Assembly: GCF_013371215.1 (NCBI RefSeq)
Contig: NZ_JABWMH010000004.1
Location: 62,001-126,000 of the forward strand
Length of the DNA stretch: 64,000 nt
Direction of reading: 5' to 3'
DNA from: Parasphingorhabdus flavimaris
GTDB lineage: Bacteria; Pseudomonadota; Alphaproteobacteria; Sphingomonadales; Sphingomonadaceae
This document shows, in pieces, positions 1 to 64,000 of this stretch; positions within the stretch are counted from its first letter, which is position 1; the number at the start of each line of letters is the position of its first letter. The notes under the pieces were generated by a model. It did no database searches, was not told the DNA's origin, and saw only the letters and a list, made by a program, of their open reading frames with translations. The position numbers and the translations under genes are program-made.

Positions 1-33
1 GCCCTTGCGGCCAAACATCCCTAAATTATCCCT

Positions 34-492
34 ATGGGAAAACATGATCATCATGAGCATCACGGCGAATCTCTAGCAGATGCCGCACGTGACAATCTGG
101 AAAAATCCGGCGAGAAATGGACCGATACAAGGGCGGCTATCTTTGATGCGCTTGCAGGTTTCTCCCGCCCGGCCTCTGCCTATGACATAGCCGAGCTCGT
201 TTCTACCGCACGCGGCAAACGCGTCGCCCCGAACAGCGTGTACCGGATTCTCGACCTATTCGTGACCAACAATCTCGCGATGCGGGTCGAAAGCGCCAAT
301 GCCTATCTTGCCAATAGCCACCCGGGCTGCGCGCATGATTGTATTTTCCTCGTTTGCGACACCTGCGGCGAAGCAACCCATATCGACGACGACCCTCTGT
401 CCCAGCAAGTGCGCACGGTGGCAAAAAGCGAGGGCTTTAACTCCATCCGCCCGGTGATCGAGGTGCGCGGCATTTGCCAGAAATGCAGCTAA
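34..492 (+). CDS. Fur/Zur-family metalloregulator
   Basis: A 152-residue Fur-superfamily repressor, probably the zinc sensor Zur. The N-terminal half is a winged helix (TDTRAAIFDAL near 30 to YRILDLF near 75). The C-terminal half carries the two structural-zinc pairs CDTCG and a terminal CQKC, with a His/Cys cluster (HPGCAHDC) between them. The first 13 residues are unusually His-rich (HDHHEHH), which may add metal binding. Assignment to Zur rather than Fur is inferred from the late CxxC at the extreme C terminus and from the short DNA-binding half. It stands alone upstream of dxs, with about 100 bases between them, and no znuABC genes are visible. Confidence 0.85.
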   Translation: MGKHDHHEHHGESLADAARDNLEKSGEKWTDTRAAIFDALAGFSRPASAYDIAELVSTARGKRVAPNSVYRILDLFVTNNLAMRVESANAYLANSHPGCAHDCIFLVCDTCGEATHIDDDPLSQQVRTVAKSEGFNSIRPVIEVRGICQKCS

Positions 493-589
493 CCAATCCG
501 ATTTGTCAGCATAGGTTCACAGGCAGGCTGCTGAAAGTTCGACAGACCGCCGCGATGGCGTTAAAGCTGGGACCAATCAGGGAGTGAAT

Positions 590-2518
590 ATGCCAGTTTC
601 GAATACACCATTGCTGGATGACGTCTCCTATCCAGCAGATTTGCGTAAGTTAAAACCTGCCCAGCTCCGCCAATTTGCCGACGAGCTGCGCGCCGAGGTT
701 ATCGACACGGTGTCTACCACCGGTGGCCATCTGGGTGCCGGTCTCGGCGTGGTCGAACTGACCACCGCAATCCATTATGTTTTCAATACTCCCGAAGATC
801 GCCTGATCTGGGATGTCGGCCATCAATGCTATCCGCACAAGATCATCACCGGTCGTCGCGACCGGATCAGAACCCTGCGCCAGAGCGGCGGATTATCCGG
901 CTTCACCAAACGGTCGGAAAGCGAATATGATCCCTTTGGTGCGGCGCATAGCTCGACCTCGATCAGCGCCGCGCTCGGCTTTGCGATCGCCAACAAGCTG
1001 AACGATAAGCCAGGCCGGGGCATTGCGGTCATCGGCGACGGCGCGATGAGCGCCGGCATGGCCTATGAAGCGATGAATAATGCCGAGGCCGCGGGCAACC
1101 GGCTGGTCGTCATCCTCAATGACAATGACATGTCGATTGCACCGCCGGTCGGCGGGCTTTCGGCCTATCTCGCCCGCATCGTGTCTTCCCGCGAATTTCT
1201 CGGCGTGCGCCAACTGGCGCGGCGCATCGCGCGCAAGCTGCCCAAGGGTCTTTACGACGCGGCGCGCAAGACCGACGAATATGCCCGCGGCATGACCATG
1301 GGCGGGACCCTGTTCGAGGAACTCGGCTTCTATTATGTCGGGCCGATCGACGGTCATAATCTGGAACATCTGATCCCGGTCCTGGAAAATGTACGCGATG
1401 CCGGAGAAGGCCCTTGTCTGATCCATGTCGTGACCGAAAAGGGCAAAGGCTATAAATTTGCCGAGGAAGCCGCTGACAAATATCACGGTGTCGCCCAGTT
1501 TGACGTTGTTTCCGGCAAGCAGAACAAGGGTCCGGGCGGCGGACCGCCCGCCTATCAGAATGTTTTCGGCGAAACTCTTGCCAAACTGGCCGACAGCGAT
1601 TCGCGTATCTGTGCGATTACCGCAGCCATGCCGACCGGCACGGGTGTCGACAGATTTGCCAAGGCCCACCCAGAGAAGGCATTTGATGTCGGCATCGCCG
1701 AACAACATGGGGTGACCTTTGCTGCCGGCCTTGCCGCGCAGGGCATGCGTCCCTTCTGCGCCATCTATTCTACATTCCTCCAGCGCGCTTATGACCAGGT
1801 TGTCCACGACGTGGCCATCCAGAATCTGCCCGTCCGCTTTGCGATCGACCGTGCCGGACTGGTCGGTGCCGACGGCAGCACCCACGCCGGCAGCTTCGAT
1901 GTCACCTATCTCGCAACCCTGCCGAATATGGTGGTAATGGCTGCAGCGGATGAAGCCGAACTCGCCCACATGACCTACACCGCAGCGGAATATGACGAAG
2001 GGCCAATAGCCTTCCGTTATCCGCGCGGCAACGGCACCGGCGTACCGATTCCGGACGTTCTGGAAAAGCTGGAAATCGGCAAGGGCCGGATCGTCAAACA
2101 GGGCACCAAGGTCGCGATCCTCTCGCTCGGCGCCCGGCTCGAGGAAGCCAAGAAGGCAGCAGAGCGGCTTGAGGCAAAGGGCCTGAGCACCACCGTCGCC
2201 GACCTCCGCTTTGCCAAACCTCTCGATGAGGAACTGATTCGCAAGTTGCTGACGACCCATGAAGTAGCGGTCACGGTCGAGGAAGCCTCGGTCGGCGGTC
2301 TCGGCGCTCATGTCCTGACCTATGCATCGGACAATGGTCTGACCGATGCGGGACTGAAAATCCGTACCATGCGCCTGCCCGATATCTTCCAGGATCAGGA
2401 CAAGCCGGACGTGCAATATGCCGAAGCCGGGCTGGACGCCGACGGCATCGTCGAGACGGTCCTCAAGGCACTGCGCCACAATAGCGCCAATATCGAGGAT
2501 GAGGGAGCGCGGGCCTAG
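590..2518 (+). CDS. dxs: 1-deoxy-D-xylulose-5-phosphate synthase
   Basis: DXS condenses pyruvate and glyceraldehyde 3-phosphate to 1-deoxyxylulose 5-phosphate, the first step of the MEP isoprenoid pathway, in the cytosol with thiamine diphosphate. The 642-residue protein shows the ThDP/Mg motif GDGAMSAGM near residue 148 followed by LNDNDMS near 180, the [13 protein letters not shown] block near 80, and the catalytic [15 protein letters not shown] block near 370, then a transketolase C-terminal domain. An upstream GTG at 584 is in frame, but it overlaps the Shine-Dalgarno AGGGAG (579-584), which is ideally spaced for ATG 590, so 590 is chosen. Length is typical for the family. Confidence 0.97.
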
Positions 2519-2568
2519 CCTATATTGCCGCTTGTGATTGTCGGGAACGCCCTTTAGGCGGTTGCGCC

Positions 2569-3252
2569 ATGCCACCGGAACTCTCCCATATCGATCACTG
2601 GATCTTCGATCTCGACAATGTGCTCTATCCGGCATCCTGCGATCTGTTTGCACTGATCGACATCAAGATGGGCGAATATATCGCCAGGGCGCTGGATTGC
2701 GATCTGGTCGAGGCGCGGAAGATCCAGAAGGGCTTTTTTCACGACCACGGCACGACGCTGGCCGGCCTGATGCACCATCATGGTACCGATCCCGCCGACT
2801 TCCTCGATTTCGTCCATGATATCGATATGGACCGCCTGTCGCCTGCACCGCTGGTCCGCGCGGCGATTGCCGCGCTGCCGGGCGAGAAGCTGGTCTTTAC
2901 CAATGCCGACCGGCCTTATGCCGAGAGGGTGCTGGAGAGGCGCGGACTGGGGGACCTGTTTCACCAGATGCACGATATACTGGATACCGGCATGGTGCCC
3001 AAACCACAGACCGTCGCCTATCACAGCATGATCGCCGCAACCGGAATCGATCCTTCCCGCGCCTTGTTCGTCGAAGACACTGCGCGCAATTTGCGTCCGG
3101 CGAAAGCATTGGGCATGACCACCGTATGGGTCAACACTGGCGCCGAATGGGCTGGCCGGGAACATGATCCTGACTATATTGACCACGAAATTACCGATCT
3201 TGAAAGCTGGGTGACCGGCCTCCACCATGCGAAGGAAGAAATAATATCATGA
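2569..3252 (+). CDS. HAD hydrolase, pyrimidine 5'-nucleotidase-like
   Basis: A 227-residue haloacid dehalogenase-type phosphatase resembling the SDT1/pyrimidine 5'-nucleotidase group. Motif I is FDLDNVLYP near residue 13 (nucleophile Asp and general-acid Asp). Motif II is VFTNAD near 110. The motif III/IV region ends with FVEDTARNL near 168. It dephosphorylates a small phosphorylated metabolite, probably a nucleotide; the exact substrate is not readable. The stop overlaps the dapD start (ATGA at 3249-3252), so the two are translationally coupled. Pyrimidine 5'-nucleotidase next to dapD is a layout I recognise from other alphaproteobacteria. Confidence 0.85.
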
Positions 3253-4085
3253 CCGCAGCACTGCAGACCGTAATCGACGCCGCCTGGGACAAGCGCGAAT
3301 CCTTGAGCCTGACCTCGCAGGGACCGGAACGCGACGCGGTCAATCAGGCCTTGGCGATGCTCGACAACGGCACCGCGCGGGTCGCGGAAAAAAAGGATGG
3401 CGCATGGGTGGTCAACCAGTGGCTCAAGAAAGCGGTTCTGCTCTCCTTCCGGCTCAACGACAATGTCCTGATCGAAGGTCCGGGCGGCGCCAATCACTGG
3501 GACAAAGTGCCCAGCAAATTTGCCGGATGGGGCGAAAACCGCTTCCGCGAGGCAGGCTTTCGCTCGGTACCAGGCTCGGTCGTCCGACAGGGCGCCTTCA
3601 TCGGTAAAGGTGTCGTTCTGATGCCGAGCTTCGTCAACATCGGCGCCTTCGTCGACGAAGGATCAATGATCGACGGCTGGGCCACGGTCGGCAGCTGCGC
3701 GCAGATCGGCAAGAATGTCCATATTTCCGGCGGCGCCGGAATTGGCGGGGTGCTGGAGCCGTTGCAGGCCGATCCCGTGATCATCGAAGACGGGGCCTTT
3801 ATTGGCGCCCGCGCCGAAGTCGCCGAGGGCGTCCGCGTTGGCGAAGGTGCGGTGCTTTCCATGGGTGTCTATCTTGGCGCATCGACCAAGATCGTCGACC
3901 GGGTCACCGGCAAGATCTGGATCGGCGAAGTGCCGCCTTATTCGGTGGTGGTTCCGGGCACCATGCCTCCGAAGGTCAATATCGACGGCGTACCAGGGCC
4001 GTCGCTCTACTGCGCGGTCATCGTCAAGACGGTCGATGCACAAACCCGTTCCAAGACCGGGATCAACGAACTGCTGCGCGACTGA
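3249..4085 (+). CDS. dapD: 2,3,4,5-tetrahydropyridine-2,6-dicarboxylate N-succinyltransferase
   Basis: DapD transfers succinyl from succinyl-CoA to tetrahydrodipicolinate in the lysine/diaminopimelate branch that feeds peptidoglycan. The 278-residue protein has an N-terminal helical domain and a left-handed beta-helix made of hexapeptide repeats from about residue 105 ([21 protein letters not shown]), including the family block [18 protein letters not shown] near 137. The C-terminal VVVPGTMP segment near 233 is typical. It overlaps the preceding nucleotidase gene by four bases. Length matches the family. Confidence 0.97.
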
Positions 4086-4116
4086 TCGCCAGACCGGCCA
4101 AATTAAACGGGTGATT

Positions 4117-4287
4117 TCCTCTCCCCTCGAGGGAGAGGAAAAGTGGAACTTATCTGCATGCTGATTAGTGAAACTCGGTGAGGGGTGAGCGGCAAGGCGG
4201 ACTTTCTCCGAAGCTCCCCTCTCCAACGTCGCCTAACGAGCAAGCTCGCAAGGCTTTGACATCCTCTCCCTCAAGGGGAGAGGAAAA
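4117..4287. repeat. Palindromic intergenic repeat (family F)
   Basis: The dapD-ruvB gap (convergent gene ends) carries two similar palindromes. One, at about 4117-4141, is built on CTCTCCCCTCGAGGGAGAG. The other, at about 4262-4284, is built on CCTCTCCCTCAAGGGGAGAGG. They are separated by about 120 bases that contain a further CTCCCCTCTCC tract. CTCCCCTTGAGGGAGAGG-type palindromes are widespread in alphaproteobacterial intergenic DNA (established in general; the family assignment here is by eye). They could form stem-loops at the 3' ends of both convergent transcripts. Confidence 0.7.
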
Positions 4288-4289
4288 AC

Positions 4290-5339
4290 TCAATCGAACA
4301 GCTCTCCGTCCACTTCTTTACCGGCAGGCGGCGTCAGGCCGAGATGCTTCCACCCGCGATCGTTGAGCGTCCGGCCTCGGGCCGTCCGGGCGATCAGGCC
4401 GAGCTGGATCAGATAGGGCTCGATCACTTCCTCCACCGTGTCCCGCGGTTCGGAAAGACCAGCCGCCAGCGTTTCCACGCCGACCGGGCCGCCCTTGTAG
4501 ACATCCGCAATCATATGGAGATAGCGCCGGTCCATCGCGTCGAGGCCGATGCTGTCGACTTCCAGACGAACCAGCGATTCATCGGCGATTGTCCGGTCGA
4601 CAAGCCGGGTCCCCGCGACATTGGCAAAATCCCTTACCCGGCGGAGCAGGCGGCCGGCAATCCGCGGCGTACCCCGCGCGCGGCGCGCCACTTCGGTCGC
4701 GCCGTCGGGCGCAATATCGAGATCAAGCAGGCGCGCGGCGCGGTGGACAACCAGTTCCAGCTCTTCGGTCGTATAGAAATTGAGCCGCACCGGAATACCG
4801 AAACGGTCGCGCAAAGGTGTGGTCAGCAGACCCTGGCGGGTCGTCGCTCCGATCAAGGTGAAGGCGGGCAAGTCGATCCGCACGCTACGCGCCGACGGTC
4901 CCTCGCCGATGATCAGGTCGAGCGCGCGGTCTTCCATCGCCGGATAGAGCACTTCCTCGACCACCGGATTGAGCCGGTGGATTTCGTCGATAAACAGGAC
5001 ATCGCCCTCTTCGAGATTGGTCAGCAGCGCCGCGAGATCGCCAGACTTTGCGATAACCGGCCCCGAAGTGGCGCGGAAACCGACGCCCAGTTCCCGCGCA
5101 ATGATCTGCGCCAGCGTGGTCTTGCCCAAACCGGGAGGTCCAAAGAACAGCACATGATCCAGCGCCTCGCTGCGCCCCTTGGCCGCCTCGATAAACACCC
5201 GGAGATTGCCACGCGCCGCCTCCTGCCCGATAAATTCGTCGAGCGTTTTCGGGCGCAGGGCGGCATCGATGTCCTCCGGCTGGCGCTGCGGCGTAAGATG
5301 CGGATTGTCAGTAACGGCCAATACCCCTGAATGCGTCAC
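4290..5339 (-). CDS. ruvB: Holliday junction branch-migration ATPase RuvB
   Basis: RuvB is the AAA+ motor that, with RuvA, drives branch migration of Holliday junctions. The protein is 349 residues from the outermost start. It shows the family opening [11 protein letters not shown], Walker [10 protein letters not shown] near 68, Walker B FIDEIHRL near 115, sensor GATTRQG near 165, the arginine-finger region LRDRFG near 178 and a C-terminal winged helix. The start is uncertain. The GTG at 5339-5337 lies inside a palindromic repeat copy (5334-5362) and has no spaced Shine-Dalgarno. A TTG at 5321 would give a 343-residue protein beginning [11 protein letters not shown], more like relatives. It is separated from ruvA by a repeat-bounded GIY-YIG gene on the other strand. 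Confidence 0.95.
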
Positions 5340-5362
5340 CCTGAACTTGTTTCAGGGTCCAT
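5334..5362 (+). repeat. Family A palindrome, left copy
   Basis: A 29-base copy built on ACCCTGAACTTGTTTCAGGGT (arms at 5338-5358 around a short loop). It is identical, in inverted orientation, to the copy at 5771-5799. It touches the 5' end of ruvB and lies just before the GIY-YIG gene, so the two copies frame that gene like terminal inverted repeats. Confidence 0.9.
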
Positions 5363-5391
5363 GGTGCGTCCATATACCGCCCGTGCGACAA

Positions 5392-5697
5392 GTGAAACAA
5401 CCATGCGTCTACATACTCGCCAGCCAGCCCCACGGTACGTTGTACATCGGCGTAACGTCGAACCTGATCCAGCGCCTTCACCAGCACCGCAACCAACTGG
5501 CGCCCGGATATACATCTAAATATGCTGTATATCGCCTTGTCCGCTTTGAAATGTTCGACGACATGACCAGCGCGATCACACGAGAGAAACAACTGAAAAA
5601 CTGGCATCGTCCTTGGAAGATCAATCTGATTGAATCGGAAAACCCGCAATGGGTTGATCTCGCGGTCAATCTTGGGTTGCCGCCTATTAGTGGCTGA
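5392..5697 (+). CDS. Small GIY-YIG nuclease, repeat-flanked
   Basis: A 101-residue single-domain GIY-YIG endonuclease-like protein. The two beta-strands VYILAS (near 6) and TLYIGVT (near 16), the conserved Arg in LIQRLHQH (R28) and the catalytic Glu in REKQLKNW (E65) are all present. Family members cut DNA using a Tyr/Arg/Glu site with a metal ion; the cellular role of this stand-alone form is unknown. Start: GTG 5392 begins VKQPCVYI; another in-frame GTG at 5383 is possible; neither has a good Shine-Dalgarno. The gene is antisense to the ruv operon and is bracketed by identical inverted family A palindromes (5334-5362 and 5771-5799), plus a degenerate internal copy at 5712-5735. This suggests a mobile unit. 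Confidence 0.88.
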   Translation: MKQPCVYILASQPHGTLYIGVTSNLIQRLHQHRNQLAPGYTSKYAVYRLVRFEMFDDMTSAITREKQLKNWHRPWKINLIESENPQWVDLAVNLGLPPISG

Positions 5698-5711
5698 CTT
5701 CACACAACTGC

Positions 5712-5735
5712 CACGCTGAACTCGTTTCAGTATCC
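5712..5735 (+). repeat. Family A palindrome, degenerate copy
   Basis: CGCTGAACTCGTTTCAGTATCC resembles the family A core in the same orientation as the left copy, with several substitutions (for example CGCTGAA for CCCTGAA). It lies 15 bases after the GIY-YIG stop and inside the unit bounded by the two perfect copies. Confidence 0.75.
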
Positions 5736-5770
5736 ACCGCGAACCAATCACAGCCTGTGAGCGCGGAGAA

Positions 5771-5799
5771 ATGGACCCTGAAACAAGTTCAGGGTGACG
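5771..5799 (-). repeat. Family A palindrome, right inverted copy
   Basis: The 29 bases are the exact reverse complement of 5334-5362. Together they delimit about 466 bases that contain the GIY-YIG gene, lying between the stop of ruvA (5838) and the start of ruvB. Confidence 0.9.
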
Positions 5800-5837
5800 G
5801 AAAGAATGCTCATGAGACTGCCCGTGCAAGCCATCCA

Positions 5838-6443
5838 TCACCGCGCCGCCTTCTTCAACGCCAGCCGCACCAGCGCGTCCAGTGTCGCTCCATCCCCGAC
5901 TTCGGCATCCGCCGCAGCAACCGCCGCGCTCGCATCCGCCGGTTTAAAGCCGAGATTCTGCAGCGCGCTGACCGCATCGGCGCTGTTGTTCGATGGCGCG
6001 TGGACTACGCCGCCTGCTCCAATAATCGGATCGGTGGCAATGCCGCCAACCTTGTCCTTCAATTCATTGACAATCCGCAACGCCAGTTTCGGACCAACCC
6101 CGTTTGCCCGCGAAACCATCGCCTTGTCGCCCATTGCTATGGCCCGCGAAATTTCGCCCGGTTCCAGTGCCGACAATATCGCCAGCGCCACCTTGCCTCC
6201 GACACCCTGCACCGAGATCAGCAGCCGGAACCAGTCGCGCTCCGAGCCGCTGGCAAAGCCCATCAACCGCATGTCGGTCTCGCTGACCTGCATCTCGGTA
6301 TAGATGGTCGCCCCGTCGCCCTTGCCGCCAATCGCCCCGATGGTCCGCGACGAGCAGAAAACCAGATAGCCGACGCCGTTCACATCGAGCACGATATTGT
6401 CCGTGCCGATTTCGTCGATTGTGCCGGTGAGTTTTGCGATCAT
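5838..6443 (-). CDS. ruvA: Holliday junction DNA helicase subunit RuvA
   Basis: RuvA binds four-way junctions as a tetramer and loads RuvB. The 201-residue protein starts MIAKLTGTI (OB-fold domain I with DVNGVGYLV near 20). The helix-hairpin-helix blocks [12 protein letters not shown] (near 80) and [12 protein letters not shown] (near 113) follow, then a linker rich in Ala/Asn and the C-terminal UBA-like domain III ([12 protein letters not shown] near 160) that contacts RuvB. It is expected to be co-transcribed with ruvC and ruvB, but both adjoining gaps are filled with palindromic repeats. Confidence 0.96.
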
Positions 6444-6529
6444 GTCCGTGTTTTAGCGCAGCAGGCGAATCTGTCGAGTTTTTGTTTTGTTCTTTCTCTC
6501 GCTGCGCCAGCAGGTGTTATAGAAAGGGG

Positions 6530-6601
6530 CTCGCACGAAGACACGAAGGCACCAAGTTGATGGTGCTTTTGTATCTTCGTGACTTTGTGTCTTCGTGCGA
6601 T
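6530..6601. repeat. Family C inverted repeat, copy 1
   Basis: Left arm CTCGCACGAAGACACGAAGG and right arm CTTTGTGTCTTCGTGCGAT can pair imperfectly across about 30 bases. A related unit occurs at 61388-61480. It lies directly beside a family B element (6606-6677) in the ruvC-ruvA gap. Confidence 0.8.
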
Positions 6602-6605
6602 AAAT

Positions 6606-6677
6606 CCGTTCGTGCTGAGCTTGTCGAAATACGGATTCGCGCGCTCCAAGGTCCTTCGACAAGCTCAGGACAACCGG
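6606..6677. repeat. Family B palindromic element, copy B1
   Basis: Left arm CCGTTCGTGCTGAGCTTGTC and right arm CCTTCGACAAGCTCAGGAC flank about 30 bases of spacer; total about 72 bases. The same two-armed unit recurs at 28141-28211, 31980-32051 and, in frame in a gene, at 55876-55948. Confidence 0.88.
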
Positions 6678-6689
6678 TGTTTTGCCCGG

Positions 6690-7160
6690 CTATCTCTTCC
6701 GATGATGCGCGTGCGTGATCGCCACCGCCAGCGCATCGGCGGCATCCGCGCCGGCCAGTTTCACCCCGGGCAGCAGGATCTTCAGCATCGCCTGTACCTG
6801 GTCCTTGTCGGCATTGCCGACCCCGACCACCGATTTCTTCACCGTCCGCGCCGAATATTCGCCGACCTCGATTCCGGTCCGCGAAGCGCCGAGCAGCACC
6901 ACGCCGCGCGCCTGCCCGAGCTTCAGCGTGCTCTGCGGGTTGCTGTTGACATAGACTTCCTCGACCGCCGCGCCGTCCGGCTTATGTTCGAGCAGCAGGT
7001 CAGTGAGTTCGAGATCGAGCTTCAGCAACCGGCTGGCGAGCGCCATCTTGCTGTCGGTCTTGATCTGGCCATTGGCGATATGGGACAGGCGATTGCCGTC
7101 CGCAACGATCACGCCCCAGCCGGTGGTGCCGAGACCCGGATCAAGGCCAAGAATGATCAT
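6690..7160 (-). CDS. ruvC: Holliday junction resolvase RuvC
   Basis: RuvC is the homodimeric endonuclease that resolves Holliday junctions after RuvAB branch migration. The 156-residue protein begins [16 protein letters not shown], with catalytic Asp7. It then has [23 protein letters not shown] near 65 (catalytic Glu and DNA-binding loop) and ends with [15 protein letters not shown] near 140, the last acidic pair. The open frame extends 11 codons upstream, but ATG 7160 gives the canonical start and lies two bases after the stop of the DUF3147 gene (7162-7164), implying coupled translation. Order on this strand is yebC, DUF3147, ruvC, ruvA, ruvB. Confidence 0.96.
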
Positions 7161-7161
7161 A

Positions 7162-7512
7162 TTAAATCGGCAGACCCATGCGGCGACCGACAAAAGCCAT
7201 GATCAGATAGAGACTTACGGTCAGCAGGCATCCTGCGGCCAGCGAGAGCCAGAAGCTGATACCATTGCGCAGCAGCACCGGAATCAGCAGGAACATTGGA
7301 AGAGATGGAAGCACATACCAGAAGGTTGCCTCAGCGTGCAGCGCCATGTTTTCCGTGTCAGGTCGCGCATACCAGAGGAAGATCATGCCCAATATCGAGA
7401 TCAGCGGCAACGAGGCGACCAGCGCCCCGAAGCTTGGCTGACGTTGTGCAATGGCTGCCACCATTGCCACGATCACTCCTGCAAGCGCGGCCTTGGCGAC
7501 AAATTCCCACAT
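7162..7512 (-). CDS. DUF3147 family membrane protein
   Basis: A 116-residue hydrophobic protein with four likely transmembrane segments (about 6-25, 33-50, 65-82 and 86-108) and short loops, matching the DUF3147 type of small inner-membrane protein. Function unknown. It is inserted between yebC and ruvC. Its ATG at 7512 shares a base with the yebC stop (TGATG), and its stop almost touches ruvC, so it is locked into the operon. A GTG one codon earlier (7515) is also possible. Confidence 0.8.
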
Positions 7513-8261
7513 CACTCGGCGTTCAGTTTTTCCATGATTTCGTCGGACACGTCATAATTGCCCCAGACCGTCTGGACGTCGTCATCTTCTTCCAGCATGT
7601 CGATCAGGTTGAGCAAGGTCTCGGCCTGCTCCTGGTCGACTTCGACCTGGACCGAAGGGCGCCAGGCAAGCTTGACGCTGGCCGCTTCGCCGAGCGCCTT
7701 TTCCAGCGCGCCGGACACTTCATGAAGGTCTTCCATCGCGGTCCAGATTTCATGGCCGTCCTCGTCGGAAGAAATATCCTCCGCACCCGCTTCCATTGCC
7801 GCTTCGAGAACCTTTTCCTCGTCGCCGGCGCTGGCCGGATACTGGATATAGCCCACCCGGTCAAAACCGTGCGAAACCGAACCGCTTTCGCCCAAATTGC
7901 CACCATTTCGTGACATTATCGTGCGAACATTGGTGAAAGTGCGGTTATTATTGTCGGTCAGCGTTTCGATGATCAGGGAAACACCACCCGGACCAAAGCC
8001 TTCGTAGCGAATCTCGCTATAGTCATCGCCTTCGTTCGCCGTCGCTTTTTCGATGGCGCGCGTGATATTGTCCTTCGGCATCGACACCGCCTTGGCGCTG
8101 TTGACCGCCAGCCGCAGGCGCGGATTGAAATCCGGGTCCGGCATGCCGGACTTGGCCGCCACGGTTATCTCGCGCGAGAGCTTGGAAAATTGCGCCGCGC
8201 GCTTCTTGTCCTGAGCGCCCTTGCGATGCTTGATATTGTTAAATTTGCTATGGCCTGCCAT
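7512..8261 (-). CDS. YebC/PmpR family transcription/translation factor
   Basis: A 249-residue YebC-family protein. It opens with [20 protein letters not shown] (family signature), then [17 protein letters not shown] near 57 and [20 protein letters not shown] near 80, and ends with an acidic domain. Members bind DNA as regulators (PmpR), and recent work links the family to ribosome rescue at difficult motifs; which applies here cannot be read. Position immediately upstream of ruvC is the classical arrangement. Length is usual. Confidence 0.95.
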
Positions 8262-8283
8262 TTTACCTCAAATTCCCGATTTG

Positions 8284-8604
8284 CTATTCCACGATTACCG
8301 CGGTTCCCGATGCCGATACCATCAGCATCGATCCCTTGTCGCCAACAACCTCATAGTCAAGGTCAACGCCGACCACGGCATTGGCGCCGACTTTGGCCGC
8401 CTCTGCTTCCATCTCCGCCAGTGCTTCGTCGCGCGCGCGTTTCAGGACATTTTCATATTTGCCGGAGCGGCCTCCGACAATGTCGGTGATGCTGGCAAAC
8501 AGGTCGCGGAACAGGTTCGCGCCGACAATCACCTCGCCGATCACGATCCCGCGATAGTCGCGGATCGCGCGGCCTTCGACACTGGGTGTGGTGGTCACGA
8601 TCAT
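8284..8604 (-). CDS. YbjQ/UPF0145 family protein
   Basis: A 106-residue protein of the YbjQ (UPF0145) family, often annotated as heavy-metal-binding. Signature segments are [43 protein letters not shown] and [15 protein letters not shown]. The family forms pentamers; its biochemical role is not established. It lies on the minus strand between yebC (22 bases downstream) and gapR. Confidence 0.88.
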
Positions 8605-8646
8605 CGTTGCTCTCCCGCCGCTAAAATTCGACTGTTAGCCTATTGA

Positions 8647-8889
8647 TCAGGCGAGGCCAAGCGCCGCTTTATAGGTGTCGAGAATGGCTTCCATTTCCTG
8701 ACGGTCATGGGCTTCCATTTTCCGCAGGCGAACGATCTGGCGCATGATTTTCGCGTCATAGCCCTGTGATTTCGCTTCGGAATAAACATCGCGGATATCG
8801 TCCGCCATGCCTTTTTTCTCTTCTTCCAGCCGCTCGATGCGTTCGATAAACAGGCGCAGCTGGTCTGCGGCGACATTGCCTTCGCTCAT
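8647..8889 (-). CDS. gapR: Nucleoid-associated protein GapR (DUF2312)
   Basis: An 80-residue helical protein matching DUF2312/UPF0335, the family of Caulobacter GapR, which clamps overtwisted AT-rich DNA and supports chromosome segregation. The N-terminal coiled coil ([29 protein letters not shown]) and the [18 protein letters not shown] segment are characteristic. ATG 8889 is preceded by AAGGAA at good spacing. It follows the DUF1244 gene on the same strand by 43 bases. Confidence 0.92.
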
Positions 8890-8932
8890 AGTTTCATTCC
8901 TTTAAATCTATATTCGGATTCGGAGCCTGCCT

Positions 8933-9241
8933 TTAAGGCGCGTCGGCGTTTTTGGCCACGCTTTCCTTCATCTTTTTGAGCCGCTCCGGCGTCGCCTCGG
9001 TCTGGTATTTCTGCTTCCATTCGCTCGCCGGCATGCCGTGGATTATATGGCGGGCCTCGTCCTTGGCGATCGATCCTCCGGCGGCATGGTCCGCTTCCAT
9101 CACCCAGTCGGCAAGACAGTTGCGGCAAAATCCGGCCAGCCCCATCAGATCGATATTTTCCGCGTCGTGGCGGTGCTGGAGATGTTTGACCAGGCGGCGA
9201 AAGGCCGCGGCGGCAGTAGCGTCAGAAATATCGTCGATCAT
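8933..9241 (-). CDS. DUF1244 family protein
   Basis: A 102-residue protein of the DUF1244 family. The conserved core is FRRLVKHLQHRHDAENIDLMGLAGFCRNCLADW, followed by an HGMPASEWKQKYQ segment. The two close Cys residues (CRNC) could bind metal, but no function is known. It is divergent from pyk, the starts being about 85 bases apart, and precedes gapR. Confidence 0.88.
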   Translation of the reverse strand: MIDDISDATAAAAFRRLVKHLQHRHDAENIDLMGLAGFCRNCLADWVMEADHAAGGSIAKDEARHIIHGMPASEWKQKYQTEATPERLKKMKESVAKNADAP

Positions 9242-9326
9242 GTTCGTTTCCGTTGTTTTTTATCATGAACCTGTCATGAAATAGAAATAGGCAACGCGCA
9301 ATTAAAGCGCCACCGAGGAATTGTAC

Positions 9327-10778
9327 ATGGCATCGCCAATTTTCTCCCGTAACCGCAAAGTCAAGGTGTTGGCGACGCTTGGTCCGTCCAGCGGCAGTCC
9401 GGAAATGATCGAGAAAATGTACCGTGCCGGTGTCGACGCTTTCCGGATGAACATGAGCCACGGGGAACATGCGGCCCACGCCGCCAATGTCAAATCGATC
9501 CGGGCGCTGGAAAAGAAAGTCGGCCGGCCGATCGCCATCCTCGCCGACCTGCAGGGACCGAAACTGCGCATCGGCACCTTTGCCAAGCCGCCGGTGATGC
9601 TGGAAGAGGGGGCAAGCTTCACGCTCGACATGGTCAAGCAAAAGGGCGACGCAACGCGCGTCACCCTGCCTCACAAGGAAATATTGAGCACCCTCCAGCC
9701 GGGCCACACCTTGTTGCTCGACGATGGAAAAATCCGTCTCGAAGTGACCGAGGCGGACGGCAAGAGCGTCGCGACCAAAGTGATCGTCGGCGGAGAAATT
9801 TCCGACCGCAAGGGCGTGAATGTTCCCGAAGTGGTGCTGCCGGTCAGTTCGCTGACCGACAAGGATCGCAAGGATCTGACCTTTGCGCTGGAACAGGATG
9901 TCGACTGGATCGCGCTCAGCTTCGTCCAGCGGCCTGAGGATGTCGCTGAAGCGCGGCGGCTGATCGGCGGCAAAGCCGCGTTGCTGGCCAAGATCGAGAA
10001 ACCGGCCGCGATCGACCGGCTCGACGAGATACTCGAACTGTCAGATGCCGTGATGGTCGCGCGCGGCGATCTCGGCGTGGAACTGTTGCCCGAGCAGGTG
10101 CCGCCGCTGCAGAAGAAAATCGTCGCCGCAGCCCGCGCGCTCGGACGCCCGGTGGTGGTCGCCACCCAGATGCTCGAATCGATGATCAAATCGCCGACTC
10201 CGACCCGCGCCGAGGTCTCCGACGTCGCAACCGCGATTTACGACGGCGCCGACGCGATCATGCTGTCGGCGGAATCGGCGGTCGGAGACTGGCCGATCGA
10301 AGCGGCAACCATGATGGACCGGATTGCCGCGCAGGTCGAAAATGATCCGTCCTACGCCGATCGGGTGCATTTCACCGAAACCGTGCCGGATGAAACCACC
10401 GCAGATGCGCTGGCCGCTGCCAGCTACAATATCGCCCGCACGATCGAGACCTCCGCGATTGTCTGCTATACCGCATCCGGTTCGACCGCCCGCAGAATGG
10501 CGCGGGAACGCCCCTCGGTTCCGCTTCTGGTGCTGACCCCGAATCGCCACACCGCCCGGCGCATCGGATTGTTGTGGGGCGCCTATGCCGTGGTCACGCG
10601 CGACGTTTCGGATTTCGAGGAAATGATCGCCAAGGCCAAGCGGATGGCCTTGCGCCACAAGCTGGGCGAAGCCGGTTCGCGCCTGATCGTTTGCGCTGGC
10701 GTGCCTTTTGGTACCCCAGGGTCGACCAATTTGCTGCATATCGTGCGTCTCAGCGGAGACGAGCTCAAGAACAGCTAG
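9327..10778 (+). CDS. pyk: Pyruvate kinase
   Basis: Pyruvate kinase makes ATP and pyruvate from phosphoenolpyruvate at the end of glycolysis. The 483-residue protein has KVLATLGPSS near 14, the substrate segment DAFRMNMSHG near 40, ILADLQGPKLRIG near 77, the active-site block LLAKIEKPAAIDRLDEIL near 220, and MVARGDLGVELL near 244. TQMLESM near 280 and the C-terminal effector domain from about 350 follow. The start is ATG 9327, well spaced from GAGGAA (9315-9320); an in-frame TTG at 9321 is not used. Its stop overlaps the stop of the next convergent gene through a shared CTAG. Confidence 0.97.
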   Translation: MASPIFSRNRKVKVLATLGPSSGSPEMIEKMYRAGVDAFRMNMSHGEHAAHAANVKSIRALEKKVGRPIAILADLQGPKLRIGTFAKPPVMLEEGASFTLDMVKQKGDATRVTLPHKEILSTLQPGHTLLLDDGKIRLEVTEADGKSVATKVIVGGEISDRKGVNVPEVVLPVSSLTDKDRKDLTFALEQDVDWIALSFVQRPEDVAEARRLIGGKAALLAKIEKPAAIDRLDEILELSDAVMVARGDLGVELLPEQVPPLQKKIVAAARALGRPVVVATQMLESMIKSPTPTRAEVSDVATAIYDGADAIMLSAESAVGDWPIEAATMMDRIAAQVENDPSYADRVHFTETVPDETTADALAAASYNIARTIETSAIVCYTASGSTARRMARERPSVPLLVLTPNRHTARRIGLLWGAYAVVTRDVSDFEEMIAKAKRMALRHKLGEAGSRLIVCAGVPFGTPGSTNLLHIVRLSGDELKNS

Positions 10779-11404
10779 GCCAGACCCAGAGCCTTCAGCT
10801 CGTTCTCGAGACTGGTGGCGCTGGTGAAATGATGGCCGGCAATTCCGACGGCTTCGCCCGCCTCGATATTCTCCGGCCTGTCGTCGATGAACAGGCATTG
10901 GTCGGCGCGGCGGGAAAAGCGCTGCAGCGCCAATTCGTAGATCGCGGCATCCGGCTTGATCAATTTCTCTTCGCCGGAAATGACAATGTCGGAAAACAGG
11001 TCGAATATCGGAGCCGATGGCCGGAATTGCGCCCAGGATTCAGCACCGAAATTGCTGATCGCGAATAGCGGGACCCCGCGATTCGCCAATGCGCGAACCA
11101 GATCGAGCATGCCTTCCACCGGTCCCGGAATCGATTCGGGGAACCGCCGGGAATAGGCACGGATATGATTACTATATTCTGGAAATTCGCGGCTGCGTTC
11201 CGCGACCATGTCGGCAAAGGGCCGCCCGGCATCATGCTGAAAATGCCATTCCGGGGTCACCACATGGGCGAGGAACCAGTCCAGCTCTTCGGGATCGTCG
11301 ATCAGCTTTGCAAACAGGCAGCGCAAATCCCAGCGATACAGGACATTGCCTATATCGAAGATGACGGTGTCAATTTTGGAAATGGCAGAAGTCTCTGCCA
11401 TCAT
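10775..11404 (-). CDS. HAD family phosphatase (YihX-like)
   Basis: A 209-residue HAD phosphatase. Motif I is VIFDIGNVLYRWD near 14, a substituted D-x-G-N-V form used in the YihX and epoxide hydrolase N-terminal-type group. Motif II is FAISNFG near 118, the Lys is in GEEKLIKPDAAIY near 145 and the acidic motif is LFIDDRPENIEAG near 175. The likely substrate is a small sugar phosphate, not determinable here. It follows rpmJ by seven bases and ends convergently on pyk with a four-base overlap (CTAG). Confidence 0.87.
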   Translation of the reverse strand: MMAETSAISKIDTVIFDIGNVLYRWDLRCLFAKLIDDPEELDWFLAHVVTPEWHFQHDAGRPFADMVAERSREFPEYSNHIRAYSRRFPESIPGPVEGMLDLVRALANRGVPLFAISNFGAESWAQFRPSAPIFDLFSDIVISGEEKLIKPDAAIYELALQRFSRRADQCLFIDDRPENIEAGEAVGIAGHHFTSATSLENELKALGLA

Positions 11405-11411
11405 CAGGCAA

Positions 11412-11537
11412 TTAGCCCTGGCGTGCCTTGAACCGGCGATTCGTCTTGTTGATCACATATGTGCGACCACGGCGACGGATAACGCGGCAATCCCGGTGAC
11501 GGTTTTTAAGCGACTTCAGTGAGTTGCGGACTTTCAT
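11412..11537 (-). CDS. rpmJ: 50S ribosomal protein L36, zinc-free form
   Basis: The 41-residue protein starts [14 protein letters not shown] and ends with the L36 tail NRRFKARQG. It has only one Cys ([12 protein letters not shown]), so it lacks the C-C-C-H zinc ribbon of classical L36 and is the C-minus type. The open frame continues 26 codons upstream, but ATG 11537 gives the family start. It sits downstream of galE and seven bases upstream of a HAD gene on the same strand. Confidence 0.95.
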
Positions 11538-11638
11538 TTTGGTACCACGCCTTGATTTTTTGAATTTCTTGAAAGCAGCCATGCTGCGTTGAAGCAGGGC
11601 AATTACGGTCGACAACCGCTAAAGTCAAGCGACCAGCG

Positions 11639-12643
11639 CTATTCTCCGCGAATTTCGATCAGTTTGCGCTCCCAGGCGAGGGCATGGGCCACAATTACGT
11701 CGAGATCGGCATGTTCTGGCTGCCACGGAAAGCGTTTCATGATCGCACGATTGTCCGAAATCAGCGAATCGGGATCGCCGGCGCGGCGGCCTTCCATTTT
11801 CCGGACAATTTTCTGGTTGGTAACGCGGTCAACGGCGTCGAGCACTTCGAGCACCGAAAAGCCGCGACCATAGCCGCAATTGAGTAGATGATTCTGATTC
11901 GGGTCGGCAATCAGGGCTTCGAGCGCGAGCACATGCGCCGCGGCAAGGTCCGAGACGTGAATATAGTCACGGACACCCGTGCCGTCGGGCGTATCATAGT
12001 CACTGCCAAAAACAGCAACGCTGTCGCGCTTGCCGAGCGCAGCCTCCACCGCAACCTTGATCAGATGGGTGGCGCCAGCGGTCGACTGGCCGGTGCGGGC
12101 CTGCGGATCGGCACCGGCGACGTTGAAATAGCGCAGGGCACAGAAATTCAGGTCGTGCGCCGCCGCGACATCGCGCAGCATATGCTCGGTCATCAGCTTG
12201 GACATGCCATAGGGATTGATCGGAAGCTGCGGCGTGGTTTCGCTGACCGGGCTTTCCTCGGGAATGCCATAAGTCGCGGCGGTGGACGAGAAAATAAAAT
12301 GGTGGACGCCGCCATTCACCGCCGATTCGATCAGGCTGCGGCTCTTGGCGCTGTTATTGTGATAATATTTGAGCGGATCCGCGACCGATTCCGGTACGAT
12401 GATCGAACCGGCAAAATGCATGATCGCACCGATATTCTTGTCCTGGATGATTTTCGCGACCAGAGCGCTATCCTCGATATCCCCCTCATGAAAGGCGACC
12501 CCCTCCGGGACGGCCCAGCGAAAGCCGGTGGTCAGATTGTCGATCACCGCGACCGGCCATCCGGCATCCAGCAGCGCCAGCACCGCGTGGCTACCAATAT
12601 AGCCTGCTCCGCCGGTGACCAATATCGTGAACGGTTTCGCCAT
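11639..12643 (-). CDS. galE: UDP-glucose 4-epimerase
   Basis: GalE interconverts UDP-glucose and UDP-galactose with bound NAD, supplying galactosyl units for surface polysaccharide. The 334-residue protein has the Rossmann motif VTGGAGYIGSHAV near 8, DNLTTGF near 35, the catalytic Ser in FSSTAATYG near 120 and the YGMSKLMTE motif (Tyr/Lys) near 146. The substrate-binding block LRYFNVAGADP near 172 follows. Length is standard. It is the first gene of a minus-strand set galE-rpmJ-HAD, with an AT-rich upstream region (12644-12796) shared with a divergent lipoprotein gene. Confidence 0.96.
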   Translation of the reverse strand: MAKPFTILVTGGAGYIGSHAVLALLDAGWPVAVIDNLTTGFRWAVPEGVAFHEGDIEDSALVAKIIQDKNIGAIMHFAGSIIVPESVADPLKYYHNNSAKSRSLIESAVNGGVHHFIFSSTAATYGIPEESPVSETTPQLPINPYGMSKLMTEHMLRDVAAAHDLNFCALRYFNVAGADPQARTGQSTAGATHLIKVAVEAALGKRDSVAVFGSDYDTPDGTGVRDYIHVSDLAAAHVLALEALIADPNQNHLLNCGYGRGFSVLEVLDAVDRVTNQKIVRKMEGRRAGDPDSLISDNRAIMKRFPWQPEHADLDVIVAHALAWERKLIEIRGE

Positions 12644-12796
12644 TAATCTTACGTTCCTATATATATCCTATATCGGCTGGATAACATGTTGGCGTCTCCA
12701 ATCGGTTAACCACGGCCGCCTGCATATATATTTTTTTACCGCAGTCTCGGCGATTATGCGCTAATATAGATTCAGGCAGTTTAAGGAGTGAGTATC

Positions 12797-13405
12797 ATGG
12801 CCGGTTTCCAATCATTTGCAACGACGGCATTGGCGGTAGCGCTCCTGTCCGGTTGTACGGCAATGACACCGCCGGTTGATGTCACCCGTTTCCACAACGC
12901 GCAGGTGGCTCCGATTGTACCGGGCAGTGTCATCATCCGGCCCAACGTGACCGACGAAGGTCATAGCAGCAGCATCGAATATGCAACCTATTCGGCAGCA
13001 TTACTGCGCGAATTGCAGCGGGTCGGGTTTTCCGAAGCGCGTGATGACAAGCAAAACAGCGATTATATTGTCCGCTACACGCTCGAAAGAGCAGTCTTGA
13101 GCGCGAGCGGATCACGGTCACCGGTCTCGGTCGGTGTCGGCGGCAGTACCGGCAGTCGCGGGTCCGGTGTCGGCCTGGGCATTGGCATCGACCTCAGCGG
13201 CCCACCGAAAGACAAGATCGTCACCGAACTTTCCGTGCGCCTGACCGAACGCGAAAGTGGCGAAATTGTCTGGGAAGGTCGCGCATCGGTCGAAGCAAAG
13301 GACGGCTCGCCGGCATCCCAGCCTGGCCTGGCCGCCGCCAAATTGGCGGAAGCCTTATTCAAGGACTTCCCCGGAGAGTCCGGAACCACTATCAGGGTGC
13401 CATGA
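12797..13405 (+). CDS. DUF4136-like lipoprotein
   Basis: A 202-residue predicted lipoprotein. The N terminus is a signal peptide with lipobox LLSGC at about residue 20. The mature part has a DUF4136-type layout: [32 protein letters not shown], a Gly/Ser-rich loop ([14 protein letters not shown]) and [15 protein letters not shown]. Function unknown; anchored in the envelope. Start ATG 12797 is chosen because AAGGAG (12783-12788) is well spaced from it, while the in-frame GTG 12788 overlaps that site. Its stop overlaps the start of the next gene (ATGA). Confidence 0.8.
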
Positions 13406-14526
13406 ACATTCAAATCACCTCCGCGTTCGATAGCGGCAATATCGAAGTCCACGCCATCAATGGCACCACCGCCAAACTGTCGATCCGCAAGGACAAGGAC
13501 AGCGAATTTTTCCAATGGTTCCATTTCCGGGTAGCCTGCGAGATTGGCGACGAACTGGAACTCGACATTGGCGGTCTCAAGGAATCGGCCTATCCTCAGG
13601 GCTGGCCCGATTATGATGCCTGTGTCAGCGAGGACCGGGACTATTGGGGCCGCGCGCCGAGCAGCTATGACGAAGCGAGTGGCACCTTGTCGATTCGCTA
13701 TACCGCAGCCAGCAATATCGTCTGGTTCGCCTATTTCGCGCCTTACAGCATGGAACGCCATCACGACCTGATCGCCGAAACCGCAGGGTTTGAAGGCGTA
13801 GCGGTCCGGACACTGGGCCATAGTCTCGAGGGCCAGCCGATTGACTGTCTGGAACTGGGCAGCGGTGACAAGCAGGTCTGGCTCTATGCCCGCCAGCATC
13901 CCGGCGAGAGCATGGCCGAATGGTGGATGGAAGGCGCGCTGGAGATGCTGACCGATCCCGCAGACCCCCAGGCACGGCTGTTGTTGCAACAATGCCGGTT
14001 CCATATCGTCCCCAATATGAACCCAGATGGTTCGCGCATGGGTCATTTACGAACCAATTTCGCAGGTACAAATCTCAACCGCGAATGGCATGAGCCCAGC
14101 GCCGAGAAATCCCCCGAAGTTCTCTGCGTCCGCAACGCGATGGACGAAAGCGGTGTCGATTTCGCCATGGACGTACATGGAGACGAAGCGATTCCGGCCG
14201 TTTTCATCGCCGGCTTCGAAGGCATCCCGTCGATCACAGACGCCCAGCTGGAGAAATATCACGGCTTCCGCAACCGGCTCGCGCAACGCACGCCCGATTT
14301 CCAGACAACGCTCGGCTATCCGACCGCCGCAGAGGGCAAGGCCAATCTGTCAATGTCGACCAATCAGCTCGCCGAACGGTTCGGCGCGGTCGCGATGACA
14401 CTGGAGATGCCGTTCAAGGACAATCGCGATCTGCCCGATGCCGAGCAGGGCTGGTCTCCCGAACGCAGCAATCTGCTCGCCCGCGAATGTCTGGCGACCC
14501 TCGCCGAGATGATCGACGATATCTGA
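13402..14526 (+). CDS. M14-type cytosolic carboxypeptidase
   Basis: A 374-residue zinc carboxypeptidase of the cytosolic (CCP/AGBL-like) M14 group. An N-terminal beta-sandwich (residues 1 to about 120) precedes the catalytic domain. The zinc ligands are H166 and E169 in HPGES and H259 in DVHGDE. Substrate-binding Asn/Arg lie in [12 protein letters not shown] near 218, and the catalytic Glu is in MTLEMPFKD near 335. No signal peptide, so probably cytoplasmic. Its substrate in bacteria is unclear. Start ATG overlaps the lipoprotein stop. Confidence 0.92.
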
Positions 14527-14547
14527 ACCGGCGGGAGAATCGCGAAA

Positions 14548-15189
14548 CTATACCCGGTGGAGCGTCAGCCAGGCGTCGACGGCGCGATTGACCCGTTTTT
14601 TCTTGTCTTCCTCGGTCATCATGACCTTGTGGCCGTAGCGGAGAAACAGATCCATTCTGCCCATGGTCAGACCGGCAAACATTTCCGCTGATTCGGTCAC
14701 ATTCTCGCTCCGGATTTCCCCTCGCTCGATCGCGGCATTGAGCAGGTTGGTCAGGTCACCGAGCAGCATACGCGGACCGTTGTCGAGAAAATATTCACCG
14801 ATTTTCGGGTCCCGGTTCACTTCGGCGGCCAGCACCCGTTCAAAACGGACCATCTCGTCGCGCATCAGGAAATTCAGCATGCCGTGCGCCGCGGATATCA
14901 GGATATCCCGGAGTTCTGTGCCTTCGAGATTTTCGACCACGAAATATTTGCGCATCTGGCTACATTCGGTTTTGACCACTTCGCCAAACAGGTTCTCCTT
15001 GTTCTTGAACCAGGAATAGACCGTGACCTTGGACACGCAGGCCCGCGCCGCGATTGCTTCGATGCTGGTTGCGGAGAAGCCGTTGGCAAAAAACTCGGTC
15101 CTGGCGGCAGCCAGAATATCGACGATCTTCCGCTGGCTCGCCGGCCGGTCGGTGTGCAACAGCATATTGGTATGATCCGCGTTTTTCAC
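14548..15189 (-). CDS. TetR/AcrR-family repressor of the adjacent RND operon
   Basis: A 213-residue TetR-family regulator. The N-terminal helix-turn-helix covers about residues 20-65 (ILAAARTEFFANGFSATSIEAIAARACVSKVTVYSWFKNKENLF), the most conserved part of the family. The C-terminal ligand domain has an AcrR-like character. It starts at GTG 15189 with AGAGGAA upstream. It diverges from an efflux operon, and the intergenic region has a palindrome over a promoter -35, so local repression is likely (inference). Confidence 0.9.
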   Translation of the reverse strand: MKNADHTNMLLHTDRPASQRKIVDILAAARTEFFANGFSATSIEAIAARACVSKVTVYSWFKNKENLFGEVVKTECSQMRKYFVVENLEGTELRDILISAAHGMLNFLMRDEMVRFERVLAAEVNRDPKIGEYFLDNGPRMLLGDLTNLLNAAIERGEIRSENVTESAEMFAGLTMGRMDLFLRYGHKVMMTEEDKKKRVNRAVDAWLTLHRV

Positions 15190-15248
15190 GGCTTGTTCCT
15201 CTCTTCAGTAATCTCCCTATATCAAAATGTACGGTAGCGTTCAAATAA

Positions 15249-15282
15249 AACGTTGACGTTCATTTTCACCGGTGGCATTTTA
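15249..15282 (+). promoter_or_regulatory. Predicted promoter and operator of the RND operon
   Basis: TTGACG (15253-15258) followed about 18 bases later by ATTTTA (15277-15282) fits a sigma-70-type promoter. The palindrome AACGTTGACGTT (15249-15260; 5-base arms, 2-base centre) overlaps the -35, a position suited to repression by the divergent TetR protein. Prediction only. Confidence 0.45.
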
Positions 15283-15327
15283 GACGGGCTTGGTAAGGTC
15301 CGGGCCAGCGCAATTGCGAAAGATATT

Positions 15328-16824
15328 GTGAAAAAAAGCCCAAACAGGATCAAGGCATCGCTTCTTCTGGTTGCTCTGACAACCAGCGGCTGCGTGAGTC
15401 TTGCACCCCGGTCTGCCGCTCCGGAGATCGCTGCCGGCATCCCTTCGCAATTTGCAAAGCTCGGTGCAGAAGGCGATTACCAGCCGGCCCGCTGGTGGGA
15501 GTCGTTCGAGGATCCTGTCCTGAATGCCCTGCTCGACGAGGCGCTGGCGAAGAATTTTGATCTTGCCGAAGCCACGGCGAGGCTGAGAGCGGCCGAAGCG
15601 CGCGCGAAAATTTCAAGGAGCGGCCTGTTCCCGCAAGTCAACGCCGGCCTCGGTAGCAGCTATTCCGAATCGCCCACCGCCGGCACAAGCTTTGGCGCGA
15701 TACCCGGTGCCGGAGCAAGCCGGATCGAGAACGAGACTTATTCCTCAAGCCTCGCCTTTTCCTACGAGCTCGATATCTGGGGCAAGCTGCGCAACGATGC
15801 CCGGGCCGGACGGGCCGATGCTAATGCCTCCGCCGCCGATTTGCAGTCGGTGCGCCTCGCCGTTCTCGCCGAAACCATCACAAGCTATTTTGACATAGTG
15901 GATGCGCGCCACCAAATTGGTCTTGCTACCAAGATCATCGACGTGCTGGGTGACCGGCTGGAACAGACCGAGGATCGCTATCGCCGCGGGCTGGTGACCT
16001 CATTCGAACTCTATCAGGTGCGGCAGGAATTTCGCAATATCCAGTCCAGCCTGCCACAGCGCGAGAGCCAGCTGGCCGCGATCGAGGGACAATTGGCCGT
16101 GCTTGTTGGTCGATATTCCGACAATATGGATGCACTGATCGGCACAAAACTTGCGCCGAAACTGATATTTGAATCGGTGCCTGCCGGGCTGCCGATCGAC
16201 CTGCTGGCCCAGCGGCCGGACATATATGCCGAAGGCCAGCGGCTGGAATCGGCGCGGTATAATCTCGGCGCACGGCGCGCCGAACGTTTTCCGTCGCTCA
16301 GCCTGTCCGCGAGCACCGGATCGCAGGGCGGCAACCCTTCCCAGGCCCTTGATATATTCGACAACTGGGTGCTGAATCTTGGAGCGAATCTGACTGCGCC
16401 GCTGTTCCAGGGCGGCCGCATCCGGGCCAATATCGAAATGGCCGATGCCCAATATGCCCAGCAGACCGCGGTCTACGCCCGCACCGTATTGACGGCCTAT
16501 CAGGAAGTGTCCTCCGCCATCGAACGTTACGAGGAAGAGCGGCAACGTTACCGTTTTCTATTCTCGCAACTGGACGAGGCGACGGCGGCGGCCGGGTTGC
16601 AGTCGCGGCGCTTCGCCAATGGTGTGGGAAGCTATGTCGACTATCTTGATGCCTTGCGCGCGCAATATCAGGTCCAGTCCTCACTGTCCTCGGCGGCGCG
16701 CGGCGTCGCCCTTTCGCGGCTGGCTATCCACCGGGCGCTTGGTGGCAGCTGGGATCAAACATCAGACATGGTCCCGCAGCCGGTTGGCGACAATGCCACC
16801 GCAACCTCTCAGGGAGAAAAATAA
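15328..16824 (+). CDS. RND efflux outer-membrane lipoprotein (NodT family)
   Basis: A 498-residue TolC-like outer-membrane channel of the NodT/OprM group. The lipobox-like TSGC lies about 20 residues after the start, then the family opening WWESFEDPVLNALLDEALAKNFDL and repeated long helices (ATARLRAAEARAKISRSGLFP; SYELDIWGKLRNDARAGRA). The second half repeats the fold (LGARRAERFPSLSLSAS; NLGANLTAPLFQGGRI). The frame is open from TTG 15253, but that codon is part of the predicted -35. GTG 15328 places the signal peptide correctly. First gene of outer membrane factor-membrane fusion protein-RND pump. Confidence 0.9.
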   Translation: MKKSPNRIKASLLLVALTTSGCVSLAPRSAAPEIAAGIPSQFAKLGAEGDYQPARWWESFEDPVLNALLDEALAKNFDLAEATARLRAAEARAKISRSGLFPQVNAGLGSSYSESPTAGTSFGAIPGAGASRIENETYSSSLAFSYELDIWGKLRNDARAGRADANASAADLQSVRLAVLAETITSYFDIVDARHQIGLATKIIDVLGDRLEQTEDRYRRGLVTSFELYQVRQEFRNIQSSLPQRESQLAAIEGQLAVLVGRYSDNMDALIGTKLAPKLIFESVPAGLPIDLLAQRPDIYAEGQRLESARYNLGARRAERFPSLSLSASTGSQGGNPSQALDIFDNWVLNLGANLTAPLFQGGRIRANIEMADAQYAQQTAVYARTVLTAYQEVSSAIERYEEERQRYRFLFSQLDEATAAAGLQSRRFANGVGSYVDYLDALRAQYQVQSSLSSAARGVALSRLAIHRALGGSWDQTSDMVPQPVGDNATATSQGEK

Positions 16825-18216
16825 GTGCATCGGCAACGCGTTATAGGCGGCTTGATCCTGCTCGGGGCCATATTGATTGCCGCAGCATTGATCCTGCTGC
16901 GGTCGGAGCCGGAAGAAAAAGCGCCGGTTGAGCAGATTCCCCTGGTCCAGGCGGAGCCGGTGGAAATCCGTTCCGGAAATCTGCTGATCAGCGGCGCGGG
17001 CACGGTTCGTGCGCGCGAGGAACTGACACTGGCCGCCGAAGTTGCCGGGAAGCTGGTCTATGTAAATCCGGCCCTTCGCGAAGGTCAGCTGATAGCGCGC
17101 GGAGAAACCCTCTTCCGGATTGATACCGCCGACTATCGCAACGCGGTGCAAACCGCGCAAGCCGATGTCGCAGCGCAAGGCGTGTCGGTGCTGCAGGCAC
17201 GCGAAGAAGTCGCCTTGGCAAAGGCGGAACTCGCCCGTTTCCAGCAGCGCGGCGCCAGCGCCGGCAACGCATATGCCAGCGTCGACAGCAGCGATTATGC
17301 GGCGCAGATATTACCGCCGGACGTGCTGGTCCAAAAGGCACAGGCCGGACGACAGGTGGCAGAGCAGAGCATCAGCTCCAACGGTCTGGCAACCCGCGAA
17401 CCGCAGTTGAAATCAGCACAGGCCGGCCTGCGCCGAGCCGAGGCACAATTGGCCAACGCCCGGACTGCGCTGAAACGCACGGTTGTCACCGCGCCCTTCT
17501 CGGGGGTCGTCAAAACCGAACAAATAGCCTTAGGCAGTTTTGTCCAGCCCGGCCAATCGCTGGGTTCGATCGTCGGCACGGCCGATTACGAAGCCGTCAT
17601 TCCCTTGTCCGAAAAGGAAGCGGCACTGATTCCCCAGCTGTTCCGGGCAGGAGCGGGCAACAGGATCGAAGCGTCTGTCTATTCCAATTATGGCGGCACC
17701 CGCTATCGTTGGTCGGCCTATGTTGACCGCGTGAATCGCCTGCTCAATCCGCAAACCCGCACCATCGACATATTTTTGCGTATCCCCAATCCAATGCGTG
17801 GCGGCTCCCCCGCCGCAAAGCAGAATGGGAGCGGAACGACGGCTACCGCCGCCAGCGCGCCGCCATTGTTCGTCGGCAGCTTTGTCGACGCAGAAATTAC
17901 CGGCAGGGCGATGAAGGAATATGGGGTGCTTCCGCTGGCCGCGCTGAAAGCGGGCAACAAGATCTGGCTGGTCCGCGACAACAGGATTCATATTGTCGCG
18001 GTGGAAATATTGCAGCGGACCGACAAGACGGCGCTGATCAGCACATCGGGCCTTGGCGACAAGCCGGTAGTGATCACCGGGAACCTGAAAATCGCAACCG
18101 AAGGACTGCGGGTGAGGATTGCAAAGCCGAGCCTGGACAAGACGGCTTCGCAGTCTGGCCCGTCCCCCGCTCCAGCCAAGCCAAAGACGCCCGCGAAAGC
18201 AACCGCTGCTAAATGA
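16825..18216 (+). CDS. RND efflux periplasmic adaptor (membrane fusion protein)
   Basis: A 463-residue HlyD/AcrA-type adaptor linking the RND pump to its outer-membrane channel. It has an N-terminal membrane anchor (about 8-25), a lipoyl half (GAGTVRAREELTLAAEVAGKLVYV near 57), and a helical hairpin (about 100-215). The second lipoyl half is TVVTAPFSGVVKTEQIALGSFVQPG near 222. Beta-barrel and membrane-proximal domains follow, and then an Ala/Pro/Lys-rich tail. Start GTG 16825 directly follows the stop of the channel gene and is served by AGGGAGA. The last bases overlap the pump start (ATGA). Confidence 0.92.
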   Translation: MHRQRVIGGLILLGAILIAAALILLRSEPEEKAPVEQIPLVQAEPVEIRSGNLLISGAGTVRAREELTLAAEVAGKLVYVNPALREGQLIARGETLFRIDTADYRNAVQTAQADVAAQGVSVLQAREEVALAKAELARFQQRGASAGNAYASVDSSDYAAQILPPDVLVQKAQAGRQVAEQSISSNGLATREPQLKSAQAGLRRAEAQLANARTALKRTVVTAPFSGVVKTEQIALGSFVQPGQSLGSIVGTADYEAVIPLSEKEAALIPQLFRAGAGNRIEASVYSNYGGTRYRWSAYVDRVNRLLNPQTRTIDIFLRIPNPMRGGSPAAKQNGSGTTATAASAPPLFVGSFVDAEITGRAMKEYGVLPLAALKAGNKIWLVRDNRIHIVAVEILQRTDKTALISTSGLGDKPVVITGNLKIATEGLRVRIAKPSLDKTASQSGPSPAPAKPKTPAKATAAK

Positions 18217-21200
18217 CAAAGCCATCTGATCCCGATCGACCCCCTGCGGACGAACCCGTGCCCGAGCAGCCCAGCAAGGAAATCATGGAACAACGTGGAG
18301 TCGTTGCGTTCATGGCCCGCAACGGCGTCGCAGCCAATCTGCTGATGATCTTCTTGTTCGTCGCCGGGATTACGTCCTACGGCACAATCGTTCAGGAGGT
18401 CTTCGCGGAAAACAGTCTGGATACGGTCCAGATAAGCGTCACCTATCCCGGCGCGACACCGGACGAGGTCGAAGAAACGATTGTCCGGAAGATCGAGGAA
18501 GCGGTTGAAGCGGTCGAAAATGTCAAAGAGATTAAATCCAACGCCGCCGAAAATGTCGGAGCGGTATCGGTCGAACTGGAACTGGGGACCGATATCAGCC
18601 GGGCGCTGGATGATATCAAGGCCGAGATCGACCAGATCCAGACCTTCCCCGACGATGCCGAGGAGCCCTCTGTCCGGGAGCTGACGACACGACAGAGCGT
18701 GATGCGCATTGCCATTTTCGGCGACGTATCCGAAACCGCACTGAAGGAAACGGCATATCGGCTGGAGGAATCACTGGCATCATTGCCGGAGATTTCCTTC
18801 GTCGATACCAGTTCGATACGCGACTATGAGGTGTCGATAGAGGTCCCGCAAAATATGCTGCAGGCATTCGGCCTCTCGCTCAATGATATATCCCGCACCG
18901 TCGCTGCCAGCAGTCTCGACAGCCCGGCCGGCTCGATCGACACCAGCAGCGAGGAAGTCAGGGTCCGGACAATCGGGCAGAATTACAACCAGCAGAATTT
19001 TGAAGATATCATTCTGGTGAGCAACGAGGACGGCGCGCTGGTCCGTCTGGGCGAGGTGGCAAATATCAGCGACGGGTTCGAGGATTCCGATCTGGTATCG
19101 CTTTACAACGGTCAGCCGGTTGCCTTTGTCGAGGTCTTCCGCACCAGCGACGAGCGGGTGCTGGATGTCGCGCGCGCGGCCAAGGAATATCTGAGTTCGG
19201 AATTTGCGCCAACATTGCCGGATGGCATATCCTATGCGATCTGGGACGATGACAGTGAATTGCTCAACGACCGCTTGAGCCTGCTGCTGAAAAACGCCGC
19301 AATCGGCCTGTTTCTGGTGTTGCTCGCGCTGACCCTGTTTCTCGATATCAGGCTTGCCGGATGGACGGCGCTGGGCATCGGCGTGACCTTTGTCGGCGCG
19401 ATATTCCTGCTCGATCTGATGGGTTCGAGCCTCAACATGTTCTCGCTGTTCGGATTCATTCTTGCATTGGGTCTGGTGGTCGACGACGCGATTGTTATCG
19501 GCGAAAATGTCTACGCGCAGCGCGGCAGGGGCCGCACCGGACTGGGCGCCGCGATCAGCGGCACCCGGCGGGTCACCGTGCCGGTCATCTTTGCGGTCCT
19601 GACGACAGTCGCGGCATTTTCGCCGCTCTTTGCCATCGGCGGCACCATCGGAAAAATATTGTTCGACATCCCGCTGGTCGTGGTTGCGGTTCTGGCTTTG
19701 TCTTTGGTCGAATGTCTGCTGATCCTGCCCAACCACCTCAGTCATCTCCCCGCACCCGGCACACCGACCCGCAATCCAGTGACCCGCTTTTTCGAGCGGG
19801 TACAGGCCAGCGTGGATTTCTACTTCCAGGCCTTCCTCAACGGTCCTCTCGACCGGGCGCTGAATTTTTCCGTCCGCATGCCGTTCGTTGTAATCTCCGG
19901 TAGCGTGGCGCTGCTAATCGTCGTCGGCTCGCTGGTTCCAGCCGGAATTATAAAAAGCTCCTTTTTCCCCGCTATCGAGGCGGACATTGTCACGGCCAGT
20001 CTGGAGATGCCGGCCGGCACGACGATCGGCGATACCGAGAAAATTGCCCGGCTGATCGAACAAAAGGGCCGCGAGACCTTTGCGAAATTTGACGCAGAAC
20101 GGGAAGAGGATGAAGCCTCGCCGTTGAGCGGGATATTCACCCTGGTCGGCCAGGGTCCGCGGTTGAACGGGCCAGAAGCTGCGGCGAGCAGAGGTTTTTC
20201 ATCCAATATTGCCAGCGTCCAGTTCAGCTTCATTCCCGGAGACGAGAGGGAATTGGCGTCAACGGATTTCGAAAATGCCTGGCGCGAGGCGGTCGGGCCA
20301 ATTGTCGAAGCCCGATCGCTGGTTTTTGCCTCCGACCTTCTCTCGGTCGGTGCACCGGTCGACGTCCAGCTCTCTGATCCCGACCCGGCGGCCATTGAGG
20401 CGGCCTCGGTCAAGCTGATGGAGGAACTGAACCGCTTCGCCGGCGTCTTCGATATCGAAACCGATCAGGACGAGGGTCTGAAGGAAATCCAGCTTCGATT
20501 GAAACCCGAGGCACGCACGCTCGGAGTGACGCTCCAGGATGTCGCGCTTCAGGTCCGTGCCGCATTCTTCGGCAGCGAGGCGCTGAGAGTGCAGCGCGGA
20601 CAGGAAGATCTGCGGGTCTACATTCGGCTGCCCGAAGAAGAGCGCAACTCGATCGCGGATGTGGAACGTTTCCGGGTCCGTGTAGCGGGTGGCGAAGTGC
20701 CACTTTCCTCGCTCGCCGACGTTTCCTTTGGCCAGGCACCGTCGGTCATTCGCCGCACCGACGGACGACGGGTGACCACCATTACCGCCGATATTGATGA
20801 CAATGTCGTCACCAGCCAGGAAATTGCCGATGCCCTGGACAGCGAAATCATGCCGGCGCTGCAGGCCGACTATCCCCAATTGCAATATACGTTCGGCGGC
20901 GAACAGAAGGAACAACAGGAATCCTTCGGTGATCTGGGCATCGCCTTTCTCGCCGCGCTGCTGATGATCTACGCCTTGCTGGCGATACCTTTCCGTTCTT
21001 ATGTCCAGCCACTGATCATAATGGCGGTCATACCCTTTGGCATTATCGGGGCGCTGATCGGCCATCTGATCCTGGGCCTGCCACTGGGCGTGCTGAGCAT
21101 GTTCGGTATCATTGCCTTGTCGGGTGTCATCGTGAACGGATCGCTGGTGCTGATCGATTTCATCAACGAGAATCTCGCCGATGGCATGGAAATCGAAGAC

Positions 21201-21467
21201 GCTATCATCAACGGAGCCAAGTCACGATTTCGCCCGATCATGCTGACCTCGCTGACCACCTTCCTCGGCGTGGCACCGATTACGTTCGAAACCAGCCTTC
21301 AGGCGCAGTTCCTGATCCCGATGTCGGCCAGTCTCGGTTTCGGGGTGCTGTTCGGGGCGATCATTCTCCAGCTTCTCATCCCCGCGCTGGCGGTGCTGGA
21401 ATATCGCGGGAAGCGGCGCTTGCAAAGAAAATGGCGGGCCTGGTCAAACAGAGCGCATCCGGCTTAG
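18213..21467 (+). CDS. RND efflux transporter permease (HAE1-like)
   Basis: A 1084-residue inner-membrane RND pump, a proton antiporter trimer. TM1 lies at about 35-55 (GVAANLLMIFLFVAGITSYG). The first large periplasmic loop has the YPGATPDEVEE motif near 73. A run of TMs at about 355-500 includes the relay segment GLVVDDAIVIGENVYAQ (two Asp) near 425. The second loop and a repeat TM set from about 905 (FLAALLMIYALLAIPFRSY) complete the fold. The N terminus has a 25-residue hydrophilic Pro-rich extension. It is a divergent HAE-1/ACR-type pump; the substrate is unknown, with lipids or drugs both plausible. Confidence 0.94.
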   Translation: MTKPSDPDRPPADEPVPEQPSKEIMEQRGVVAFMARNGVAANLLMIFLFVAGITSYGTIVQEVFAENSLDTVQISVTYPGATPDEVEETIVRKIEEAVEAVENVKEIKSNAAENVGAVSVELELGTDISRALDDIKAEIDQIQTFPDDAEEPSVRELTTRQSVMRIAIFGDVSETALKETAYRLEESLASLPEISFVDTSSIRDYEVSIEVPQNMLQAFGLSLNDISRTVAASSLDSPAGSIDTSSEEVRVRTIGQNYNQQNFEDIILVSNEDGALVRLGEVANISDGFEDSDLVSLYNGQPVAFVEVFRTSDERVLDVARAAKEYLSSEFAPTLPDGISYAIWDDDSELLNDRLSLLLKNAAIGLFLVLLALTLFLDIRLAGWTALGIGVTFVGAIFLLDLMGSSLNMFSLFGFILALGLVVDDAIVIGENVYAQRGRGRTGLGAAISGTRRVTVPVIFAVLTTVAAFSPLFAIGGTIGKILFDIPLVVVAVLALSLVECLLILPNHLSHLPAPGTPTRNPVTRFFERVQASVDFYFQAFLNGPLDRALNFSVRMPFVVISGSVALLIVVGSLVPAGIIKSSFFPAIEADIVTASLEMPAGTTIGDTEKIARLIEQKGRETFAKFDAEREEDEASPLSGIFTLVGQGPRLNGPEAAASRGFSSNIASVQFSFIPGDERELASTDFENAWREAVGPIVEARSLVFASDLLSVGAPVDVQLSDPDPAAIEAASVKLMEELNRFAGVFDIETDQDEGLKEIQLRLKPEARTLGVTLQDVALQVRAAFFGSEALRVQRGQEDLRVYIRLPEEERNSIADVERFRVRVAGGEVPLSSLADVSFGQAPSVIRRTDGRRVTTITADIDDNVVTSQEIADALDSEIMPALQADYPQLQYTFGGEQKEQQESFGDLGIAFLAALLMIYALLAIPFRSYVQPLIIMAVIPFGIIGALIGHLILGLPLGVLSMFGIIALSGVIVNGSLVLIDFINENLADGMEIEDAIINGAKSRFRPIMLTSLTTFLGVAPITFETSLQAQFLIPMSASLGFGVLFGAIILQLLIPALAVLEYRGKRRLQRKWRAWSNRAHPA

Positions 21468-21532
21468 ACTTACGGGACGGAGCTCAGCCTGTCAGCCGGC
21501 GCGGCAGCCCGGTTTCTGAAAGCTTTCATTCT

Positions 21533-21859
21533 TCACTTCGGGAAAGTGGGGGACCTGTATATTTCGCTTCCGCGTCGATAGACCAGCAGCTTTTCCAGGG
21601 TCACAGGGTGAAAAAACGCTTCGATGGATTGCCCGCTTTCGTTGCGAGCGTAGACTTCATAACAGTCCCCTTCGACCTGCAATTTCAACAGCTCCCAGCC
21701 TTCCATCCAGACTTTCTTCTTCATTTTCGCAATCGGCTTCCAGTTCTTGACCGGGCCGGATTTGCATTGGACATTGCCATCGGCATAAGCCGGTGCAGCC
21801 GTGAGAAGCGTTGCTCCGGCAATGGCCGCAAGAGCTAGGCGATAAACTTTATTGTGCAT
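21533..21859 (-). CDS. PepSY-like exported protein of the iron operon
   Basis: A 108-residue exported protein. It has a signal peptide of about 26 residues (LALAAIAGATLLTAAPAYA), then CKSGPVKNWKPIAKMKKKVW, a small alpha/beta fold with KLQVEGDCYEVYARNESGQSIEAFFHPVTLEKL, consistent with the PepSY type of domain. Two Cys (in QCKSG and GDCYE) could form a disulphide. ATG 21859 overlaps the stop of the upstream ferric reductase-like gene (TAATG), and GGAG is well spaced. Last gene of the seven-gene TonB/iron operon; it may assist the membrane haem protein (inference). Confidence 0.8.
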   Translation of the reverse strand: MHNKVYRLALAAIAGATLLTAAPAYADGNVQCKSGPVKNWKPIAKMKKKVWMEGWELLKLQVEGDCYEVYARNESGQSIEAFFHPVTLEKLLVYRRGSEIYRSPTFPK

Positions 21860-22446
21860 TATATACTCCGTAAAAGAGACGCTTTTCTCCGGGCACTTGA
21901 CCAGCGGAGACCCCATGCAATCATCAGGGGTGCGAGATGAATAAATGCTGGCCACCAATCCCAATCGAGCAGAAGCCAGTGGACCAGACTGATGATCAGG
22001 GCTGCGTAAACGAGACGCTGGATCATTTTCCATTTTCGACCGAGCCTTTGCATGGCCTTGTCGAAACTGATCGAGGCTGGCGGGATCATCAGCGCCAATG
22101 CCAGCCACCCCGTCCAGATGCCGGCTATGCCCAGTTCATCCAGCACAGCGGCAACGTCGGGCATATCGAGAAAATAAAATGCCAGATGCAATATCGCATA
22201 ACCAAATGCCGCAACTCCCAGATTACGCCGCATCGCGAGCCAGGCTCTGAAAAACCGGTTGAGTCCGAAAAATTCCGACAGGGGGCCGGCCAGCATGGCG
22301 AGGATCATGAGCCGGATCGATATCTCGCCACTGGGGTGCAGTATGTCCATGGCCAGCATGTCATTGTGCGAAAACTGCCAAATCATGCCAAGGCCGGGAA
22401 TAGCCAGAATAGCCCAGCATAGGGCCTTCCACACGATCCGGCTCAT
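21859..22446 (-). CDS. Ferric reductase-like transmembrane protein
   Basis: A 195-residue polytopic membrane protein with about six hydrophobic segments, of the ferric-reductase-like (YedZ/MsrQ-type) group. His residues lie within or beside helices (YAILHLAFYFLDM near 85, SLVHWLLLDWDWWPAFIHLAP near 150), as expected for haem ligands. YedZ-type proteins carry electrons across the membrane to a periplasmic partner. No flavin/NAD domain is attached. ATGA overlap with piuC upstream and TAATG overlap with the PepSY gene downstream show tight coupling with iron uptake genes. Confidence 0.82.
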   Translation of the reverse strand: MSRIVWKALCWAILAIPGLGMIWQFSHNDMLAMDILHPSGEISIRLMILAMLAGPLSEFFGLNRFFRAWLAMRRNLGVAAFGYAILHLAFYFLDMPDVAAVLDELGIAGIWTGWLALALMIPPASISFDKAMQRLGRKWKMIQRLVYAALIISLVHWLLLDWDWWPAFIHLAPLMIAWGLRWSSARRKASLLRSI

Positions 22447-23126
22447 ACCGTTGCCCAGCGTCGCAATAAATTATGATAGACATGCACCAGACGGTCTATG
22501 TCGGGATCATCCTTGGGACGATCCAGCGACAAGGCCTGTATCGACTGATCGAGATCGTAGAGCATCTCACGCGCTGCGCCGTCCGCGACGGCACTTTGCA
22601 TCCATGTGATTGCACATATTCTCTGCCCACGGGTGACCGGGGTAACCTGATGCAGGCTGGACGACGGGTATAGCAGCATGTCACCCGCTGCGAGTTTTAC
22701 CGCCTGAGCACCAAATTGTTCTTCGATCAGCAGCTCCCCGCCGTCATATTCATCCGGTTCGGACAGAAAGAGCGTTGCCGACAAATCGCTGCGGATCGTG
22801 AGACCGGATTCGGGCAAGCGCATCAGCGCGGCGTCGCTATGCGTGCCGTAATGGCCGCCATTCTGATAGAGATTGAATGCAGGCGGCCAGATTTTCTCTG
22901 CGAGCGAAGCAGAAACAAATTGCGCGTTGTTGCCCAGTTTTCTGAGAATCATCTCTCCCAGCTGCTTGCCCAGCTTGTCCGCCCGGTCAAGTTGCTGGTT
23001 TTGCTTGACTGCAACCGAGCGGGTGCCCGCCGACTGCGCGCCATCGATCCAGTCGGCTTTTGCAAGCTTGGCCCGGAACTGCTCGACTTCATCCCTGGTC
23101 AGAAGCTGTTCGATGACGGTGATCAT
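22443..23126 (-). CDS. piuC: Fe(II)/2-oxoglutarate dioxygenase PiuC-type (PKHD hydroxylase)
   Basis: A 227-residue PKHD-type dioxygenase like PiuC/YbiX. Iron ligands H96 and D98 (GTHSD) and H159 (SSSLHQV), with the 2-oxoglutarate Arg R167 in TPVTRGQR. It ends with the family's LVHVYHNLLRRW. PiuC proteins sit beside catecholate siderophore receptors (PiuA/Fiu) and are iron-regulated; the substrate is not established. It follows the TonB receptor gene after a 63-base gap that contains a long hairpin, and overlaps the ferric reductase-like gene by four bases. Confidence 0.93.
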   Translation of the reverse strand: MITVIEQLLTRDEVEQFRAKLAKADWIDGAQSAGTRSVAVKQNQQLDRADKLGKQLGEMILRKLGNNAQFVSASLAEKIWPPAFNLYQNGGHYGTHSDAALMRLPESGLTIRSDLSATLFLSEPDEYDGGELLIEEQFGAQAVKLAAGDMLLYPSSSLHQVTPVTRGQRICAITWMQSAVADGAAREMLYDLDQSIQALSLDRPKDDPDIDRLVHVYHNLLRRWATV

Positions 23127-23154
23127 ATTCTCTCTCGCAAATATTAGGGTCGTT

Positions 23155-23184
23155 GCGGCGGAAAGCAGAACTGCTTTCCGCCGC
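23155..23184 (-). terminator. Strong stem-loop between the TonB receptor and piuC
   Basis: Arms GCGGCGGAAAGCAG and CTGCTTTCCGCCGC pair perfectly (14 bp) around a two-base loop, five bases after the receptor stop. On the coding (minus) strand there is no U tract after it, so it is more likely a partial terminator or an mRNA-stabilising/processing hairpin that sets different levels for the receptor and the downstream genes. Confidence 0.65.
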
Positions 23185-23189
23185 TCCGG

Positions 23190-25541
23190 TTAGAAACGAC
23201 CTGTCAAAGTCACAGTAGCTCTTCGTTCATCCCCTTTATAGAGGAAAGCACCGCTGCGATAAGCCGCGGTATAATAGTCCGCATCGCCGACATTCTGAAC
23301 ATTGATCCGGCCGGAGAAATGTTCGTTGAACTTATACTGGGCGAAAGCATCGACAACCGCATAGGACGGTACGCGATAGGAATAGCGACCGGCTGTCTCA
23401 TTGAAACTGGCAGCGCTATCGGGCTGACCGGCATACATGGCGCTCTTGTACGTCGCGGTTGCGCCAAATGCGAACTGCTCGGTTGCCTGGTAGCGGATTT
23501 GAGCGGTGGCCTGGGTATCTGCAAAGTTCGAAAGCGTTAGCCCGACATTGTCCGGATCAATGCTTTCCAGTACCTCGGCGTCCATGATTACAACGCCGAT
23601 CTGACCAGAGAGGCGGTCCGTTATATTGCCGACAACCCCCAGTTCGATCCCTTTCACCCGGGTCTTGCCGGTGTTGATCGCGCCTTCGATCGAATAGTCG
23701 TCCGAGCCAAGCTCGAAAATATCGGACTTGGTTGTCTGAAATACGGCTGCGGTCAGCAGGAACCGGTCGTCGAACAGGTCCCATTTCAGGCCTGCCTCAA
23801 AGCTCGTCGAGGATTCAGGCCTGCCGCTGACAGCAGGATTGACCGGGTCCACGCAGAAACCGCCATAGCCGCAATTGGAACCCAGATCGGACTCGCCGCC
23901 GTTGATATTCTTTGCTGTGCCCCAGCTTGCATAGAGCATCATTTCGTCGACAGGCTTGATGCTGATCCCGGCATGGCCGTTCCACAGCGTTTCGTTCTGG
24001 CGGTAATCTTCGCCGCGGGTTGCCAGGCTAAAGTCTGTAGCATCGAGCCGCACGCCACCGTTGATCGAGAGCCAGGGCGTGATATCAACCGTGTCCATCG
24101 CATAGAAGGAAAGCGCGCTGACCTGCCAGACGCTGTCCGATCCATCTCTTGTGATTTCGCGGCCAAGCAACGAACGTATCGCATCCGGTTCAACGATCAG
24201 GTTGCCGTCGGCATCCGTGATACAATAGCCGGGCCGTGTCCCGCCGCGGCCGCTTACCGTGCAATTGGTCGCGCCGCTATTGGTGATCGAATAGACGCCG
24301 TTTGTAACCTTGTGGTCGGAATATTCGCTGCCGACAATCAATGTATGGGCCAGAGATCCGGTGTCAAAGCTGCTGATCGCGTTGAACTGGTTGACGAAAT
24401 AGCGCACTTCCTGCCAACCCTGATGGTCGCTCAGGGCTATGGTGGCGCCGTCCACGCCACCGCGCGCGCCGGTTGTCACATAGCCATTGCTCGATTCACC
24501 ATAGCGGGTCGAGTTGACGATTTTGAATCCGTCAAATGGCTCGATGAAAATACGGCCGGTGACGGTATCGACATCGGATTTCAGAAAGTCTCCGTCCTGG
24601 GTAAACGCGGGAATATCGTCAAACGGTTCTCCGTAGCCGTCCGCCGTGCTTGCGGTCACATAGCTGCCGAGGTCGGGCTTGTCGTTGGCGGTCAGGTGAT
24701 AATAGTCGAGCGAAAAGCGCACGGCATCACTTACCTGCAACGTGCCGGAGATCGCTGCGCCCCACCGTTCCCGATTTGCCGGATCTCTGCCGGGAACATC
24801 CTGATTTGAATATAGGAGATTCGCGCGGATCGCGGCATTGTCGGACAAGAGCCAGTTGGTATCTATCGTCCCGCGATAAAGATTGTCGGTTCCTATTCCC
24901 AGATCGACCCGGCTGAAATTATAGTCCGTGCTGGCCTGTTTGGTGATAGCGTTCACCGCTCCGCCGGTCGCTCCGCGTCCGGCAAAGGTCGCGCTTGGGC
25001 CCTTGGTTATTTCGATCTGGTCCACAGCGAAGCTCTCCCGCGTGGTCATGCCGGGATCGCGCAGGCCATCGACGAAAACGTCGCTTCTGGCTTCCTCGCC
25101 GCGGATGATATAGCGGTCGCCAAATGCGTTGCCATTCTCTCCGGTGCCGATCGTCACGCCTGGCTGCTGGGACAGAATTTCCTTCAGGTCGGTGGTCCCT
25201 GCTTCCTCGATCTGGCTTTCGGTGATGACCGTGATGGTCGCCGGCGTTTCGGCCAGTGGCTTCACTCTGCGGGGATCAGCTGAAATGCGCGCCTTATATG
25301 GTGCACCCTTTTGCGTATACGGGTTTACGTCGGCGGTATCATCCTCGATCCGCAGCGTTTCCAGTTCGACCTCTTCCGGCTCGGCATCCTGGGCAAAAGC
25401 CGGAGTGGCCGCGATCATCGTGGTGATCCCCAAGGCTGCTGCTGCGCCGCATGTGGCGAGGCTGCGATGACTGACGCTCTGGGATCTGAGACTCGTCGGG
25501 CGCAGGATATTCTTGTTCATGATGTCGATTTCCTTTTTCAT
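23190..25541 (-). CDS. TonB-dependent siderophore receptor (Fiu/PiuA-like)
   Basis: A 783-residue outer-membrane receptor. It has a signal peptide ending near ATPAFA, then a TonB-box-like ETLRIEDDT and a plug domain (PLAETPATITVITESQIEEAGTTDLKEIL, then YIIRGEEARSDVFVDGLRD and EITKGPSATFAGRGATGG). The 22-strand barrel ends in TVTLTGRF with a terminal Phe. With PiuC next door it likely imports a catecholate-type ferric siderophore (inference). Start: ATG 25541 overlaps the tonB stop (ATGA). A second ATG at 25520 has a better Shine-Dalgarno (AAGGAA) and a shorter signal peptide. Confidence 0.93.
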   Translation of the reverse strand: MKKEIDIMNKNILRPTSLRSQSVSHRSLATCGAAAALGITTMIAATPAFAQDAEPEEVELETLRIEDDTADVNPYTQKGAPYKARISADPRRVKPLAETPATITVITESQIEEAGTTDLKEILSQQPGVTIGTGENGNAFGDRYIIRGEEARSDVFVDGLRDPGMTTRESFAVDQIEITKGPSATFAGRGATGGAVNAITKQASTDYNFSRVDLGIGTDNLYRGTIDTNWLLSDNAAIRANLLYSNQDVPGRDPANRERWGAAISGTLQVSDAVRFSLDYYHLTANDKPDLGSYVTASTADGYGEPFDDIPAFTQDGDFLKSDVDTVTGRIFIEPFDGFKIVNSTRYGESSNGYVTTGARGGVDGATIALSDHQGWQEVRYFVNQFNAISSFDTGSLAHTLIVGSEYSDHKVTNGVYSITNSGATNCTVSGRGGTRPGYCITDADGNLIVEPDAIRSLLGREITRDGSDSVWQVSALSFYAMDTVDITPWLSINGGVRLDATDFSLATRGEDYRQNETLWNGHAGISIKPVDEMMLYASWGTAKNINGGESDLGSNCGYGGFCVDPVNPAVSGRPESSTSFEAGLKWDLFDDRFLLTAAVFQTTKSDIFELGSDDYSIEGAINTGKTRVKGIELGVVGNITDRLSGQIGVVIMDAEVLESIDPDNVGLTLSNFADTQATAQIRYQATEQFAFGATATYKSAMYAGQPDSAASFNETAGRYSYRVPSYAVVDAFAQYKFNEHFSGRINVQNVGDADYYTAAYRSGAFLYKGDERRATVTLTGRF

Positions 25542-26299
25542 CGTGTTCGGAGTGAATAATCAATGGGAAGGGTGATGGTGACGCTGCCCTGAACCATCGT
25601 GTCAGGCATGCGGGGCAGCGGTGCCACGCGCTGCATCAACGCGAGAGTAGCTTCGTCGAGTATCGCGTATCCGCTGGATCCTCTGATCGAAACGCCGGAA
25701 ATATTGCCGCTTCGACCCACTGTGAAGCGCACCTTGACCACGCCCTGCTGGCGGGCCTTGCGCGCCTCCGACGGATATTGCTTCCGGCGGTTCAGATGCG
25801 CGCTAACCATCGCGAAATAATCGGCTTTTTCCTTCCGTGCCTGCGGACTATCGCCGGACGTTTCGCTGGATGGCGCCTTTTCAGGAGCAGCGGCGGCGGG
25901 ACCGGCACTGACGGCTGTTCTGGGTGATGGCAAAATGACGGGACTGTTATTGCGCAGAGCCATGGGCTGCGGCTGCGCCACCGGTGACTGTTTCGGCGAC
26001 GCCGCCGGGACGGGCGGAGCAGGCGCGCGCGTGACGGGTCTATCCAGCGAAGCATGTATTTGCTCAATCGGCACGGGGTCAGCGGGTCGCGGGTCGCTCG
26101 ACGGCTGTTCCGGCGCAGGAGAAGAGGCCCCGCTTGCCGGAGGCAGTTCGACCAGAACAACGGGCTCCGGCATTGGCGGGACAGGCTCTTTGTCCCAGGC
26201 TGTGAGCGTCCAGGCAAGCACGCCATGCGCAGCGAGCGCCGTCAGCCCGGCAAAGACCCATTGCCGCTGCTCGGCCCGATCGAGAAACGGCGCATTCAT
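25538..26299 (-). CDS. tonB: Energy transducer TonB
   Basis: A 253-residue TonB. The N-terminal membrane anchor lies at about 14-32, followed by a long Pro/Ala/Ser-rich periplasmic linker from about 38 to 150. The C-terminal domain carries LNRRKQYPSEARKARQQGVVKVRFTVGRSGNI and ALMQRVAPLPRMPD. It transmits proton-motive force from ExbB/ExbD to outer-membrane receptors. It overlaps exbD (ATGA region 26296-26299) and the receptor gene (25538-25541), so translation of all three is linked. Confidence 0.94.
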   Translation of the reverse strand: MNAPFLDRAEQRQWVFAGLTALAAHGVLAWTLTAWDKEPVPPMPEPVVLVELPPASGASSPAPEQPSSDPRPADPVPIEQIHASLDRPVTRAPAPPVPAASPKQSPVAQPQPMALRNNSPVILPSPRTAVSAGPAAAAPEKAPSSETSGDSPQARKEKADYFAMVSAHLNRRKQYPSEARKARQQGVVKVRFTVGRSGNISGVSIRGSSGYAILDEATLALMQRVAPLPRMPDTMVQGSVTITLPIDYSLRTR

Positions 26300-26721
26300 T
26301 GTGGACCCGTTGTTTCGGCGCCCACAAGCGCGACGTGGAGATAGCCTGCGGAGCGGAGCTTGTTCATCGCGCCCATGATCGTGTCATAGGTTATTGTCTT
26401 GTCGGCGCGCAGATAGATGCGCTGCTCTTTATCGGCCTTGGTGGCGACCCCAATGGCAGCGCCCAGTTCGGCCAGCGTTACGATGGATTCATCGACAAGA
26501 ATCTTGCCGTCTGCCTGGATCGAGAGAAAGACCGGCTTGTCGGGCTTTGGCGCCGCTGCCGCGTTCGAGGCTGGCAGATCAACTTTCACGTCCACCGTTG
26601 CGAGCGGCGCTGCAACCATGAAAATGATGAGCAACACCAGCATCACGTCGATAAACGGAGTAACATTTATCTCGTGATTGACCGGGAGGTCGTCGCTGGT
26701 GTCGGATAGCCGGATCGACAT
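26296..26721 (-). CDS. exbD: Biopolymer transport protein ExbD
   Basis: A 141-residue ExbD. It has the single N-terminal transmembrane helix in INVTPFIDVMLVLLIIFMVAAPL with the essential Asp (FIDVML near 26), then a periplasmic domain (FLSIQADGKILVDE; RIYLRADKTITYDTIMGAMNKLRSAG). The open frame continues 20 codons upstream, but MSIRLSDTSDD at 26721 is the family-like start, four bases after the exbB stop. It partners ExbB and TonB in the inner membrane. Confidence 0.94.
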   Translation of the reverse strand: MSIRLSDTSDDLPVNHEINVTPFIDVMLVLLIIFMVAAPLATVDVKVDLPASNAAAAPKPDKPVFLSIQADGKILVDESIVTLAELGAAIGVATKADKEQRIYLRADKTITYDTIMGAMNKLRSAGYLHVALVGAETTGPQ

Positions 26722-26725
26722 CGTC

Positions 26726-27514
26726 TCAATCCTTCCTGCCGGCTTCGCGCTTGCCGGAAGCGACGCCGCGGCTGAGATCACGAGACACGAGGCGCAAAAT
26801 CGCCGCCGCGGTATCGGAAACGAGCGCGCGATGGGCCGATATCTGGCGCGAGAAATGATTGTACATGATCACCGCCGGAATGGCGGCAACGAGGCCAAGC
26901 GCGGTCGCCAGCAGCGCTTCGGCGATGCCCGGAGCGACCACGGCAAGATTGGTTGTTTGCTTTTCGGCGATACCGATAAAGCTGTTCATGATGCCCCAGA
27001 CCGTTCCGAACAGCCCGACAAAGGGGGCGGTGGCACCGATTGTGGCAAGAATGTTGACGCCGCGGGTCAGGCGGCGGGCTAGCGCGGCTTCATATCTCTC
27101 AAAACGGGAGACGATCCGCTCCTTGACGCCTTCGCCGTCGTTCAGGGCATCCGACGATAGCGCCAGCTCCGTCGATGCCTCTGTCACCAGCGCGTTGCCG
27201 TTCAAGGCCGCGACGCCGTTCGCGTCGTCCAGCGATTTCAGCACGATGGCACCATCATGGGCTTCGCGTGCTTTCGCAGTCGCGGCGCGCAATTCCAAAG
27301 TCTTGGCGATAAAGATCGTCCAGCTGGCAAGGGAAGCGAATGCAAGGCCGACAATGACGAGTTTCACAATCCAGTCCGCCTGGGCAAACATGCCTGCAAC
27401 GCTCAGTTCAACCGGTATTGTCGCCACCGCAGGCGCGGCCATCGCTGAAGCAGGTGCAATGAATGCAAAGCAGGCAACGACGCCGATCGCGCATTTTTCA
27501 AATTCAAGTTTCAT
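26726..27514 (-). CDS. exbB: Biopolymer transport protein ExbB (MotA/TolQ/ExbB)
   Basis: A 262-residue ExbB with an N-terminal extension that looks like a signal peptide (CAIGVVACFAFIAPASAMA). The first helix is at about 48-70 and the family core is LTRGVNILATIGATAPFVGLFGTVWGIMNSFIGIA near 150. The last helix carries APGIAEALLATALGLVAAIPAVIMYN near 195. It forms the stator channel of the TonB complex. First gene of the operon; a Fur-like box lies about 75-90 bases upstream of its ATG. Confidence 0.94.
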   Translation of the reverse strand: MKLEFEKCAIGVVACFAFIAPASAMAAPAVATIPVELSVAGMFAQADWIVKLVIVGLAFASLASWTIFIAKTLELRAATAKAREAHDGAIVLKSLDDANGVAALNGNALVTEASTELALSSDALNDGEGVKERIVSRFERYEAALARRLTRGVNILATIGATAPFVGLFGTVWGIMNSFIGIAEKQTTNLAVVAPGIAEALLATALGLVAAIPAVIMYNHFSRQISAHRALVSDTAAAILRLVSRDLSRGVASGKREAGRKD

Positions 27515-27536
27515 TCAGACCCCCAAAGCCGTCTAA

Positions 27537-27555
27537 GTGCGAATCACTCGCAATA
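27537..27555. promoter_or_regulatory. Second Fur-like/GAATCAC box
   Basis: TGCGAATCACTCGCA is an inverted repeat (TGCGA...TCGCA). It shares GAATCACT(C/T)GCA with the Fur-like box at 27581-27606, in the opposite orientation. It lies 23 bases upstream of exbB, where a bound repressor would block transcription. Confidence 0.4.
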
Positions 27556-27580
27556 GCGGCCAACTTGCAGAAATGCTCTG

Positions 27581-27606
27581 CTAATGCAAGTGATTCTCAT
27601 TAGAAT
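27581..27606 (-). promoter_or_regulatory. Fur box upstream of the exbB operon
   Basis: CTAATGCAAGTGATTCTCATTAG is framed by CTAATG/CATTAG. Its core AGTGATTCTCATTA matches 12 of 14 positions of the Fur consensus core AATGATTATCATTA. It is placed upstream of an operon of iron-uptake genes, so iron-dependent repression by Fur is the natural reading. No Fur gene other than the Zur-like one at the left end is in the window. Confidence 0.7.
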
Positions 27607-27935
27607 TAAGGATCGTCGTGCTTTTGACCAGTTTCGCGCACGCTGGAAACAACACTGGAACTGGCCGGCGGGCTGCTGCCGTTCGGCGGAATTGGCTAAT
27701 GTTCCATTTGCTTCGAGATGGGCAGGCGCGCGGTAGGATGGGCCTGTGAGCGTTCGTTTGTTTGGCTAGTCGTCGAAAACCGATCGGCCGCCAGCTGCCG
27801 GATTCCGGCGAAATATGCTGGCCTTGCCTCAGGACAATGCGATCGAGCTTCGCTGGCCGACTGCATTTAAATGCCTGCAGCGCCTCTCGGCCACGACAAT
27901 TGTGTGGCAGAATGAATGTAAACGATAAGGATAGC
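27607..27935. other. Intergenic stretch without a recognised feature
   Basis: About 330 bases between the Fur-like box and the tRNA gene. Open frames through it are shadows without a start signal, no strong hairpin followed by a U tract was seen, and I recognise no RNA family. Confidence 0.5.
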
Positions 27936-28023
27936 TGGCGGAGCCGGAGGGATTCGAACCCTCGATAGGTTGCCCTATACACGCTTTCCAAGCGTGCGCG
28001 ATCGACCACTCTGCCACGGCTCC
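27936..28023 (-). tRNA. tRNA-Ser(GGA)
   Basis: Reading the minus strand, the acceptor stem GGAGCCG (from 28023) pairs with CGGCTCC, followed by discriminator G and an encoded CCA (27936-27938). The anticodon stem CACGC/GCGTG encloses TTGGAAA, giving anticodon GGA (Ser UCC/UCU). The long variable arm ATAGG-GCAA-CCTAT is typical of serine tRNAs, and the T arm is GAGGG-TTCGAAT-CCCTC. Confidence 0.97.
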
Positions 28024-28140
28024 GCATTACCGCCTGACCCGTGAATATGGTCGAAGTTCAGACAGCGAGGCTTCCCTAATGGGGGAATCGGGCTTTCGCA
28101 AGCGATAGTGTGCGGTTAGGGTTCACGCCAGCAATTAAAC

Positions 28141-28211
28141 CCGTTCGTCCTGAGCTTGTCGAAGGACCGGGTGCGTATATAACCGTGCTTCGACAAGCGC
28201 AGCACGAACGG
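28141..28211. repeat. Family B palindromic element, copy B2
   Basis: Left arm CCGTTCGTCCTGAGCTTGTC and right arm GCTTCGACAAGCGCAGCAC, then GAACGG, with about 25 bases between. It lies just upstream of the first cyclophilin-like gene and ends about 19 bases before its ATG. Confidence 0.88.
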
Positions 28212-28229
28212 AATTTGGGGGATATGTTT

Positions 28230-29333
28230 ATGAGAAAGATCAGCGCCGCTGTTTCACTATTCGCTCTGTTGAGCGCGACACCCGCCCTCGCCCAGGACGC
28301 CGAAAAACCCGAATATCCCAGCCCCAATGCGATAGTCGATGCCGCCCCGGCCAGCGACTGGGTGACCATCGCGCCAAGCGACTTGCTGGTCATGGACCTC
28401 GCCGCCGATTCCGAAGGCAACGCCCGCCGCGTGGTCATCCAGCTGATGCCTGAACCGTTTTCGCAGGGCTGGATCCGCAATATCCGCAAGCTGGCCGCCG
28501 CGCACTGGTGGGACGGCACCAGCATCAACCGGGTGCAGGACAATTATGTCGTGCAATGGGGGGATGCCGGTTACGATAATCCGGAATCGGGCGAGACCGA
28601 GCAGAAGGCTTTGCCGGAGGGTTTGGAGACGGTGCCGGAGGGTGATTATCACACGCTGACACTTCCTGATTTTCCACAATTTCCTCTCAAACCTGATAAA
28701 ATTTCGGACAAGCAATTGTCACTAGTTATTAATGCAATGATATTGGCTGGAATAGATCTTGAAAAATTTGATTTGGACCAAGAAAAGAAAAAAAAGGGCT
28801 ACCCAAATTCGCTCAGGGCTCAGTTAGCAGATCGGTATTCGGATGTCCCATCCATCACCGCTGGATGGCCGATCGCTGGCGAAACCGACGAAAAAACGTT
28901 GATTCCTAAATTTTGGCCCGTCCACTGCTACGGCGCCGTCGGTGTCGGCCGCAACCTGTCCCCTGATACCGGCAGCGGTGCCGAGCTTTACACCGTCATC
29001 GGCCACGCACCGCGCCATCTGGATCGCAACATTGCGGTGGTCGGACGGATTATCGAGGGGATCGAACATCTCTCCAGCCTGCCGCGCGGCAAGGGGCAGC
29101 TGGGATTTTACGAGGACGCCAGCAAGCGTGTACCGATCATCTCGATCCGCCTGGGTGATGCACTGGCCGAAGACCCGTCACCTGCCTTCGAGTATCTTGA
29201 TACCGAGAGCGAGGTCTTCGCAAAATATGCCGACGCCCGCGCCAATCGCCGCGATCCGTTCTTCATCGTGCCAGCGGGTGGTGCGGATATCTGCAATATT
29301 CCGGTGCCGGTGCGACGGGTGAAGGGGGAGTGA
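28230..29333 (+). CDS. Exported cyclophilin-like peptidylprolyl isomerase, paralogue 1
   Basis: A 367-residue exported protein with a signal peptide (about 1-22, ending PALAQ). The cyclophilin-type pattern is seen in VVIQLMPEPFSQGWIRNIRKLAAAHWWDGTSINRVQDNYVVQWGD near 72, which aligns with the F-x-R-V and G-G-D elements. A late block is VGRIIEGIEHLSSLP near 270. Between them is an insertion of about 100 residues absent from classical cyclophilins. Several catalytic cyclophilin residues look replaced, so enzymatic activity is uncertain. ATG 28230 is chosen over ATG 28224 for its spacing from GGGGGA. Bases about 28660-28850 are markedly AT-rich with a Lys-rich stretch. A tandem paralogue follows. 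Confidence 0.72.
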   Translation: MRKISAAVSLFALLSATPALAQDAEKPEYPSPNAIVDAAPASDWVTIAPSDLLVMDLAADSEGNARRVVIQLMPEPFSQGWIRNIRKLAAAHWWDGTSINRVQDNYVVQWGDAGYDNPESGETEQKALPEGLETVPEGDYHTLTLPDFPQFPLKPDKISDKQLSLVINAMILAGIDLEKFDLDQEKKKKGYPNSLRAQLADRYSDVPSITAGWPIAGETDEKTLIPKFWPVHCYGAVGVGRNLSPDTGSGAELYTVIGHAPRHLDRNIAVVGRIIEGIEHLSSLPRGKGQLGFYEDASKRVPIISIRLGDALAEDPSPAFEYLDTESEVFAKYADARANRRDPFFIVPAGGADICNIPVPVRRVKGE

Positions 29334-29342
29334 GGAAGGCGG

Positions 29343-29430
29343 TGCACCTGCGCAGGCAGGTGCCCATCTCTCGCCATTGCGTCTGGTCGCTCGCTCGGGA
29401 GATGGACCCCGGCCTTCGCCGGGGCACAGT
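29343..29430. repeat. Palindromic repeat (family E)
   Basis: Contains the hairpin CACCTGCGCAGGCAGGTG followed by CCATCTCTC and, about 40 bases on, GAGATGG with the hairpin CCCCGGCCTTCGCCGGGG. The CCATCTC/GAGATGG arms make it a larger two-armed palindromic unit. It lies directly after the stop of cyclophilin-like paralogue 1 and may act as its terminator. Confidence 0.75.
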
Positions 29431-29581
29431 GAAGTATTTTGCCTTTCCTACAGCCGGTAATTTGGGTTAGCCTGGCTTCATGGTCGAAAGTCTGTCTTCA
29501 TCCTCCAAACTGCGGTTTTCAGCAATTTCCGGACACGAATTTTTCTTCGCAAAAGGGGGTGTGACCCTGTGTGACCCAATT

Positions 29582-29677
29582 GTTCCCCGCCGCAGGGCGG
29601 GGTCCAGAACAGTCGCGCCTTTGCGTCTGAAAACCTATCGACAGGACTCGACTGGGCCCCGCCCTGCGGCGGGGTAC
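29582..29677. repeat. Palindromic repeat pair (family D)
   Basis: Two inverted copies of a hairpin, CCCCGCCGCAGGGCGGGG followed by (T/C)CCAG. The left copy starts at 29585 and the right, inverted copy ends near 29675. They are about 55 bases apart, so the whole can fold into a long cruciform. It lies between the two cyclophilin-like genes; the rest of the gap (29431-29581, 29678-29758) holds nothing I recognise. Confidence 0.82.
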
Positions 29678-29758
29678 GAAATCGCCTTTACCGGGGGCAG
29701 GAAGCTTATTTTTTCTTAACAGTGTAAAGTTTGTAAAGTTCAACGAGGCAGGAGTTGC

Positions 29759-30748
29759 ATGAAACACTATTTTCGATCCGTACAGATGGTCTTTTCGTCG
29801 CTTGTCCTCGGCTGTTTTTCACTGGCTGCCCCGGCACTGGCGCAGGAAGAAATCGCAGAACAAAGCCCCGGCGAAATCCTCGCTGCCGCCCCGGCCGAGC
29901 ACTGGCTGCCGATCCCGCTCACCGATCTGATGGTGATGACCCTGCCCGATGCCGCCGACGGCAGCAAACGGGAGGCGGTGATCCAGCTGCTCCCGGCCAG
30001 TCTTTCCGGCGGCCATGTTCGCAACGTCCGGACCTTTGCCCGCACCCGCTGGTGGGACGGCACCAAAATCTACCGCGTCGCCAGGGATTTCGTCACCCAG
30101 TTCGGCGGCAATCCCGACGCCAAGAAGCTGCCGAAAGGCCTCGAGACTGTTCCTGAGAGCGAATATTATAATGCCGCGCTCGGGGTGAAACGCGACGCCG
30201 ACATGGCGGCGCTCAAGGCGGCGGTCGATTACAGCAACCAATATCAGGGCACCGAAATCCAGCCGCTGATGAAGATGATCTACGAGAATACAGGAGCGCA
30301 GAAAGTCGGTTTCGGTGGCGGCTGGCCGATCGGCAGCAAGACCGTGGACGGCGAGCTTCGCTATTATCCGCTGACCTGTCGCGGGTCGCTGTCGCCGGCC
30401 CATTATGATCCGCCCGACGCCGGAACCGGCGCGGAAATGTCGGTGATCACCGGCGAAGCGGCGCGCAGTCTCGATACGACCTTCGGCATGGTCGGCCGGG
30501 TGATCGCCGGGCTGGAGCATTTGCAGAATCTCCCGCTCGGCACCGATCCGGGCGGCTTCTATGCCGACAAATCGGAATATACCGAGATTGAATCGATCCG
30601 GCTGGCGAGCGAATTGCCGCTCGCCGATCAACCGGCTTACGAATATCTCGCCAGCTACAGCCCGGCGCTGCTGCAATATATCGAGGCGCATGGCGGCTAT
30701 GGCAATATTTGCACCGTGCCCGTGCCGATTAGGAAAGTTTCAAGATAG
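29759..30748 (+). CDS. Exported cyclophilin-like peptidylprolyl isomerase, paralogue 2
   Basis: A 329-residue exported protein, paralogous to the preceding gene. Shared blocks are ILAAAPAEHWLPIPLTDLMVM, the VIQLLPASLSGGHVRNVRTFARTRWWDGTKIYRV segment, then LPKGLETVPE, GWPIG, AGTGAEMSVITGEAARSLDTTFGMVGRVIAGLEHLQNLPLG, and a common ending (CTVPVPIRKV versus CNIPVPVRRV). The signal peptide ends near APALAQ. Codon use is uniform here, unlike paralogue 1. AGGAG precedes ATG 29759. Probably periplasmic; PPIase activity is inferred from fold resemblance only. Confidence 0.72.
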   Translation: MKHYFRSVQMVFSSLVLGCFSLAAPALAQEEIAEQSPGEILAAAPAEHWLPIPLTDLMVMTLPDAADGSKREAVIQLLPASLSGGHVRNVRTFARTRWWDGTKIYRVARDFVTQFGGNPDAKKLPKGLETVPESEYYNAALGVKRDADMAALKAAVDYSNQYQGTEIQPLMKMIYENTGAQKVGFGGGWPIGSKTVDGELRYYPLTCRGSLSPAHYDPPDAGTGAEMSVITGEAARSLDTTFGMVGRVIAGLEHLQNLPLGTDPGGFYADKSEYTEIESIRLASELPLADQPAYEYLASYSPALLQYIEAHGGYGNICTVPVPIRKVSR

Positions 30749-30832
30749 GGCAATAAAATTACAAGGCGTCTCGCGCAGGCCGATATTTGCTGTTATTGAT
30801 TGCCGACAGACTCAAGAAACAGGAGCCTCCCC

Positions 30833-31954
30833 ATGCGCGTCGGTACCCCAAGAGAAATCAAGAACCATGAATATCGGGTCGGCCTGACCCCGGAATCGGT
30901 CCGTGAGCTGGTTGCCCACGGCCATGATGTGCTGGTCGAAACCGGGGCAGGCCTTGGCATCGGTGCCGAAGATTCGGAATATATCGATGCCGGCGCAACC
31001 ATTGCTTCGACCCCTGCCGATATCTTCGAAAAATGCGACATGGTGGTCAAGGTCAAGGAGCCGCAGGCGGTCGAACGGGCGATGCTGCGCGAAGGCCAGA
31101 TCTTGTTCACCTATCTCCACCTCGCGCCCGATCCGGAACAGACCGCAGACCTGGTCAAATCGAAAGCAATCTGCATTGCCTATGAAACGGTCACCGGCAC
31201 AGGCGGATTGCCGCTGCTCAAGCCGATGAGCCAGGTCGCCGGGCGGATGTCGATCCAGGCTGGTGCGACGGCGCTGGAAAAAGCCCATGGCGGTCGCGGT
31301 ATATTGCTCGGCGGCGTCCCCGGCGTTGCCCCTGGCAAGGTCACGATCATCGGCGGCGGTGTCGTCGGTTTCAACGCCGCGCAAATGGCCGCCGGTCTCG
31401 GCGCGGATGTGACAATCCTCGACCGCGATCCGGATGTGCTGGAATCGGTCGGCACCCATTTTGAATCGCGCGCCAAGACCCGCTTCTCCAACAAGGCCAA
31501 TCTGGCCGAATGCGTTGCCGAAGCGGATCTGGTCATCGGTGCCGTGCTGATTCCGGGCGCGGAAGCCCCAAAGCTGGTGACCCGCGAAATGCTGAAGTCC
31601 ATGCGGCCCGGCTCGGTGCTCTGCGATGTTGCGATCGACCAGGGCGGCTGTTTCGAAACCTCCAGGGCGACCACCCACGAAGACCCGACCTATGTCGTCG
31701 ATGATATCGTCCATTATTGCGTCGCCAATATGCCCGGCGCGGTATCGCGCACCTCGACCTATGCGCTCAACAATGTGACCCTGCCCCACACGCTGGCGAT
31801 TGCCGACAAGGGCTGGGAAGCGGCGCTGCGGGACGACGCGCATCTTGCCCAGGGGCTGAATGTCTGGAATGGCCAAGTCACATATAAGGCCGTCGCCGAG
31901 GATTTGGGCTATGAATATATGCCGGTATCGGAGATTGTGGGACTGAAGGCGTAA
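30833..31954 (+). CDS. ald: Alanine dehydrogenase
   Basis: Ald catalyses NAD-dependent oxidative deamination of L-alanine to pyruvate and ammonium. The 373-residue protein starts [20 protein letters not shown], has VKVKEPQ near 75 (catalytic Lys) and YLHLAPD near 92. [13 protein letters not shown] near 130 and the Rossmann motif [20 protein letters not shown] near 172 follow, with [19 protein letters not shown] near 300. The start ATG 30833 has AGGAG seven bases upstream; the frame is open further upstream but without support. Length matches the family. Confidence 0.97.
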
Positions 31955-31979
31955 TCTGGTTGGAGAACAGCTGTTTGAT

Positions 31980-32051
31980 CCGTTCGTGGTGAGCTTGTCG
32001 AACCACATCTCTCGGACGAAATATGTCCTTCGACAAGCTCAGGACAAACGG
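31980..32051. repeat. Family B palindromic element, copy B3
   Basis: Left arm CCGTTCGTGGTGAGCTTGTC and right arm CCTTCGACAAGCTCAGGAC followed by AAACGG, about 72 bases in all. It fills most of the ald-SDR gap and ends 23 bases before the SDR start. Confidence 0.88.
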
Positions 32052-32074
32052 CATAACAAGAAGGACGGACCTAC

Positions 32075-33046
32075 ATGGCAGCAGCAGACCAGAAACCGCT
32101 CGGCTCGGGATTTCCAGCGAAGAGCGAACCGCACGAAATACTCGCCGGCATTGATCTGTCCGGCAAGACCGCCATCGTCACCGGCGGCTATTCCGGCATT
32201 GGTCTGGAAACCACCCGCGCGCTGGCGGGTGCTGGCGCGACGGTGATCGTGCCGGTACGCGATCCGGCAAAAGCAAAAGAGAATCTGGCGACCATCGACG
32301 GCAATGTCTCTTCGACAAAAATGGACCTTGCCGATCTCGCTTCGGTGCGCGACTTCGCTGCCTCGGTGGCCGGCGATATCGATTCGCTGGATCTGTTGAT
32401 CAACAATGCCGGCATCATGGCTTGTCCACTCGAGCGGGTCGGGCCCGGATGGGAAAGCCAGTTCGGTGTCAATCACATGGGCCATTTCGCGCTGACCAAG
32501 GCGCTGATGTCCTTGCTCGAAAAAGCTTCCGCACCGCGCGTGGTCGCGCTGTCGTCGGTCGCTCACAAGCGCAACGGCCTGTTGTGGGATGATATCCAGT
32601 TCGAGAACAGCGACTATAATAAATGGGTCGCTTATGCTCAGGCCAAGAGCGCCAACGCCCTGTTCGCCAATGCGCTCAGCCGCCGGATGCAGGCTTTTGG
32701 CGGCCGTGCCTTCTCGGTCCATCCGGGCGGCATTTTTACTCCGCTGCAACGCCATCTGCCCCGGGAAGAGCAGGTTGAACTGGGATGGCTGAACAAGGAC
32801 GGCACGGTCCCGCCGATGATTGCCGAGATATTCAAGACCACCAGCCAGGGCTGTACCACGAGCTTGTGGGCCGCCACGTCACCGCTGCTTGACGATATGC
32901 CGGGCGTCTATTGCGAGGATTGCGACGTCGCACAGCTGGTGGGAGAAGACTCGCCATCCTTCATGCATTGCGCACCGCATATCACCATTGACGAGGATGC
33001 CGAACGGCTTTGGGAGCTCAGCGAGACGTTGCTCGCGACTGCATGA
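32075..33046 (+). CDS. Short-chain dehydrogenase/reductase (oxidoreductase)
   Basis: A 323-residue SDR resembling the WW-domain-oxidoreductase/retinol dehydrogenase-like group. The NAD(P) motif is VTGGYSGIGLETT near 35, with NNAG near 110 and the catalytic Ser in ALSSVAHKR. The catalytic Y-x-x-x-K is YAQAKSANALFA near 188, and HPGGIFTPLQRHL is near 215. The C terminus is longer than in minimal SDRs and contains CEDCDVAQLV, two close Cys. Substrate unknown. It overlaps the next small gene (ATGA), then a GNAT: a three-gene unit. Confidence 0.92.
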   Translation: MAAADQKPLGSGFPAKSEPHEILAGIDLSGKTAIVTGGYSGIGLETTRALAGAGATVIVPVRDPAKAKENLATIDGNVSSTKMDLADLASVRDFAASVAGDIDSLDLLINNAGIMACPLERVGPGWESQFGVNHMGHFALTKALMSLLEKASAPRVVALSSVAHKRNGLLWDDIQFENSDYNKWVAYAQAKSANALFANALSRRMQAFGGRAFSVHPGGIFTPLQRHLPREEQVELGWLNKDGTVPPMIAEIFKTTSQGCTTSLWAATSPLLDDMPGVYCEDCDVAQLVGEDSPSFMHCAPHITIDEDAERLWELSETLLATA

Positions 33047-33252
33047 TGGTGAAGGACGGCAAGGAGACCAGCGAATATGCCGGGTTGCTGCAGCGCGATG
33101 CGACCGGCTTCTTTCTGCGGTGCGACGATGGCGAGCGCTATCGGCTCGAACTGTTGCGCACCCCGATTGACGAAGTCGAGAAAAGGGTGGTGGTGACCGG
33201 GCGGATCACCGGCAATGCGATGCTCGAAGCAGAGGGAATCCGGCTGACATGA
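33043..33252 (+). CDS. Small DUF5818-like protein
   Basis: A 69-residue protein: EYAGLLQRDATGFFLRCDDGERYRLELLRTP, then VEKRVVVTGRITGNAMLEAEGIRL. The G-x-L...GF-x-L-R-x-DDG-x-x-Y-x-L pattern and the closing V-x-V-x-G beta strand resemble DUF5818 (an OB-like small domain). Function unknown. Its ATG overlaps the SDR stop and its stop overlaps the GNAT start (ATGA), so it is tightly embedded in the operon. ATG 33046 is a possible alternative start. Confidence 0.68.
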   Translation: MMVKDGKETSEYAGLLQRDATGFFLRCDDGERYRLELLRTPIDEVEKRVVVTGRITGNAMLEAEGIRLT

Positions 33253-33767
33253 ATTTCGACCGTGCCGGGACCGGCGATATTCCACGCCTCCACGCGCTGG
33301 TCGAAAGCGCCTATCGCGGCGAAAGCGCCAGGCGCGGCTGGACCCATGAGGCCGACCTGCTCGGCGGACAGCGGACCGATGCCAAGGCGTTGCGGGAAAT
33401 CATCGAGGCCGACAGTCAGGTCATCCTGCTGGCGAAAAACGTCGACGCCATCACGGGGTGCGTCCAGCTCTCCCATGTCGGAGATGGGCTCGCCTATCTC
33501 GGCTTGTTGACCGTCGATCCCGATTTGCAGGCGTCAGGTCTTGGGAAGGAATTGCTGGTACGGGCGGAGCAATTTGTCCGCGACCACTGGCAGGCAAGGG
33601 CCATGGAGATGACCGTCATCCGCCAGCGCAGCGATCTGATCGCCTATTACGAGCGGCGCGGCTATGCGCGAACCGGCGAGCACCGGCCCTTTCCCCATGG
33701 CGACGAACGCTTCGGCCGGCCGAAATCTCCCGAACTGGAATTTGCGGTGCTACGCAAGCCGGTCTAG
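33249..33767 (+). CDS. GNAT family N-acetyltransferase
   Basis: A 172-residue GCN5-related acetyltransferase. The acetyl-CoA block is LGLLTVDPDLQASGLGKELLVRAEQFV near 93 (Q-x-x-G-x-G/A form), followed by MEMTVIRQRSDLIAYYERRGYARTGE near 120. The substrate cannot be inferred. The start overlaps the DUF5818-like stop. The stop overlaps the convergent rpoN stop through a shared CTAG. Confidence 0.92.
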   Translation: MNFDRAGTGDIPRLHALVESAYRGESARRGWTHEADLLGGQRTDAKALREIIEADSQVILLAKNVDAITGCVQLSHVGDGLAYLGLLTVDPDLQASGLGKELLVRAEQFVRDHWQARAMEMTVIRQRSDLIAYYERRGYARTGEHRPFPHGDERFGRPKSPELEFAVLRKPV

Positions 33768-35278
33768 GCGGCCTTACCCTCGAGCGCTTTTTGCCGGCGG
33801 CGCTGGACCGAACTGCCCATGCCGAGCGCTTCGCGATATTTCGCGACCGTGCGCCGGGCGATGTCAAAGCCCTTGGCCTGCAACAGCGTGACCAGCTTGT
33901 CGTCGGACAGGATTTTCTTCGGGTCCTCATCATCGATCAGCGCCTTGATATGGCTTTTGACCGCCTCCGCCGACGCCGCCTCGCCGCCGGTCGACGACTG
34001 GATTCCGCTGGTGAAGAAATATTTGAGCTCAAAAGTCCCGCGCGAACAGGAGAGATATTTGTTCGATGTCACCCGGCTGACGGTCGATTCGTGCATCTCG
34101 ATCTTTTCGGCGATATGCCTGAGCGTCAGCGGACGGAGATGCGCGACCCCCTTGCGGAAAAACTCCTCCTGCTGTTTGACGATCTCGGTTGCGACTTTGA
34201 CAATCGTCCGCTGCCGCTGGTCGAGCGCCTTGACCAGCCAGTTGGCGTCGGCGAGGCATTCGTTGAGCCAGTCCTTTGACTCCTTGTCCTGCGCGCCGTC
34301 TTTCAGCTCGGAATAATATGTGCGGTTTACCAGCACCTTGGGCAAAGTGGCGCTGTTCACTTCGATGATCCAACGGCCTGCCCGCTCGGCGATGAACACG
34401 TCCGGGACCACCGCCTGCACCGCACCGCCGCCAATCTTGCAACCGGGCTTGGGGTCATAGTTGCGCAACTCGCTGATCATGTCCATCAGGTCTTCATTGT
34501 CGACACCGCATATCCGCTTGAGTTGCGGCAGCGCGCCTTTCGCCAGCAGATCGAGATTGTCGATCAGACGCTCCATCGCCGGATCATAGCGATCGGCGTC
34601 CTTTGCCTGCAGGGCCAGACATTCCGCCAGATCTCGCGCACCGACACCGACCGGGTCGAGCGTCTGGACACTATCCAATATGCGTTCAACGTCGACGAGC
34701 CCGACATTCAGCCGCTGGGCCAGCTCAAGCAGGTCTGCCTGCAAATAGCCGCACTCGTCGATCTGGTCGATGATATGCTGGGCAACAAACAGGTCCATAC
34801 CCGAAAGAACGGCGCCGGCCTGATCCATCAGATGATCGGTCAGGGTTATTTCGGCGACCAGCATATTCTCGAAATCCGGGGCTTCACCGCTGGCCGCCGC
34901 ACCGGAGCCGGAACTGGAACCATTGAGCCCGAGCTGGCCATCGAGCGCGCCGTCGCTGTCCGAAAGACTGTTGTTGGAAAAACTGTCCGTATCGCCCTGC
35001 ATGTCGAGCGTGGATTCCGATTCCGCCGGTCCGGTCGACAATATTTCGTCGCTACCCTGCGCGGCAGCCTCACTCGGTCCGTTCTCATTCTCGCTGACTT
35101 CACCGCTTTCGGTCGAAATATCTCCGGTATCCAGAAGCGGGTTTTTCTCGATCTCGTCGGAAATGAATGTTTCGAGCTCGAGATTGGACAAGGTCAGCAG
35201 CTTGATCGCCTGCTGCAATTGCGGCGTCATCACCAGCGACTGACTCTGCCGCAAATCGAGACGAGGCGCGAGTGCCAT
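33764..35278 (-). CDS. rpoN: RNA polymerase sigma-54 factor
   Basis: A 504-residue sigma-54. Region I is at the N terminus (LDLRQSQSLVMTPQLQQAIKLLTLSNLEL, Gln/Leu-rich), followed by an acidic, Ser-rich region II (about 50-125). The core-binding domain then runs from about 130, with a helix-turn-helix (LRHIAEKIEMHESTVSRVTSNKYLSC near 388) and the RpoN box ARRTVAKYREALG near 480. It is the last gene of rnd-lptC-lptA-lptB-rpoN. The usual downstream hpf and ptsN are absent; the next gene is convergent. Confidence 0.96.
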   Translation of the reverse strand: MALAPRLDLRQSQSLVMTPQLQQAIKLLTLSNLELETFISDEIEKNPLLDTGDISTESGEVSENENGPSEAAAQGSDEILSTGPAESESTLDMQGDTDSFSNNSLSDSDGALDGQLGLNGSSSGSGAAASGEAPDFENMLVAEITLTDHLMDQAGAVLSGMDLFVAQHIIDQIDECGYLQADLLELAQRLNVGLVDVERILDSVQTLDPVGVGARDLAECLALQAKDADRYDPAMERLIDNLDLLAKGALPQLKRICGVDNEDLMDMISELRNYDPKPGCKIGGGAVQAVVPDVFIAERAGRWIIEVNSATLPKVLVNRTYYSELKDGAQDKESKDWLNECLADANWLVKALDQRQRTIVKVATEIVKQQEEFFRKGVAHLRPLTLRHIAEKIEMHESTVSRVTSNKYLSCSRGTFELKYFFTSGIQSSTGGEAASAEAVKSHIKALIDDEDPKKILSDDKLVTLLQAKGFDIARRTVAKYREALGMGSSVQRRRQKALEGKAA

Positions 35279-35280
35279 TG

Positions 35281-36075
35281 CTAGAGAGCGAAACCTTCGC
35301 CCAGATAGAGCCGTCGGACGTTGGCATCCGCAACCAGATCTTCGGGGCTGCCGGCAAACAACACCTGGCCGTCATAGATTATGCAGGCGCGGTCGACGAT
35401 ATCGAGCGTTTCGCGGACGTTATGGTCCGTGATCAAAACCCCGATGCCGCGATCACGCAACTGGCAGACCAGATCACGAATATCCGAGATCGACAGCGGA
35501 TCGATACCGGCAAATGGTTCATCGAGTAGCACGATCGACGGGCTCGCGGCCAGCGCGCGGGCAATCTCGCATCGCCGCCGCTCGCCACCAGACAAGGCCA
35601 TTGCTGGCGAACTGCGCAGCTTTGTGAGTCCGAATTCATCGAGTAGCCGGTCCAGCGTTTCATGCCGGACATCACCATCGGGCTCAACCATCTCGAGCAC
35701 CGCCAGAATATTCTGTTCGACGGTCATGCCGCGAAAAATAGAGGTTTCCTGAGGAAGATAGCCGATGCCGAGGATCGCCCGGCGGTACATCGGCAAAGCG
35801 GTAATATCCTCGCCATCGAGCATGATCCGGCCGGCGTCCGGCCGCACCAGCCCCATGACAGAGTAGAAACAGGTCGTTTTCCCGGCACCATTCGGGCCCA
35901 ACAAGCCTACGACTTCGCCGCGCCCTACCGACAGTGACACGTCGGACAGGACCGAGCGCTTGTCATAGCTTTTGGCGATGGAAACAACGGCCAGGCCATG
36001 TTCCATGGCGTCGCTGGCCATGGCGGCCCCCGGATCGGCCATCGCCGGAATGTCAGTGACCGCTGCGTCGTTCAT
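35281..36075 (-). CDS. lptB: LPS export ABC transporter ATP-binding protein LptB
   Basis: A 264-residue ABC ATPase that powers lipopolysaccharide extraction with LptFG. It has Walker A LLGPNGAGKTTCF near 56, the Q loop GYLPQE near 105, signature LSGGERRRCEIARAL near 158, Walker B VLLDEPFAGIDP near 178 and the switch His in ITDHNVRET near 212. A hydrophilic N-terminal extension of about 25 residues precedes the domain. GAGGA precedes the ATG. A 170-base gap to lptA suggests an internal promoter, but none is clear. Confidence 0.96.
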   Translation of the reverse strand: MNDAAVTDIPAMADPGAAMASDAMEHGLAVVSIAKSYDKRSVLSDVSLSVGRGEVVGLLGPNGAGKTTCFYSVMGLVRPDAGRIMLDGEDITALPMYRRAILGIGYLPQETSIFRGMTVEQNILAVLEMVEPDGDVRHETLDRLLDEFGLTKLRSSPAMALSGGERRRCEIARALAASPSIVLLDEPFAGIDPLSISDIRDLVCQLRDRGIGVLITDHNVRETLDIVDRACIIYDGQVLFAGSPEDLVADANVRRLYLGEGFAL

Positions 36076-36246
36076 TATTCGTCCTCATTTGCATGGGCTG
36101 TCTTGTTCGTTGGTTGAGAGCATGCCCCAATCTGGACCGAATTGGCAAGCTTTGTGCATGCTATATTGAAAATGGCTTTTTCGCGGCAATAATCAAGCAC
36201 AGGGAGAGCGGAAACGGCACAATTCATCCGCTGCCGGTTCGGGGCG

Positions 36247-36795
36247 TCAGTCTTTGCGCTGCGGCACCGTGAAGGTACCGGATACGCGTCCGCTCGAATC
36301 CTGGGACCCGACCGAAGAGCCGCCCGTCGAACGGCCATCTATCGTCGATCTGCCTGATGCAAGATCGATGATGACACGTCCGCCCGAAAGACGGTTGGTG
36401 CCCTGAGTCAATGTGACATTGCCCAATAGGGTGATGAGACGCCGATCGAGGTCATATATCGCAACATTGCCCGAAGCTGTGTCACCCGCTTTCCTGACCG
36501 TTACGCCGCCCGATGCATCGATCCGGTCGATTTCGATCCCGCCGGCGTTGCGATAGGCAACGGTCATCCGCGCTGCGTTGAGCACCAGTCCAGCCTGCTC
36601 GACCCGGACAGCGCCCGAAAGCACGACGCGGTCGGCACGATCCTGTACCTCTATCCGGCCGGCATCGAAATTCACCGGTGCGTTGCTGTTGTGACTGCCA
36701 AAGACCTGGGCAGGAGCCGGGCCCGCGAGCAACAAAAGTCCCGAAGCAAGGATAGCGGTGCCGCCGGACAGCGAAAGAAATAGGTTCAATTTCAT
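36247..36795 (-). CDS. lptA: LPS transport periplasmic protein LptA
   Basis: A 182-residue periplasmic OstA/LptA-domain protein. The signal peptide ends near PAPAQ (residue 30). The beta-jellyroll is VNFDAGRIEVQDRADRVVLSGAVRVEQAGLVLNAARMTVAY, followed by the repeated NVAIYDLDRRLITLLGNVTLTQG pattern and a Ser/Gly-rich tail. It forms the bridge carrying LPS from LptC to LptD. The ATG immediately follows the lptC stop. Confidence 0.93.
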   Translation of the reverse strand: MKLNLFLSLSGGTAILASGLLLLAGPAPAQVFGSHNSNAPVNFDAGRIEVQDRADRVVLSGAVRVEQAGLVLNAARMTVAYRNAGGIEIDRIDASGGVTVRKAGDTASGNVAIYDLDRRLITLLGNVTLTQGTNRLSGGRVIIDLASGRSTIDGRSTGGSSVGSQDSSGRVSGTFTVPQRKD

Positions 36796-37440
36796 CTAGG
36801 GTCTTCTTAATCCATTTTGTTCGATCCGCAAACGCGCATTGCCTTCGAGGCTAACCGTACGCTCTGCCAGATCGGCTTCCAGCCGGTCCGCTCCAAATGT
36901 GCCGATATTGGTTCGGCCTTCCACGGCGCCTCCGCTTGTCAACGTCCGTTGCTTGAGATCAACGGTCACATTGCTGGTCGAAAGACGGTAGCCGCTGGCA
37001 GACTCGACCTGCACGGGCCCCGGAACCAGGACATTTTCCTGATCCATGTCATAGCGACCCTGATTTGCACGAATCTGGGCCGGGCCGTCCTGCAGCAATA
37101 TCCGGGCCGAAAGGTCTTTGAGATCCACAACCGCTTCGCGCGAACTTTTCTGCACGGCAGACCCTGCTTTCAGCGAAAACGGGCGGCCTTCGCTATCCTC
37201 GCCCCGGTAGAGCGCCTCGGTCACGCGCATCCGTTCCCTGGCAACCTCGACACTATTCTTGTCGAGAACAAAGCTGAGTTCCCCGGACATGGTGAACGGA
37301 GCCAGCGCCAGCATGGACCCCAATGCTCCGACGCCAACCGGCAGGATGAACCGCAACCATTTCACATTGCGGTCGTGCTTGCCGTTCGGAGCAGCAAATT
37401 CCTGACGCTTCGTCCGGACTAGATTGGCGGCGGTCGACAT
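36796..37440 (-). CDS. lptC: LPS export protein LptC
   Basis: A 214-residue LptC: N-terminal cytoplasmic segment, single transmembrane helix at about 30-50 (LRFILPVGVGALGSMLALAPF) and a periplasmic OstA-like domain (VTEALYRGEDSEGRPFSLKAGSA; LSTSNVTVDLKQRTLTSGGAVEG). It receives LPS from the LptB2FG complex. The open frame extends 46 codons upstream but MSTAANLVRTKRQEF (37440) is the sensible start. It lies 59 bases after rnd and abuts lptA. Confidence 0.92.
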   Translation of the reverse strand: MSTAANLVRTKRQEFAAPNGKHDRNVKWLRFILPVGVGALGSMLALAPFTMSGELSFVLDKNSVEVARERMRVTEALYRGEDSEGRPFSLKAGSAVQKSSREAVVDLKDLSARILLQDGPAQIRANQGRYDMDQENVLVPGPVQVESASGYRLSTSNVTVDLKQRTLTSGGAVEGRTNIGTFGADRLEADLAERTVSLEGNARLRIEQNGLRRP

Positions 37441-37499
37441 GGTTGCGTTACAATCCCAAAAACCGGAACTTAAATCGATTGTGCTTGAGGTCCAACAAC

Positions 37500-38117
37500 T
37501 TAAGCATGGGCAAAAATATCCGTTTCCGGCCAACCCGCGAGATCCAGCCGGGCCCGATCGGGCAGAAAGTCGAAGCAAGCCTGCGCCAGAGCGGTCCTGT
37601 CCTCGCGCGCGAGCCGGATTTCCAGTTCATCCTTCAACCGGTGCAGAAAGCGAACGTCCGATGCTGCATATTCCCGCTGGGCCTCGCTCAGTTCGGGGTT
37701 GCCCCAGTCACTGGACTGCTGTTGTTTGGAAATATCCTGGCCGAGCAATTCGCGGACCAGTTCCTTCAGGCCGTGGCGATCGGTGTAGGTCCGGATGAGC
37801 CGCGAAGCGATTTTGGTGCAGAATACCGGCTCTGCCATCACGCCCATATAATGTTCGATGGCAGCGAGGTCGAAACGGGCAAAATGATAGAGTTTCACGC
37901 GATCGGGATCGGACAAAATCGCGCGAAGGTTCGGGGCAGCATAGTCGCTATCAGGGCCGAAGCGCACCAGATGCTCGTCACCCTGGCCGTCCGATATCTG
38001 CAGCAGGCACAGACGGTCACGGGGGGTTTGGAGACCCATGGTTTCGGTATCAACGGCGACGGCACCCTCGCCTAATACGCCTGCGGGAAGGTCTTCTTCA
38101 TGAAAAAAAACTGCCAT
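37500..38117 (-). CDS. Ribonuclease D-type 3'-5' exoribonuclease
   Basis: A 205-residue DEDDy exonuclease consisting of the catalytic domain only; the HRDC domain of full-length RNase D is absent, as usual for this alphaproteobacterial form. Exo I is VAVDTETMGL near 21 (D, E), Exo II is YHFARFDLAAIEHYMG near 78 (D) and Exo III is YAASDVRFLHRL near 160 (Y, D). The start is ATG 38117 (MAVFFHEEDLP); an in-frame ATG at 38135 gives six extra residues. First gene of the rnd-lptCAB-rpoN set. Confidence 0.93.
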   Translation of the reverse strand: MAVFFHEEDLPAGVLGEGAVAVDTETMGLQTPRDRLCLLQISDGQGDEHLVRFGPDSDYAAPNLRAILSDPDRVKLYHFARFDLAAIEHYMGVMAEPVFCTKIASRLIRTYTDRHGLKELVRELLGQDISKQQQSSDWGNPELSEAQREYAASDVRFLHRLKDELEIRLAREDRTALAQACFDFLPDRARLDLAGWPETDIFAHA

Positions 38118-38233
38118 TATATTCTGCCTGTCCATTTAATCGCTGGCGCAGCTTCCTTTTCTCAACCGTAACGCCGGCACAATACCCTTTTCATTCCACT
38201 GGGGGTCCTGGCCAGATCTCCGGCTGCAAAAAA

Positions 38234-38261
38234 TTGACAGCTCCGCATCATTGGATATGCT
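38234..38261 (+). promoter_or_regulatory. Predicted sigma-70 promoter
   Basis: TTGACA (38234-38239), 16-base spacer, TATGCT (38256-38261): a near-consensus vegetative promoter about 85 bases upstream of the small membrane protein gene at 38347. Confidence 0.6.
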
Positions 38262-38346
38262 ATGTGCCGCAGGCCGGTTCAAACAGCAAGTTTAGTTTGG
38301 CCAGGAACTCGGATCGGTGGCGCAAACGGAGGAGGAATTCGACGAT

Positions 38347-38709
38347 ATGAGCGAAAAAGCACCCAAGGCAACCGCTACCGGCTTCGACTTCAACAAGGCG
38401 ACGATCGTCTCGCTCCTCTACATCGCCGGATTTGTTGTGGGCATTACCGGAATCGTCGGCTTCATCCTGGCTCTGGTCTGGAAAGACGAAGTCGCCGGCA
38501 CCTGGGAAGAAAGCCATCTGCAATTCCACGTCAGGACATTTGTCATCGGGCTCGTGGTCGGCATAATCGGCGGAATTCTGTCGATAATATTGATCGGCAT
38601 TCCGATTCTGCTGGCGCTGTTTCTATGGATATTGGTTCGGTCCGTGGTCGCTTTGTCCAAAGCCCAGAAACATGAACCGATGGCTGATCCGAAATCATGG
38701 CTTTTGTGA
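38347..38709 (+). CDS. DUF4870-like small membrane protein
   Basis: A 120-residue protein with three hydrophobic segments (about 20-42, 62-85 and 88-105) separated by a short acidic loop containing ESHLQFHVRTF, which matches the layout of DUF4870/Tic20-like small membrane proteins. Function unknown. ATG 38347 is nine bases from AGGAGGAA; the frame is open from GTG 38317, which precedes that ribosome binding site. A near-consensus promoter lies upstream. Divergent from rnd. Confidence 0.72.
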   Translation: MSEKAPKATATGFDFNKATIVSLLYIAGFVVGITGIVGFILALVWKDEVAGTWEESHLQFHVRTFVIGLVVGIIGGILSIILIGIPILLALFLWILVRSVVALSKAQKHEPMADPKSWLL

Positions 38710-38896
38710 CGAAGGCGCCGTCGAATTCTGAATCGACGAGATTCTGACCCGAACATCGAATTCATTCGCTTATTCGTCTGTTTTTCTATATAGTTGAGAC
38801 GCGTGGCAATTAGATTCGCGCGAACAATGCTTTGGAAATCGTCCGCTGCAGCATTGGGATTATTGGGTAGGGCGAATTGAAAGTGACGATTTAAGA

Positions 38897-39562
38897 ATGG
38901 GTTTTGACAGAAACCGGCGAGGTAGAGGCCGGGACAAGCGCGACGGCTTCGGTGACGAAAACTTCGATGGATACCAAGGTGATAGCGGTCCGCCCGTAGA
39001 GAGATATACGCGACCGGACAGTGATTCCGGCGGCGCCAGACGCGGCGGTGGCGGTATGCCAGACCAGGTTGTCGGCGAAAGCACCGGAACAGTAAAGTTT
39101 TTCAATGCGCAAAAGGGTTTTGGCTTCATCGTGCAAGACGGTGGTGGCGAGGATGTTTTTGTTCATATCAGCCAAGTCGAACGCGCAGGCCTGAAAGGGC
39201 TCGCAGAAGGTCAGACGTTGCGATTTTCGCTGGTCGACCGTGGCGGCAAGGTTTCGGCTTCCGACATACAGATCGAAGGCGATCTGATCGAAGTTACGAA
39301 CAGCGCTCGCGAAGAGCGCGGTGGCGGCGCGCCCCGCCGGGAACTTACCGGAGAAAAAGCGACCGGAACGGTCAAATTTTTCAACGGCACCAAGGGCTTC
39401 GGCTTCATCCAGCGTGATGACGGCCAGCCGGACGCTTTTGTCCATATCTCAGCCGTAGAACGCGCCGGAATGCGCGGGCTGGAAGAAGGCGACAAGCTCG
39501 AATTCGAACTCGAAGTAGACCAGCGCGGGAAAACCGCTGCAGTGAATTTGACCGCAAAATAG
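38897..39562 (+). CDS. Double cold-shock-domain protein with an RG-rich N terminus
   Basis: A 221-residue nucleic-acid-binding protein. Residues 1-55 are disordered and rich in Arg, Gly and Asp (NRRGRGRDKRDG; GGARRGGGG). Two cold-shock domains follow, at about 62-130 (TGTVKFFNAQKGFGFIVQDG, VFVHIS) and about 153-221 (TGTVKFFNGTKGFGFIQRDDG, FVHISAVERAGMRGL). Both keep RNP1 (KGFGFI) and RNP2 (VFVHI/FVHIS). Double-CSD proteins (CspC/CspD type) occur in alphaproteobacteria and act as RNA chaperones. The untranslated leader of about 180 bases may contribute temperature control (inference). A canonical terminator follows. Confidence 0.92.
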   Translation: MGFDRNRRGRGRDKRDGFGDENFDGYQGDSGPPVERYTRPDSDSGGARRGGGGMPDQVVGESTGTVKFFNAQKGFGFIVQDGGGEDVFVHISQVERAGLKGLAEGQTLRFSLVDRGGKVSASDIQIEGDLIEVTNSAREERGGGAPRRELTGEKATGTVKFFNGTKGFGFIQRDDGQPDAFVHISAVERAGMRGLEEGDKLEFELEVDQRGKTAAVNLTAK

Positions 39563-39593
39563 CGGGTTAGATCTTGTTCAGGAAATCATGAGT

Positions 39594-39622
39594 AGCGGGC
39601 CTTCGGGTCCGCTATTTTTTTT
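39594..39622 (+). terminator. Rho-independent terminator of the cold-shock gene
   Basis: AGCGGGCC-TTCG-GGTCCGCT (8-bp stem with one G-U pair, stable TTCG loop) followed by A and eight T. Confidence 0.9.
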
Positions 39623-39666
39623 ATGTGCTCGAAGGACATCGAGACCGGTGCCGGGCAACAGACAAA

Positions 39667-39704
39667 GAAAAGCCCGCCGAAACGCGCGTTCCGGCGGGCT
39701 TTTC
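39667..39704. terminator. Bidirectional terminator hairpin
   Basis: GAAAAGCCCGCCG and CGGCGGGCTTTTC form a perfect 13-bp stem around 12 bases. The A-rich and T-rich flanks allow termination in both directions. It lies 15 bases after the stop of the autotransporter gene. Confidence 0.85.
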
Positions 39705-39718
39705 AATGTGTCCGGTTT

Positions 39719-42700
39719 CTAGAAGCGGAAGGTAACCGCGCCCGAATATACCTGGCTGGAGACGTCCGACCGACCGACCGTGGAATCGGCAGATAGATCA
39801 AACGAGATGTTACCGGCGTTGTACCGCAAGCCGACGCCGACTTCGCCCCAGTTTTTATCAGCATTTACCAGCTGGAACGGCACCACTGCGCCATTTCCGC
39901 CGACAAAATTTGCGGCAAATGCATTGGGATTGTCCATGAACTCGTGGACATAGTTCATCGAAGCGCGCAGCTGCAATTTATTGCCCGGCTTCGATTTGAA
40001 TTCCACGCCTGCGAGGCCCTGGATACTGGCATAGTCTGGCCGAATAATCGCCAGGGCCGGTCCGCCGCCTTGTTCGCTAACATTGCTGAAATTGATCTTC
40101 GCTGCCCGGGCACGGATACCCGGAGAAACGATTGATTCAAGAAGATCCAGTTCTTTCGACAATCCGATTTCGGAACCGAACACCAGGCTGTCATCGTCGG
40201 TCGTCAGGCCGAATGTCTGTGCACCAAGCGTCACGTTGCGCAACGTTTCGACATTATATGTACCCAATGTCACCCGCGCATCCAGTATCAGGTCACCAAA
40301 GGTCTTGCTGCGACCGTAAACGGAACCCATGATGGCTTTTGATTGCGCGGTGTTGCCCAATGCCACCGTGGCATCGATGTCCGAATAATATGCAGACAGT
40401 CCGATGAAGGACGACTCGTCGAGATAATATTCGATGCCACCGGAGATGAAGAAGCCGTCAAATTCATCTTCTCCGTCGGCACCGGCACCCGGATTGCTGA
40501 GCGGCATCGATCCGCCATCACCGTTCACGTATCCGCCGGCAAGATAGACCGCCATGTCTTCATTGACGCCGCCGGAGCGCATTACAGTATCATCGGCGCT
40601 TGCAGCTGCATCGCTCAGGACAGCAGAGCCGTTCGCGACCATGCCACCCAAAGATGCTGCGGCCAGTTGCATCGGACGACCGATAACGGCCACCGTACCT
40701 CCGTTCGAGGAACGGTCCGCCATGCTGATTCTGTTCTGGTGCAAACCGGCAACATTGCCCAACATCCCGCGACCCATGGACTGGACCGTCGATTCCGTAG
40801 TCGGCGCCCAGCTGTTGAAAGTGGACTGAATGGTTGCCGCATCCGCGAAGTCCAGAACAGAGAACAGACCGGCAGTGGCAACGTTGCCGCGATTGCGGTC
40901 CATCAGCGCTGCATAGCTAACCTGCAGAGGGTCCGTTCCATCCACGACATTCTGATAGCTCTGCGCGCTCACTGTCAGATCGACCGCGTTTGCGCTGTAG
41001 ATAAGCTCGGAAAGCAGGACGGCCGATACGTTTGCCACGCCATCGAACTGGCCGGTCACCCCGCCATCCGCCGTTAGAATGCGATAGGTGCTCGGGGTCA
41101 CCGTCTGGAAACCGGAAACCGGACCCAATCCGACATTACCACCAAGGTTCGCTTCACCGGTCACGGCCAGCAGATCGGAATTTCCGGTTGCTCCAAGGTC
41201 GGCAAGAACGGTTGATCCGGAAGCCAGAATCAGATTTCCGTCAATCGTCAACGTGCCGATGGTACCCATCGTGCCCGGAGCGATGCCCCCCGCGATGCTG
41301 GTTACAAACGGAGCATTCACCGTACCGGTGCCCGAGAGCAGCCCGGAAAACAGTGTGTAGTCATAGGCGCTGGTCAACATGCCATTGACTGCAACACGAC
41401 CACCCGTCTGGTTGCCGTCGTTTTCGAGAGTCAGGCTACCGGCACTATCGATCACGAGCCCGGCCGCTCCGCCAACATTCAGACGATCGATCGTCCGCGC
41501 GCTGCTCAGGGTTGTCGTGCCAGCCTGATTAAGCGTCACTTCGAAGTAACGCCGTCCTGCCAGGATGCCGTCTATATCGGAATCCACGTTGTCTGGAATG
41601 AAGTCGGTCGCTCCGGCTAGCCCGTTTTCGATGGTTGGCGCCGGTTGCGGATCGCCAGGCGCGTGGGGCTGCTCTTCAACGGCTTCCGGTCCGCCATCGG
41701 AAGAAGCGAGGGCGACCGGTGTTGCACCGCCGCTGATCGCGACATTCTCGACCAACGAAGCGCCACCGCTGATCGCGACATTTTCAACGATCATGGCTTC
41801 GCCACGGATCGCAGCATTGGCAGCGATTGTTGGCCGTCCGGCGGAAGCGACTTGCGAAATAACCGCAGTAGCCTCTGCTTCTGCAGATGCTACAACAACC
41901 GGAGACGCGTTTGGAACCCGTGCTTCGCCAATATTGGAAGCGGGTGCTGGCGTCGGAGCCGAACCTTCCCGCGCGGGAGGAGTCGCATCACCCGTCGCAA
42001 GATCCTGGCAGCCATCACCTGGATTAGCGCCTTCTGGATCAAAACAAACTTCGCCAAATTGAGGACTGTCACCAGTACGACCCGCTGATTGTGTGCCAGG
42101 GAAACCGTTTACGACATTACCGTCCGCGTCGATGATCCGATAGGCAGGGTCGAGATCGCTCTGCCAGTGGGTTGCGTCTTCCCATGCGCCATCGCCAGCT
42201 TTCGCGCTGACATAGCGATAGGGATTCGTGGCCGCGATATAGTCGGCGAAGAGAAACAGTGGCTGATAAAAGCTTTCCGTGCCGTAGGAACTGAAGACCT
42301 GAGGCCCAAAGAACCGCGAACCGCCGGAAAGAACCCCGATCTGGAGATCTTCGTCCGAGAGGCTGTTGTTGGCGGCATCGAGAATCAAGGGGCCGCCGGA
42401 GTCTCCGCCTGCCGTCGTTGCTTCCCGAACACGCGGCTCATCTTTGTAAAGATTGAAATCAAACGGGTTTGTCTTGTTCGGATCGTCAAAGTCCAGACGA
42501 TAAAGAACCTGCGGGAGATCACCGAAAGGATCGCCAAAGAGGAACTGGTTACGGTCATCAAATGACGTCAGCGAACCGAGCATGTTTTCGGCTGCACGGC
42601 GGCGCCAGTCGATGCCCTGAGACGCACCGGTCGTGCCGCTACCTGACCGGCCATAGCCTGTTATGTTTACGTGATAGCCGGTGCCGTCTTCGTCGCTGAT

Positions 42701-43234
42701 CGCGTCGGGCGTCGGCAGCGGCGAGAACAGCAATGCCCAGGTCGGAATATCCCGCGCTGGATCATCAAGAGCAGCGAGTGCGATATCAGCTTCGAGGAAT
42801 CCAAACGCATTCGGATCTACGAGGGAATCAGGATGATAATAGATCTGGCTGATGTTGTAGACAAACAGATCGGGGTTTGATGCGAAGCCGTTGTTGATCC
42901 AGTCAACAAATCCGGGAAGCGCATTGTCATCGAAGGAGAATGCAGAGCGAAGGCCATTTTCGGAGAAATCGCTCTCGAGGTTGCTGTTAACACAGTGAGC
43001 AGCAAACAACACAGTACGAGGATTGATCAAGGTACCGCTGCAGACAAAACCGTCATTGCGGAAGAACATCCCGACGCCGTTTGCGCCGGTTTCATCAATA
43101 ATATCGGTAGGGGTGAAATTATCGTTGGGCACAATCGCATGAACAGGGGTTGCCAGAGCGAGAGTAGCTATTGCCCCCGTTGCTGCGGTCCGCAAAAGTA
43201 CAGATTGTGTGGCTCGTCCGAAGTTCTTGATCAT
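39719..43234 (-). CDS. Serine protease autotransporter
   Basis: A 1171-residue type V secreted protein. The signal peptide ends near TPVHA (32). The trypsin-like S1 domain has triad H80 (LFAAHC), D150 (EADIALAAL) and S279 (GGDSGGP). A Pro/Ala/Ser/Glu-rich region (about 390-540) includes a tandem VENVAISGGA repeat. The passenger beta-helix region follows (LNVGGAAGLVIDSAGSLTLENDG; GTLTIDGNLILASGSTVLADLG). A C-terminal autotransporter beta-barrel covers about the last 280 residues and ends VTFRF with terminal Phe. The protease is expected to be displayed or released at the cell surface; the substrate is unknown. Monocistronic with its own terminator. Confidence 0.92.
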   Translation of the reverse strand: MIKNFGRATQSVLLRTAATGAIATLALATPVHAIVPNDNFTPTDIIDETGANGVGMFFRNDGFVCSGTLINPRTVLFAAHCVNSNLESDFSENGLRSAFSFDDNALPGFVDWINNGFASNPDLFVYNISQIYYHPDSLVDPNAFGFLEADIALAALDDPARDIPTWALLFSPLPTPDAISDEDGTGYHVNITGYGRSGSGTTGASQGIDWRRRAAENMLGSLTSFDDRNQFLFGDPFGDLPQVLYRLDFDDPNKTNPFDFNLYKDEPRVREATTAGGDSGGPLILDAANNSLSDEDLQIGVLSGGSRFFGPQVFSSYGTESFYQPLFLFADYIAATNPYRYVSAKAGDGAWEDATHWQSDLDPAYRIIDADGNVVNGFPGTQSAGRTGDSPQFGEVCFDPEGANPGDGCQDLATGDATPPAREGSAPTPAPASNIGEARVPNASPVVVASAEAEATAVISQVASAGRPTIAANAAIRGEAMIVENVAISGGASLVENVAISGGATPVALASSDGGPEAVEEQPHAPGDPQPAPTIENGLAGATDFIPDNVDSDIDGILAGRRYFEVTLNQAGTTTLSSARTIDRLNVGGAAGLVIDSAGSLTLENDGNQTGGRVAVNGMLTSAYDYTLFSGLLSGTGTVNAPFVTSIAGGIAPGTMGTIGTLTIDGNLILASGSTVLADLGATGNSDLLAVTGEANLGGNVGLGPVSGFQTVTPSTYRILTADGGVTGQFDGVANVSAVLLSELIYSANAVDLTVSAQSYQNVVDGTDPLQVSYAALMDRNRGNVATAGLFSVLDFADAATIQSTFNSWAPTTESTVQSMGRGMLGNVAGLHQNRISMADRSSNGGTVAVIGRPMQLAAASLGGMVANGSAVLSDAAASADDTVMRSGGVNEDMAVYLAGGYVNGDGGSMPLSNPGAGADGEDEFDGFFISGGIEYYLDESSFIGLSAYYSDIDATVALGNTAQSKAIMGSVYGRSKTFGDLILDARVTLGTYNVETLRNVTLGAQTFGLTTDDDSLVFGSEIGLSKELDLLESIVSPGIRARAAKINFSNVSEQGGGPALAIIRPDYASIQGLAGVEFKSKPGNKLQLRASMNYVHEFMDNPNAFAANFVGGNGAVVPFQLVNADKNWGEVGVGLRYNAGNISFDLSADSTVGRSDVSSQVYSGAVTFRF

Positions 43235-43444
43235 GGAATAATGTCCCCTAAAATGCCCAGCCGGAATAGACTCAAGTTATAGCTTTGCGTGATTTTTCCA
43301 GCCGAATCAAAGCGAAACTTATTCAGGACATTAATATAAGGTGAAGAAACGGCGGTTTTCCGTGACTTTCTTCAAAGGGGAGCCATGACTTTCGTTACAG
43401 TTGTGATTATTACGCAACAGTTATTGGCCAATTTCGGCCATTTT

Positions 43445-43480
43445 TCGCCGCCACCCCGTTACATTGACGGGCGGCGGCGA
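43445..43480. repeat. GC-rich hairpin downstream of dps
   Basis: TCGCCGCC...CCCGT and ACGGG...GGCGGCGA form a two-part stem around TACATTG. No U tract follows in the dps direction. It may end dps transcription together with the hairpin at 43490-43519. The rest of the gap (43235-43444) holds the autotransporter upstream region with nothing I recognise. Confidence 0.6.
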
Positions 43481-43489
43481 TAATTCGAT

Positions 43490-43519
43490 TCGGTGGACGA
43501 ATTCTATCTCGTCCACCGA
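43490..43519 (-). terminator. Inverted repeat after dps
   Basis: TCGGTGGACG and CGTCCACCGA are perfect 10-base arms around a 10-base loop, 18 bases after the dps stop (43538). A factor-assisted terminator or a 3'-end stabiliser is likely; no U tract is present. Confidence 0.55.
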
Positions 43520-43537
43520 CTGTTATTATGTCCTGGC

Positions 43538-44002
43538 TCAATCTTTCTGTGCAATTTCGAACAGGAACCAGGCGCGTTCTTCGGCCTGATCGGTCCAGTC
43601 GTCGAGCAGGCCGTCGGTCGCATTGTCGCCCGCTTCGCCGGCGAGCTCCTTTGCGTCGCGCAATTTTGCCACGAGTTTGAGATTGTCCGCGCGCAACTCG
43701 GCGAGCATGTCCGACGCCGCGACCTTGCTGTCATCATTATCGGAAAGGCTCTGTCGTTTGGCGATATCACCAATGGAAGTCAGGGTGCGATGCCCGTTTT
43801 TGCGAACCCGTTCTGCAATCAGGTCGGTGGTGCCGAGTATCTGCGCGGCATGTTCGTCAAACATCAGATGATAATCACGGAAATGCGGCCCCGAAACGTG
43901 CCAGTGGAAATTTTTGGTCTTGAGATAGAGCGCGAGACTGTCCGCCAGAATGCCGTTCAGTGCTTCCGCTACCGCCTTTTTTGCATTGTCCCCGGTGGTC
44001 AT
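43538..44002 (-). CDS. dps: Dps ferritin-like DNA-protection protein
   Basis: A 154-residue Dps (ferritin-like dodecamer that stores iron and shields DNA from peroxide). The ferroxidase segment is KNFHWHVSGPHFRDYHLMFDEHAAQ near 30, with the supporting TSIGDIAKRQSLSD near 73 and the C-terminal DDWTDQAEERAWFLFE helix. The open frame extends upstream, but ATG 44002 has AGGAG eight bases away and gives the family start. Monocistronic, minus strand; two hairpins lie downstream. Confidence 0.94.
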   Translation of the reverse strand: MTTGDNAKKAVAEALNGILADSLALYLKTKNFHWHVSGPHFRDYHLMFDEHAAQILGTTDLIAERVRKNGHRTLTSIGDIAKRQSLSDNDDSKVAASDMLAELRADNLKLVAKLRDAKELAGEAGDNATDGLLDDWTDQAEERAWFLFEIAQKD

Positions 44003-44134
44003 TGTCTTTCTCCTGTTCATTTCAATATGGCAAAGAAATACGCGCGCCCGGAGTGGCTTTCCAACGGGAAATCTGGTTGTCACAGATTGAGGATATCGAT
44101 CAACAGGGCCTGAGTGAGCAACTGACTGACTTAG

Positions 44135-44701
44135 TCAGACAATTCCCCACGCGCTGAGCGCCAATATGCCGCCGACCAACAGGAACGCAGCGCCCCCGAC
44201 GAACCGGACCTTGGCAATCGGAATCGCATCGGCCAGCCGCCGCCGCAAGAGAATAGCCGGCACACAGGCAATCATCACCCCGACCCATCCACCGGCTGCC
44301 GCAAATAATGCCATATCCGTCCGCGCGGCGGTGGCAGCCAGGATGAACTGGCCCTTGTCACCAAATTGCAGGATGAACAGGCCCAGAAACGAAGTCCAGA
44401 ACGGCCCAAGACTCCAGTCGTCGAGCAGGTCGGTCGGTCGTCGCCAGGCCACCATGCCGATTCCGGCAAAGATCAGGGAGAGAGCGTAGAAAAGTTGCAG
44501 GGGGTCTTCGCTGATCCACTGGTGGACCGCAGATCCGGCCACCGCGGAAATCGCGCAATTGCAGAGCGTTGCCAGACCCAGTCCCCAGAGGACAGGGGAT
44601 ACACGGCCATATCGGATTGCAAGAGCGGCGCAGAGAATCTGGGGGCGGTCGCCAAATTCGGCCAGGGCCATGGCGAAAAGCGAGGTTAGAAACGCATCCA
44701 C
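44135..44701 (-). CDS. GDT1/TMEM165 (UPF0016) family cation transporter-like protein
   Basis: A 188-residue membrane protein with about six transmembrane helices in two halves, each half carrying the family motif in variant form: ALAEFGDRPQ (E15, D18) and ILQFGDKGQ (Q112, D115). Canonical members have E-x-G-D-(K/R)-(S/T) twice and move Ca, Mn or H+. Here the second Glu is Gln, and the Ser/Thr are replaced by Pro and Gly, so transport properties may differ. It precedes an unknown 111-residue gene on the other side (upstream, same strand). Confidence 0.85.
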   Translation of the reverse strand: MDAFLTSLFAMALAEFGDRPQILCAALAIRYGRVSPVLWGLGLATLCNCAISAVAGSAVHQWISEDPLQLFYALSLIFAGIGMVAWRRPTDLLDDWSLGPFWTSFLGLFILQFGDKGQFILAATAARTDMALFAAAGGWVGVMIACVPAILLRRRLADAIPIAKVRFVGGAAFLLVGGILALSAWGIV

Positions 44702-44713
44702 TATTCTATGCGG

Positions 44714-45049
44714 CTAAGGCTGGCCGCCAAGACGCAGCGCCACATTGGCCATCAACGCTTCGGTCATCGCCGGGCTGATCTCTTCGCAGTCGAGAGTCGA
44801 CCGCATTGCTTCCAGATAGAAGCGTACAACGGTTGTAGCGCCACCGTTTGTGATGGCAGGCTGCAGGGCAGCTTCCAACGCACAGCTCAGATCATGGAGA
44901 GCGGTCAGATGATGTTGGGTAGCCTTTTGCCGGACATGGTCCAGATGCATCAGAAACTGCACCGGATGCCGAACTATCAGTTCCGCCGGCAATTCGTCGA
45001 GCAAGGCATGCATTTCTGCCTGTACGAATAGATTCTGATCATGGTTCAT
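44714..45049 (-). CDS. Hypothetical helical protein
   Basis: A 111-residue soluble, mostly helical protein not assigned to a family. Notable stretches are [43 protein letters not shown], with seven His, and [33 protein letters not shown]. It begins 12 bases upstream of the GDT1-like gene on the same strand, so the two probably share a transcript. The His-rich first half could bind metal, but this is speculation. Confidence 0.6.
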
Positions 45050-45148
45050 CGCAACTGCCCCTGTTCCAGTGATATCATAGGAAAAACATGGTTAAGAACA
45101 GGTAAACGGCGCGGCGTTTTTCGGCAGAATAGCGGCGCAGGCTTTTTC

Positions 45149-45177
45149 TTGACATTGGCTGGCATTTTCACCATTAG
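45149..45177 (+). promoter_or_regulatory. Predicted rpmG promoter
   Basis: Consensus -35 TTGACA (45149-45154), 17-base spacer and a weak -10 CATTAG (45172-45177), about 70 bases upstream of rpmG. Confidence 0.45.
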
Positions 45178-45244
45178 CGCGGGAACGGATGCGGCGCCGA
45201 TGCGTCGCTGTTTTTATTTCAGCTTCTGCCTTAAGGAATGCACC

Positions 45245-45412
45245 ATGGCGAAACCAGCCAATGTAAAGATCAAACTCGTCAGCACGGCGGACACAGGCTT
45301 TTTCTATGTAACCCGCAAGAACCCGCGGAATCTCACCGAGAAAATGGTGCAGCGCAAATATGATCCGGTTGTTCGGAAGCATGTCGAATTCAAAGAAGCC
45401 AAGATCAAGTAA
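45245..45412 (+). CDS. rpmG: 50S ribosomal protein L33, zinc-free form
   Basis: A 55-residue L33: [49 protein letters not shown]. No Cys is present, so it lacks the zinc ribbon. ATG 45245 follows AAGGA; the upstream open frame is not supported. It is convergent with divK, 18 bases between stops. Confidence 0.96.
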
Positions 45413-45430
45413 ACCGCTTTTGATCCGACT

Positions 45431-45799
45431 TTAACGGTGCAGAACCTTCTGCACCGATTCGATGAATTTTGCGACTGATATCGGCTTGGAGACATAGGCT
45501 TCGGCCCCGGCGCTCAATATCCGGTCTTCATCTCCCTTGCCGGCATAAGCGGTCACAGCCATGATCGGTATGATCTTGAGCTGAGCGTCTTTCTTGATCT
45601 GCTCGATCAGCTCCAGGCCGCTGACATGCGGCAGCTGGATATCCATGACGATCAGATTCGGCACGAAACTGCGCGCCTTTTCGAGCACCTCGCGACCATC
45701 GCTGACCGGCTCGACGACAAAAGCATGGGCCCGCAGCAGGTCGCAAAACAGCTTGAGGTTCAACTCATTGTCCTCGACCACCAACACTCTTTTTGCCAC
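45431..45799 (-). CDS. divK: Single-domain response regulator DivK
   Basis: A 122-residue receiver-only protein: acidic pocket VVEDNELN (D10), phospho-acceptor D53 in LIVMDIQLPHVSGLE, Thr in AVTAYAG near 82 and Lys in VSKPIS near 104. High resemblance to Caulobacter DivK, which controls DivJ/PleC/DivL and cell-cycle polarity; the neighbouring DUF3572 gene is its usual divergent companion. Its last codons contain a perfect inverted repeat (45435-45456). Confidence 0.93.
   Translation of the reverse strand: MAKRVLVVEDNELNLKLFCDLLRAHAFVVEPVSDGREVLEKARSFVPNLIVMDIQLPHVSGLELIEQIKKDAQLKIIPIMAVTAYAGKGDEDRILSAGAEAYVSKPISVAKFIESVQKVLHR
45435..45456 (-). terminator. Inverted repeat in the divK 3' end
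   Basis: CGGTGCAGAA and TTCTGCACCG, perfect 10-base arms around two bases, overlapping the last codons (VQKVLHR) just before the stop. It can form a hairpin at the end of the divK message; on the other strand it lies 22 bases after rpmG. No U tract. Confidence 0.45.
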
Positions 45800-45851
45800 G
45801 ACCGGTTTTGCCCTTTCAAACTTGTTGCCGACCCATTAGGCGAAAGCGGCA

Positions 45852-46142
45852 ATGGAAACAAATCCCAATCTCGGACCCGATGCCGACATCATCGCCTTGC
45901 AGGCGCTCGGCTGGGTGCTGCAGGACCAGGACCGCGCGGAGCGGCTGCTCGCTTTGACCGGACTGGACCCGCGCGAACTCAGGTCAGGTCTCGAGGACCC
46001 GACGATGCTGGCGTCCTTGCTCGGCTTTCTCGCCAATCACGAACCCGATCTGATTGCCTGTGCAGAGGCCATTGGTATCGCACCCGATAAACTGGCTGCC
46101 GCCGCACATCATCTTAACGCCCCCGGAGATTTTTATGAGTAA
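45852..46142 (+). CDS. DUF3572 family protein
   Basis: A 96-residue helical protein of the alphaproteobacterial DUF3572 family: DADIIALQALGWVLQDQDRAERLLALTGLDPRELRSGLEDPTMLASLLGFLANHEPDLIACAEAIG. Function unknown; it is commonly found beside divK, as here (divergent, 52 bases between starts). Its last codons overlap the next HAD gene by eight bases. Confidence 0.9.
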   Translation: METNPNLGPDADIIALQALGWVLQDQDRAERLLALTGLDPRELRSGLEDPTMLASLLGFLANHEPDLIACAEAIGIAPDKLAAAAHHLNAPGDFYE

Positions 46143-46812
46143 CAGGCCCCTTCTGATCAGCGATTGCGACGAAGTCCTGCTTCATATGGTGGTGCCGTTC
46201 CAGCAATGGCTGGACAGCGACAAGCACATCCATTTCGATCTCGAGAACGGGAGCAATTTCGCGGAGGCGTTGCGCCACAAACATGATGGGACTCAGGTCC
46301 TGCCCGAGCAGATCTGGCCGATGCTGAAGGAATTTTTCGACACCGAAATGTATCGTCAGGGCGCAATAGAAGGCGCGGTAGAGTCGATCAACAAGCTCGG
46401 CGAAGTCGCCGATGTCGTCATATTGACCAACCTGCTGGATGATCGCCGCGAAGCGCGGGCGGAACAGCTCAAGGCCGTCGGCATCGATTTTCCCGTTTAC
46501 ACCAATCAGGGCGGCAAAGGCGAACTGCTGGCCAATATCCTCGAGGAATTTGAACCGTCGGTCACCGTCTTTGTCGACGACCTCGGGCACCAGCATGGCA
46601 GTGTCGCCAAACATGCGCCCGATGTCTGGCGATTGCAGATGGTCGGCGAGCCGATCCTGGCAAAGCATATCATTACAAATCCGGCCGCCAATGCGCGTAT
46701 CGATCTTTGGGGAGACGCTCTTTCCTGGATATCCGACAAATTTGAAAATGCCGAACCGGCTCCGGCGATGGACCTGTCATCGCAAGAGCTTGACCCCGCC
46801 AACCATGCATGA
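46135..46812 (+). CDS. HAD family hydrolase
   Basis: A 225-residue HAD protein: motif I LLISDCDEVLLHMV near 6 (D-C-D form), motif II VVILTNLLDDRR near 96, and late acidic motif VFVDDLGHQHGSV near 147. The large middle insertion is a helical cap. Substrate unknown. ATG 46135 is preceded by CGGAGA and lies inside the end of the DUF3572 gene; ridA follows after 12 bases. Confidence 0.85.
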   Translation: MSNRPLLISDCDEVLLHMVVPFQQWLDSDKHIHFDLENGSNFAEALRHKHDGTQVLPEQIWPMLKEFFDTEMYRQGAIEGAVESINKLGEVADVVILTNLLDDRREARAEQLKAVGIDFPVYTNQGGKGELLANILEEFEPSVTVFVDDLGHQHGSVAKHAPDVWRLQMVGEPILAKHIITNPAANARIDLWGDALSWISDKFENAEPAPAMDLSSQELDPANHA

Positions 46813-46824
46813 GAGATTTGCCTT

Positions 46825-47292
46825 ATGACCGATAATATTGAAAGCGCCCTGACAGCCAGGGGCATCGAGCTGCCGACACCCGCTGCTCCGGTAGCCTCCT
46901 ATGTTCCGGCGGTTGAAGCGGGCGGCTTGCTCTATATCAGCGGCCAGGTCTCGATGAGTGATGGCAAGTTGATTACCGGACGGCTGGGAGACGACATGTC
47001 TCTCGAAGAAGGCCAGCAGGCCGCAAAGGCCTGTGCCTTGATGATCGCGGCCCAGATCAAGAAAGCGGCCGGATCGCTCGACCGTGTCGACCGGATTGTA
47101 AAACTCGGCGTCTTCGTCAACAGTACGGCGGAGTATACCGACCATCCCAAGGTCGCCAATGGCTGTTCCGACATGATGGCGGTGATTTTTGGTGCTGGAG
47201 GACAGCATGCCCGCAGCGCGGTCGGCGTTTCGTCATTGCCGCTCGGCGTTGCGGTCGAGGTCGACGCCATAATTGCCCTGAAACCCGAGTGA
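46825..47292 (+). CDS. RidA family reactive-intermediate deaminase
   Basis: A 155-residue RidA/YjgF/YER057c-family protein. Characteristic segments are AGGLLYISGQVSM near 33, GDDMSLEEGQQAAKACALMIAAQIKKAAGSLDRVDRIVKLGVFVNST near 55, and ARSAVGVSSLPLGVAVEVDAIIAL at the end, with the substrate Arg in HARSAVG. The family hydrolyses enamine/imine intermediates produced by PLP enzymes. This long subtype (about 150 residues) has an N-terminal extension. The stop overlaps the GTG start of the phosphodiesterase gene. Confidence 0.92.
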   Translation: MTDNIESALTARGIELPTPAAPVASYVPAVEAGGLLYISGQVSMSDGKLITGRLGDDMSLEEGQQAAKACALMIAAQIKKAAGSLDRVDRIVKLGVFVNSTAEYTDHPKVANGCSDMMAVIFGAGGQHARSAVGVSSLPLGVAVEVDAIIALKPE

Positions 47293-48050
47293 TCGCGGCG
47301 CTGCTGGACAATCTGCTGGCGCCTGCCCCGGCGCCCGAACGCGTAGCGTTCCTGAAGGGCCAGCCTTATGCCCATCGCGGTCTGCATGGCGATGGCGTGC
47401 TCGAGAATAGTCCCGCCGCCTTTGAAGCCGCGATCAAACTGGGCCATGGAATCGAATGCGACGTCCAGGCAGCCGAGGATGGCCGCGCCTTTGTCTTCCA
47501 CGACTATGAGCTGGACCGCCTGACCGCTCAGAGCGGCGCGATCGGGAGATTGCGCGCCGACGATATTGACGGAATCCAGCTGAACGGCGGGCATGGCAAG
47601 ATACCGCGCTTGCGCGAAACGCTGGCGCAGGTTGCCGGACGGGTGCCGATCCTGATCGAAATCAAATCGCGCAACATGCTGGTTGGCCCGCTATGCCTGT
47701 CGGTCCGCCGGGCGCTGGAAGGCTATGGCGGCAAGGCCGCGGTCATGTCTTTCAACCCGCTGGTCGGCGCGTGGTTTCGCAAGAATGCAGCACATGTCGT
47801 TCGCGGGCTGGTGGTCACCGAGGAGGATAGCAAGAACTGGCGCGGCCGGATCGCCCGCCATCGCAACCTTTGGACAGCGCAGCCTGATTTTCTGGCTTAC
47901 GACATCCGCGACCTGCCCTCCCGCTTTGCCGCTTCGCAGCGGGTCCGCGGATTACCGGTGGTGACCTGGACGGTACGGTCGGCCGATCAAGAGAAAAGCG
48001 CGTCACTATATGCCGACGAACCGGTTTATGAGTTGCCGCAAAGCGGATAG
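47289..48050 (+). CDS. Glycerophosphodiester phosphodiesterase
   Basis: A 253-residue GDPD-family TIM-barrel enzyme that releases glycerol 3-phosphate from deacylated phospholipids. Catalytic and metal residues are H29 (YAHRGLHG), E56 and D58 (GIECDVQ) and H71 (VFHDYELD), then ILIEIKSR near 122 and MSFNP near 153. No signal peptide, so cytoplasmic. Translation starts at GTG 47289, overlapping the RidA stop (GTGA). Confidence 0.92.
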   Translation: MIAALLDNLLAPAPAPERVAFLKGQPYAHRGLHGDGVLENSPAAFEAAIKLGHGIECDVQAAEDGRAFVFHDYELDRLTAQSGAIGRLRADDIDGIQLNGGHGKIPRLRETLAQVAGRVPILIEIKSRNMLVGPLCLSVRRALEGYGGKAAVMSFNPLVGAWFRKNAAHVVRGLVVTEEDSKNWRGRIARHRNLWTAQPDFLAYDIRDLPSRFAASQRVRGLPVVTWTVRSADQEKSASLYADEPVYELPQSG

Positions 48051-48061
48051 TATCGATCCCA

Positions 48062-49219
48062 ATGTCCGATTCCCCTGCTGCTACCGAAATTCACGCCCGC
48101 GTTGCCGATGACATCGCCAGCCTGCCGGCAGACCAGTGGGACGCCTGTGCCGGGTCAAACAATCCGTTTGTTTCCCATGCATTTCTGTCCGCGATGGAGC
48201 TGTCGGGAAGCGTCGGCCCGGGCACCGGCTGGAAATCGCTGCCGATCGTCATCGAAGACGGTGCCGGCGAGATCGCGGCCTGCCTGCCCAGCTATCTCAA
48301 ATCCCACAGCCAGGGCGAGTATATATTCGACCAGCAATGGGCCCACGCCTTTGAACAGGCTGGTGGCCAATATTATCCGAAGATCCAGATCGCCGCGCCT
48401 TTCTCGCCAGTGCCAGGGCCTCGCCTGCTGCTGCGCGACCGGGCTCTGGCCGTGCCACTGCTGAAAGCAGCCGAACAACTCGCCCGGAACAACGGCATTT
48501 CGTCGGTCCACGCAACCTTTGTTACCGAGGACCAGCTAGACCATTTTCGGGAAGCAGGGTGGATGATCCGCACCGATAGCCAGTTCCACTGGCGCAACGA
48601 CGGCTATCAGAGTTTCGACGATTTCCTCGCTGCCTTATCTTCCCGGAAACGCAAGGCTATCCGCCGGGAAAGGGTCAAGGCCCGGGAAGACGTGGAGATT
48701 GTTCATCTGACGGGGGACGATATTCAGCCCGAGCATTGGGACTATTTCTGGGAATTTTATCAGGACACCGGGATGCGCAAATGGGGCCAGCCCTATCTGA
48801 CCCGCACCGCCTTTGACCTGCTGCACCAGAAAATGGCGAGCAAACTGCTGCTGATTTTTGCGATGCAGGACGGCATTCCGGTTGCCGGGGCGCTCAACGT
48901 CATCGGCGAAGAGACGCTTTACGGGCGCTATTGGGGTTGCACGCGGGAAATCCCGTTTCTGCATTTCGAAATTTGCTATTATCAGGCGATTGACGCGGCC
49001 ATAGCGCGGGGATTGAAGACGGTCGAAGCAGGGGCGCAGGGCAGCCATAAACTGGCGCGGGGCTATCAACCGGTGCCGACCTGGTCAGCGCATTATATCG
49101 TCGATCCGGGGTTTAGGTCGGCGATCGCCGACTATCTGGAACGCGAGCGGCAGGCAGTCGCTGCCGACATTGAATTTCTGGCCGAAATGGGGCCGTTTAA
49201 AAGACCGAATTCAGCTTAA
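48062..49219 (+). CDS. FemAB-like/GNAT protein (DUF482)
   Basis: A 385-residue protein of the DUF482/FemAB-like (peptidogalycan) family with two GNAT-like folds. Typical blocks are NPFVSHAFLSAMELSGSV near 34, FDQQWAHAFEQAGGQYYPKIQIAAPFSPVPGPRLL near 90, SSRKRKAIRRERVKA near 193, FYQDTGMRKWGQPYLTR near 238, and AGAQGSHKLARGYQP near 328. Probably transfers an acyl or aminoacyl group; the substrate is unknown. It follows the phosphodiesterase by 11 bases, and its stop shares TTAA with the convergent Sel1 gene. Confidence 0.88.
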   Translation: MSDSPAATEIHARVADDIASLPADQWDACAGSNNPFVSHAFLSAMELSGSVGPGTGWKSLPIVIEDGAGEIAACLPSYLKSHSQGEYIFDQQWAHAFEQAGGQYYPKIQIAAPFSPVPGPRLLLRDRALAVPLLKAAEQLARNNGISSVHATFVTEDQLDHFREAGWMIRTDSQFHWRNDGYQSFDDFLAALSSRKRKAIRRERVKAREDVEIVHLTGDDIQPEHWDYFWEFYQDTGMRKWGQPYLTRTAFDLLHQKMASKLLLIFAMQDGIPVAGALNVIGEETLYGRYWGCTREIPFLHFEICYYQAIDAAIARGLKTVEAGAQGSHKLARGYQPVPTWSAHYIVDPGFRSAIADYLERERQAVAADIEFLAEMGPFKRPNSA

Positions 49220-49512
49220 GCGGCGCGGCGTGTGTTGTCTTGCAACCAGCTGCGCGCTTCCCGCTGCGCTTCGGCAATTTCGCGCGCTGTCATGTCCAGC
49301 GAAATTTCTGCGCGGCAGACCTTGCTTTCGTCATGGCCGGACAAGGCCGCCAGATTAAACCATTTATGGGCTTCAACCAGATCAACGTCGACGCCCTCCG
49401 ATCCGGTCGAATAGATCACACCGAGATCAAAATATGCATTGCTGCTGCCTTTTGCTGCGTCCGAGAGGCGGCTCTCTATCAGAAAGGCCGCGCTTTTCAT
49501 GCTGTTGCCCAT
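49216..49512 (-). CDS. Small Sel1-repeat protein
   Basis: A 98-residue protein with one clear Sel1/TPR-like repeat: AYFDLGVIYSTGSEGVDVDLVEAHKWFNLAALSGHDESKVCRAEIS, then EIAEAQREARSWLQDN. Such proteins are protein-protein adaptors; the partner is unknown. ATG 49512 is taken from the AGGGA spacing; ATG 49500 (MKSAAFLIESRL) is an alternative. It shares a TTAA stop overlap with the convergent FemAB-like gene. The 173-base gap to panC shows nothing recognisable. Confidence 0.82.
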   Translation of the reverse strand: MGNSMKSAAFLIESRLSDAAKGSSNAYFDLGVIYSTGSEGVDVDLVEAHKWFNLAALSGHDESKVCRAEISLDMTAREIAEAQREARSWLQDNTRRAA

Positions 49513-49685
49513 ATTGTCAGTCCCTGTTTTGTTGCCGCAAGTAATGGCGACGGGACGACTTTCACCGCAATTTCCTAAAGGAATGGTTAACGCGAATTGC
49601 GGAAAATTAAGCATATCGCGGAAATGCGCCACGATTTCGCACCGATCCACGCGATTGCATGGTTAACGAATCGGTGGCGCAGCCC

Positions 49686-50525
49686 CTATGAAACGGGGAT
49701 ATTGTCGATCAGACGGGTTCGGCCGATATGAGCGGCCGCAAGAAGACGGGCAGATCTTGTAAAATCATCCAATAAAGCCAGCGTATCGGCGTCGCGTAGT
49801 TCGAAATAGTCGACTTTGTGAAATCCCGACCGCAGTAATCGCGCCTTTGCGTCCGACAATATATCAGCAACAGGACTGCCCGCTGCTATCGCTGTTGCAG
49901 CTTCCTGCATCGTTTCGGGAAGCGCAACCGCATCGGCTCTTTCTTCTGCGGTCAGATAGGCATTGCGCGACGACAGCGCCAGTCCATCGGCGTCCCGAAC
50001 GGTGGGCACTCCGACGATTTCATGGGAAAAATCAAGATCGCGCGCCATCCGCCGGATAACCGCAAGTTGCTGATAGTCCTTCTCGCCAAAAAAGGCGGCA
50101 TCGGGCCGGACCTGATTGAACAATTTGGCAACCACCGTGGCGACGCCGTCGAAATGGCCGGGACGCGCTGCCCCGCAGAGGCCGTCGCTGATCCCGCTCA
50201 CGCTGACATTCGTGGCATAGCCGGGTGGATAGACCTGATCAGCGGTTGGCGCCCACAGCAGTTTCACGCCCGCAGCCTCTAGCAGGGCAGCATCGGCGGC
50301 TTCCTGACGCGGGTAGGCATCTAGATCCTCACCCTCGCCAAACTGGGTCGGATTTACGAAAATCGAAGCGATCACGGCATCGCATTGGCTCTGCGCCACT
50401 TCGACCAGCCGCATATGTCCGGCGTGCAGCGCTCCCATTGTCGGGACCAGACCGATTGTCAGCCCCGCTGCGCGAAACTCCGCCAAGGCATTGCGCAACG
50501 GATCTAGCTGTCGAACAATTTGCAT
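49686..50525 (-). CDS. panC: Pantoate-beta-alanine ligase
   Basis: PanC joins pantoate and beta-alanine with ATP to form pantothenate. The 279-residue protein starts MQIVRQLDPLR. It has GLVPTMGALHAGHMRLV near 25 (HIGH-type nucleotide site), SIFVNPTQFGEGEDLDAYPR near 60, FFGEKDYQQLAVIRRM near 145 and LALSSRNAYL near 178 (KMSKS-like). The open frame extends 24 codons upstream, but ATG 50525 fits the family. It is divergent from mipZ. Confidence 0.96.
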   Translation of the reverse strand: MQIVRQLDPLRNALAEFRAAGLTIGLVPTMGALHAGHMRLVEVAQSQCDAVIASIFVNPTQFGEGEDLDAYPRQEAADAALLEAAGVKLLWAPTADQVYPPGYATNVSVSGISDGLCGAARPGHFDGVATVVAKLFNQVRPDAAFFGEKDYQQLAVIRRMARDLDFSHEIVGVPTVRDADGLALSSRNAYLTAEERADAVALPETMQEAATAIAAGSPVADILSDAKARLLRSGFHKVDYFELRDADTLALLDDFTRSARLLAAAHIGRTRLIDNIPVS

Positions 50526-50626
50526 GGAACACTCTTTGCGTTTAGATTTTTCTGTAAAGCTCTGGTAGGCTATGCGACGATGAACAGCCCTTCGCAAGGG
50601 CCAAGAACAGGGATAGAAACCAAAAC

Positions 50627-51451
50627 GTGACCAGCAGCGCGCACCATATCGTCTTTGCCAATGAAAAGGGCGGGACCGGCAAGTCGACCACCGCCGTACA
50701 TGTTGCGGTGGCGCTGGCCTATCAGGGCCACAAGGTCGCGATCATCGATCTCGATCCGCGCCAGCGGACATCCTATCGCTATCTGGAAAACCGCGACGCG
50801 ACGATGAAGCGGCTGAATATCGATATTCCGCAGCCATTCTATGATGTCTTCGACGGGGACGATCTGGCGGGGCTCCAACAGCTGATCGAGCGGATGTCTG
50901 CGGGGGTTGATTTCCTGCTCTATGACACGCCCGGCCGCGATGACAAATATGCCCGCTATGTTGCAACCCGAGCCAATACACTGGTCACGCCGATCAATGA
51001 CAGTTTTGTCGATTTCGACCTGATCGGGCAAGTCGACCCGGAAACCTACAAGGTCCGCAAATTGAGCTTTTACGCGGAACTGATCTGGGACGCGCGCAAG
51101 GAACGGGCCAGAGTCGACGGCAATACGATCGACTGGGTGCTGTTGAGAAACCGGACCCAATATGTCGAAGCGCATAATATGAAGCGGATCGTTGCCGCGC
51201 TGACCGAATTGTCGCGGCGGGTTGGGTTCAGGATCATCCCGGGCCTCAGCGAGCGAGTCATTTATCGCGAGCTTTTCCCTTCGGGCCTGACGATGCTCGA
51301 CAAGAAGCATCTCGGCCGTCTGGCAACAAGCCATCTGGCGGCGCGTCAGGAATTGCGCGAACTGATCAAGCATCTTGCCCTGCCGCAATCCGCGCAGCAG
51401 CTGCCGGATAACGACAAGCCTGCCCGCTCCAAGCCACAGCTGGTGGCCTGA
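50627..51451 (+). CDS. mipZ: MipZ/ParA-like division-site ATPase
   Basis: A 274-residue P-loop ATPase with the deviant Walker A ANEKGGTGKSTTAVH near 11 (both Lys), switch I-like IDLDPRQRTSYRYLENR near 44 and Walker B-like FLLYDTPGRDDKYARYVATRANTLVTPINDSFVDFDLIG near 95. The long conserved DFDLIGQVDP block is typical of MipZ, which in Caulobacter inhibits FtsZ near the poles via ParB. Start GTG 50627. Followed by a membrane J-domain gene after three bases. Confidence 0.92.
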   Translation: MTSSAHHIVFANEKGGTGKSTTAVHVAVALAYQGHKVAIIDLDPRQRTSYRYLENRDATMKRLNIDIPQPFYDVFDGDDLAGLQQLIERMSAGVDFLLYDTPGRDDKYARYVATRANTLVTPINDSFVDFDLIGQVDPETYKVRKLSFYAELIWDARKERARVDGNTIDWVLLRNRTQYVEAHNMKRIVAALTELSRRVGFRIIPGLSERVIYRELFPSGLTMLDKKHLGRLATSHLAARQELRELIKHLALPQSAQQLPDNDKPARSKPQLVA

Positions 51452-51454
51452 CCG

Positions 51455-51892
51455 ATGGTGCCATTGCTCATATTCGGCGGCGCCATTCTGGCCTGGCTGG
51501 TGTTGTCGGGCAAGGCAAAGACGATGACTCCCAACCAGTGGCTGGCTCTGGTGATGGCGCTGGTGGGTGCGAACTTCCTGCGCGGCGGCGGATGGATCAT
51601 GGGCGGAGCGATGATTGCCGGCGCGGCTTTTCTGAGCGGCTGGCGGATATTGATACCGGCCCGCGACGAAATCGAGGAACCGAAGCGCAAGCCGCGCAAT
51701 TTTGAACTCGACCGGGCCCGATCGCTGCTGGGCGTAAGCGATAATGCCGGATTTATCGAGATCAACGCCGCCTGGAAGGAACGGCTGGCGGAACATCATC
51801 CCGACAATGGCGGGGACGAGCATCTGGCACAGATGATCAACCGCGCGCGGGACCTGCTGCTGGAAGAATTGGAAGCATCCGGACGCCGGTAA
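51455..51892 (+). CDS. Membrane-anchored J-domain protein
   Basis: A 145-residue protein with two hydrophobic N-terminal segments (about 3-18 and 28-63) and a C-terminal short J domain: SLLGVSDNAGFIEINAAWKERLAEHHPDNGGDEHLAQMINRARDLLLEE, containing the HPD tripeptide that activates DnaK. The layout is similar to TIM14/Pam18-like bacterial proteins. It probably recruits DnaK to the membrane (inference). It follows mipZ by three bases. Confidence 0.87.
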   Translation: MVPLLIFGGAILAWLVLSGKAKTMTPNQWLALVMALVGANFLRGGGWIMGGAMIAGAAFLSGWRILIPARDEIEEPKRKPRNFELDRARSLLGVSDNAGFIEINAAWKERLAEHHPDNGGDEHLAQMINRARDLLLEELEASGRR

Positions 51893-51980
51893 CCACGCCC
51901 GCCCGGACCGACGGAAAGACTGGATTTATAGGCATTTGCCCCTTACAATCGGGCAAATCCAACAATCCGGGAACCCCATC

Positions 51981-53390
51981 ATGACTTCACCCCCCACACA
52001 TGATTTTCACCCCTCTTCGCTGCGTGAATATGATATTCGCGGGATCATCGGAGAGACGCTGGGGGAAGAGGATGCCTATGCTATCGGGCGGGGTTTCGGG
52101 ACGTTGATTGCCCGCGACGGCGGCAGCGCGGTCGCCACCGGATTTGACGGACGCACCAGCTCGCCGATGCTCGAGGACGCGCTGATCCGCGGTCTCAATG
52201 ATGCCGGAATCAATGCCGTTTCTGTCGGAATGGGCCCCACTCCGATGCTTTATTATGCCGAATCCGTACTGGAATCGGTCCAGGGCGGCATAATGATTAC
52301 CGGCAGCCACAATCCTGCCAATTATAACGGCTTCAAAATGGTGTTTCAGGGTCGGCCGTTTTTCGGAGCGGATATCCTGAAACTCGGAACCATGGCGTCA
52401 GAGGGTGACTGGGATAGCGGCAGTGGATCGGTGGAGCGGATCGACATCATCGACGAATATGTCGAACGCCTGCTGAAGAATTTCACCGGCGGCGCGTTCA
52501 GGGTCGGCTGGGACTGCGGCAACGGCGCCGCCGGGCCGGTGATCGAGAAACTGACAAAACTGCTCGCCGAGCGCGGGGCCGGAGAACATCATCTTCTCTA
52601 CACCGAGGTTGACGGATCTTTCCCCAACCATCATCCCGACCCGACGGAAGAAAAGAATCTCGAGGATCTGAAGGCGCTGGTCGCCGAAAAAGGGTTGGAT
52701 TTCGGCGTTGCGTTCGATGGTGACGGCGACCGGATCGGCGCGATTGACGGCGAGGGCCGGGTGATCTGGGGTGACCAGTTGCTGCAAATCTTTGCCGAGG
52801 ACGTGCTGAAAAGCGAACCCGGCGCAACCATCATCGCTGACGTCAAAGCGTCGCAGGCTTTATACGACCGGATCGCCGAGCTCGGCGGAAAACCGCTGAT
52901 GTGGAAGACGGGCCACAGCCTGATCAAGTCCAAGATGAAGGAAACCGGCTCACCGCTGGCCGGCGAGATGAGCGGCCATGTATTTTTCAAACATGATTAT
53001 TACGGTTTCGACGATGCGCCCTATGCCGCCATTCGCCTGATCCAGGCGGCGGCCAATATCGGCAAATCGGTCACCCAGCTGCGCAGCGACATGGTCGAGA
53101 TGATCAACACGCCGGAAATGCGCTTTCAGGTCGATGAAAGCCGCAAGTTCGCGGTGATCGACGAAGTCCTCGAGCGACTGTCGGCCAGCGGGGCGGAGGT
53201 GAACGATACCGACGGTGCGCGGGTCAATACCGAAGACGGCTGGTGGCTGCTGCGCGCCAGCAACACCCAGGATGTACTGGTTGCCCGGGCCGAAGCGAAA
53301 TCGCATGACGGACTGGACCGGCTGATGGCCCAAATTGACGAGCAGCTGGCACTGTCGGGGCTGGAGCGCGGCGAGCAGGCGGGGCACTAG
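51981..53390 (+). CDS. pgmG: Phosphomannomutase/phosphoglucomutase
   Basis: A 469-residue alpha-D-phosphohexomutase of the PMM/PGM (AlgC-like) type, making mannose 1-phosphate and glucose 1-phosphate for surface polysaccharides. It has FHPSSLREYDIRG at the N terminus, the catalytic phosphoserine loop MITGSHNPANYNGFK near 106, the Mg loop FDGDGDRIGAID near 245, sugar-binding GEMSGHVFFKHDYYG near 330 and the phosphate loop RASNTQDVLVARAEA near 430. ATG 51981 is taken; the open frame begins further upstream at a TTG without support. Naming after sphingomonad pgmG is by similarity of layout. Confidence 0.93.
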   Translation: MTSPPTHDFHPSSLREYDIRGIIGETLGEEDAYAIGRGFGTLIARDGGSAVATGFDGRTSSPMLEDALIRGLNDAGINAVSVGMGPTPMLYYAESVLESVQGGIMITGSHNPANYNGFKMVFQGRPFFGADILKLGTMASEGDWDSGSGSVERIDIIDEYVERLLKNFTGGAFRVGWDCGNGAAGPVIEKLTKLLAERGAGEHHLLYTEVDGSFPNHHPDPTEEKNLEDLKALVAEKGLDFGVAFDGDGDRIGAIDGEGRVIWGDQLLQIFAEDVLKSEPGATIIADVKASQALYDRIAELGGKPLMWKTGHSLIKSKMKETGSPLAGEMSGHVFFKHDYYGFDDAPYAAIRLIQAAANIGKSVTQLRSDMVEMINTPEMRFQVDESRKFAVIDEVLERLSASGAEVNDTDGARVNTEDGWWLLRASNTQDVLVARAEAKSHDGLDRLMAQIDEQLALSGLERGEQAGH

Positions 53391-53427
53391 CTCCCGGGAC
53401 GGTCCGGTGCAAACCGGCTGACCTTTG

Positions 53428-53544
53428 TCAGATCAAGGTTGCGCCATTGGTCGCCGGACCGACCGACGAGATTACGAATATTGCCGAGCAGAACATGGCG
53501 GCGATACCGGCGGCGATTTCCTGACGCAAAGTGAAGCGGGGCAT
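53428..53544 (-). CDS. Tiny membrane peptide, paralogue 2 (38 aa)
   Basis: A 38-residue open frame starting MPRFTLRQEIAAG, with a hydrophobic segment (IAAMFCSAIFVI) and the end SVGPATNGATLI. AAGGAG is six bases before the ATG, the best Shine-Dalgarno in the neighbourhood. It closely resembles the 40-residue frame upstream (same amphipathic start, hydrophobic core, SVGPA, then a short polar/hydrophobic tail). Not assigned to a family. SVGPA resembles a signal-peptidase site, so it may be exported and trimmed (inference). Confidence 0.6.
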   Translation of the reverse strand: MPRFTLRQEIAAGIAAMFCSAIFVISSVGPATNGATLI

Positions 53545-53569
53545 GATATTCTCCTTGGGTTGAATTATG

Positions 53570-53692
53570 TTATGCGATCAGTGACGCACTATTCTGAACA
53601 GCGGGACCGACGCTTGCAGCGACGAGAACGGCAGCAGAGATAACAGCGGCGAAAGCGGCGGCGACATGGTTCTGGATATTGATGTTCGACAT
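53570..53692 (-). CDS. Tiny membrane peptide, paralogue 1 (40 aa)
   Basis: A 40-residue open frame starting MSNINIQNHVAAAFAAV, hydrophobic through about residue 28 (ISAAVLVAASVGPA) and ending VQNSASLIA. AAGGAA lies seven bases before the ATG. It is 25 bases upstream of the paralogous 38-residue frame on the same strand, so the two form a mini-operon between pgmG and a DUF1801 gene. Function unknown; membrane-inserted or secreted peptide suggested by hydrophobicity. Confidence 0.6.
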   Translation of the reverse strand: MSNINIQNHVAAAFAAVISAAVLVAASVGPAVQNSASLIA

Positions 53693-53956
53693 TTTGTAAT
53701 TCCTTCACGGTTTAAATTTGGGCTTCGCAATATCTGTCAGCGAAGATGGGAATAGCTTTGCACAGTGCGTGCCAGTTCTTATCTTTCGCTGTTTTACAAT
53801 GATTTAGGCGTAATTCTGAAAAGAGCTGCCAACATTCGATCCCGACTGTTGGGAAATTTCCCCATGTGTTGGTCCGGGAGCTCCCACCGGCGCTCGGCGA
53901 GGTCGGCTGATCCGGGGCGCGTGACAAATCCGCCGATCTGCTGATAATGGGTGCGA

Positions 53957-54412
53957 ATGACGGATGAAATTCCTCAACATACGCTTGCTGCCTGGAAAGA
54001 CTTTCCCGATGCCCTGGCTGAAAGACTGATCGCACTGCGGCAGCTGGTGCTGGAGGTCGCTGGTGACAATCCGGCGATCGGGCCGCTGGAGGAAACGCTC
54101 AAATGGGGTGAGCCGGCGTTTCTGACGTCGGCCACCGGAGCGGGAACGACGATCCGGATCAACCGTCACAAGAAGCGTGACGACAAATATGCTTTCTATG
54201 TCCATTGCCAGACCGATCTGGTCGAACGCTATCGGCAGCTATATCGGGACAGGCTCAATTTTGACGGCAATCGTGCGGTTGTGCTGGATGTCAAAGACGA
54301 GCTGCCGGTCGAGGCGATCCGCCATTGTCTTGCCATGGCCCTGACCTATCATCTGCGCGATTCCGGCCAGGCGGCCCGTTCTCGCGCCGACCCGGTCAAT
54401 CCCCGGCCTTGA
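53957..54412 (+). CDS. DUF1801 family protein
   Basis: A 151-residue protein of the DUF1801 (YdhG-like) fold: IALRQLVLEVAGDNPAIGPLEETLKWGEPAFLT near 24 and KYAFYVHCQTDLVERYRQLYRDRLNFDGNRAVVLD near 78. Function unknown. ATG 53957 is chosen over the in-frame GTG 53951; neither has a strong ribosome binding site. Its 3' end overlaps the convergent permease gene by 17 bases. Confidence 0.85.
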   Translation: MTDEIPQHTLAAWKDFPDALAERLIALRQLVLEVAGDNPAIGPLEETLKWGEPAFLTSATGAGTTIRINRHKKRDDKYAFYVHCQTDLVERYRQLYRDRLNFDGNRAVVLDVKDELPVEAIRHCLAMALTYHLRDSGQAARSRADPVNPRP

Positions 54413-55487
54413 CGATCTCGCTCTTGTCCTGGTGCATTTCGGAGAAAATCCCCCAGATCGCGATAAACAACGCCGCGACCAGCGGGCCGATCACGATGCC
54501 GTTTATGCCGAACAGCTGCAACCCGCCAAGCGTCGAGATCAGCACCACATAATCCGGCATCCGCGTATCCCGGCCGACCAGAATCGGCCGTACGAGATTG
54601 TCGGCCATGCTGATGAGGAACACGCCGCAGAGAACCAGCACCACAGCCTCCCAGATAGCGCCGGTGATAAACAGGTAGAGCGCGACGGGAACCCAGACAA
54701 AGCCGGTGCCAATCGCCGGGATCAACGAGAATATCCCCATCAATACCGCCCATAGCAAGGCGCCGCGGATATCTAGCGCCCAGAATACCAGACCGCCGAG
54801 AGTGCCCTGGATGATCGCGATGATCAGGCTGCCCTTGATCGTTGCACGGATCACGACGAGGAATTTTTCTCTCAATATTTCCCGCTTTTCCGCGCCCAGC
54901 GGGATGATATCCTCGATCCGTTCGGCCAATGCGCGCCCGTCGCGCAGCAGGAAGAAGGTCAGGTACATCATGACGCCAAGGCTGAGCAGAAACTGGAACG
55001 CCCCCTGCCCGACGCTCAGCACCCGGCTGACGAGAAATTCGAGAATCGCGGAAATCGACTGTTCGATCTTTTCCCTGATCCCGGCAAAATCATCATAGCC
55101 ATAAGCCGCCAGCTGGGTCTGCATCCACTGGGGAAGCGAGGATTCAAACGCCTCGAACACCGCGCCGAAATCGATTTCACCGTCCTGGATCCGCGAATAG
55201 ATGCTGGCCGCTTCCTGGGCCAGGGCCATGCCGAGCAGGATCGTCGGTACCACGACCAGCAACAATATCAGGAGCAGCGTGATCACCGCAGCCAGATTGG
55301 TGCGGCCCGGCAGATAGGACAACAGGCGCTCGTAGACCGGGCGGAACAGGACCGCGACAACAACGCCCCAGACGATAGCGCCGAAAAACGGTTCGATCAG
55401 AACGCCAAATGCCAATGAGATTATCACCAGAAGCGTGATCAGAAATCCCCATTCGACACGCTTTTTCGATGTTTCCCGATTGTCCAT
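54396..55487 (-). CDS. AI-2E family transporter (PerM/YdiK-like)
   Basis: A 363-residue polytopic membrane protein of the AI-2E transporter family. N-terminal helices at about 14-50 and 63-85, a soluble amphipathic middle region (about 90-150), and C-terminal helices from about 155, including GSLIIAIIQGTLGGLVFWALDIRGALLWAVLMGIFSLIPAIGTGFVWVPVALYL and ADNLVRPILVGRDTRMPDYVVLISTLGG (family hallmarks). Most members are not proven AI-2 exporters; some are Na+/H+ antiporters. It overlaps the DUF1801 gene end. Confidence 0.92.
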   Translation of the reverse strand: MDNRETSKKRVEWGFLITLLVIISLAFGVLIEPFFGAIVWGVVVAVLFRPVYERLLSYLPGRTNLAAVITLLLILLLVVVPTILLGMALAQEAASIYSRIQDGEIDFGAVFEAFESSLPQWMQTQLAAYGYDDFAGIREKIEQSISAILEFLVSRVLSVGQGAFQFLLSLGVMMYLTFFLLRDGRALAERIEDIIPLGAEKREILREKFLVVIRATIKGSLIIAIIQGTLGGLVFWALDIRGALLWAVLMGIFSLIPAIGTGFVWVPVALYLFITGAIWEAVVLVLCGVFLISMADNLVRPILVGRDTRMPDYVVLISTLGGLQLFGINGIVIGPLVAALFIAIWGIFSEMHQDKSEIVKAGD

Positions 55488-55604
55488 AATATGTCGCTCT
55501 TATTGGGTCCGCTCGCGCAACCGCGTTTCACCTTATTTGGCCAGCGGATACGGGAATATTGCAGGGCGGGCAAGGATCAGACGTCATTGCCAGTCGGGAT
55601 TTCT

Positions 55605-55620
55605 ACACTATCTATAGTGT
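55605..55620. promoter_or_regulatory. Palindrome upstream of the helicase gene
   Basis: ACACTATCTATAGTGT has perfect 7-base arms around two bases, 55 bases before the helicase ATG. It is placed like an operator. It does not fit the alphaproteobacterial LexA box (GTTC-N7-GTTC). Confidence 0.4.
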
Positions 55621-55674
55621 TGCGGGAGCGCGAGAGCGTATCGGCGGGAGGTAGAACGGAGCAATATCAGCACA

Positions 55675-58185
55675 ATGGCCGACGACAATATCCCGCCGAT
55701 TCTGGCCGACTGGTTTGCCTCGCGCGGATGGGCGGTGCGCAAGCACCAGCTGGAAATGCTCGCGGCGGCCCGGGCGGGACGCCACGCCCTGCTGACGGCA
55801 CCGACCGGGGCGGGCAAGACGCTGGCGGGCTTTTTGCCCACGCTTGTTGATCTGGTTGAAGGCGAGCAAGAGACATCCGTTAGCCCTGGGCCCGCCGAAG
55901 GGTCGATTGCGCCAAGGCCGGTGCTTCGACAGGCTCAGCACGAACGGCATGATCTCCATACGCTCTATATCTCGCCGCTCAAGGCGCTCGCGGTCGATGT
56001 CCAGCGCAACCTGCTGACGCCGATCGAGGAAATGGGCCTGCCGATCACGGTCGAGACCCGCAGCGGCGATACGCCGGCCAGCCGCAAGGCGCGCCAGCGG
56101 GTCAAGCCGCCGCAGATTTTGCTGACCACCCCGGAATCGCTCAACCTGCTGCTCAGCCAGCCCGAAAGCCTCACCCTGTTCGCCGGTCTCAGGCGGGTGG
56201 TGATCGACGAGGTCCATGCCTTCGCCACCGGCAAGCGCGGCGACCTTCTGGCTCTGTCGCTGGCGCGGTTGCAGAAGATTGCGCCGGAGATACAGCGCGT
56301 CGCACTCTCGGCGACGGTGGCCGAACCGGATGATTTCCGCGCCTGGCTGGCGCCTTATGGCGATATCGACAGCGTGAAACACGTACTCGGAGCGGAAGGT
56401 GCTCCCGCGGACCTGTCGATCATGCTGCCCGAAACGCCCGAAGGCGATCCGGTGCGCGTGCCATGGGCGGGTCATGCCGGGACCTATGCGATCCCGCAGG
56501 TGATGGAGCAGATACGCAGGAACCGGATGACCCTGGTCTTCTGCAACACGCGGTTTCTCGCCGAATTCACCTTCCAGAAGCTGTGGGATATCAACGAGGA
56601 TAATCTCGCGATCGGCGTCCACCACGGCAGCCTGTCGCGCGAGGCGCGGCGCAAGGTGGAAAACGCCATGGCGTCAGGGAAGATGCGGGCGCTGGTCTGC
56701 ACCGCCTCGCTCGATCTCGGGGTCGACTGGGGCGATATCGACTGCGTTATCCAGATGGGCGCGCCCAAGGGTTCCTCGCGGCTGCTGCAGCGGATCGGCC
56801 GCGCCAACCATCGGCTGGATGTGTCGTCCCGGGCGCTGCTGGTTCCCGGCAACCGCTTTGAATATCTCGAGGCGCAGGCGGCGCTGGATGCGGTCAATGA
56901 AGGGCGCCGCGATGGTGAGCCGTTTCGCGCCGGAGGGCTCGATGTGCTCGCCCAGCATGTGATGAGCTGTGCCTGCGCCGGACCGTTTCAGGAGGATGAT
57001 CTGCTCGACGAGGTGCAAAGCGCCCTGCCCTATAGCGCCCTGTCGAAGGAGCAGTTCGAGCGGGTGCTCAATTTCACCCGCGACGGGGGCTATGCGCTCA
57101 AGGCCTATGACCGGTTCAAGCGGTTGCGGCGGGATGCGAAGGGCATCTGGACCCTGACCCATCCGAAATTTGCCGCCCAGCACCGGCTCAACGCGGGGAT
57201 CATCGTCGACGGCGCGATGATGAATGTCCGCTTCAAAAATGGCCGCAATCTCGGCAAGGTCGAGGAAGGCTTTGCCGCGATGCTGTCGGTCGGCGACACG
57301 TTTTTCTTCGCCGGGCTGAGTCTCGAGCTGATCAAGATGGATGCCAGCGATGTGATCGTCCGCGCGGCCAAGAAAGCCGCGATGATCCCGAGCTATGGCG
57401 GCGCGCGGCTGCCGCTTACCACCCATTTGTCCGACCGGGTGCGCGCTTTCCTGACCGACCGGGCCGGCTGGTCGCGTTTTCCCGACGATGTCCGCGAATG
57501 GCTGGAGATGCAGGACCATCGCTCGGTCATGCCCGAACCGGGGCAATTGCTGGTCGAGACCTTCCCGCACAAGAAGCTGCATTATATGGTCGCCTACAGT
57601 TTCGAAGGCTGGAACGCGCACCAGTCGCTCGGCATGCTGCTTACCCGGCGGATGGAGGATCGCGGGCTCAAGCCGGTCGGTTTTGTCGCCAATGATTATG
57701 CGCTGGCCTGCTACAGCGTCGAGCCGGTCACCGATCCCCGCCCTTTGTTCAGCGCCGACATCCTGGAGGAGGAATTTTTCGACTGGGTCGAGGGATCGCA
57801 TCTGCTCAAGCGCGCTTTTCGCGAGGTGGCGGTGATCAGTGGGCTGGTCGAGCGCCAGCATCCCGGCAAGCGCAAGACCGGCAAGCAGGTGACCTTCTCG
57901 ACCGATCTCATCTTTGACGTATTGCGCAAATATGAGCCGGATCATCTGCTGATGCAGGCGGCCTGGGCGGACGCGAGGGCACGGATGACCGATGTCGGCC
58001 GGCTCGGCGACCTGCTCGACCGGGCGGCGGACTCGATAATCCATGTCGAGCTGGAGCGAGTCAGCCCGCTCGCGGTGCCGGTGCTGGTGATGATCGGGCG
58101 CGAACATGTGGCGCAGGGGGCGACCGACGACGCGCTGCTGATCGAGGCGGAATCGCTGATCAACGAGGCGATGAAAATCGACTAG
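55675..58185 (+). CDS. Ligase-associated DNA damage response DEXH-box helicase
   Basis: An 836-residue Lhr-like superfamily 2 helicase of the ligase-associated group, which is linked to an ATP-dependent DNA ligase, an exonuclease and PdeM in a predicted end-repair system. Walker A TAPTGAGKTLAGF (42-54), motif Ia LYISPLKALAVD (97-108), DEVH 177-180, SAT in ALSATVAEPDD near 207, motif IV-VI region VFCNTRFLAEF near 292 to QRIGRANHRL near 371. Then the winged-helix and long Lhr-like C-terminal part. Residues about 68-92 (including VLRQAQHERHD) are encoded by an in-frame family B palindrome inserted between motifs I and Ia. Confidence 0.94.
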   Translation: MADDNIPPILADWFASRGWAVRKHQLEMLAAARAGRHALLTAPTGAGKTLAGFLPTLVDLVEGEQETSVSPGPAEGSIAPRPVLRQAQHERHDLHTLYISPLKALAVDVQRNLLTPIEEMGLPITVETRSGDTPASRKARQRVKPPQILLTTPESLNLLLSQPESLTLFAGLRRVVIDEVHAFATGKRGDLLALSLARLQKIAPEIQRVALSATVAEPDDFRAWLAPYGDIDSVKHVLGAEGAPADLSIMLPETPEGDPVRVPWAGHAGTYAIPQVMEQIRRNRMTLVFCNTRFLAEFTFQKLWDINEDNLAIGVHHGSLSREARRKVENAMASGKMRALVCTASLDLGVDWGDIDCVIQMGAPKGSSRLLQRIGRANHRLDVSSRALLVPGNRFEYLEAQAALDAVNEGRRDGEPFRAGGLDVLAQHVMSCACAGPFQEDDLLDEVQSALPYSALSKEQFERVLNFTRDGGYALKAYDRFKRLRRDAKGIWTLTHPKFAAQHRLNAGIIVDGAMMNVRFKNGRNLGKVEEGFAAMLSVGDTFFFAGLSLELIKMDASDVIVRAAKKAAMIPSYGGARLPLTTHLSDRVRAFLTDRAGWSRFPDDVREWLEMQDHRSVMPEPGQLLVETFPHKKLHYMVAYSFEGWNAHQSLGMLLTRRMEDRGLKPVGFVANDYALACYSVEPVTDPRPLFSADILEEEFFDWVEGSHLLKRAFREVAVISGLVERQHPGKRKTGKQVTFSTDLIFDVLRKYEPDHLLMQAAWADARARMTDVGRLGDLLDRAADSIIHVELERVSPLAVPVLVMIGREHVAQGATDDALLIEAESLINEAMKID
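55876..55948. repeat. Family B palindromic element inside the helicase gene, copy B4
   Basis: The right arm GTGCTTCGACAGGCTCAGCA (then CGAACGG) is nearly identical to the intergenic copies. The left arm (CCGTTAGCCCTGGGCCCGCC, then GAAGGGTC) is recognisable but more diverged. The unit length of about 73 bases matches copies B1-B3. It is read in frame through both arms. Confidence 0.85.
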
Positions 58186-58244
58186 AGGTCCGTTCCGGTG
58201 GTGCCGGATTAGGAAGGACGGGGTTTTTGGCGTATAGTGGGCCC

Positions 58245-59195
58245 ATGACCTGTCCAGCCATGCTGCTTCCGCTCTGCGCCTCGCTGTTCGCGAGCCAGCT
58301 GGCCGTGGCCATTCCGGTCGAACCGGAAACCGAAGCCTATATCGCCGATGCGATGCCCGAGCAGTTTCTCGACCCCGATGCAGAGCAGATAGCGATCGCA
58401 CAGGACCAAGTCGAACGGATGACCGTCGCGGTCAGCATCGCCGAGGGCGGGCCTTATGATTTCATCATCGATACCGGATCGCAGCGCACCATATTGTCCA
58501 GAGAGGTTGCAGGCGCGCTGGCGCTCGACCTGGAGGACGAGGTCAAGATTGTCTCGCTGGCCGGCACGACCGTCGTACAGACCGTCTATGTCCCCAGCCT
58601 GACCCTGGGCAAGCGCAGCTATGACAGCCTGGTTTCGCCGATATTCCGTTCGGCCAATCTCGGTGCCGACGGCGTCCTCGGGCTCGACAGCCTGCAGGGA
58701 CAGCGGATATTGTTCGATTTTGCCGCCAAGGAGATTTCTGTCGGCGACACCGGCGAGAAGCTGCGCAGCCGGTCGCTGCGGGAAATCGTGGTGACGGCAA
58801 GACGACGCTCCGGGCAGCTGATCTTCACCAATGCGACGATTGCCGGGGTCAGGACCAGCGTGATCATCGATACCGGCGGCGAATTGTCTATCGGCAACAA
58901 GGCGCTGCAAAGACGGTTGCGGCTGAAATCATCCGCGCTGCAGCAGACCAATCTGCTCGATGTCACCGGCCGCTCGGTAGCGGCCGATTATGGTGTCGCC
59001 GAAGAGCTGCTGATCGGGCGCGCCCGTTTTGGCGTGATCCCGATCGCCTTCGCCGATATCGCGCCGTTCAAGGCCCTGAAACTGGACAAGAAACCGGCGC
59101 TGTTTCTGGGCATGGACGCGCTGCGCAAATTCGACCGGGTGGCGATCGATTTCGCCAACCGGACAATCTATTTCCTGCTGCCGGAGGGAGTTTAG
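58245..59195 (+). CDS. Exported two-lobed retropepsin-like aspartyl protease 1
   Basis: A 316-residue protein with a signal peptide of about 22 residues and two clan-AA lobes in one chain. Lobe 1: DFIIDTGSQRTILS with D76-T77-G78, then VYVPSLTLGKRSYDSLVSP and GADGVLGLDSLQGQRILFDF. Linker: REIVVTARRRSG. Lobe 2: SVIIDTGGELSIG with D209-T210-G211, ending ALFLGMDALRKFDRVAIDFANRTIYFLL. The paired DTG motifs suggest an intramolecular pepsin-like active site. The in-frame TTG 58227 is rejected; ATG 58245 gives the clean signal peptide. Tandem paralogue follows 105 bases later. Confidence 0.85.
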   Translation: MTCPAMLLPLCASLFASQLAVAIPVEPETEAYIADAMPEQFLDPDAEQIAIAQDQVERMTVAVSIAEGGPYDFIIDTGSQRTILSREVAGALALDLEDEVKIVSLAGTTVVQTVYVPSLTLGKRSYDSLVSPIFRSANLGADGVLGLDSLQGQRILFDFAAKEISVGDTGEKLRSRSLREIVVTARRRSGQLIFTNATIAGVRTSVIIDTGGELSIGNKALQRRLRLKSSALQQTNLLDVTGRSVAADYGVAEELLIGRARFGVIPIAFADIAPFKALKLDKKPALFLGMDALRKFDRVAIDFANRTIYFLLPEGV

Positions 59196-59300
59196 CGACG
59201 TTGTTGGTCGAGACCAGACAGGCGTTTATGCTATCCCTGTGGCAAGCCCCAAGCCGGAGCCTAAGCTGATGCGGCCCGGAGCAAACAGATCGGAGATAAT

Positions 59301-60245
59301 ATGTCGGCCTTTTTGATGAGCATGCCCCCCATTCTGGCATCCGCGCTGGCGCTCGCCTATCCCGTTCCGCTCGGCCAGCCGGTCGCGCCCGACAGCCTGA
59401 CCGATCCCGTCGGCGAGATTGTCGGTATCGAGCAGGACCGCGCCAAGCGGATGACCGTGCCGGTCAGCATCGAAGGAAACGGCCCTTTCTCCTTTGTCAT
59501 CGATACCGGCGCGGAGCGAACCGTGATTTCGCGCAAGGTCGCCGACAATCTGGCGCTGGAGGACGAGGAGCCGGCCAGCTTGATGAGCATTGCCGGCACC
59601 TCGACGGTCGACATGGTTTTCGTGCCCAGCCTCACGCTCGGCCGGAAAAGCTATGGCGGCCTGATTTCACCCGTCCTGTCAGCACAGCATATCGGCGCCG
59701 ATGGCATATTGGGCCTCGACGGGCTGCAGGACCAGCGGATCCTGTTCGATTTTCTCGCCAACCAGATCATCATCGAGGATGCCGAAAATGCCCGCGACCT
59801 GCCCAGGTCGCGGGAAATCGTGGTGACCGCCAAACGGCGTTCTGGCCAGCTGATCTTTACCGACGCGACGATTGCCGGTGTCGAGGTCAACGTGATCATC
59901 GATACCGGAGCGCAGGTTTCGATCGGCAATTTGGCGCTGCAGAAACGACTGCGAAGACGCGCCAGGGAATTGGGTGATGAAAATCTGCTGATCGCGGTCA
60001 CCGGAGAGACTCTGGGGGTTGAATTTGGCAGGGTCCGCGAATTCCGGATCGGCCGCGCCCGCTTCGCCAGTATGCTGGTGGCCTTCGCCGATGCGCCGCC
60101 GTTCGAGCGCTTCGGTCTGGGCAACAAGCCGACCCTGTTGCTCGGGATGGACGTGCTGCGCAAATTTGACCAGGTCGCGATCGACTTTCCCAAACGGAAA
60201 ATCCATTTTCTCGCGCCAAGGGATGCCAGAGCCTATTTCAACTAG
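59301..60245 (+). CDS. Exported two-lobed retropepsin-like aspartyl protease 2
   Basis: A 314-residue paralogue of the preceding gene, similar along its length. Lobe 1: SFVIDTGAERTVIS (D68), FVPSLTLGRKSYGGLISP, GADGILGLDGLQDQRILFDF. The same linker REIVVTAKRRSG. Lobe 2: NVIIDTGAQVSIGN (D201), then LLLGMDVLRKFDQVAIDFPKRKIHFL. A short hydrophobic N terminus (ILASALALAYPVP) may be a signal peptide or anchor. Substrate unknown; probably periplasmic. Confidence 0.85.
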   Translation: MSAFLMSMPPILASALALAYPVPLGQPVAPDSLTDPVGEIVGIEQDRAKRMTVPVSIEGNGPFSFVIDTGAERTVISRKVADNLALEDEEPASLMSIAGTSTVDMVFVPSLTLGRKSYGGLISPVLSAQHIGADGILGLDGLQDQRILFDFLANQIIIEDAENARDLPRSREIVVTAKRRSGQLIFTDATIAGVEVNVIIDTGAQVSIGNLALQKRLRRRARELGDENLLIAVTGETLGVEFGRVREFRIGRARFASMLVAFADAPPFERFGLGNKPTLLLGMDVLRKFDQVAIDFPKRKIHFLAPRDARAYFN

Positions 60246-60524
60246 GCAGGCAATGGCCGGAGCGAATCCGGACCGGCCAGCGCGACGCGCTCCCGCCCAA
60301 CCGTCCCAAAGTTTGTCAAAGTTTGGGCCAAGAACGGTTTTTTCGGCCATTGTTGGATAGAATATTGCGCGTGCCGGAAACGATATTTCCCACTCGTTGC
60401 ACCCGCCTGAATCGCTTTTCCAAAAAAATTATGGATTAAACCGGCCCCCCGCTTCGTTCCCTCCACACACAGACAGGCATGCGCCGCCCGGGCGCATTGC
60501 CTGTTCTTCCAGGAGCGAACAAAT

Positions 60525-61331
60525 ATGCGTATTATTCTGACCTTGCCGATAATCCTCGCCGCCAGCCCTGCGCTCGCTCAGGATAGTAGCGAACAACAGA
60601 ATGTCGGCCCGAAAGACGAAACACGGTTCCAGCTCTTCACCGGCGTTGACCATCTCGAAGGCGATGTCGGCGAAGGACTGGACTATGAAACCACCTTCGC
60701 CACCACCGGCGTGGCGGTGACCAAAGGCCGGTTCAGCGCGTCCGCCTCGCTCCCCTATATTTCCTCGACCGCTCCGCAGGAGGTCATCATCAACCAGGGC
60801 GGCCTGTTCGGCACGCCTCTGCTGGGCTCGAGCGGCACCCAGAACGGTCAGGTCAAGCGCGAGGGCATCGGCGACCTGTCTCTCAATGCCGCCTATCAGT
60901 TGCCCGTCTCCGGCGTGAACGCCAGCGTCGGCGCGTCGGTCAAGGTCCCCACCGCATCGCGGGAAAAAGGTCTCGGGACCGGCAAGGTCGACTATGGCGT
61001 CTCCGGCCAGCTTTCGAGGAAAATGGGCGCGGTCGTGCCGTTCGTCGGCGCCAGCTATACGATCATCGGAGAACCCGAAAATTTCGAAACGCGCAACACG
61101 CTTTCAGGAGCCGCCGGCAGCCATCTCCTGCTCGGCAAGAACAGCGCGCTGACCGCTTCCTATAGCTACGAACAGTCCGCTTCCTCCAGTATCGGCGACA
61201 GCCAGAGCATCAACATGGGCTTCGGCACCAATCTGACCCGCTCGGTCCGCATCGGCGTCGATGGCGCCGTCGGCCTGTCGGACGCCGCGCCGGATACGCG
61301 GGTCGGGTTGAAATTGCGGGTCGGAATTTGA
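60525..61331 (+). CDS. Predicted outer-membrane beta-barrel protein
   Basis: A 268-residue exported protein. The signal peptide ends ASPALAQ (19). The rest is rich in alternating beta segments (FQLFTGVDHLEGD, YETTFATTGVAVTKGRFSASASLPYISS, DLSLNAAYQLPVSGVNASVGASVKVPT, KVDYGVSGQLSRKMGAVVPFVGASYTI) and ends VGLKLRVGI. The pattern resembles the phenol-degradation MetA/transporter-like outer-membrane family; the ligand is unknown. AGGAG precedes the ATG at nine bases. The 279-base upstream gap shows no other feature. Confidence 0.72.
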   Translation: MRIILTLPIILAASPALAQDSSEQQNVGPKDETRFQLFTGVDHLEGDVGEGLDYETTFATTGVAVTKGRFSASASLPYISSTAPQEVIINQGGLFGTPLLGSSGTQNGQVKREGIGDLSLNAAYQLPVSGVNASVGASVKVPTASREKGLGTGKVDYGVSGQLSRKMGAVVPFVGASYTIIGEPENFETRNTLSGAAGSHLLLGKNSALTASYSYEQSASSSIGDSQSINMGFGTNLTRSVRIGVDGAVGLSDAAPDTRVGLKLRVGI

Positions 61332-61387
61332 GGGAGAGGTGCGCTTGTCTGGTGCTTTCCGGCAGCATAGTGGAGACGATATTATGA

Positions 61388-61480
61388 CTCGCACGAAGAC
61401 ACAAAGCCACGAAGGCTAGAAAAATCCGTGTAATCCTCTGTATTATCGAGCCGCTTTGCGTCTTCGTGGTTTTGCGCGAG
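61388..61480. repeat. Family C inverted repeat, copy 2
   Basis: Left arm CTCGCACGAAGACACAAAGC and right arm TTTGCGTCTTCGTGGTTTTG (then CGCGAG) can pair imperfectly across about 45 bases that include ATCCGTGTAATCCTCTGTATT. The left arm closely matches the copy at 6530-6601. It lies between the outer-membrane protein gene and the convergent GST gene. Confidence 0.78.
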
Positions 61481-61535
61481 TCCGGATTGCGCTGATCGGC
61501 GCAACTATTCCCGAACCTCGATGGTTTCGCCCGCG

Positions 61536-62186
61536 CTAAGTCGCCACTTGCAAAGCAAAAACCGGCTCGACATCTCCACTCACCCACTGCGGATATTTGA
61601 CCATCGTCGTGGCGAACAGCGGCGAGGCGAGATGCTCGCCTAGCCATTTCTGCAGCGCTGACAGAGGCAATTGGTCGAACCAGTCGCGGTCATTGTTGGC
61701 GAACTGGCGGACGAAGGGGAAGATGGCGTGGTCGGCCAGCGTGGGCTTCGCGCCCATTAGCTGGCCGGGTGGCTGGATCAGGCCGTCCAGCTTTTCGAGA
61801 AAGGCCAGTCCGGCAGCACGATGGTCGAGCGGGTCGACATTTTCATAGCGCGTGGGATATTTATAGCGGTCGAGCGCCTGTTTGAACGGGCCATCGGCCT
61901 GTGCGATCAGTTCGGATTCGGTCGCGCTGCCCTGCAACCAGCCTTGCGGGTCATTACGAGCCAGCGCCCAGTGCATGATCGCGAGACTTTCATCGACCAC
62001 CTGTCCATCCGGCAGCACGAGCACCGGAACCGTGGCCTTGGGCGATGCGGCGATCATTTCTTCCGGTTTGTTGCGCAGCACGACTTCTCGCAGGCGGACC
62101 GGAGTGGCGCTGACCAGCAACGCCATCCGCGCGCGCATCGCATAAGGGCAGCGCCGGAAGCTGTAGAGGACCGGCAGGTCGGTCAT
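61536..62186 (-). CDS. Glutathione S-transferase family protein
   Basis: A 216-residue GST-fold protein. The thioredoxin-like half starts LPVLYSFRRCPYAMRARMALL (a C-P-Y-A active-site motif as in glutaredoxin 2/omega-like GSTs), with the cis-Pro block KATVPVLVLPDGQVVDESLAIMHWA near 56. The helical C-terminal half contains PTLADHAIFPFVRQFA near 150. Start ATG 62186 overlaps the trhO stop (ATGA), so it is translated with trhO; the longer upstream frame is a read-through of trhO in another frame. Confidence 0.9.
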   Translation of the reverse strand: MTDLPVLYSFRRCPYAMRARMALLVSATPVRLREVVLRNKPEEMIAASPKATVPVLVLPDGQVVDESLAIMHWALARNDPQGWLQGSATESELIAQADGPFKQALDRYKYPTRYENVDPLDHRAAGLAFLEKLDGLIQPPGQLMGAKPTLADHAIFPFVRQFANNDRDWFDQLPLSALQKWLGEHLASPLFATTMVKYPQWVSGDVEPVFALQVAT

Positions 62187-63121
62187 TCGGTCCCGAGATG
62201 CTGCCGGCCGGCTGCGGCGGCTTTTTCGACCTGACGCTGGCGTTCGCGGTAGCGGGCGCGCTGTTCGTCGCTCCTCTGGTCGATGCAATGCGGACAGGCT
62301 TCGCCGGGAATATAGTCCGGTGATGCGCGGTCAGCAGCGTTGAGCGGCATCCGGCAGGCATAGCATTGGCCATAATCGGCTTCGCGCAATCCGTGACCGA
62401 CGGCGACCCTCTGGTCGAACAGGAAACAGTCGCCCTGCCACAGGCTTTCGGTTTCGGGGACATGTTCGAGATATTTGAGGATTCCGCCCTTGAGATGCTG
62501 GACATCTTTGAAGCCCTGCGCCTTCACATAGGCGGTCGCCTTTTCACAGCGGATGCCGCCGGTGCAGAACATGGCGATCTTCGGAGCCTTCTGCGAATCC
62601 TGTCGCAATTTCTCCGAAAAATCGTCGAACCAGGCAGGAAAGTCGCGGAAGCTTTCGGTGTTCGGATTGATCGCGCCGTCAAAGCTGCCGATCGCCACCT
62701 CATAGGCGTTGCGCGTGTCGATCACGATCGTGTCGGGATCGGCGATCAGGTCGTTCCAGTCGGTCGGCTCGACATAAGCGCCCTTTTCGGTTGCGGCATC
62801 GACGCCCTCGACGCCCATCGAGACGATTTCCTTCTTCAGCCGCACCTTCATCCGCAGGAAGGGCATCGTGCTGGCTTCGGAATATTTGACCTCGAGATCG
62901 GCAAAGCGGGGCAGCGAGCGCAAGCCGTCGATCACCGCGTATATCGCGTCGGGCGCACCGGCAATCGTGCCGTTCATTCCCTCCCCGGCCAGCAATATCG
63001 TGCCTTTCAGGCCATGGTCTTCGCAGAGCGGGAGGACCTGCATGCGCAGCGCAGCAGGATCGTCGACCACGGCAAAATGATAGAGCGCGGCGACTTTTAC
63101 AGGAGTTGGAGATTCGGTCAT
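62183..63121 (-). CDS. trhO: tRNA 5-hydroxyuridine synthase TrhO (rhodanese-like)
   Basis: A 312-residue TrhO/YceA protein, which hydroxylates U34 of tRNAs in an oxygen-dependent way. The N-terminal domain is VKVAALYHFAVVDD with LAGEGMNGTIAG near 44. The rhodanese domain has IDTRNAYEVAIGSFDGA near 134 and the catalytic Cys in FCTGGIRCEKAT (C186, with C192). The C-terminal Cys-rich zinc-like region is CYACRMPL and CPHCIDQR, then a basic coiled tail. Coupled to the downstream GST gene. Confidence 0.94.
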   Translation of the reverse strand: MTESPTPVKVAALYHFAVVDDPAALRMQVLPLCEDHGLKGTILLAGEGMNGTIAGAPDAIYAVIDGLRSLPRFADLEVKYSEASTMPFLRMKVRLKKEIVSMGVEGVDAATEKGAYVEPTDWNDLIADPDTIVIDTRNAYEVAIGSFDGAINPNTESFRDFPAWFDDFSEKLRQDSQKAPKIAMFCTGGIRCEKATAYVKAQGFKDVQHLKGGILKYLEHVPETESLWQGDCFLFDQRVAVGHGLREADYGQCYACRMPLNAADRASPDYIPGEACPHCIDQRSDEQRARYRERQRQVEKAAAAGRQHLGTE

Positions 63122-63201
63122 GGGAGCGCATATAGGGCGGACGGGCAGGAAATTCCAACCCGGCGACTTGCATCATCTGCGTGTTCATCGCATAGCGAGC
63201 C

Positions 63202-63930
63202 ATGGTTCCCCTTCTGTTCGCCAATCACCGCTTTGATATCGTCGCGCCTGCGGCGCTCTACTGGCCGGCCAGAAATGCGCTGCTGGTGGCCGACCTCCAT
63301 CTCGAAAAAGCGAGCTTTTATGCGCGTCAGGGGCAGATGCTGCCGCCTTATGACAGCCAGGCAACGCTGGCCGAACTGGCGGAACTGGTGGACGAAACCG
63401 GGGCGACCACGGTTTTCTGCCTCGGCGACAATTATCATGATGGCGAAGGCGAGGCGCGGCTCGAACCGGAGGCGGCGAGGCGGCTGGTGACGATGACCGG
63501 CGCGCTGGAGTGGGTCTGGATCACCGGCAATCACGACCGTGACGTAGCGGGCACGTGGGGCGGGCAGGTGGTTGACGAATGGACCGGCGAGGGGCTCGCG
63601 CTCCGCCACGAGGCCAGCGCCGACAGCCTATTGCCCGAGATATCGGGCCATTATCACCCCAAATATCGCGTTGCCGTGCGCGGCCGCCATGTTTCGCGAC
63701 GCTGCTTCGTCAGAGGCCGCCATCATCTGATCATGCCCGCTTTCGGTGCACTGACTGGCGGCATGGCGGCACAGGATGCGGTGATCGAGGCCTGCGTCGG
63801 CGGTCCGGCCGAGGCGATTATCGGTCTCAAGCAGCAGCCGGTGCGATTCCCGCTGCCGTTTCGGGACATCGGCATCGAAAGGATCGATCAACCGCAGCTC
63901 GCATTGCCTCTGGCCACCACCGACCGCTGA
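63202..63930 (+). CDS. pdeM: Ligase-associated DNA damage response endonuclease PdeM
   Basis: A 242-residue calcineurin-like metallophosphoesterase of the PdeM group. Metal-binding motifs are LVADLHLEK near 29 (D, H), FCLGDNYHD near 74 (GD), WITGNHDRD near 111 (GNHD) and EISGHYHPKY near 150 (GHYH). Members cleave DNA and are associated with an ATP-dependent ligase, an exonuclease and the DEXH helicase. Here the helicase lies about 5 kb upstream, separated by two proteases, an outer-membrane protein, a GST and trhO. Confidence 0.92.
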   Translation: MVPLLFANHRFDIVAPAALYWPARNALLVADLHLEKASFYARQGQMLPPYDSQATLAELAELVDETGATTVFCLGDNYHDGEGEARLEPEAARRLVTMTGALEWVWITGNHDRDVAGTWGGQVVDEWTGEGLALRHEASADSLLPEISGHYHPKYRVAVRGRHVSRRCFVRGRHHLIMPAFGALTGGMAAQDAVIEACVGGPAEAIIGLKQQPVRFPLPFRDIGIERIDQPQLALPLATTDR

Positions 63931-63947
63931 CTGCTAACGGCGCGGAC

Positions 63948-64000
63948 ATGGATCGATTCGCACCTTATCGCGCGCAACTGGACGCGCTGGAAACAGCAGG
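63948..64000 (+). CDS. Start of an unidentified gene, cut by the window end
   Basis: ATG 63948 opens a frame reading MDRFAPYRAQLDALETA before the window ends, 17 bases after the pdeM stop. The opening resembles that of alpha-oxoamine synthase/aminotransferase-type proteins, but 17 residues cannot settle identity. Confidence 0.4.
   Translation, partial: MDRFAPYRAQLDALETA

Follow-up and report, generated by a model that had tools for sequence, protein, structure and literature searches.

A GIY-YIG nuclease gene bounded by CGTC-tagged REPs as a candidate minimal mobile element

Introduction

The CGTC superfamily of palindromic REPs was defined by Di Nocera et al. 2013 (PMC3733652), and in the available part of that paper some of its members are equated with the dRS3 repeats of Neisseria and with RPE-4 and RPE-6 of Rickettsia. 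CGTC REPs are described there from five phyla and from all orders of the alphaproteobacteria, and they "apparently lack a dedicated transposase". As far as the accessible text goes, no tyrosine transposase was found flanked by CGTC units, other transposase classes gave few fortuitous associations, and "GIY" occurs nowhere. The available portions of PMC12306157, PMC1564403 and PMC9465073 likewise contain no link between GIY-YIG proteins and REPs. Among the literature matches listed we found no published link of this kind; preprints and most subscription papers were outside the scope of the search, so an earlier publication is possible.

GIY-YIG nucleases are best known in other settings. The homing endonucleases of this fold carry NUMOD or another added DNA-binding domain. 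To our knowledge, UPF0213, Slx1 and UvrC are cellular proteins that are not bounded by REPs. Here we describe a GIY-YIG gene that lies between CGTC-tagged REPs, and we ask how often and where this arrangement recurs.

Results

The element between ruvA and ruvB

We analysed a stretch of 64,000 nucleotides from Parasphingorhabdus flavimaris (contig NZ_JABWMH010000004.1, positions 62,001 to 126,000), hereafter the window. A sequence-only reading had noticed a perfect 29-bp inverted repeat, each arm itself a hairpin, enclosing a 101-residue GIY-YIG gene oriented against the ruv operon. Arm alignment and folding bore out the repeat, and the Pfam match (PF01541, 62.4 bits) and the strands bore out the gene. 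The features are as follows.

5334..5362, + strand: left CGTC-tagged REP of family A, tag outward; perfect 29-nt inverted repeat, tagged hairpin with CCAT tail
5392..5697, + strand: GIY-YIG nuclease gene, 101 aa, GTG start (PF01541 match, conserved residues, dN/dS and structure model, see below)
5711..5799, - strand: REPIN, two inverted REPs 3' of the GIY-YIG gene; predicted long hairpin, same layout without a gene at loci L003-L005
about 5711..5737, + strand: diverged REP forming the inner arm of the REPIN, by sequence reading
5771..5799, - strand: outer REP arm with outward tag, reverse-complementary to 5334-5362 without mismatch
4290..5339, - strand: ruvB, adjoining host gene, with an N-terminus unlike that of element-free members of the genus
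5838..6443, - strand: ruvA, host gene on the opposite side of the element

The element as a whole covers 466 bp (5334-5799). Its arms are 29 nt each, 100% complementary and separated by 408 nt, and each was predicted to fold into an 8-bp stem with a 5-nt loop, leaving an unpaired CGTC at one end and a CCAT tail at the opposite end. The arms therefore have the tag of CGTC REPs (unpaired CGTC, or TGTC or CCTC, at one end) and the shape given in the accessible text of PMC3733652, which is a stem of 8-9 bp, a loop of 4-5 nt and a CCA tail. The 19-nt repeat core, searched at up to three mismatches, has two matches in the window; shuffled sequence had 0.00 on average and 0 at most. The GIY-YIG gene runs opposite to both ruvB and ruvA. 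The GTG at which the ruvB ORF opens (a putative start) is located in the left repeat, which had been described as touching the ruvB start codon. As in insertion sequences, terminal inverted repeats bound a discrete unit, both in the window and in the copies of another genus, g21. No target-site duplication was obvious at the sites compared, which were too diverged or occupied by REPs.

A degenerate third copy of the repeat had also been reported inside the element. The copy is there, but it is the inner arm of the REPIN at 5711-5799 rather than a separate repeat, because L003, L004 and L005 of this genome show this two-armed structure with no gene attached. The entire REPIN is predicted to fold into a single long hairpin. 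Two other repeats lie beyond ruvA. One is a pair of a different palindromic repeat (CTTCGACAAGCTCAG type) at 6605-6683 in the ruvA-ruvC gap, present in some and absent from other relatives in the genus; the other, at about 6530-6600, is a long palindrome of a further family (GCACGAAGACACGAAGGC...) that is seen in relatives too.

The GIY-YIG protein

PF01541 is the sole Pfam domain in the 101 aa of the window protein. The Pfam search detected no NUMOD or other added DNA-binding domain in it and no known transposase domain, HUH Y1 included, and an NCBIfam search assigned it to no family. Residues Y7, Y18, R28, H32, E65 and N84 are invariant across 32 aligned rows, seven other rows, one of which proved to contain a stop, having been excluded. 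We take these to be the catalytic Tyr, Tyr, Arg, His/Tyr, Glu and Asn of GIY-YIG enzymes. Median dN/dS was about 0.07 among the six ruvA-ruvB orthologues, for which two of 15 pairs were saturated and gave no value and dS was high in several others, and it was 0.06 among the g21 copies. We conclude that the nuclease gene is under purifying selection. Some GIY copies contain stops or a frameshift.

A structure model of the window protein had a pLDDT of 91.8. Foldseek, run on this model, placed UPF0213, Slx1 and UvrC GIY-YIG structures nearest, with UPF0213 and Slx1 at the top, in matches that were weak (E above 1e-3, TM about 0.4-0.6). The top 17 of 158 matches all belong to the GIY-YIG superfamily, and the Slx1 structure entries bear titles on branched-DNA processing.

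REP families and GIY genes in the same genome

In a genome-wide search, which the sequence-only reading had suggested as a check, the REP core occurred at 34 places at up to three mismatches, compared with one for a reversed control pattern, and ten inverted REP pairs 29-51 bp apart could be read by eye from the genome match list. The repeats thus occur as CGTC REPs do, in many copies and as inverted dimers, and the dispersed copies match the REPs flanking the GIY gene, as is expected of a REP-RAYT-type pair.

The genome contains six PF01541 matches, one of which (L036) lies in a 648-aa frame. Their surroundings differ. The window element (L032) is bounded by REP family A, and L033, whose protein is 53% identical to the window protein, sits between two REPINs of its own family B. 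At L034, copies of a third stem stand on both sides, some of them degenerate and in the same orientation, and no inverted pair was listed there; a fourth palindrome flanks L031 on either side, and L035 has a palindrome at one side only. The genome also has two Y1 transposase matches, of which L037 is strong and the other is interrupted by two internal stops. The 9 kb or so around L037 contain no match to the REP core. A hairpin of other sequence stands just upstream of the L037 gene (about 1409-1469).

Inverted REPs recur around GIY genes

From a search of named genomes we took the best 80 of 532 loci, and dropping three without flanks left 77; the set is biased to sphingomonads because best matches were chosen. 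An inverted repeat across the GIY gene with a score of at least 14 was present at 59/77 loci and in 7/716 control windows from the same loci. At a score of at least 16 the counts were 54/77 and 1/716. That single control window is itself a gene-less TGTC-tagged REPIN (L112, near 1050).

An even draw of 249 Pseudomonadota genomes yielded a GIY gene in 71. We examined 106 matches and dropped two, leaving 104 testable loci of this GIY subfamily, and a further 29 matches stayed outside the count (25 that were fragmentary or weak, one located at the edge of a contig, two from the window's own genome and one full-length). Scores of at least 16 were found at 71/104 GIY loci compared with 3/1630 control windows, and scores of at least 20 at 62/104 compared with 0/1630; the remaining 33/104 GIY loci scored below 16. 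Isolated small ORFs from the same regions never had an inverted pair at a score of at least 16 (0/85).

We also counted hairpins by their tag. Hairpins tagged.GTC[AG] and matched by a copy on the opposite side accompanied 68/108 GIY genes and 1/587 control windows. By the loosest tally of one-sided tagged hairpins, 90/108 GIY genes and 347/587 controls were positive. A stricter tag, [CT]GTCA[CT], does discriminate on one side (70/108 compared with 34/587). Because one-sided hairpins are mostly uninformative, as the control count of the loosest tally indicates, we relied only on two-sided counts. In the best-scoring 30 Sphingomonadales loci, the window's own included, an inverted repeat pair was present in all 30, and the left repeat started 54-71 nt before the GIY domain in 29 of them, allowing for a 10-nt script offset. 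We conclude that the REP-GIY-REP arrangement recurs at near-fixed spacing.

GIY copies also occur on plasmid records. The GIY protein matched 31 records in a plasmid collection, of which we read seven, and in six of these the gene lies between inverted CGTC-type repeats (seen by eye for L371, by scan for the others). They include perfect 31 bp repeats around GIY on Novosphingobium aromaticivorans pNL2, inverted pairs in a Sinorhizobium meliloti and two Sphingobium records, and a REPIN-GIY-REPIN unit between sufB and sufC on Azospirillum lipoferum plasmid AZO_p3 (L368, 1371-1883). For Planktothrix (L369) the repeat scan gave no inverted pair, and TGTC-tagged copies were visible by eye on both sides. 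In a Neisseria gonorrhoeae record, another of the six, the GIY gene stands with dRS3-type clusters. One N. gonorrhoeae record, NZ_CP119140.1, is filed as a plasmid and is chromosome-sized at 2.17 Mb.

REPs co-vary with the nuclease

A second GIY subfamily (L031-type) had a repeat pair in 6/17 loci at a score of at least 18, compared with 0/201 controls, and at a score of at least 16 the counts were 6 and 1; its palindromes are different ones, and some begin like the CCTC variant. A third subfamily (L035-type) had a pair in 0/16 loci even at a score of 11. In these tests one locus without flanks (L314) was dropped, and the own-genome locus L301 scored 9 because the query span included one REP.

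We compared protein with REP distances over 68 GIY-REP pairs, possibly including a few chance hairpins, and obtained a correlation of r=0.427. Permuting REPs among the GIY genes inside one genome holds host ancestry fixed, and such permutations gave a mean of 0.379 (sd 0.019) and reached the observed value in 19/5000 cases. For genomes with two or more pairs the correlation was 0.481, compared with 0.364 (sd 0.040) after permutation, and it was reached in 1/5000. The within-genome effect is modest. One genome can hold different REP families, each with its own GIY gene: L228 and L192, in different genomes, share an identical 28-nt REP, and L186, a further GIY gene of the L228 genome, has a different one. 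Taken together, we conclude that REP type is paired with the nuclease by lineage.

REP copy number was compared in 197 Sphingomonadales genomes, scored as GIY-positive at E up to 1e-25. At least ten REP copies were present in 30/105 GIY-positive and 0/92 GIY-negative genomes (p=9.6e-10, in tests that ignore kinship), so that all 30 genomes with at least ten copies carry a GIY gene. For the closest GIY type (E up to 1e-45), 28/28 genomes had at least two REP copies compared with 45/169 others, again ignoring kinship and with the caution that low thresholds partly count the REPs bounding the GIY gene itself. One to nine REP copies are retained in 22/92 GIY-less genomes, as expected if the GIY gene can be lost. 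The link between repeat and GIY gene on which the sequence-only reading turned is therefore strong genome-wide, in the two-sided counts of the even draw and in copy number, and repeat and protein co-vary.

Gain and loss at orthologous sites

We compared the ruvA-ruvB gap within the window's genus. The GIY gene was present in 6/28 readable gaps and REP-flanked in all six; a GIY gene between ruvA and ruvB without flanking repeats, which would have spoken for a chance link, did not occur in the genus. Gene-less REPINs occupy the gap in four relatives (L127, L128, L132 and L135), and by eye other CGTC-like REPs, two of them degenerate, lie there in seven relatives, so the gap repeatedly holds REPs of several families. 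Members of the genus that carry the element differ in the RuvB N-terminus from those that do not. At L126 an apparent remnant of the usual ruvB start lies upstream of the element.

In another genus, g21, copies are 86-91% identical and have common end points at the tag, with a unit of about 560-570 bp and ends of about 65-70 bp. In one genome, similarity between L215 and L250 and between L250 and L254 stops near the tagged ends, and between L215 and L254 it continues past the element ends. The pairs L221/L225 and L227/L231 resemble orthologous insertions with common flanks. L250 lies before mdh, in the ZapE-mdh gap; when 30 of 80 genomes with a match were sampled, 27 gaps were readable and the gene was present in one. 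L274, L292 and L298 have stretches in this gap that match both element ends, with no gene. The site of L033 in a relative, G022, holds REP fragments and a REPIN and no gene within the stretch read. The loop of an orthologous REPIN is exactly reverse-complemented between two close genomes (L256 in G022 compared with L033).

At a Sphingobium plasmid site, four aligned strains share a 381-bp unit, one of them with a one-base deletion in the gene. Five plasmids have the same site without the gene: two hold a lone REP, two hold other palindromes, and one holds nothing. Taken together, we conclude that the element is gained and lost at orthologous sites. The proposed comparison of empty sites thus succeeded for presence and absence within the genus and failed for a base-exact empty site. 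None with a target signature was found at the ruvA-ruvB, own L033 or ZapE-mdh gaps, in a gap scan of all three, or at the plasmid site; in the intergenic gaps this is because the DNA is too diverged.

Discussion

We infer that the stretch 5334-5799 is a copy of a minimal mobile unit of the form REP-GIY-REP and that its nuclease mobilises CGTC REPs; we consider this reading, with the cleavage and movement it implies, probable. Units of this kind measure about 380-570 bp across genomes. The GIY-YIG nuclease is likely to be the missing mobilisation partner of CGTC REPs, and the idea of a non-RAYT, GIY-YIG-based repeat mobilisation, raised when the window was first read, gains support from the pairing and from what the pairing suggests.

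A potential model is that the nuclease recognises the REP hairpin, or a cruciform, carrying the CGTC tag and nicks the extruded REP, after which host replication and repair would copy, move or rejoin the REP-bounded piece. GIY-YIG enzymes cut DNA by hydrolysis and are not known to form a covalent intermediate, so host enzymes would be needed for the copying or moving step. By analogy with RAYT systems, REPINs would be non-autonomous, MITE-like, gene-less derivatives; we read them in this way because their outward-tagged ends are identical in kind. The inverted REPIN loop would fit cruciform cutting and rejoining, and it also fits plain recombination between inverted repeats. More broadly, stand-alone GIY-YIG nucleases might be the engines of the whole CGTC superfamily, dRS3 and the Rickettsia RPEs included, and would then define a new class of mobile DNA, about 380-570 bp long and perhaps the smallest that is autonomous, that works by hairpin cutting and host repair, with no covalent transposase and with REPIN offspring. 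We regard the case for this wider proposal as evenly balanced.

Several other explanations could account for a nuclease gene between REPs. The gene could encode an enzyme that the host retains for processing REP hairpins, which would relieve blocks to replication or transcription, with REPs gathered around it and no mobilisation. Purifying selection, the usually low copy number per genome and a fold near Slx1 and UvrC all agree with such a role, but the presence and absence of the gene at orthologous sites, its occurrence on plasmid records, the several similar copies at different sites in one genome and the distinct REP families that each have their own GIY gene in one genome do not, and we consider this explanation unlikely. 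A homing-type spread, in which the nuclease cuts an element-free allele and double-strand-break repair copies REP-GIY-REP in, would make the REPs boundaries rather than substrates. The GIY-YIG fold is one used by homing endonucleases, the gene occupies 6/28 readable ruvA-ruvB gaps, and RuvB has a changed N-terminus, as if flanking DNA had been co-transferred. Homing alone, however, would not produce multi-site copies per genome and dispersed gene-less REPINs, and the protein has one Pfam domain and no NUMOD; we consider homing improbable.

The REPs could instead be moved in trans by a RAYT or another transposase, with the GIY gene as a passenger between two REPs. The own genome does encode a strong Y1 match, L037, and a second with two internal stops, but the REP core is missing from the roughly 9 kb around L037, the hairpin beside that gene is of other sequence, and the accessible text of PMC3733652 reports no CGTC-flanked tyrosine transposase and few fortuitous associations with other classes. 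On these grounds we rejected RAYT as the partner. A passenger would also leave unexplained the co-variation of GIY and REP and the recurring geometry, and movement in trans therefore seems very unlikely. Finally, intergenic DNA often contains REPs, and a small gene located there could end up beside them by chance; the ruvA-ruvB gap repeatedly carries several REP families, and one-sided tagged hairpins are frequent by chance. Such coincidence, or an intergenic hot-spot, was rejected on the control windows (71/104 GIY loci compared with 3/1630), on the small ORFs (0/85) and on the third GIY subfamily (0/16), and we give it almost no weight. We therefore favor the mobile REP-GIY-REP element.

If this reading is true, an extra nuclease class joins the short list of those thought to build dispersed repeat populations, and the presence of several unrelated REP families per genome would be explained in part, with one family per GIY lineage. 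Many genes annotated merely as "GIY-YIG nuclease family protein" would gain a function. The available part of PMC3733652 looked at transposases and left the mobiliser of CGTC REPs open; a GIY-YIG gene with matching ends provides a single testable candidate. The parts of this arrangement are known and the combination was not found in print; the association of the parts is strongly supported.

How, then, does the element compare with known systems? Like insertion sequences with their MITEs, it has inverted repeats at its ends and derivatives that lack the gene; it differs from them in that neither a known transposase domain nor a target-site duplication was seen, and in its length of about 380-570 bp. 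With UPF0213, Slx1 and UvrC the window protein has the GIY-YIG fold in common. With GIY-YIG homing endonucleases it shares the nuclease fold and a patchy, selfish-looking distribution, but here no NUMOD was found, and REP ends take the place of the intron or intein familiar from that group. The repeats themselves are like the CGTC superfamily, as far as the text of PMC3733652 was available, in tag, 8-9 bp stem, 4-5 nt loop, CCA tail and dimers; there, CGTC REPs have no transposase association, whereas here they flank a nuclease gene. The element also resembles REP-RAYT systems (TnpA-REP, REPtron) and their REPINs, which likewise consist of a small nuclease gene flanked by a dispersed palindrome family that occurs singly and as inverted pairs. 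In the element described here, however, the enzyme is a GIY-YIG nuclease rather than an HUH Y1 tyrosine enzyme, and the REPs belong to the CGTC rather than the GTAG superfamily.
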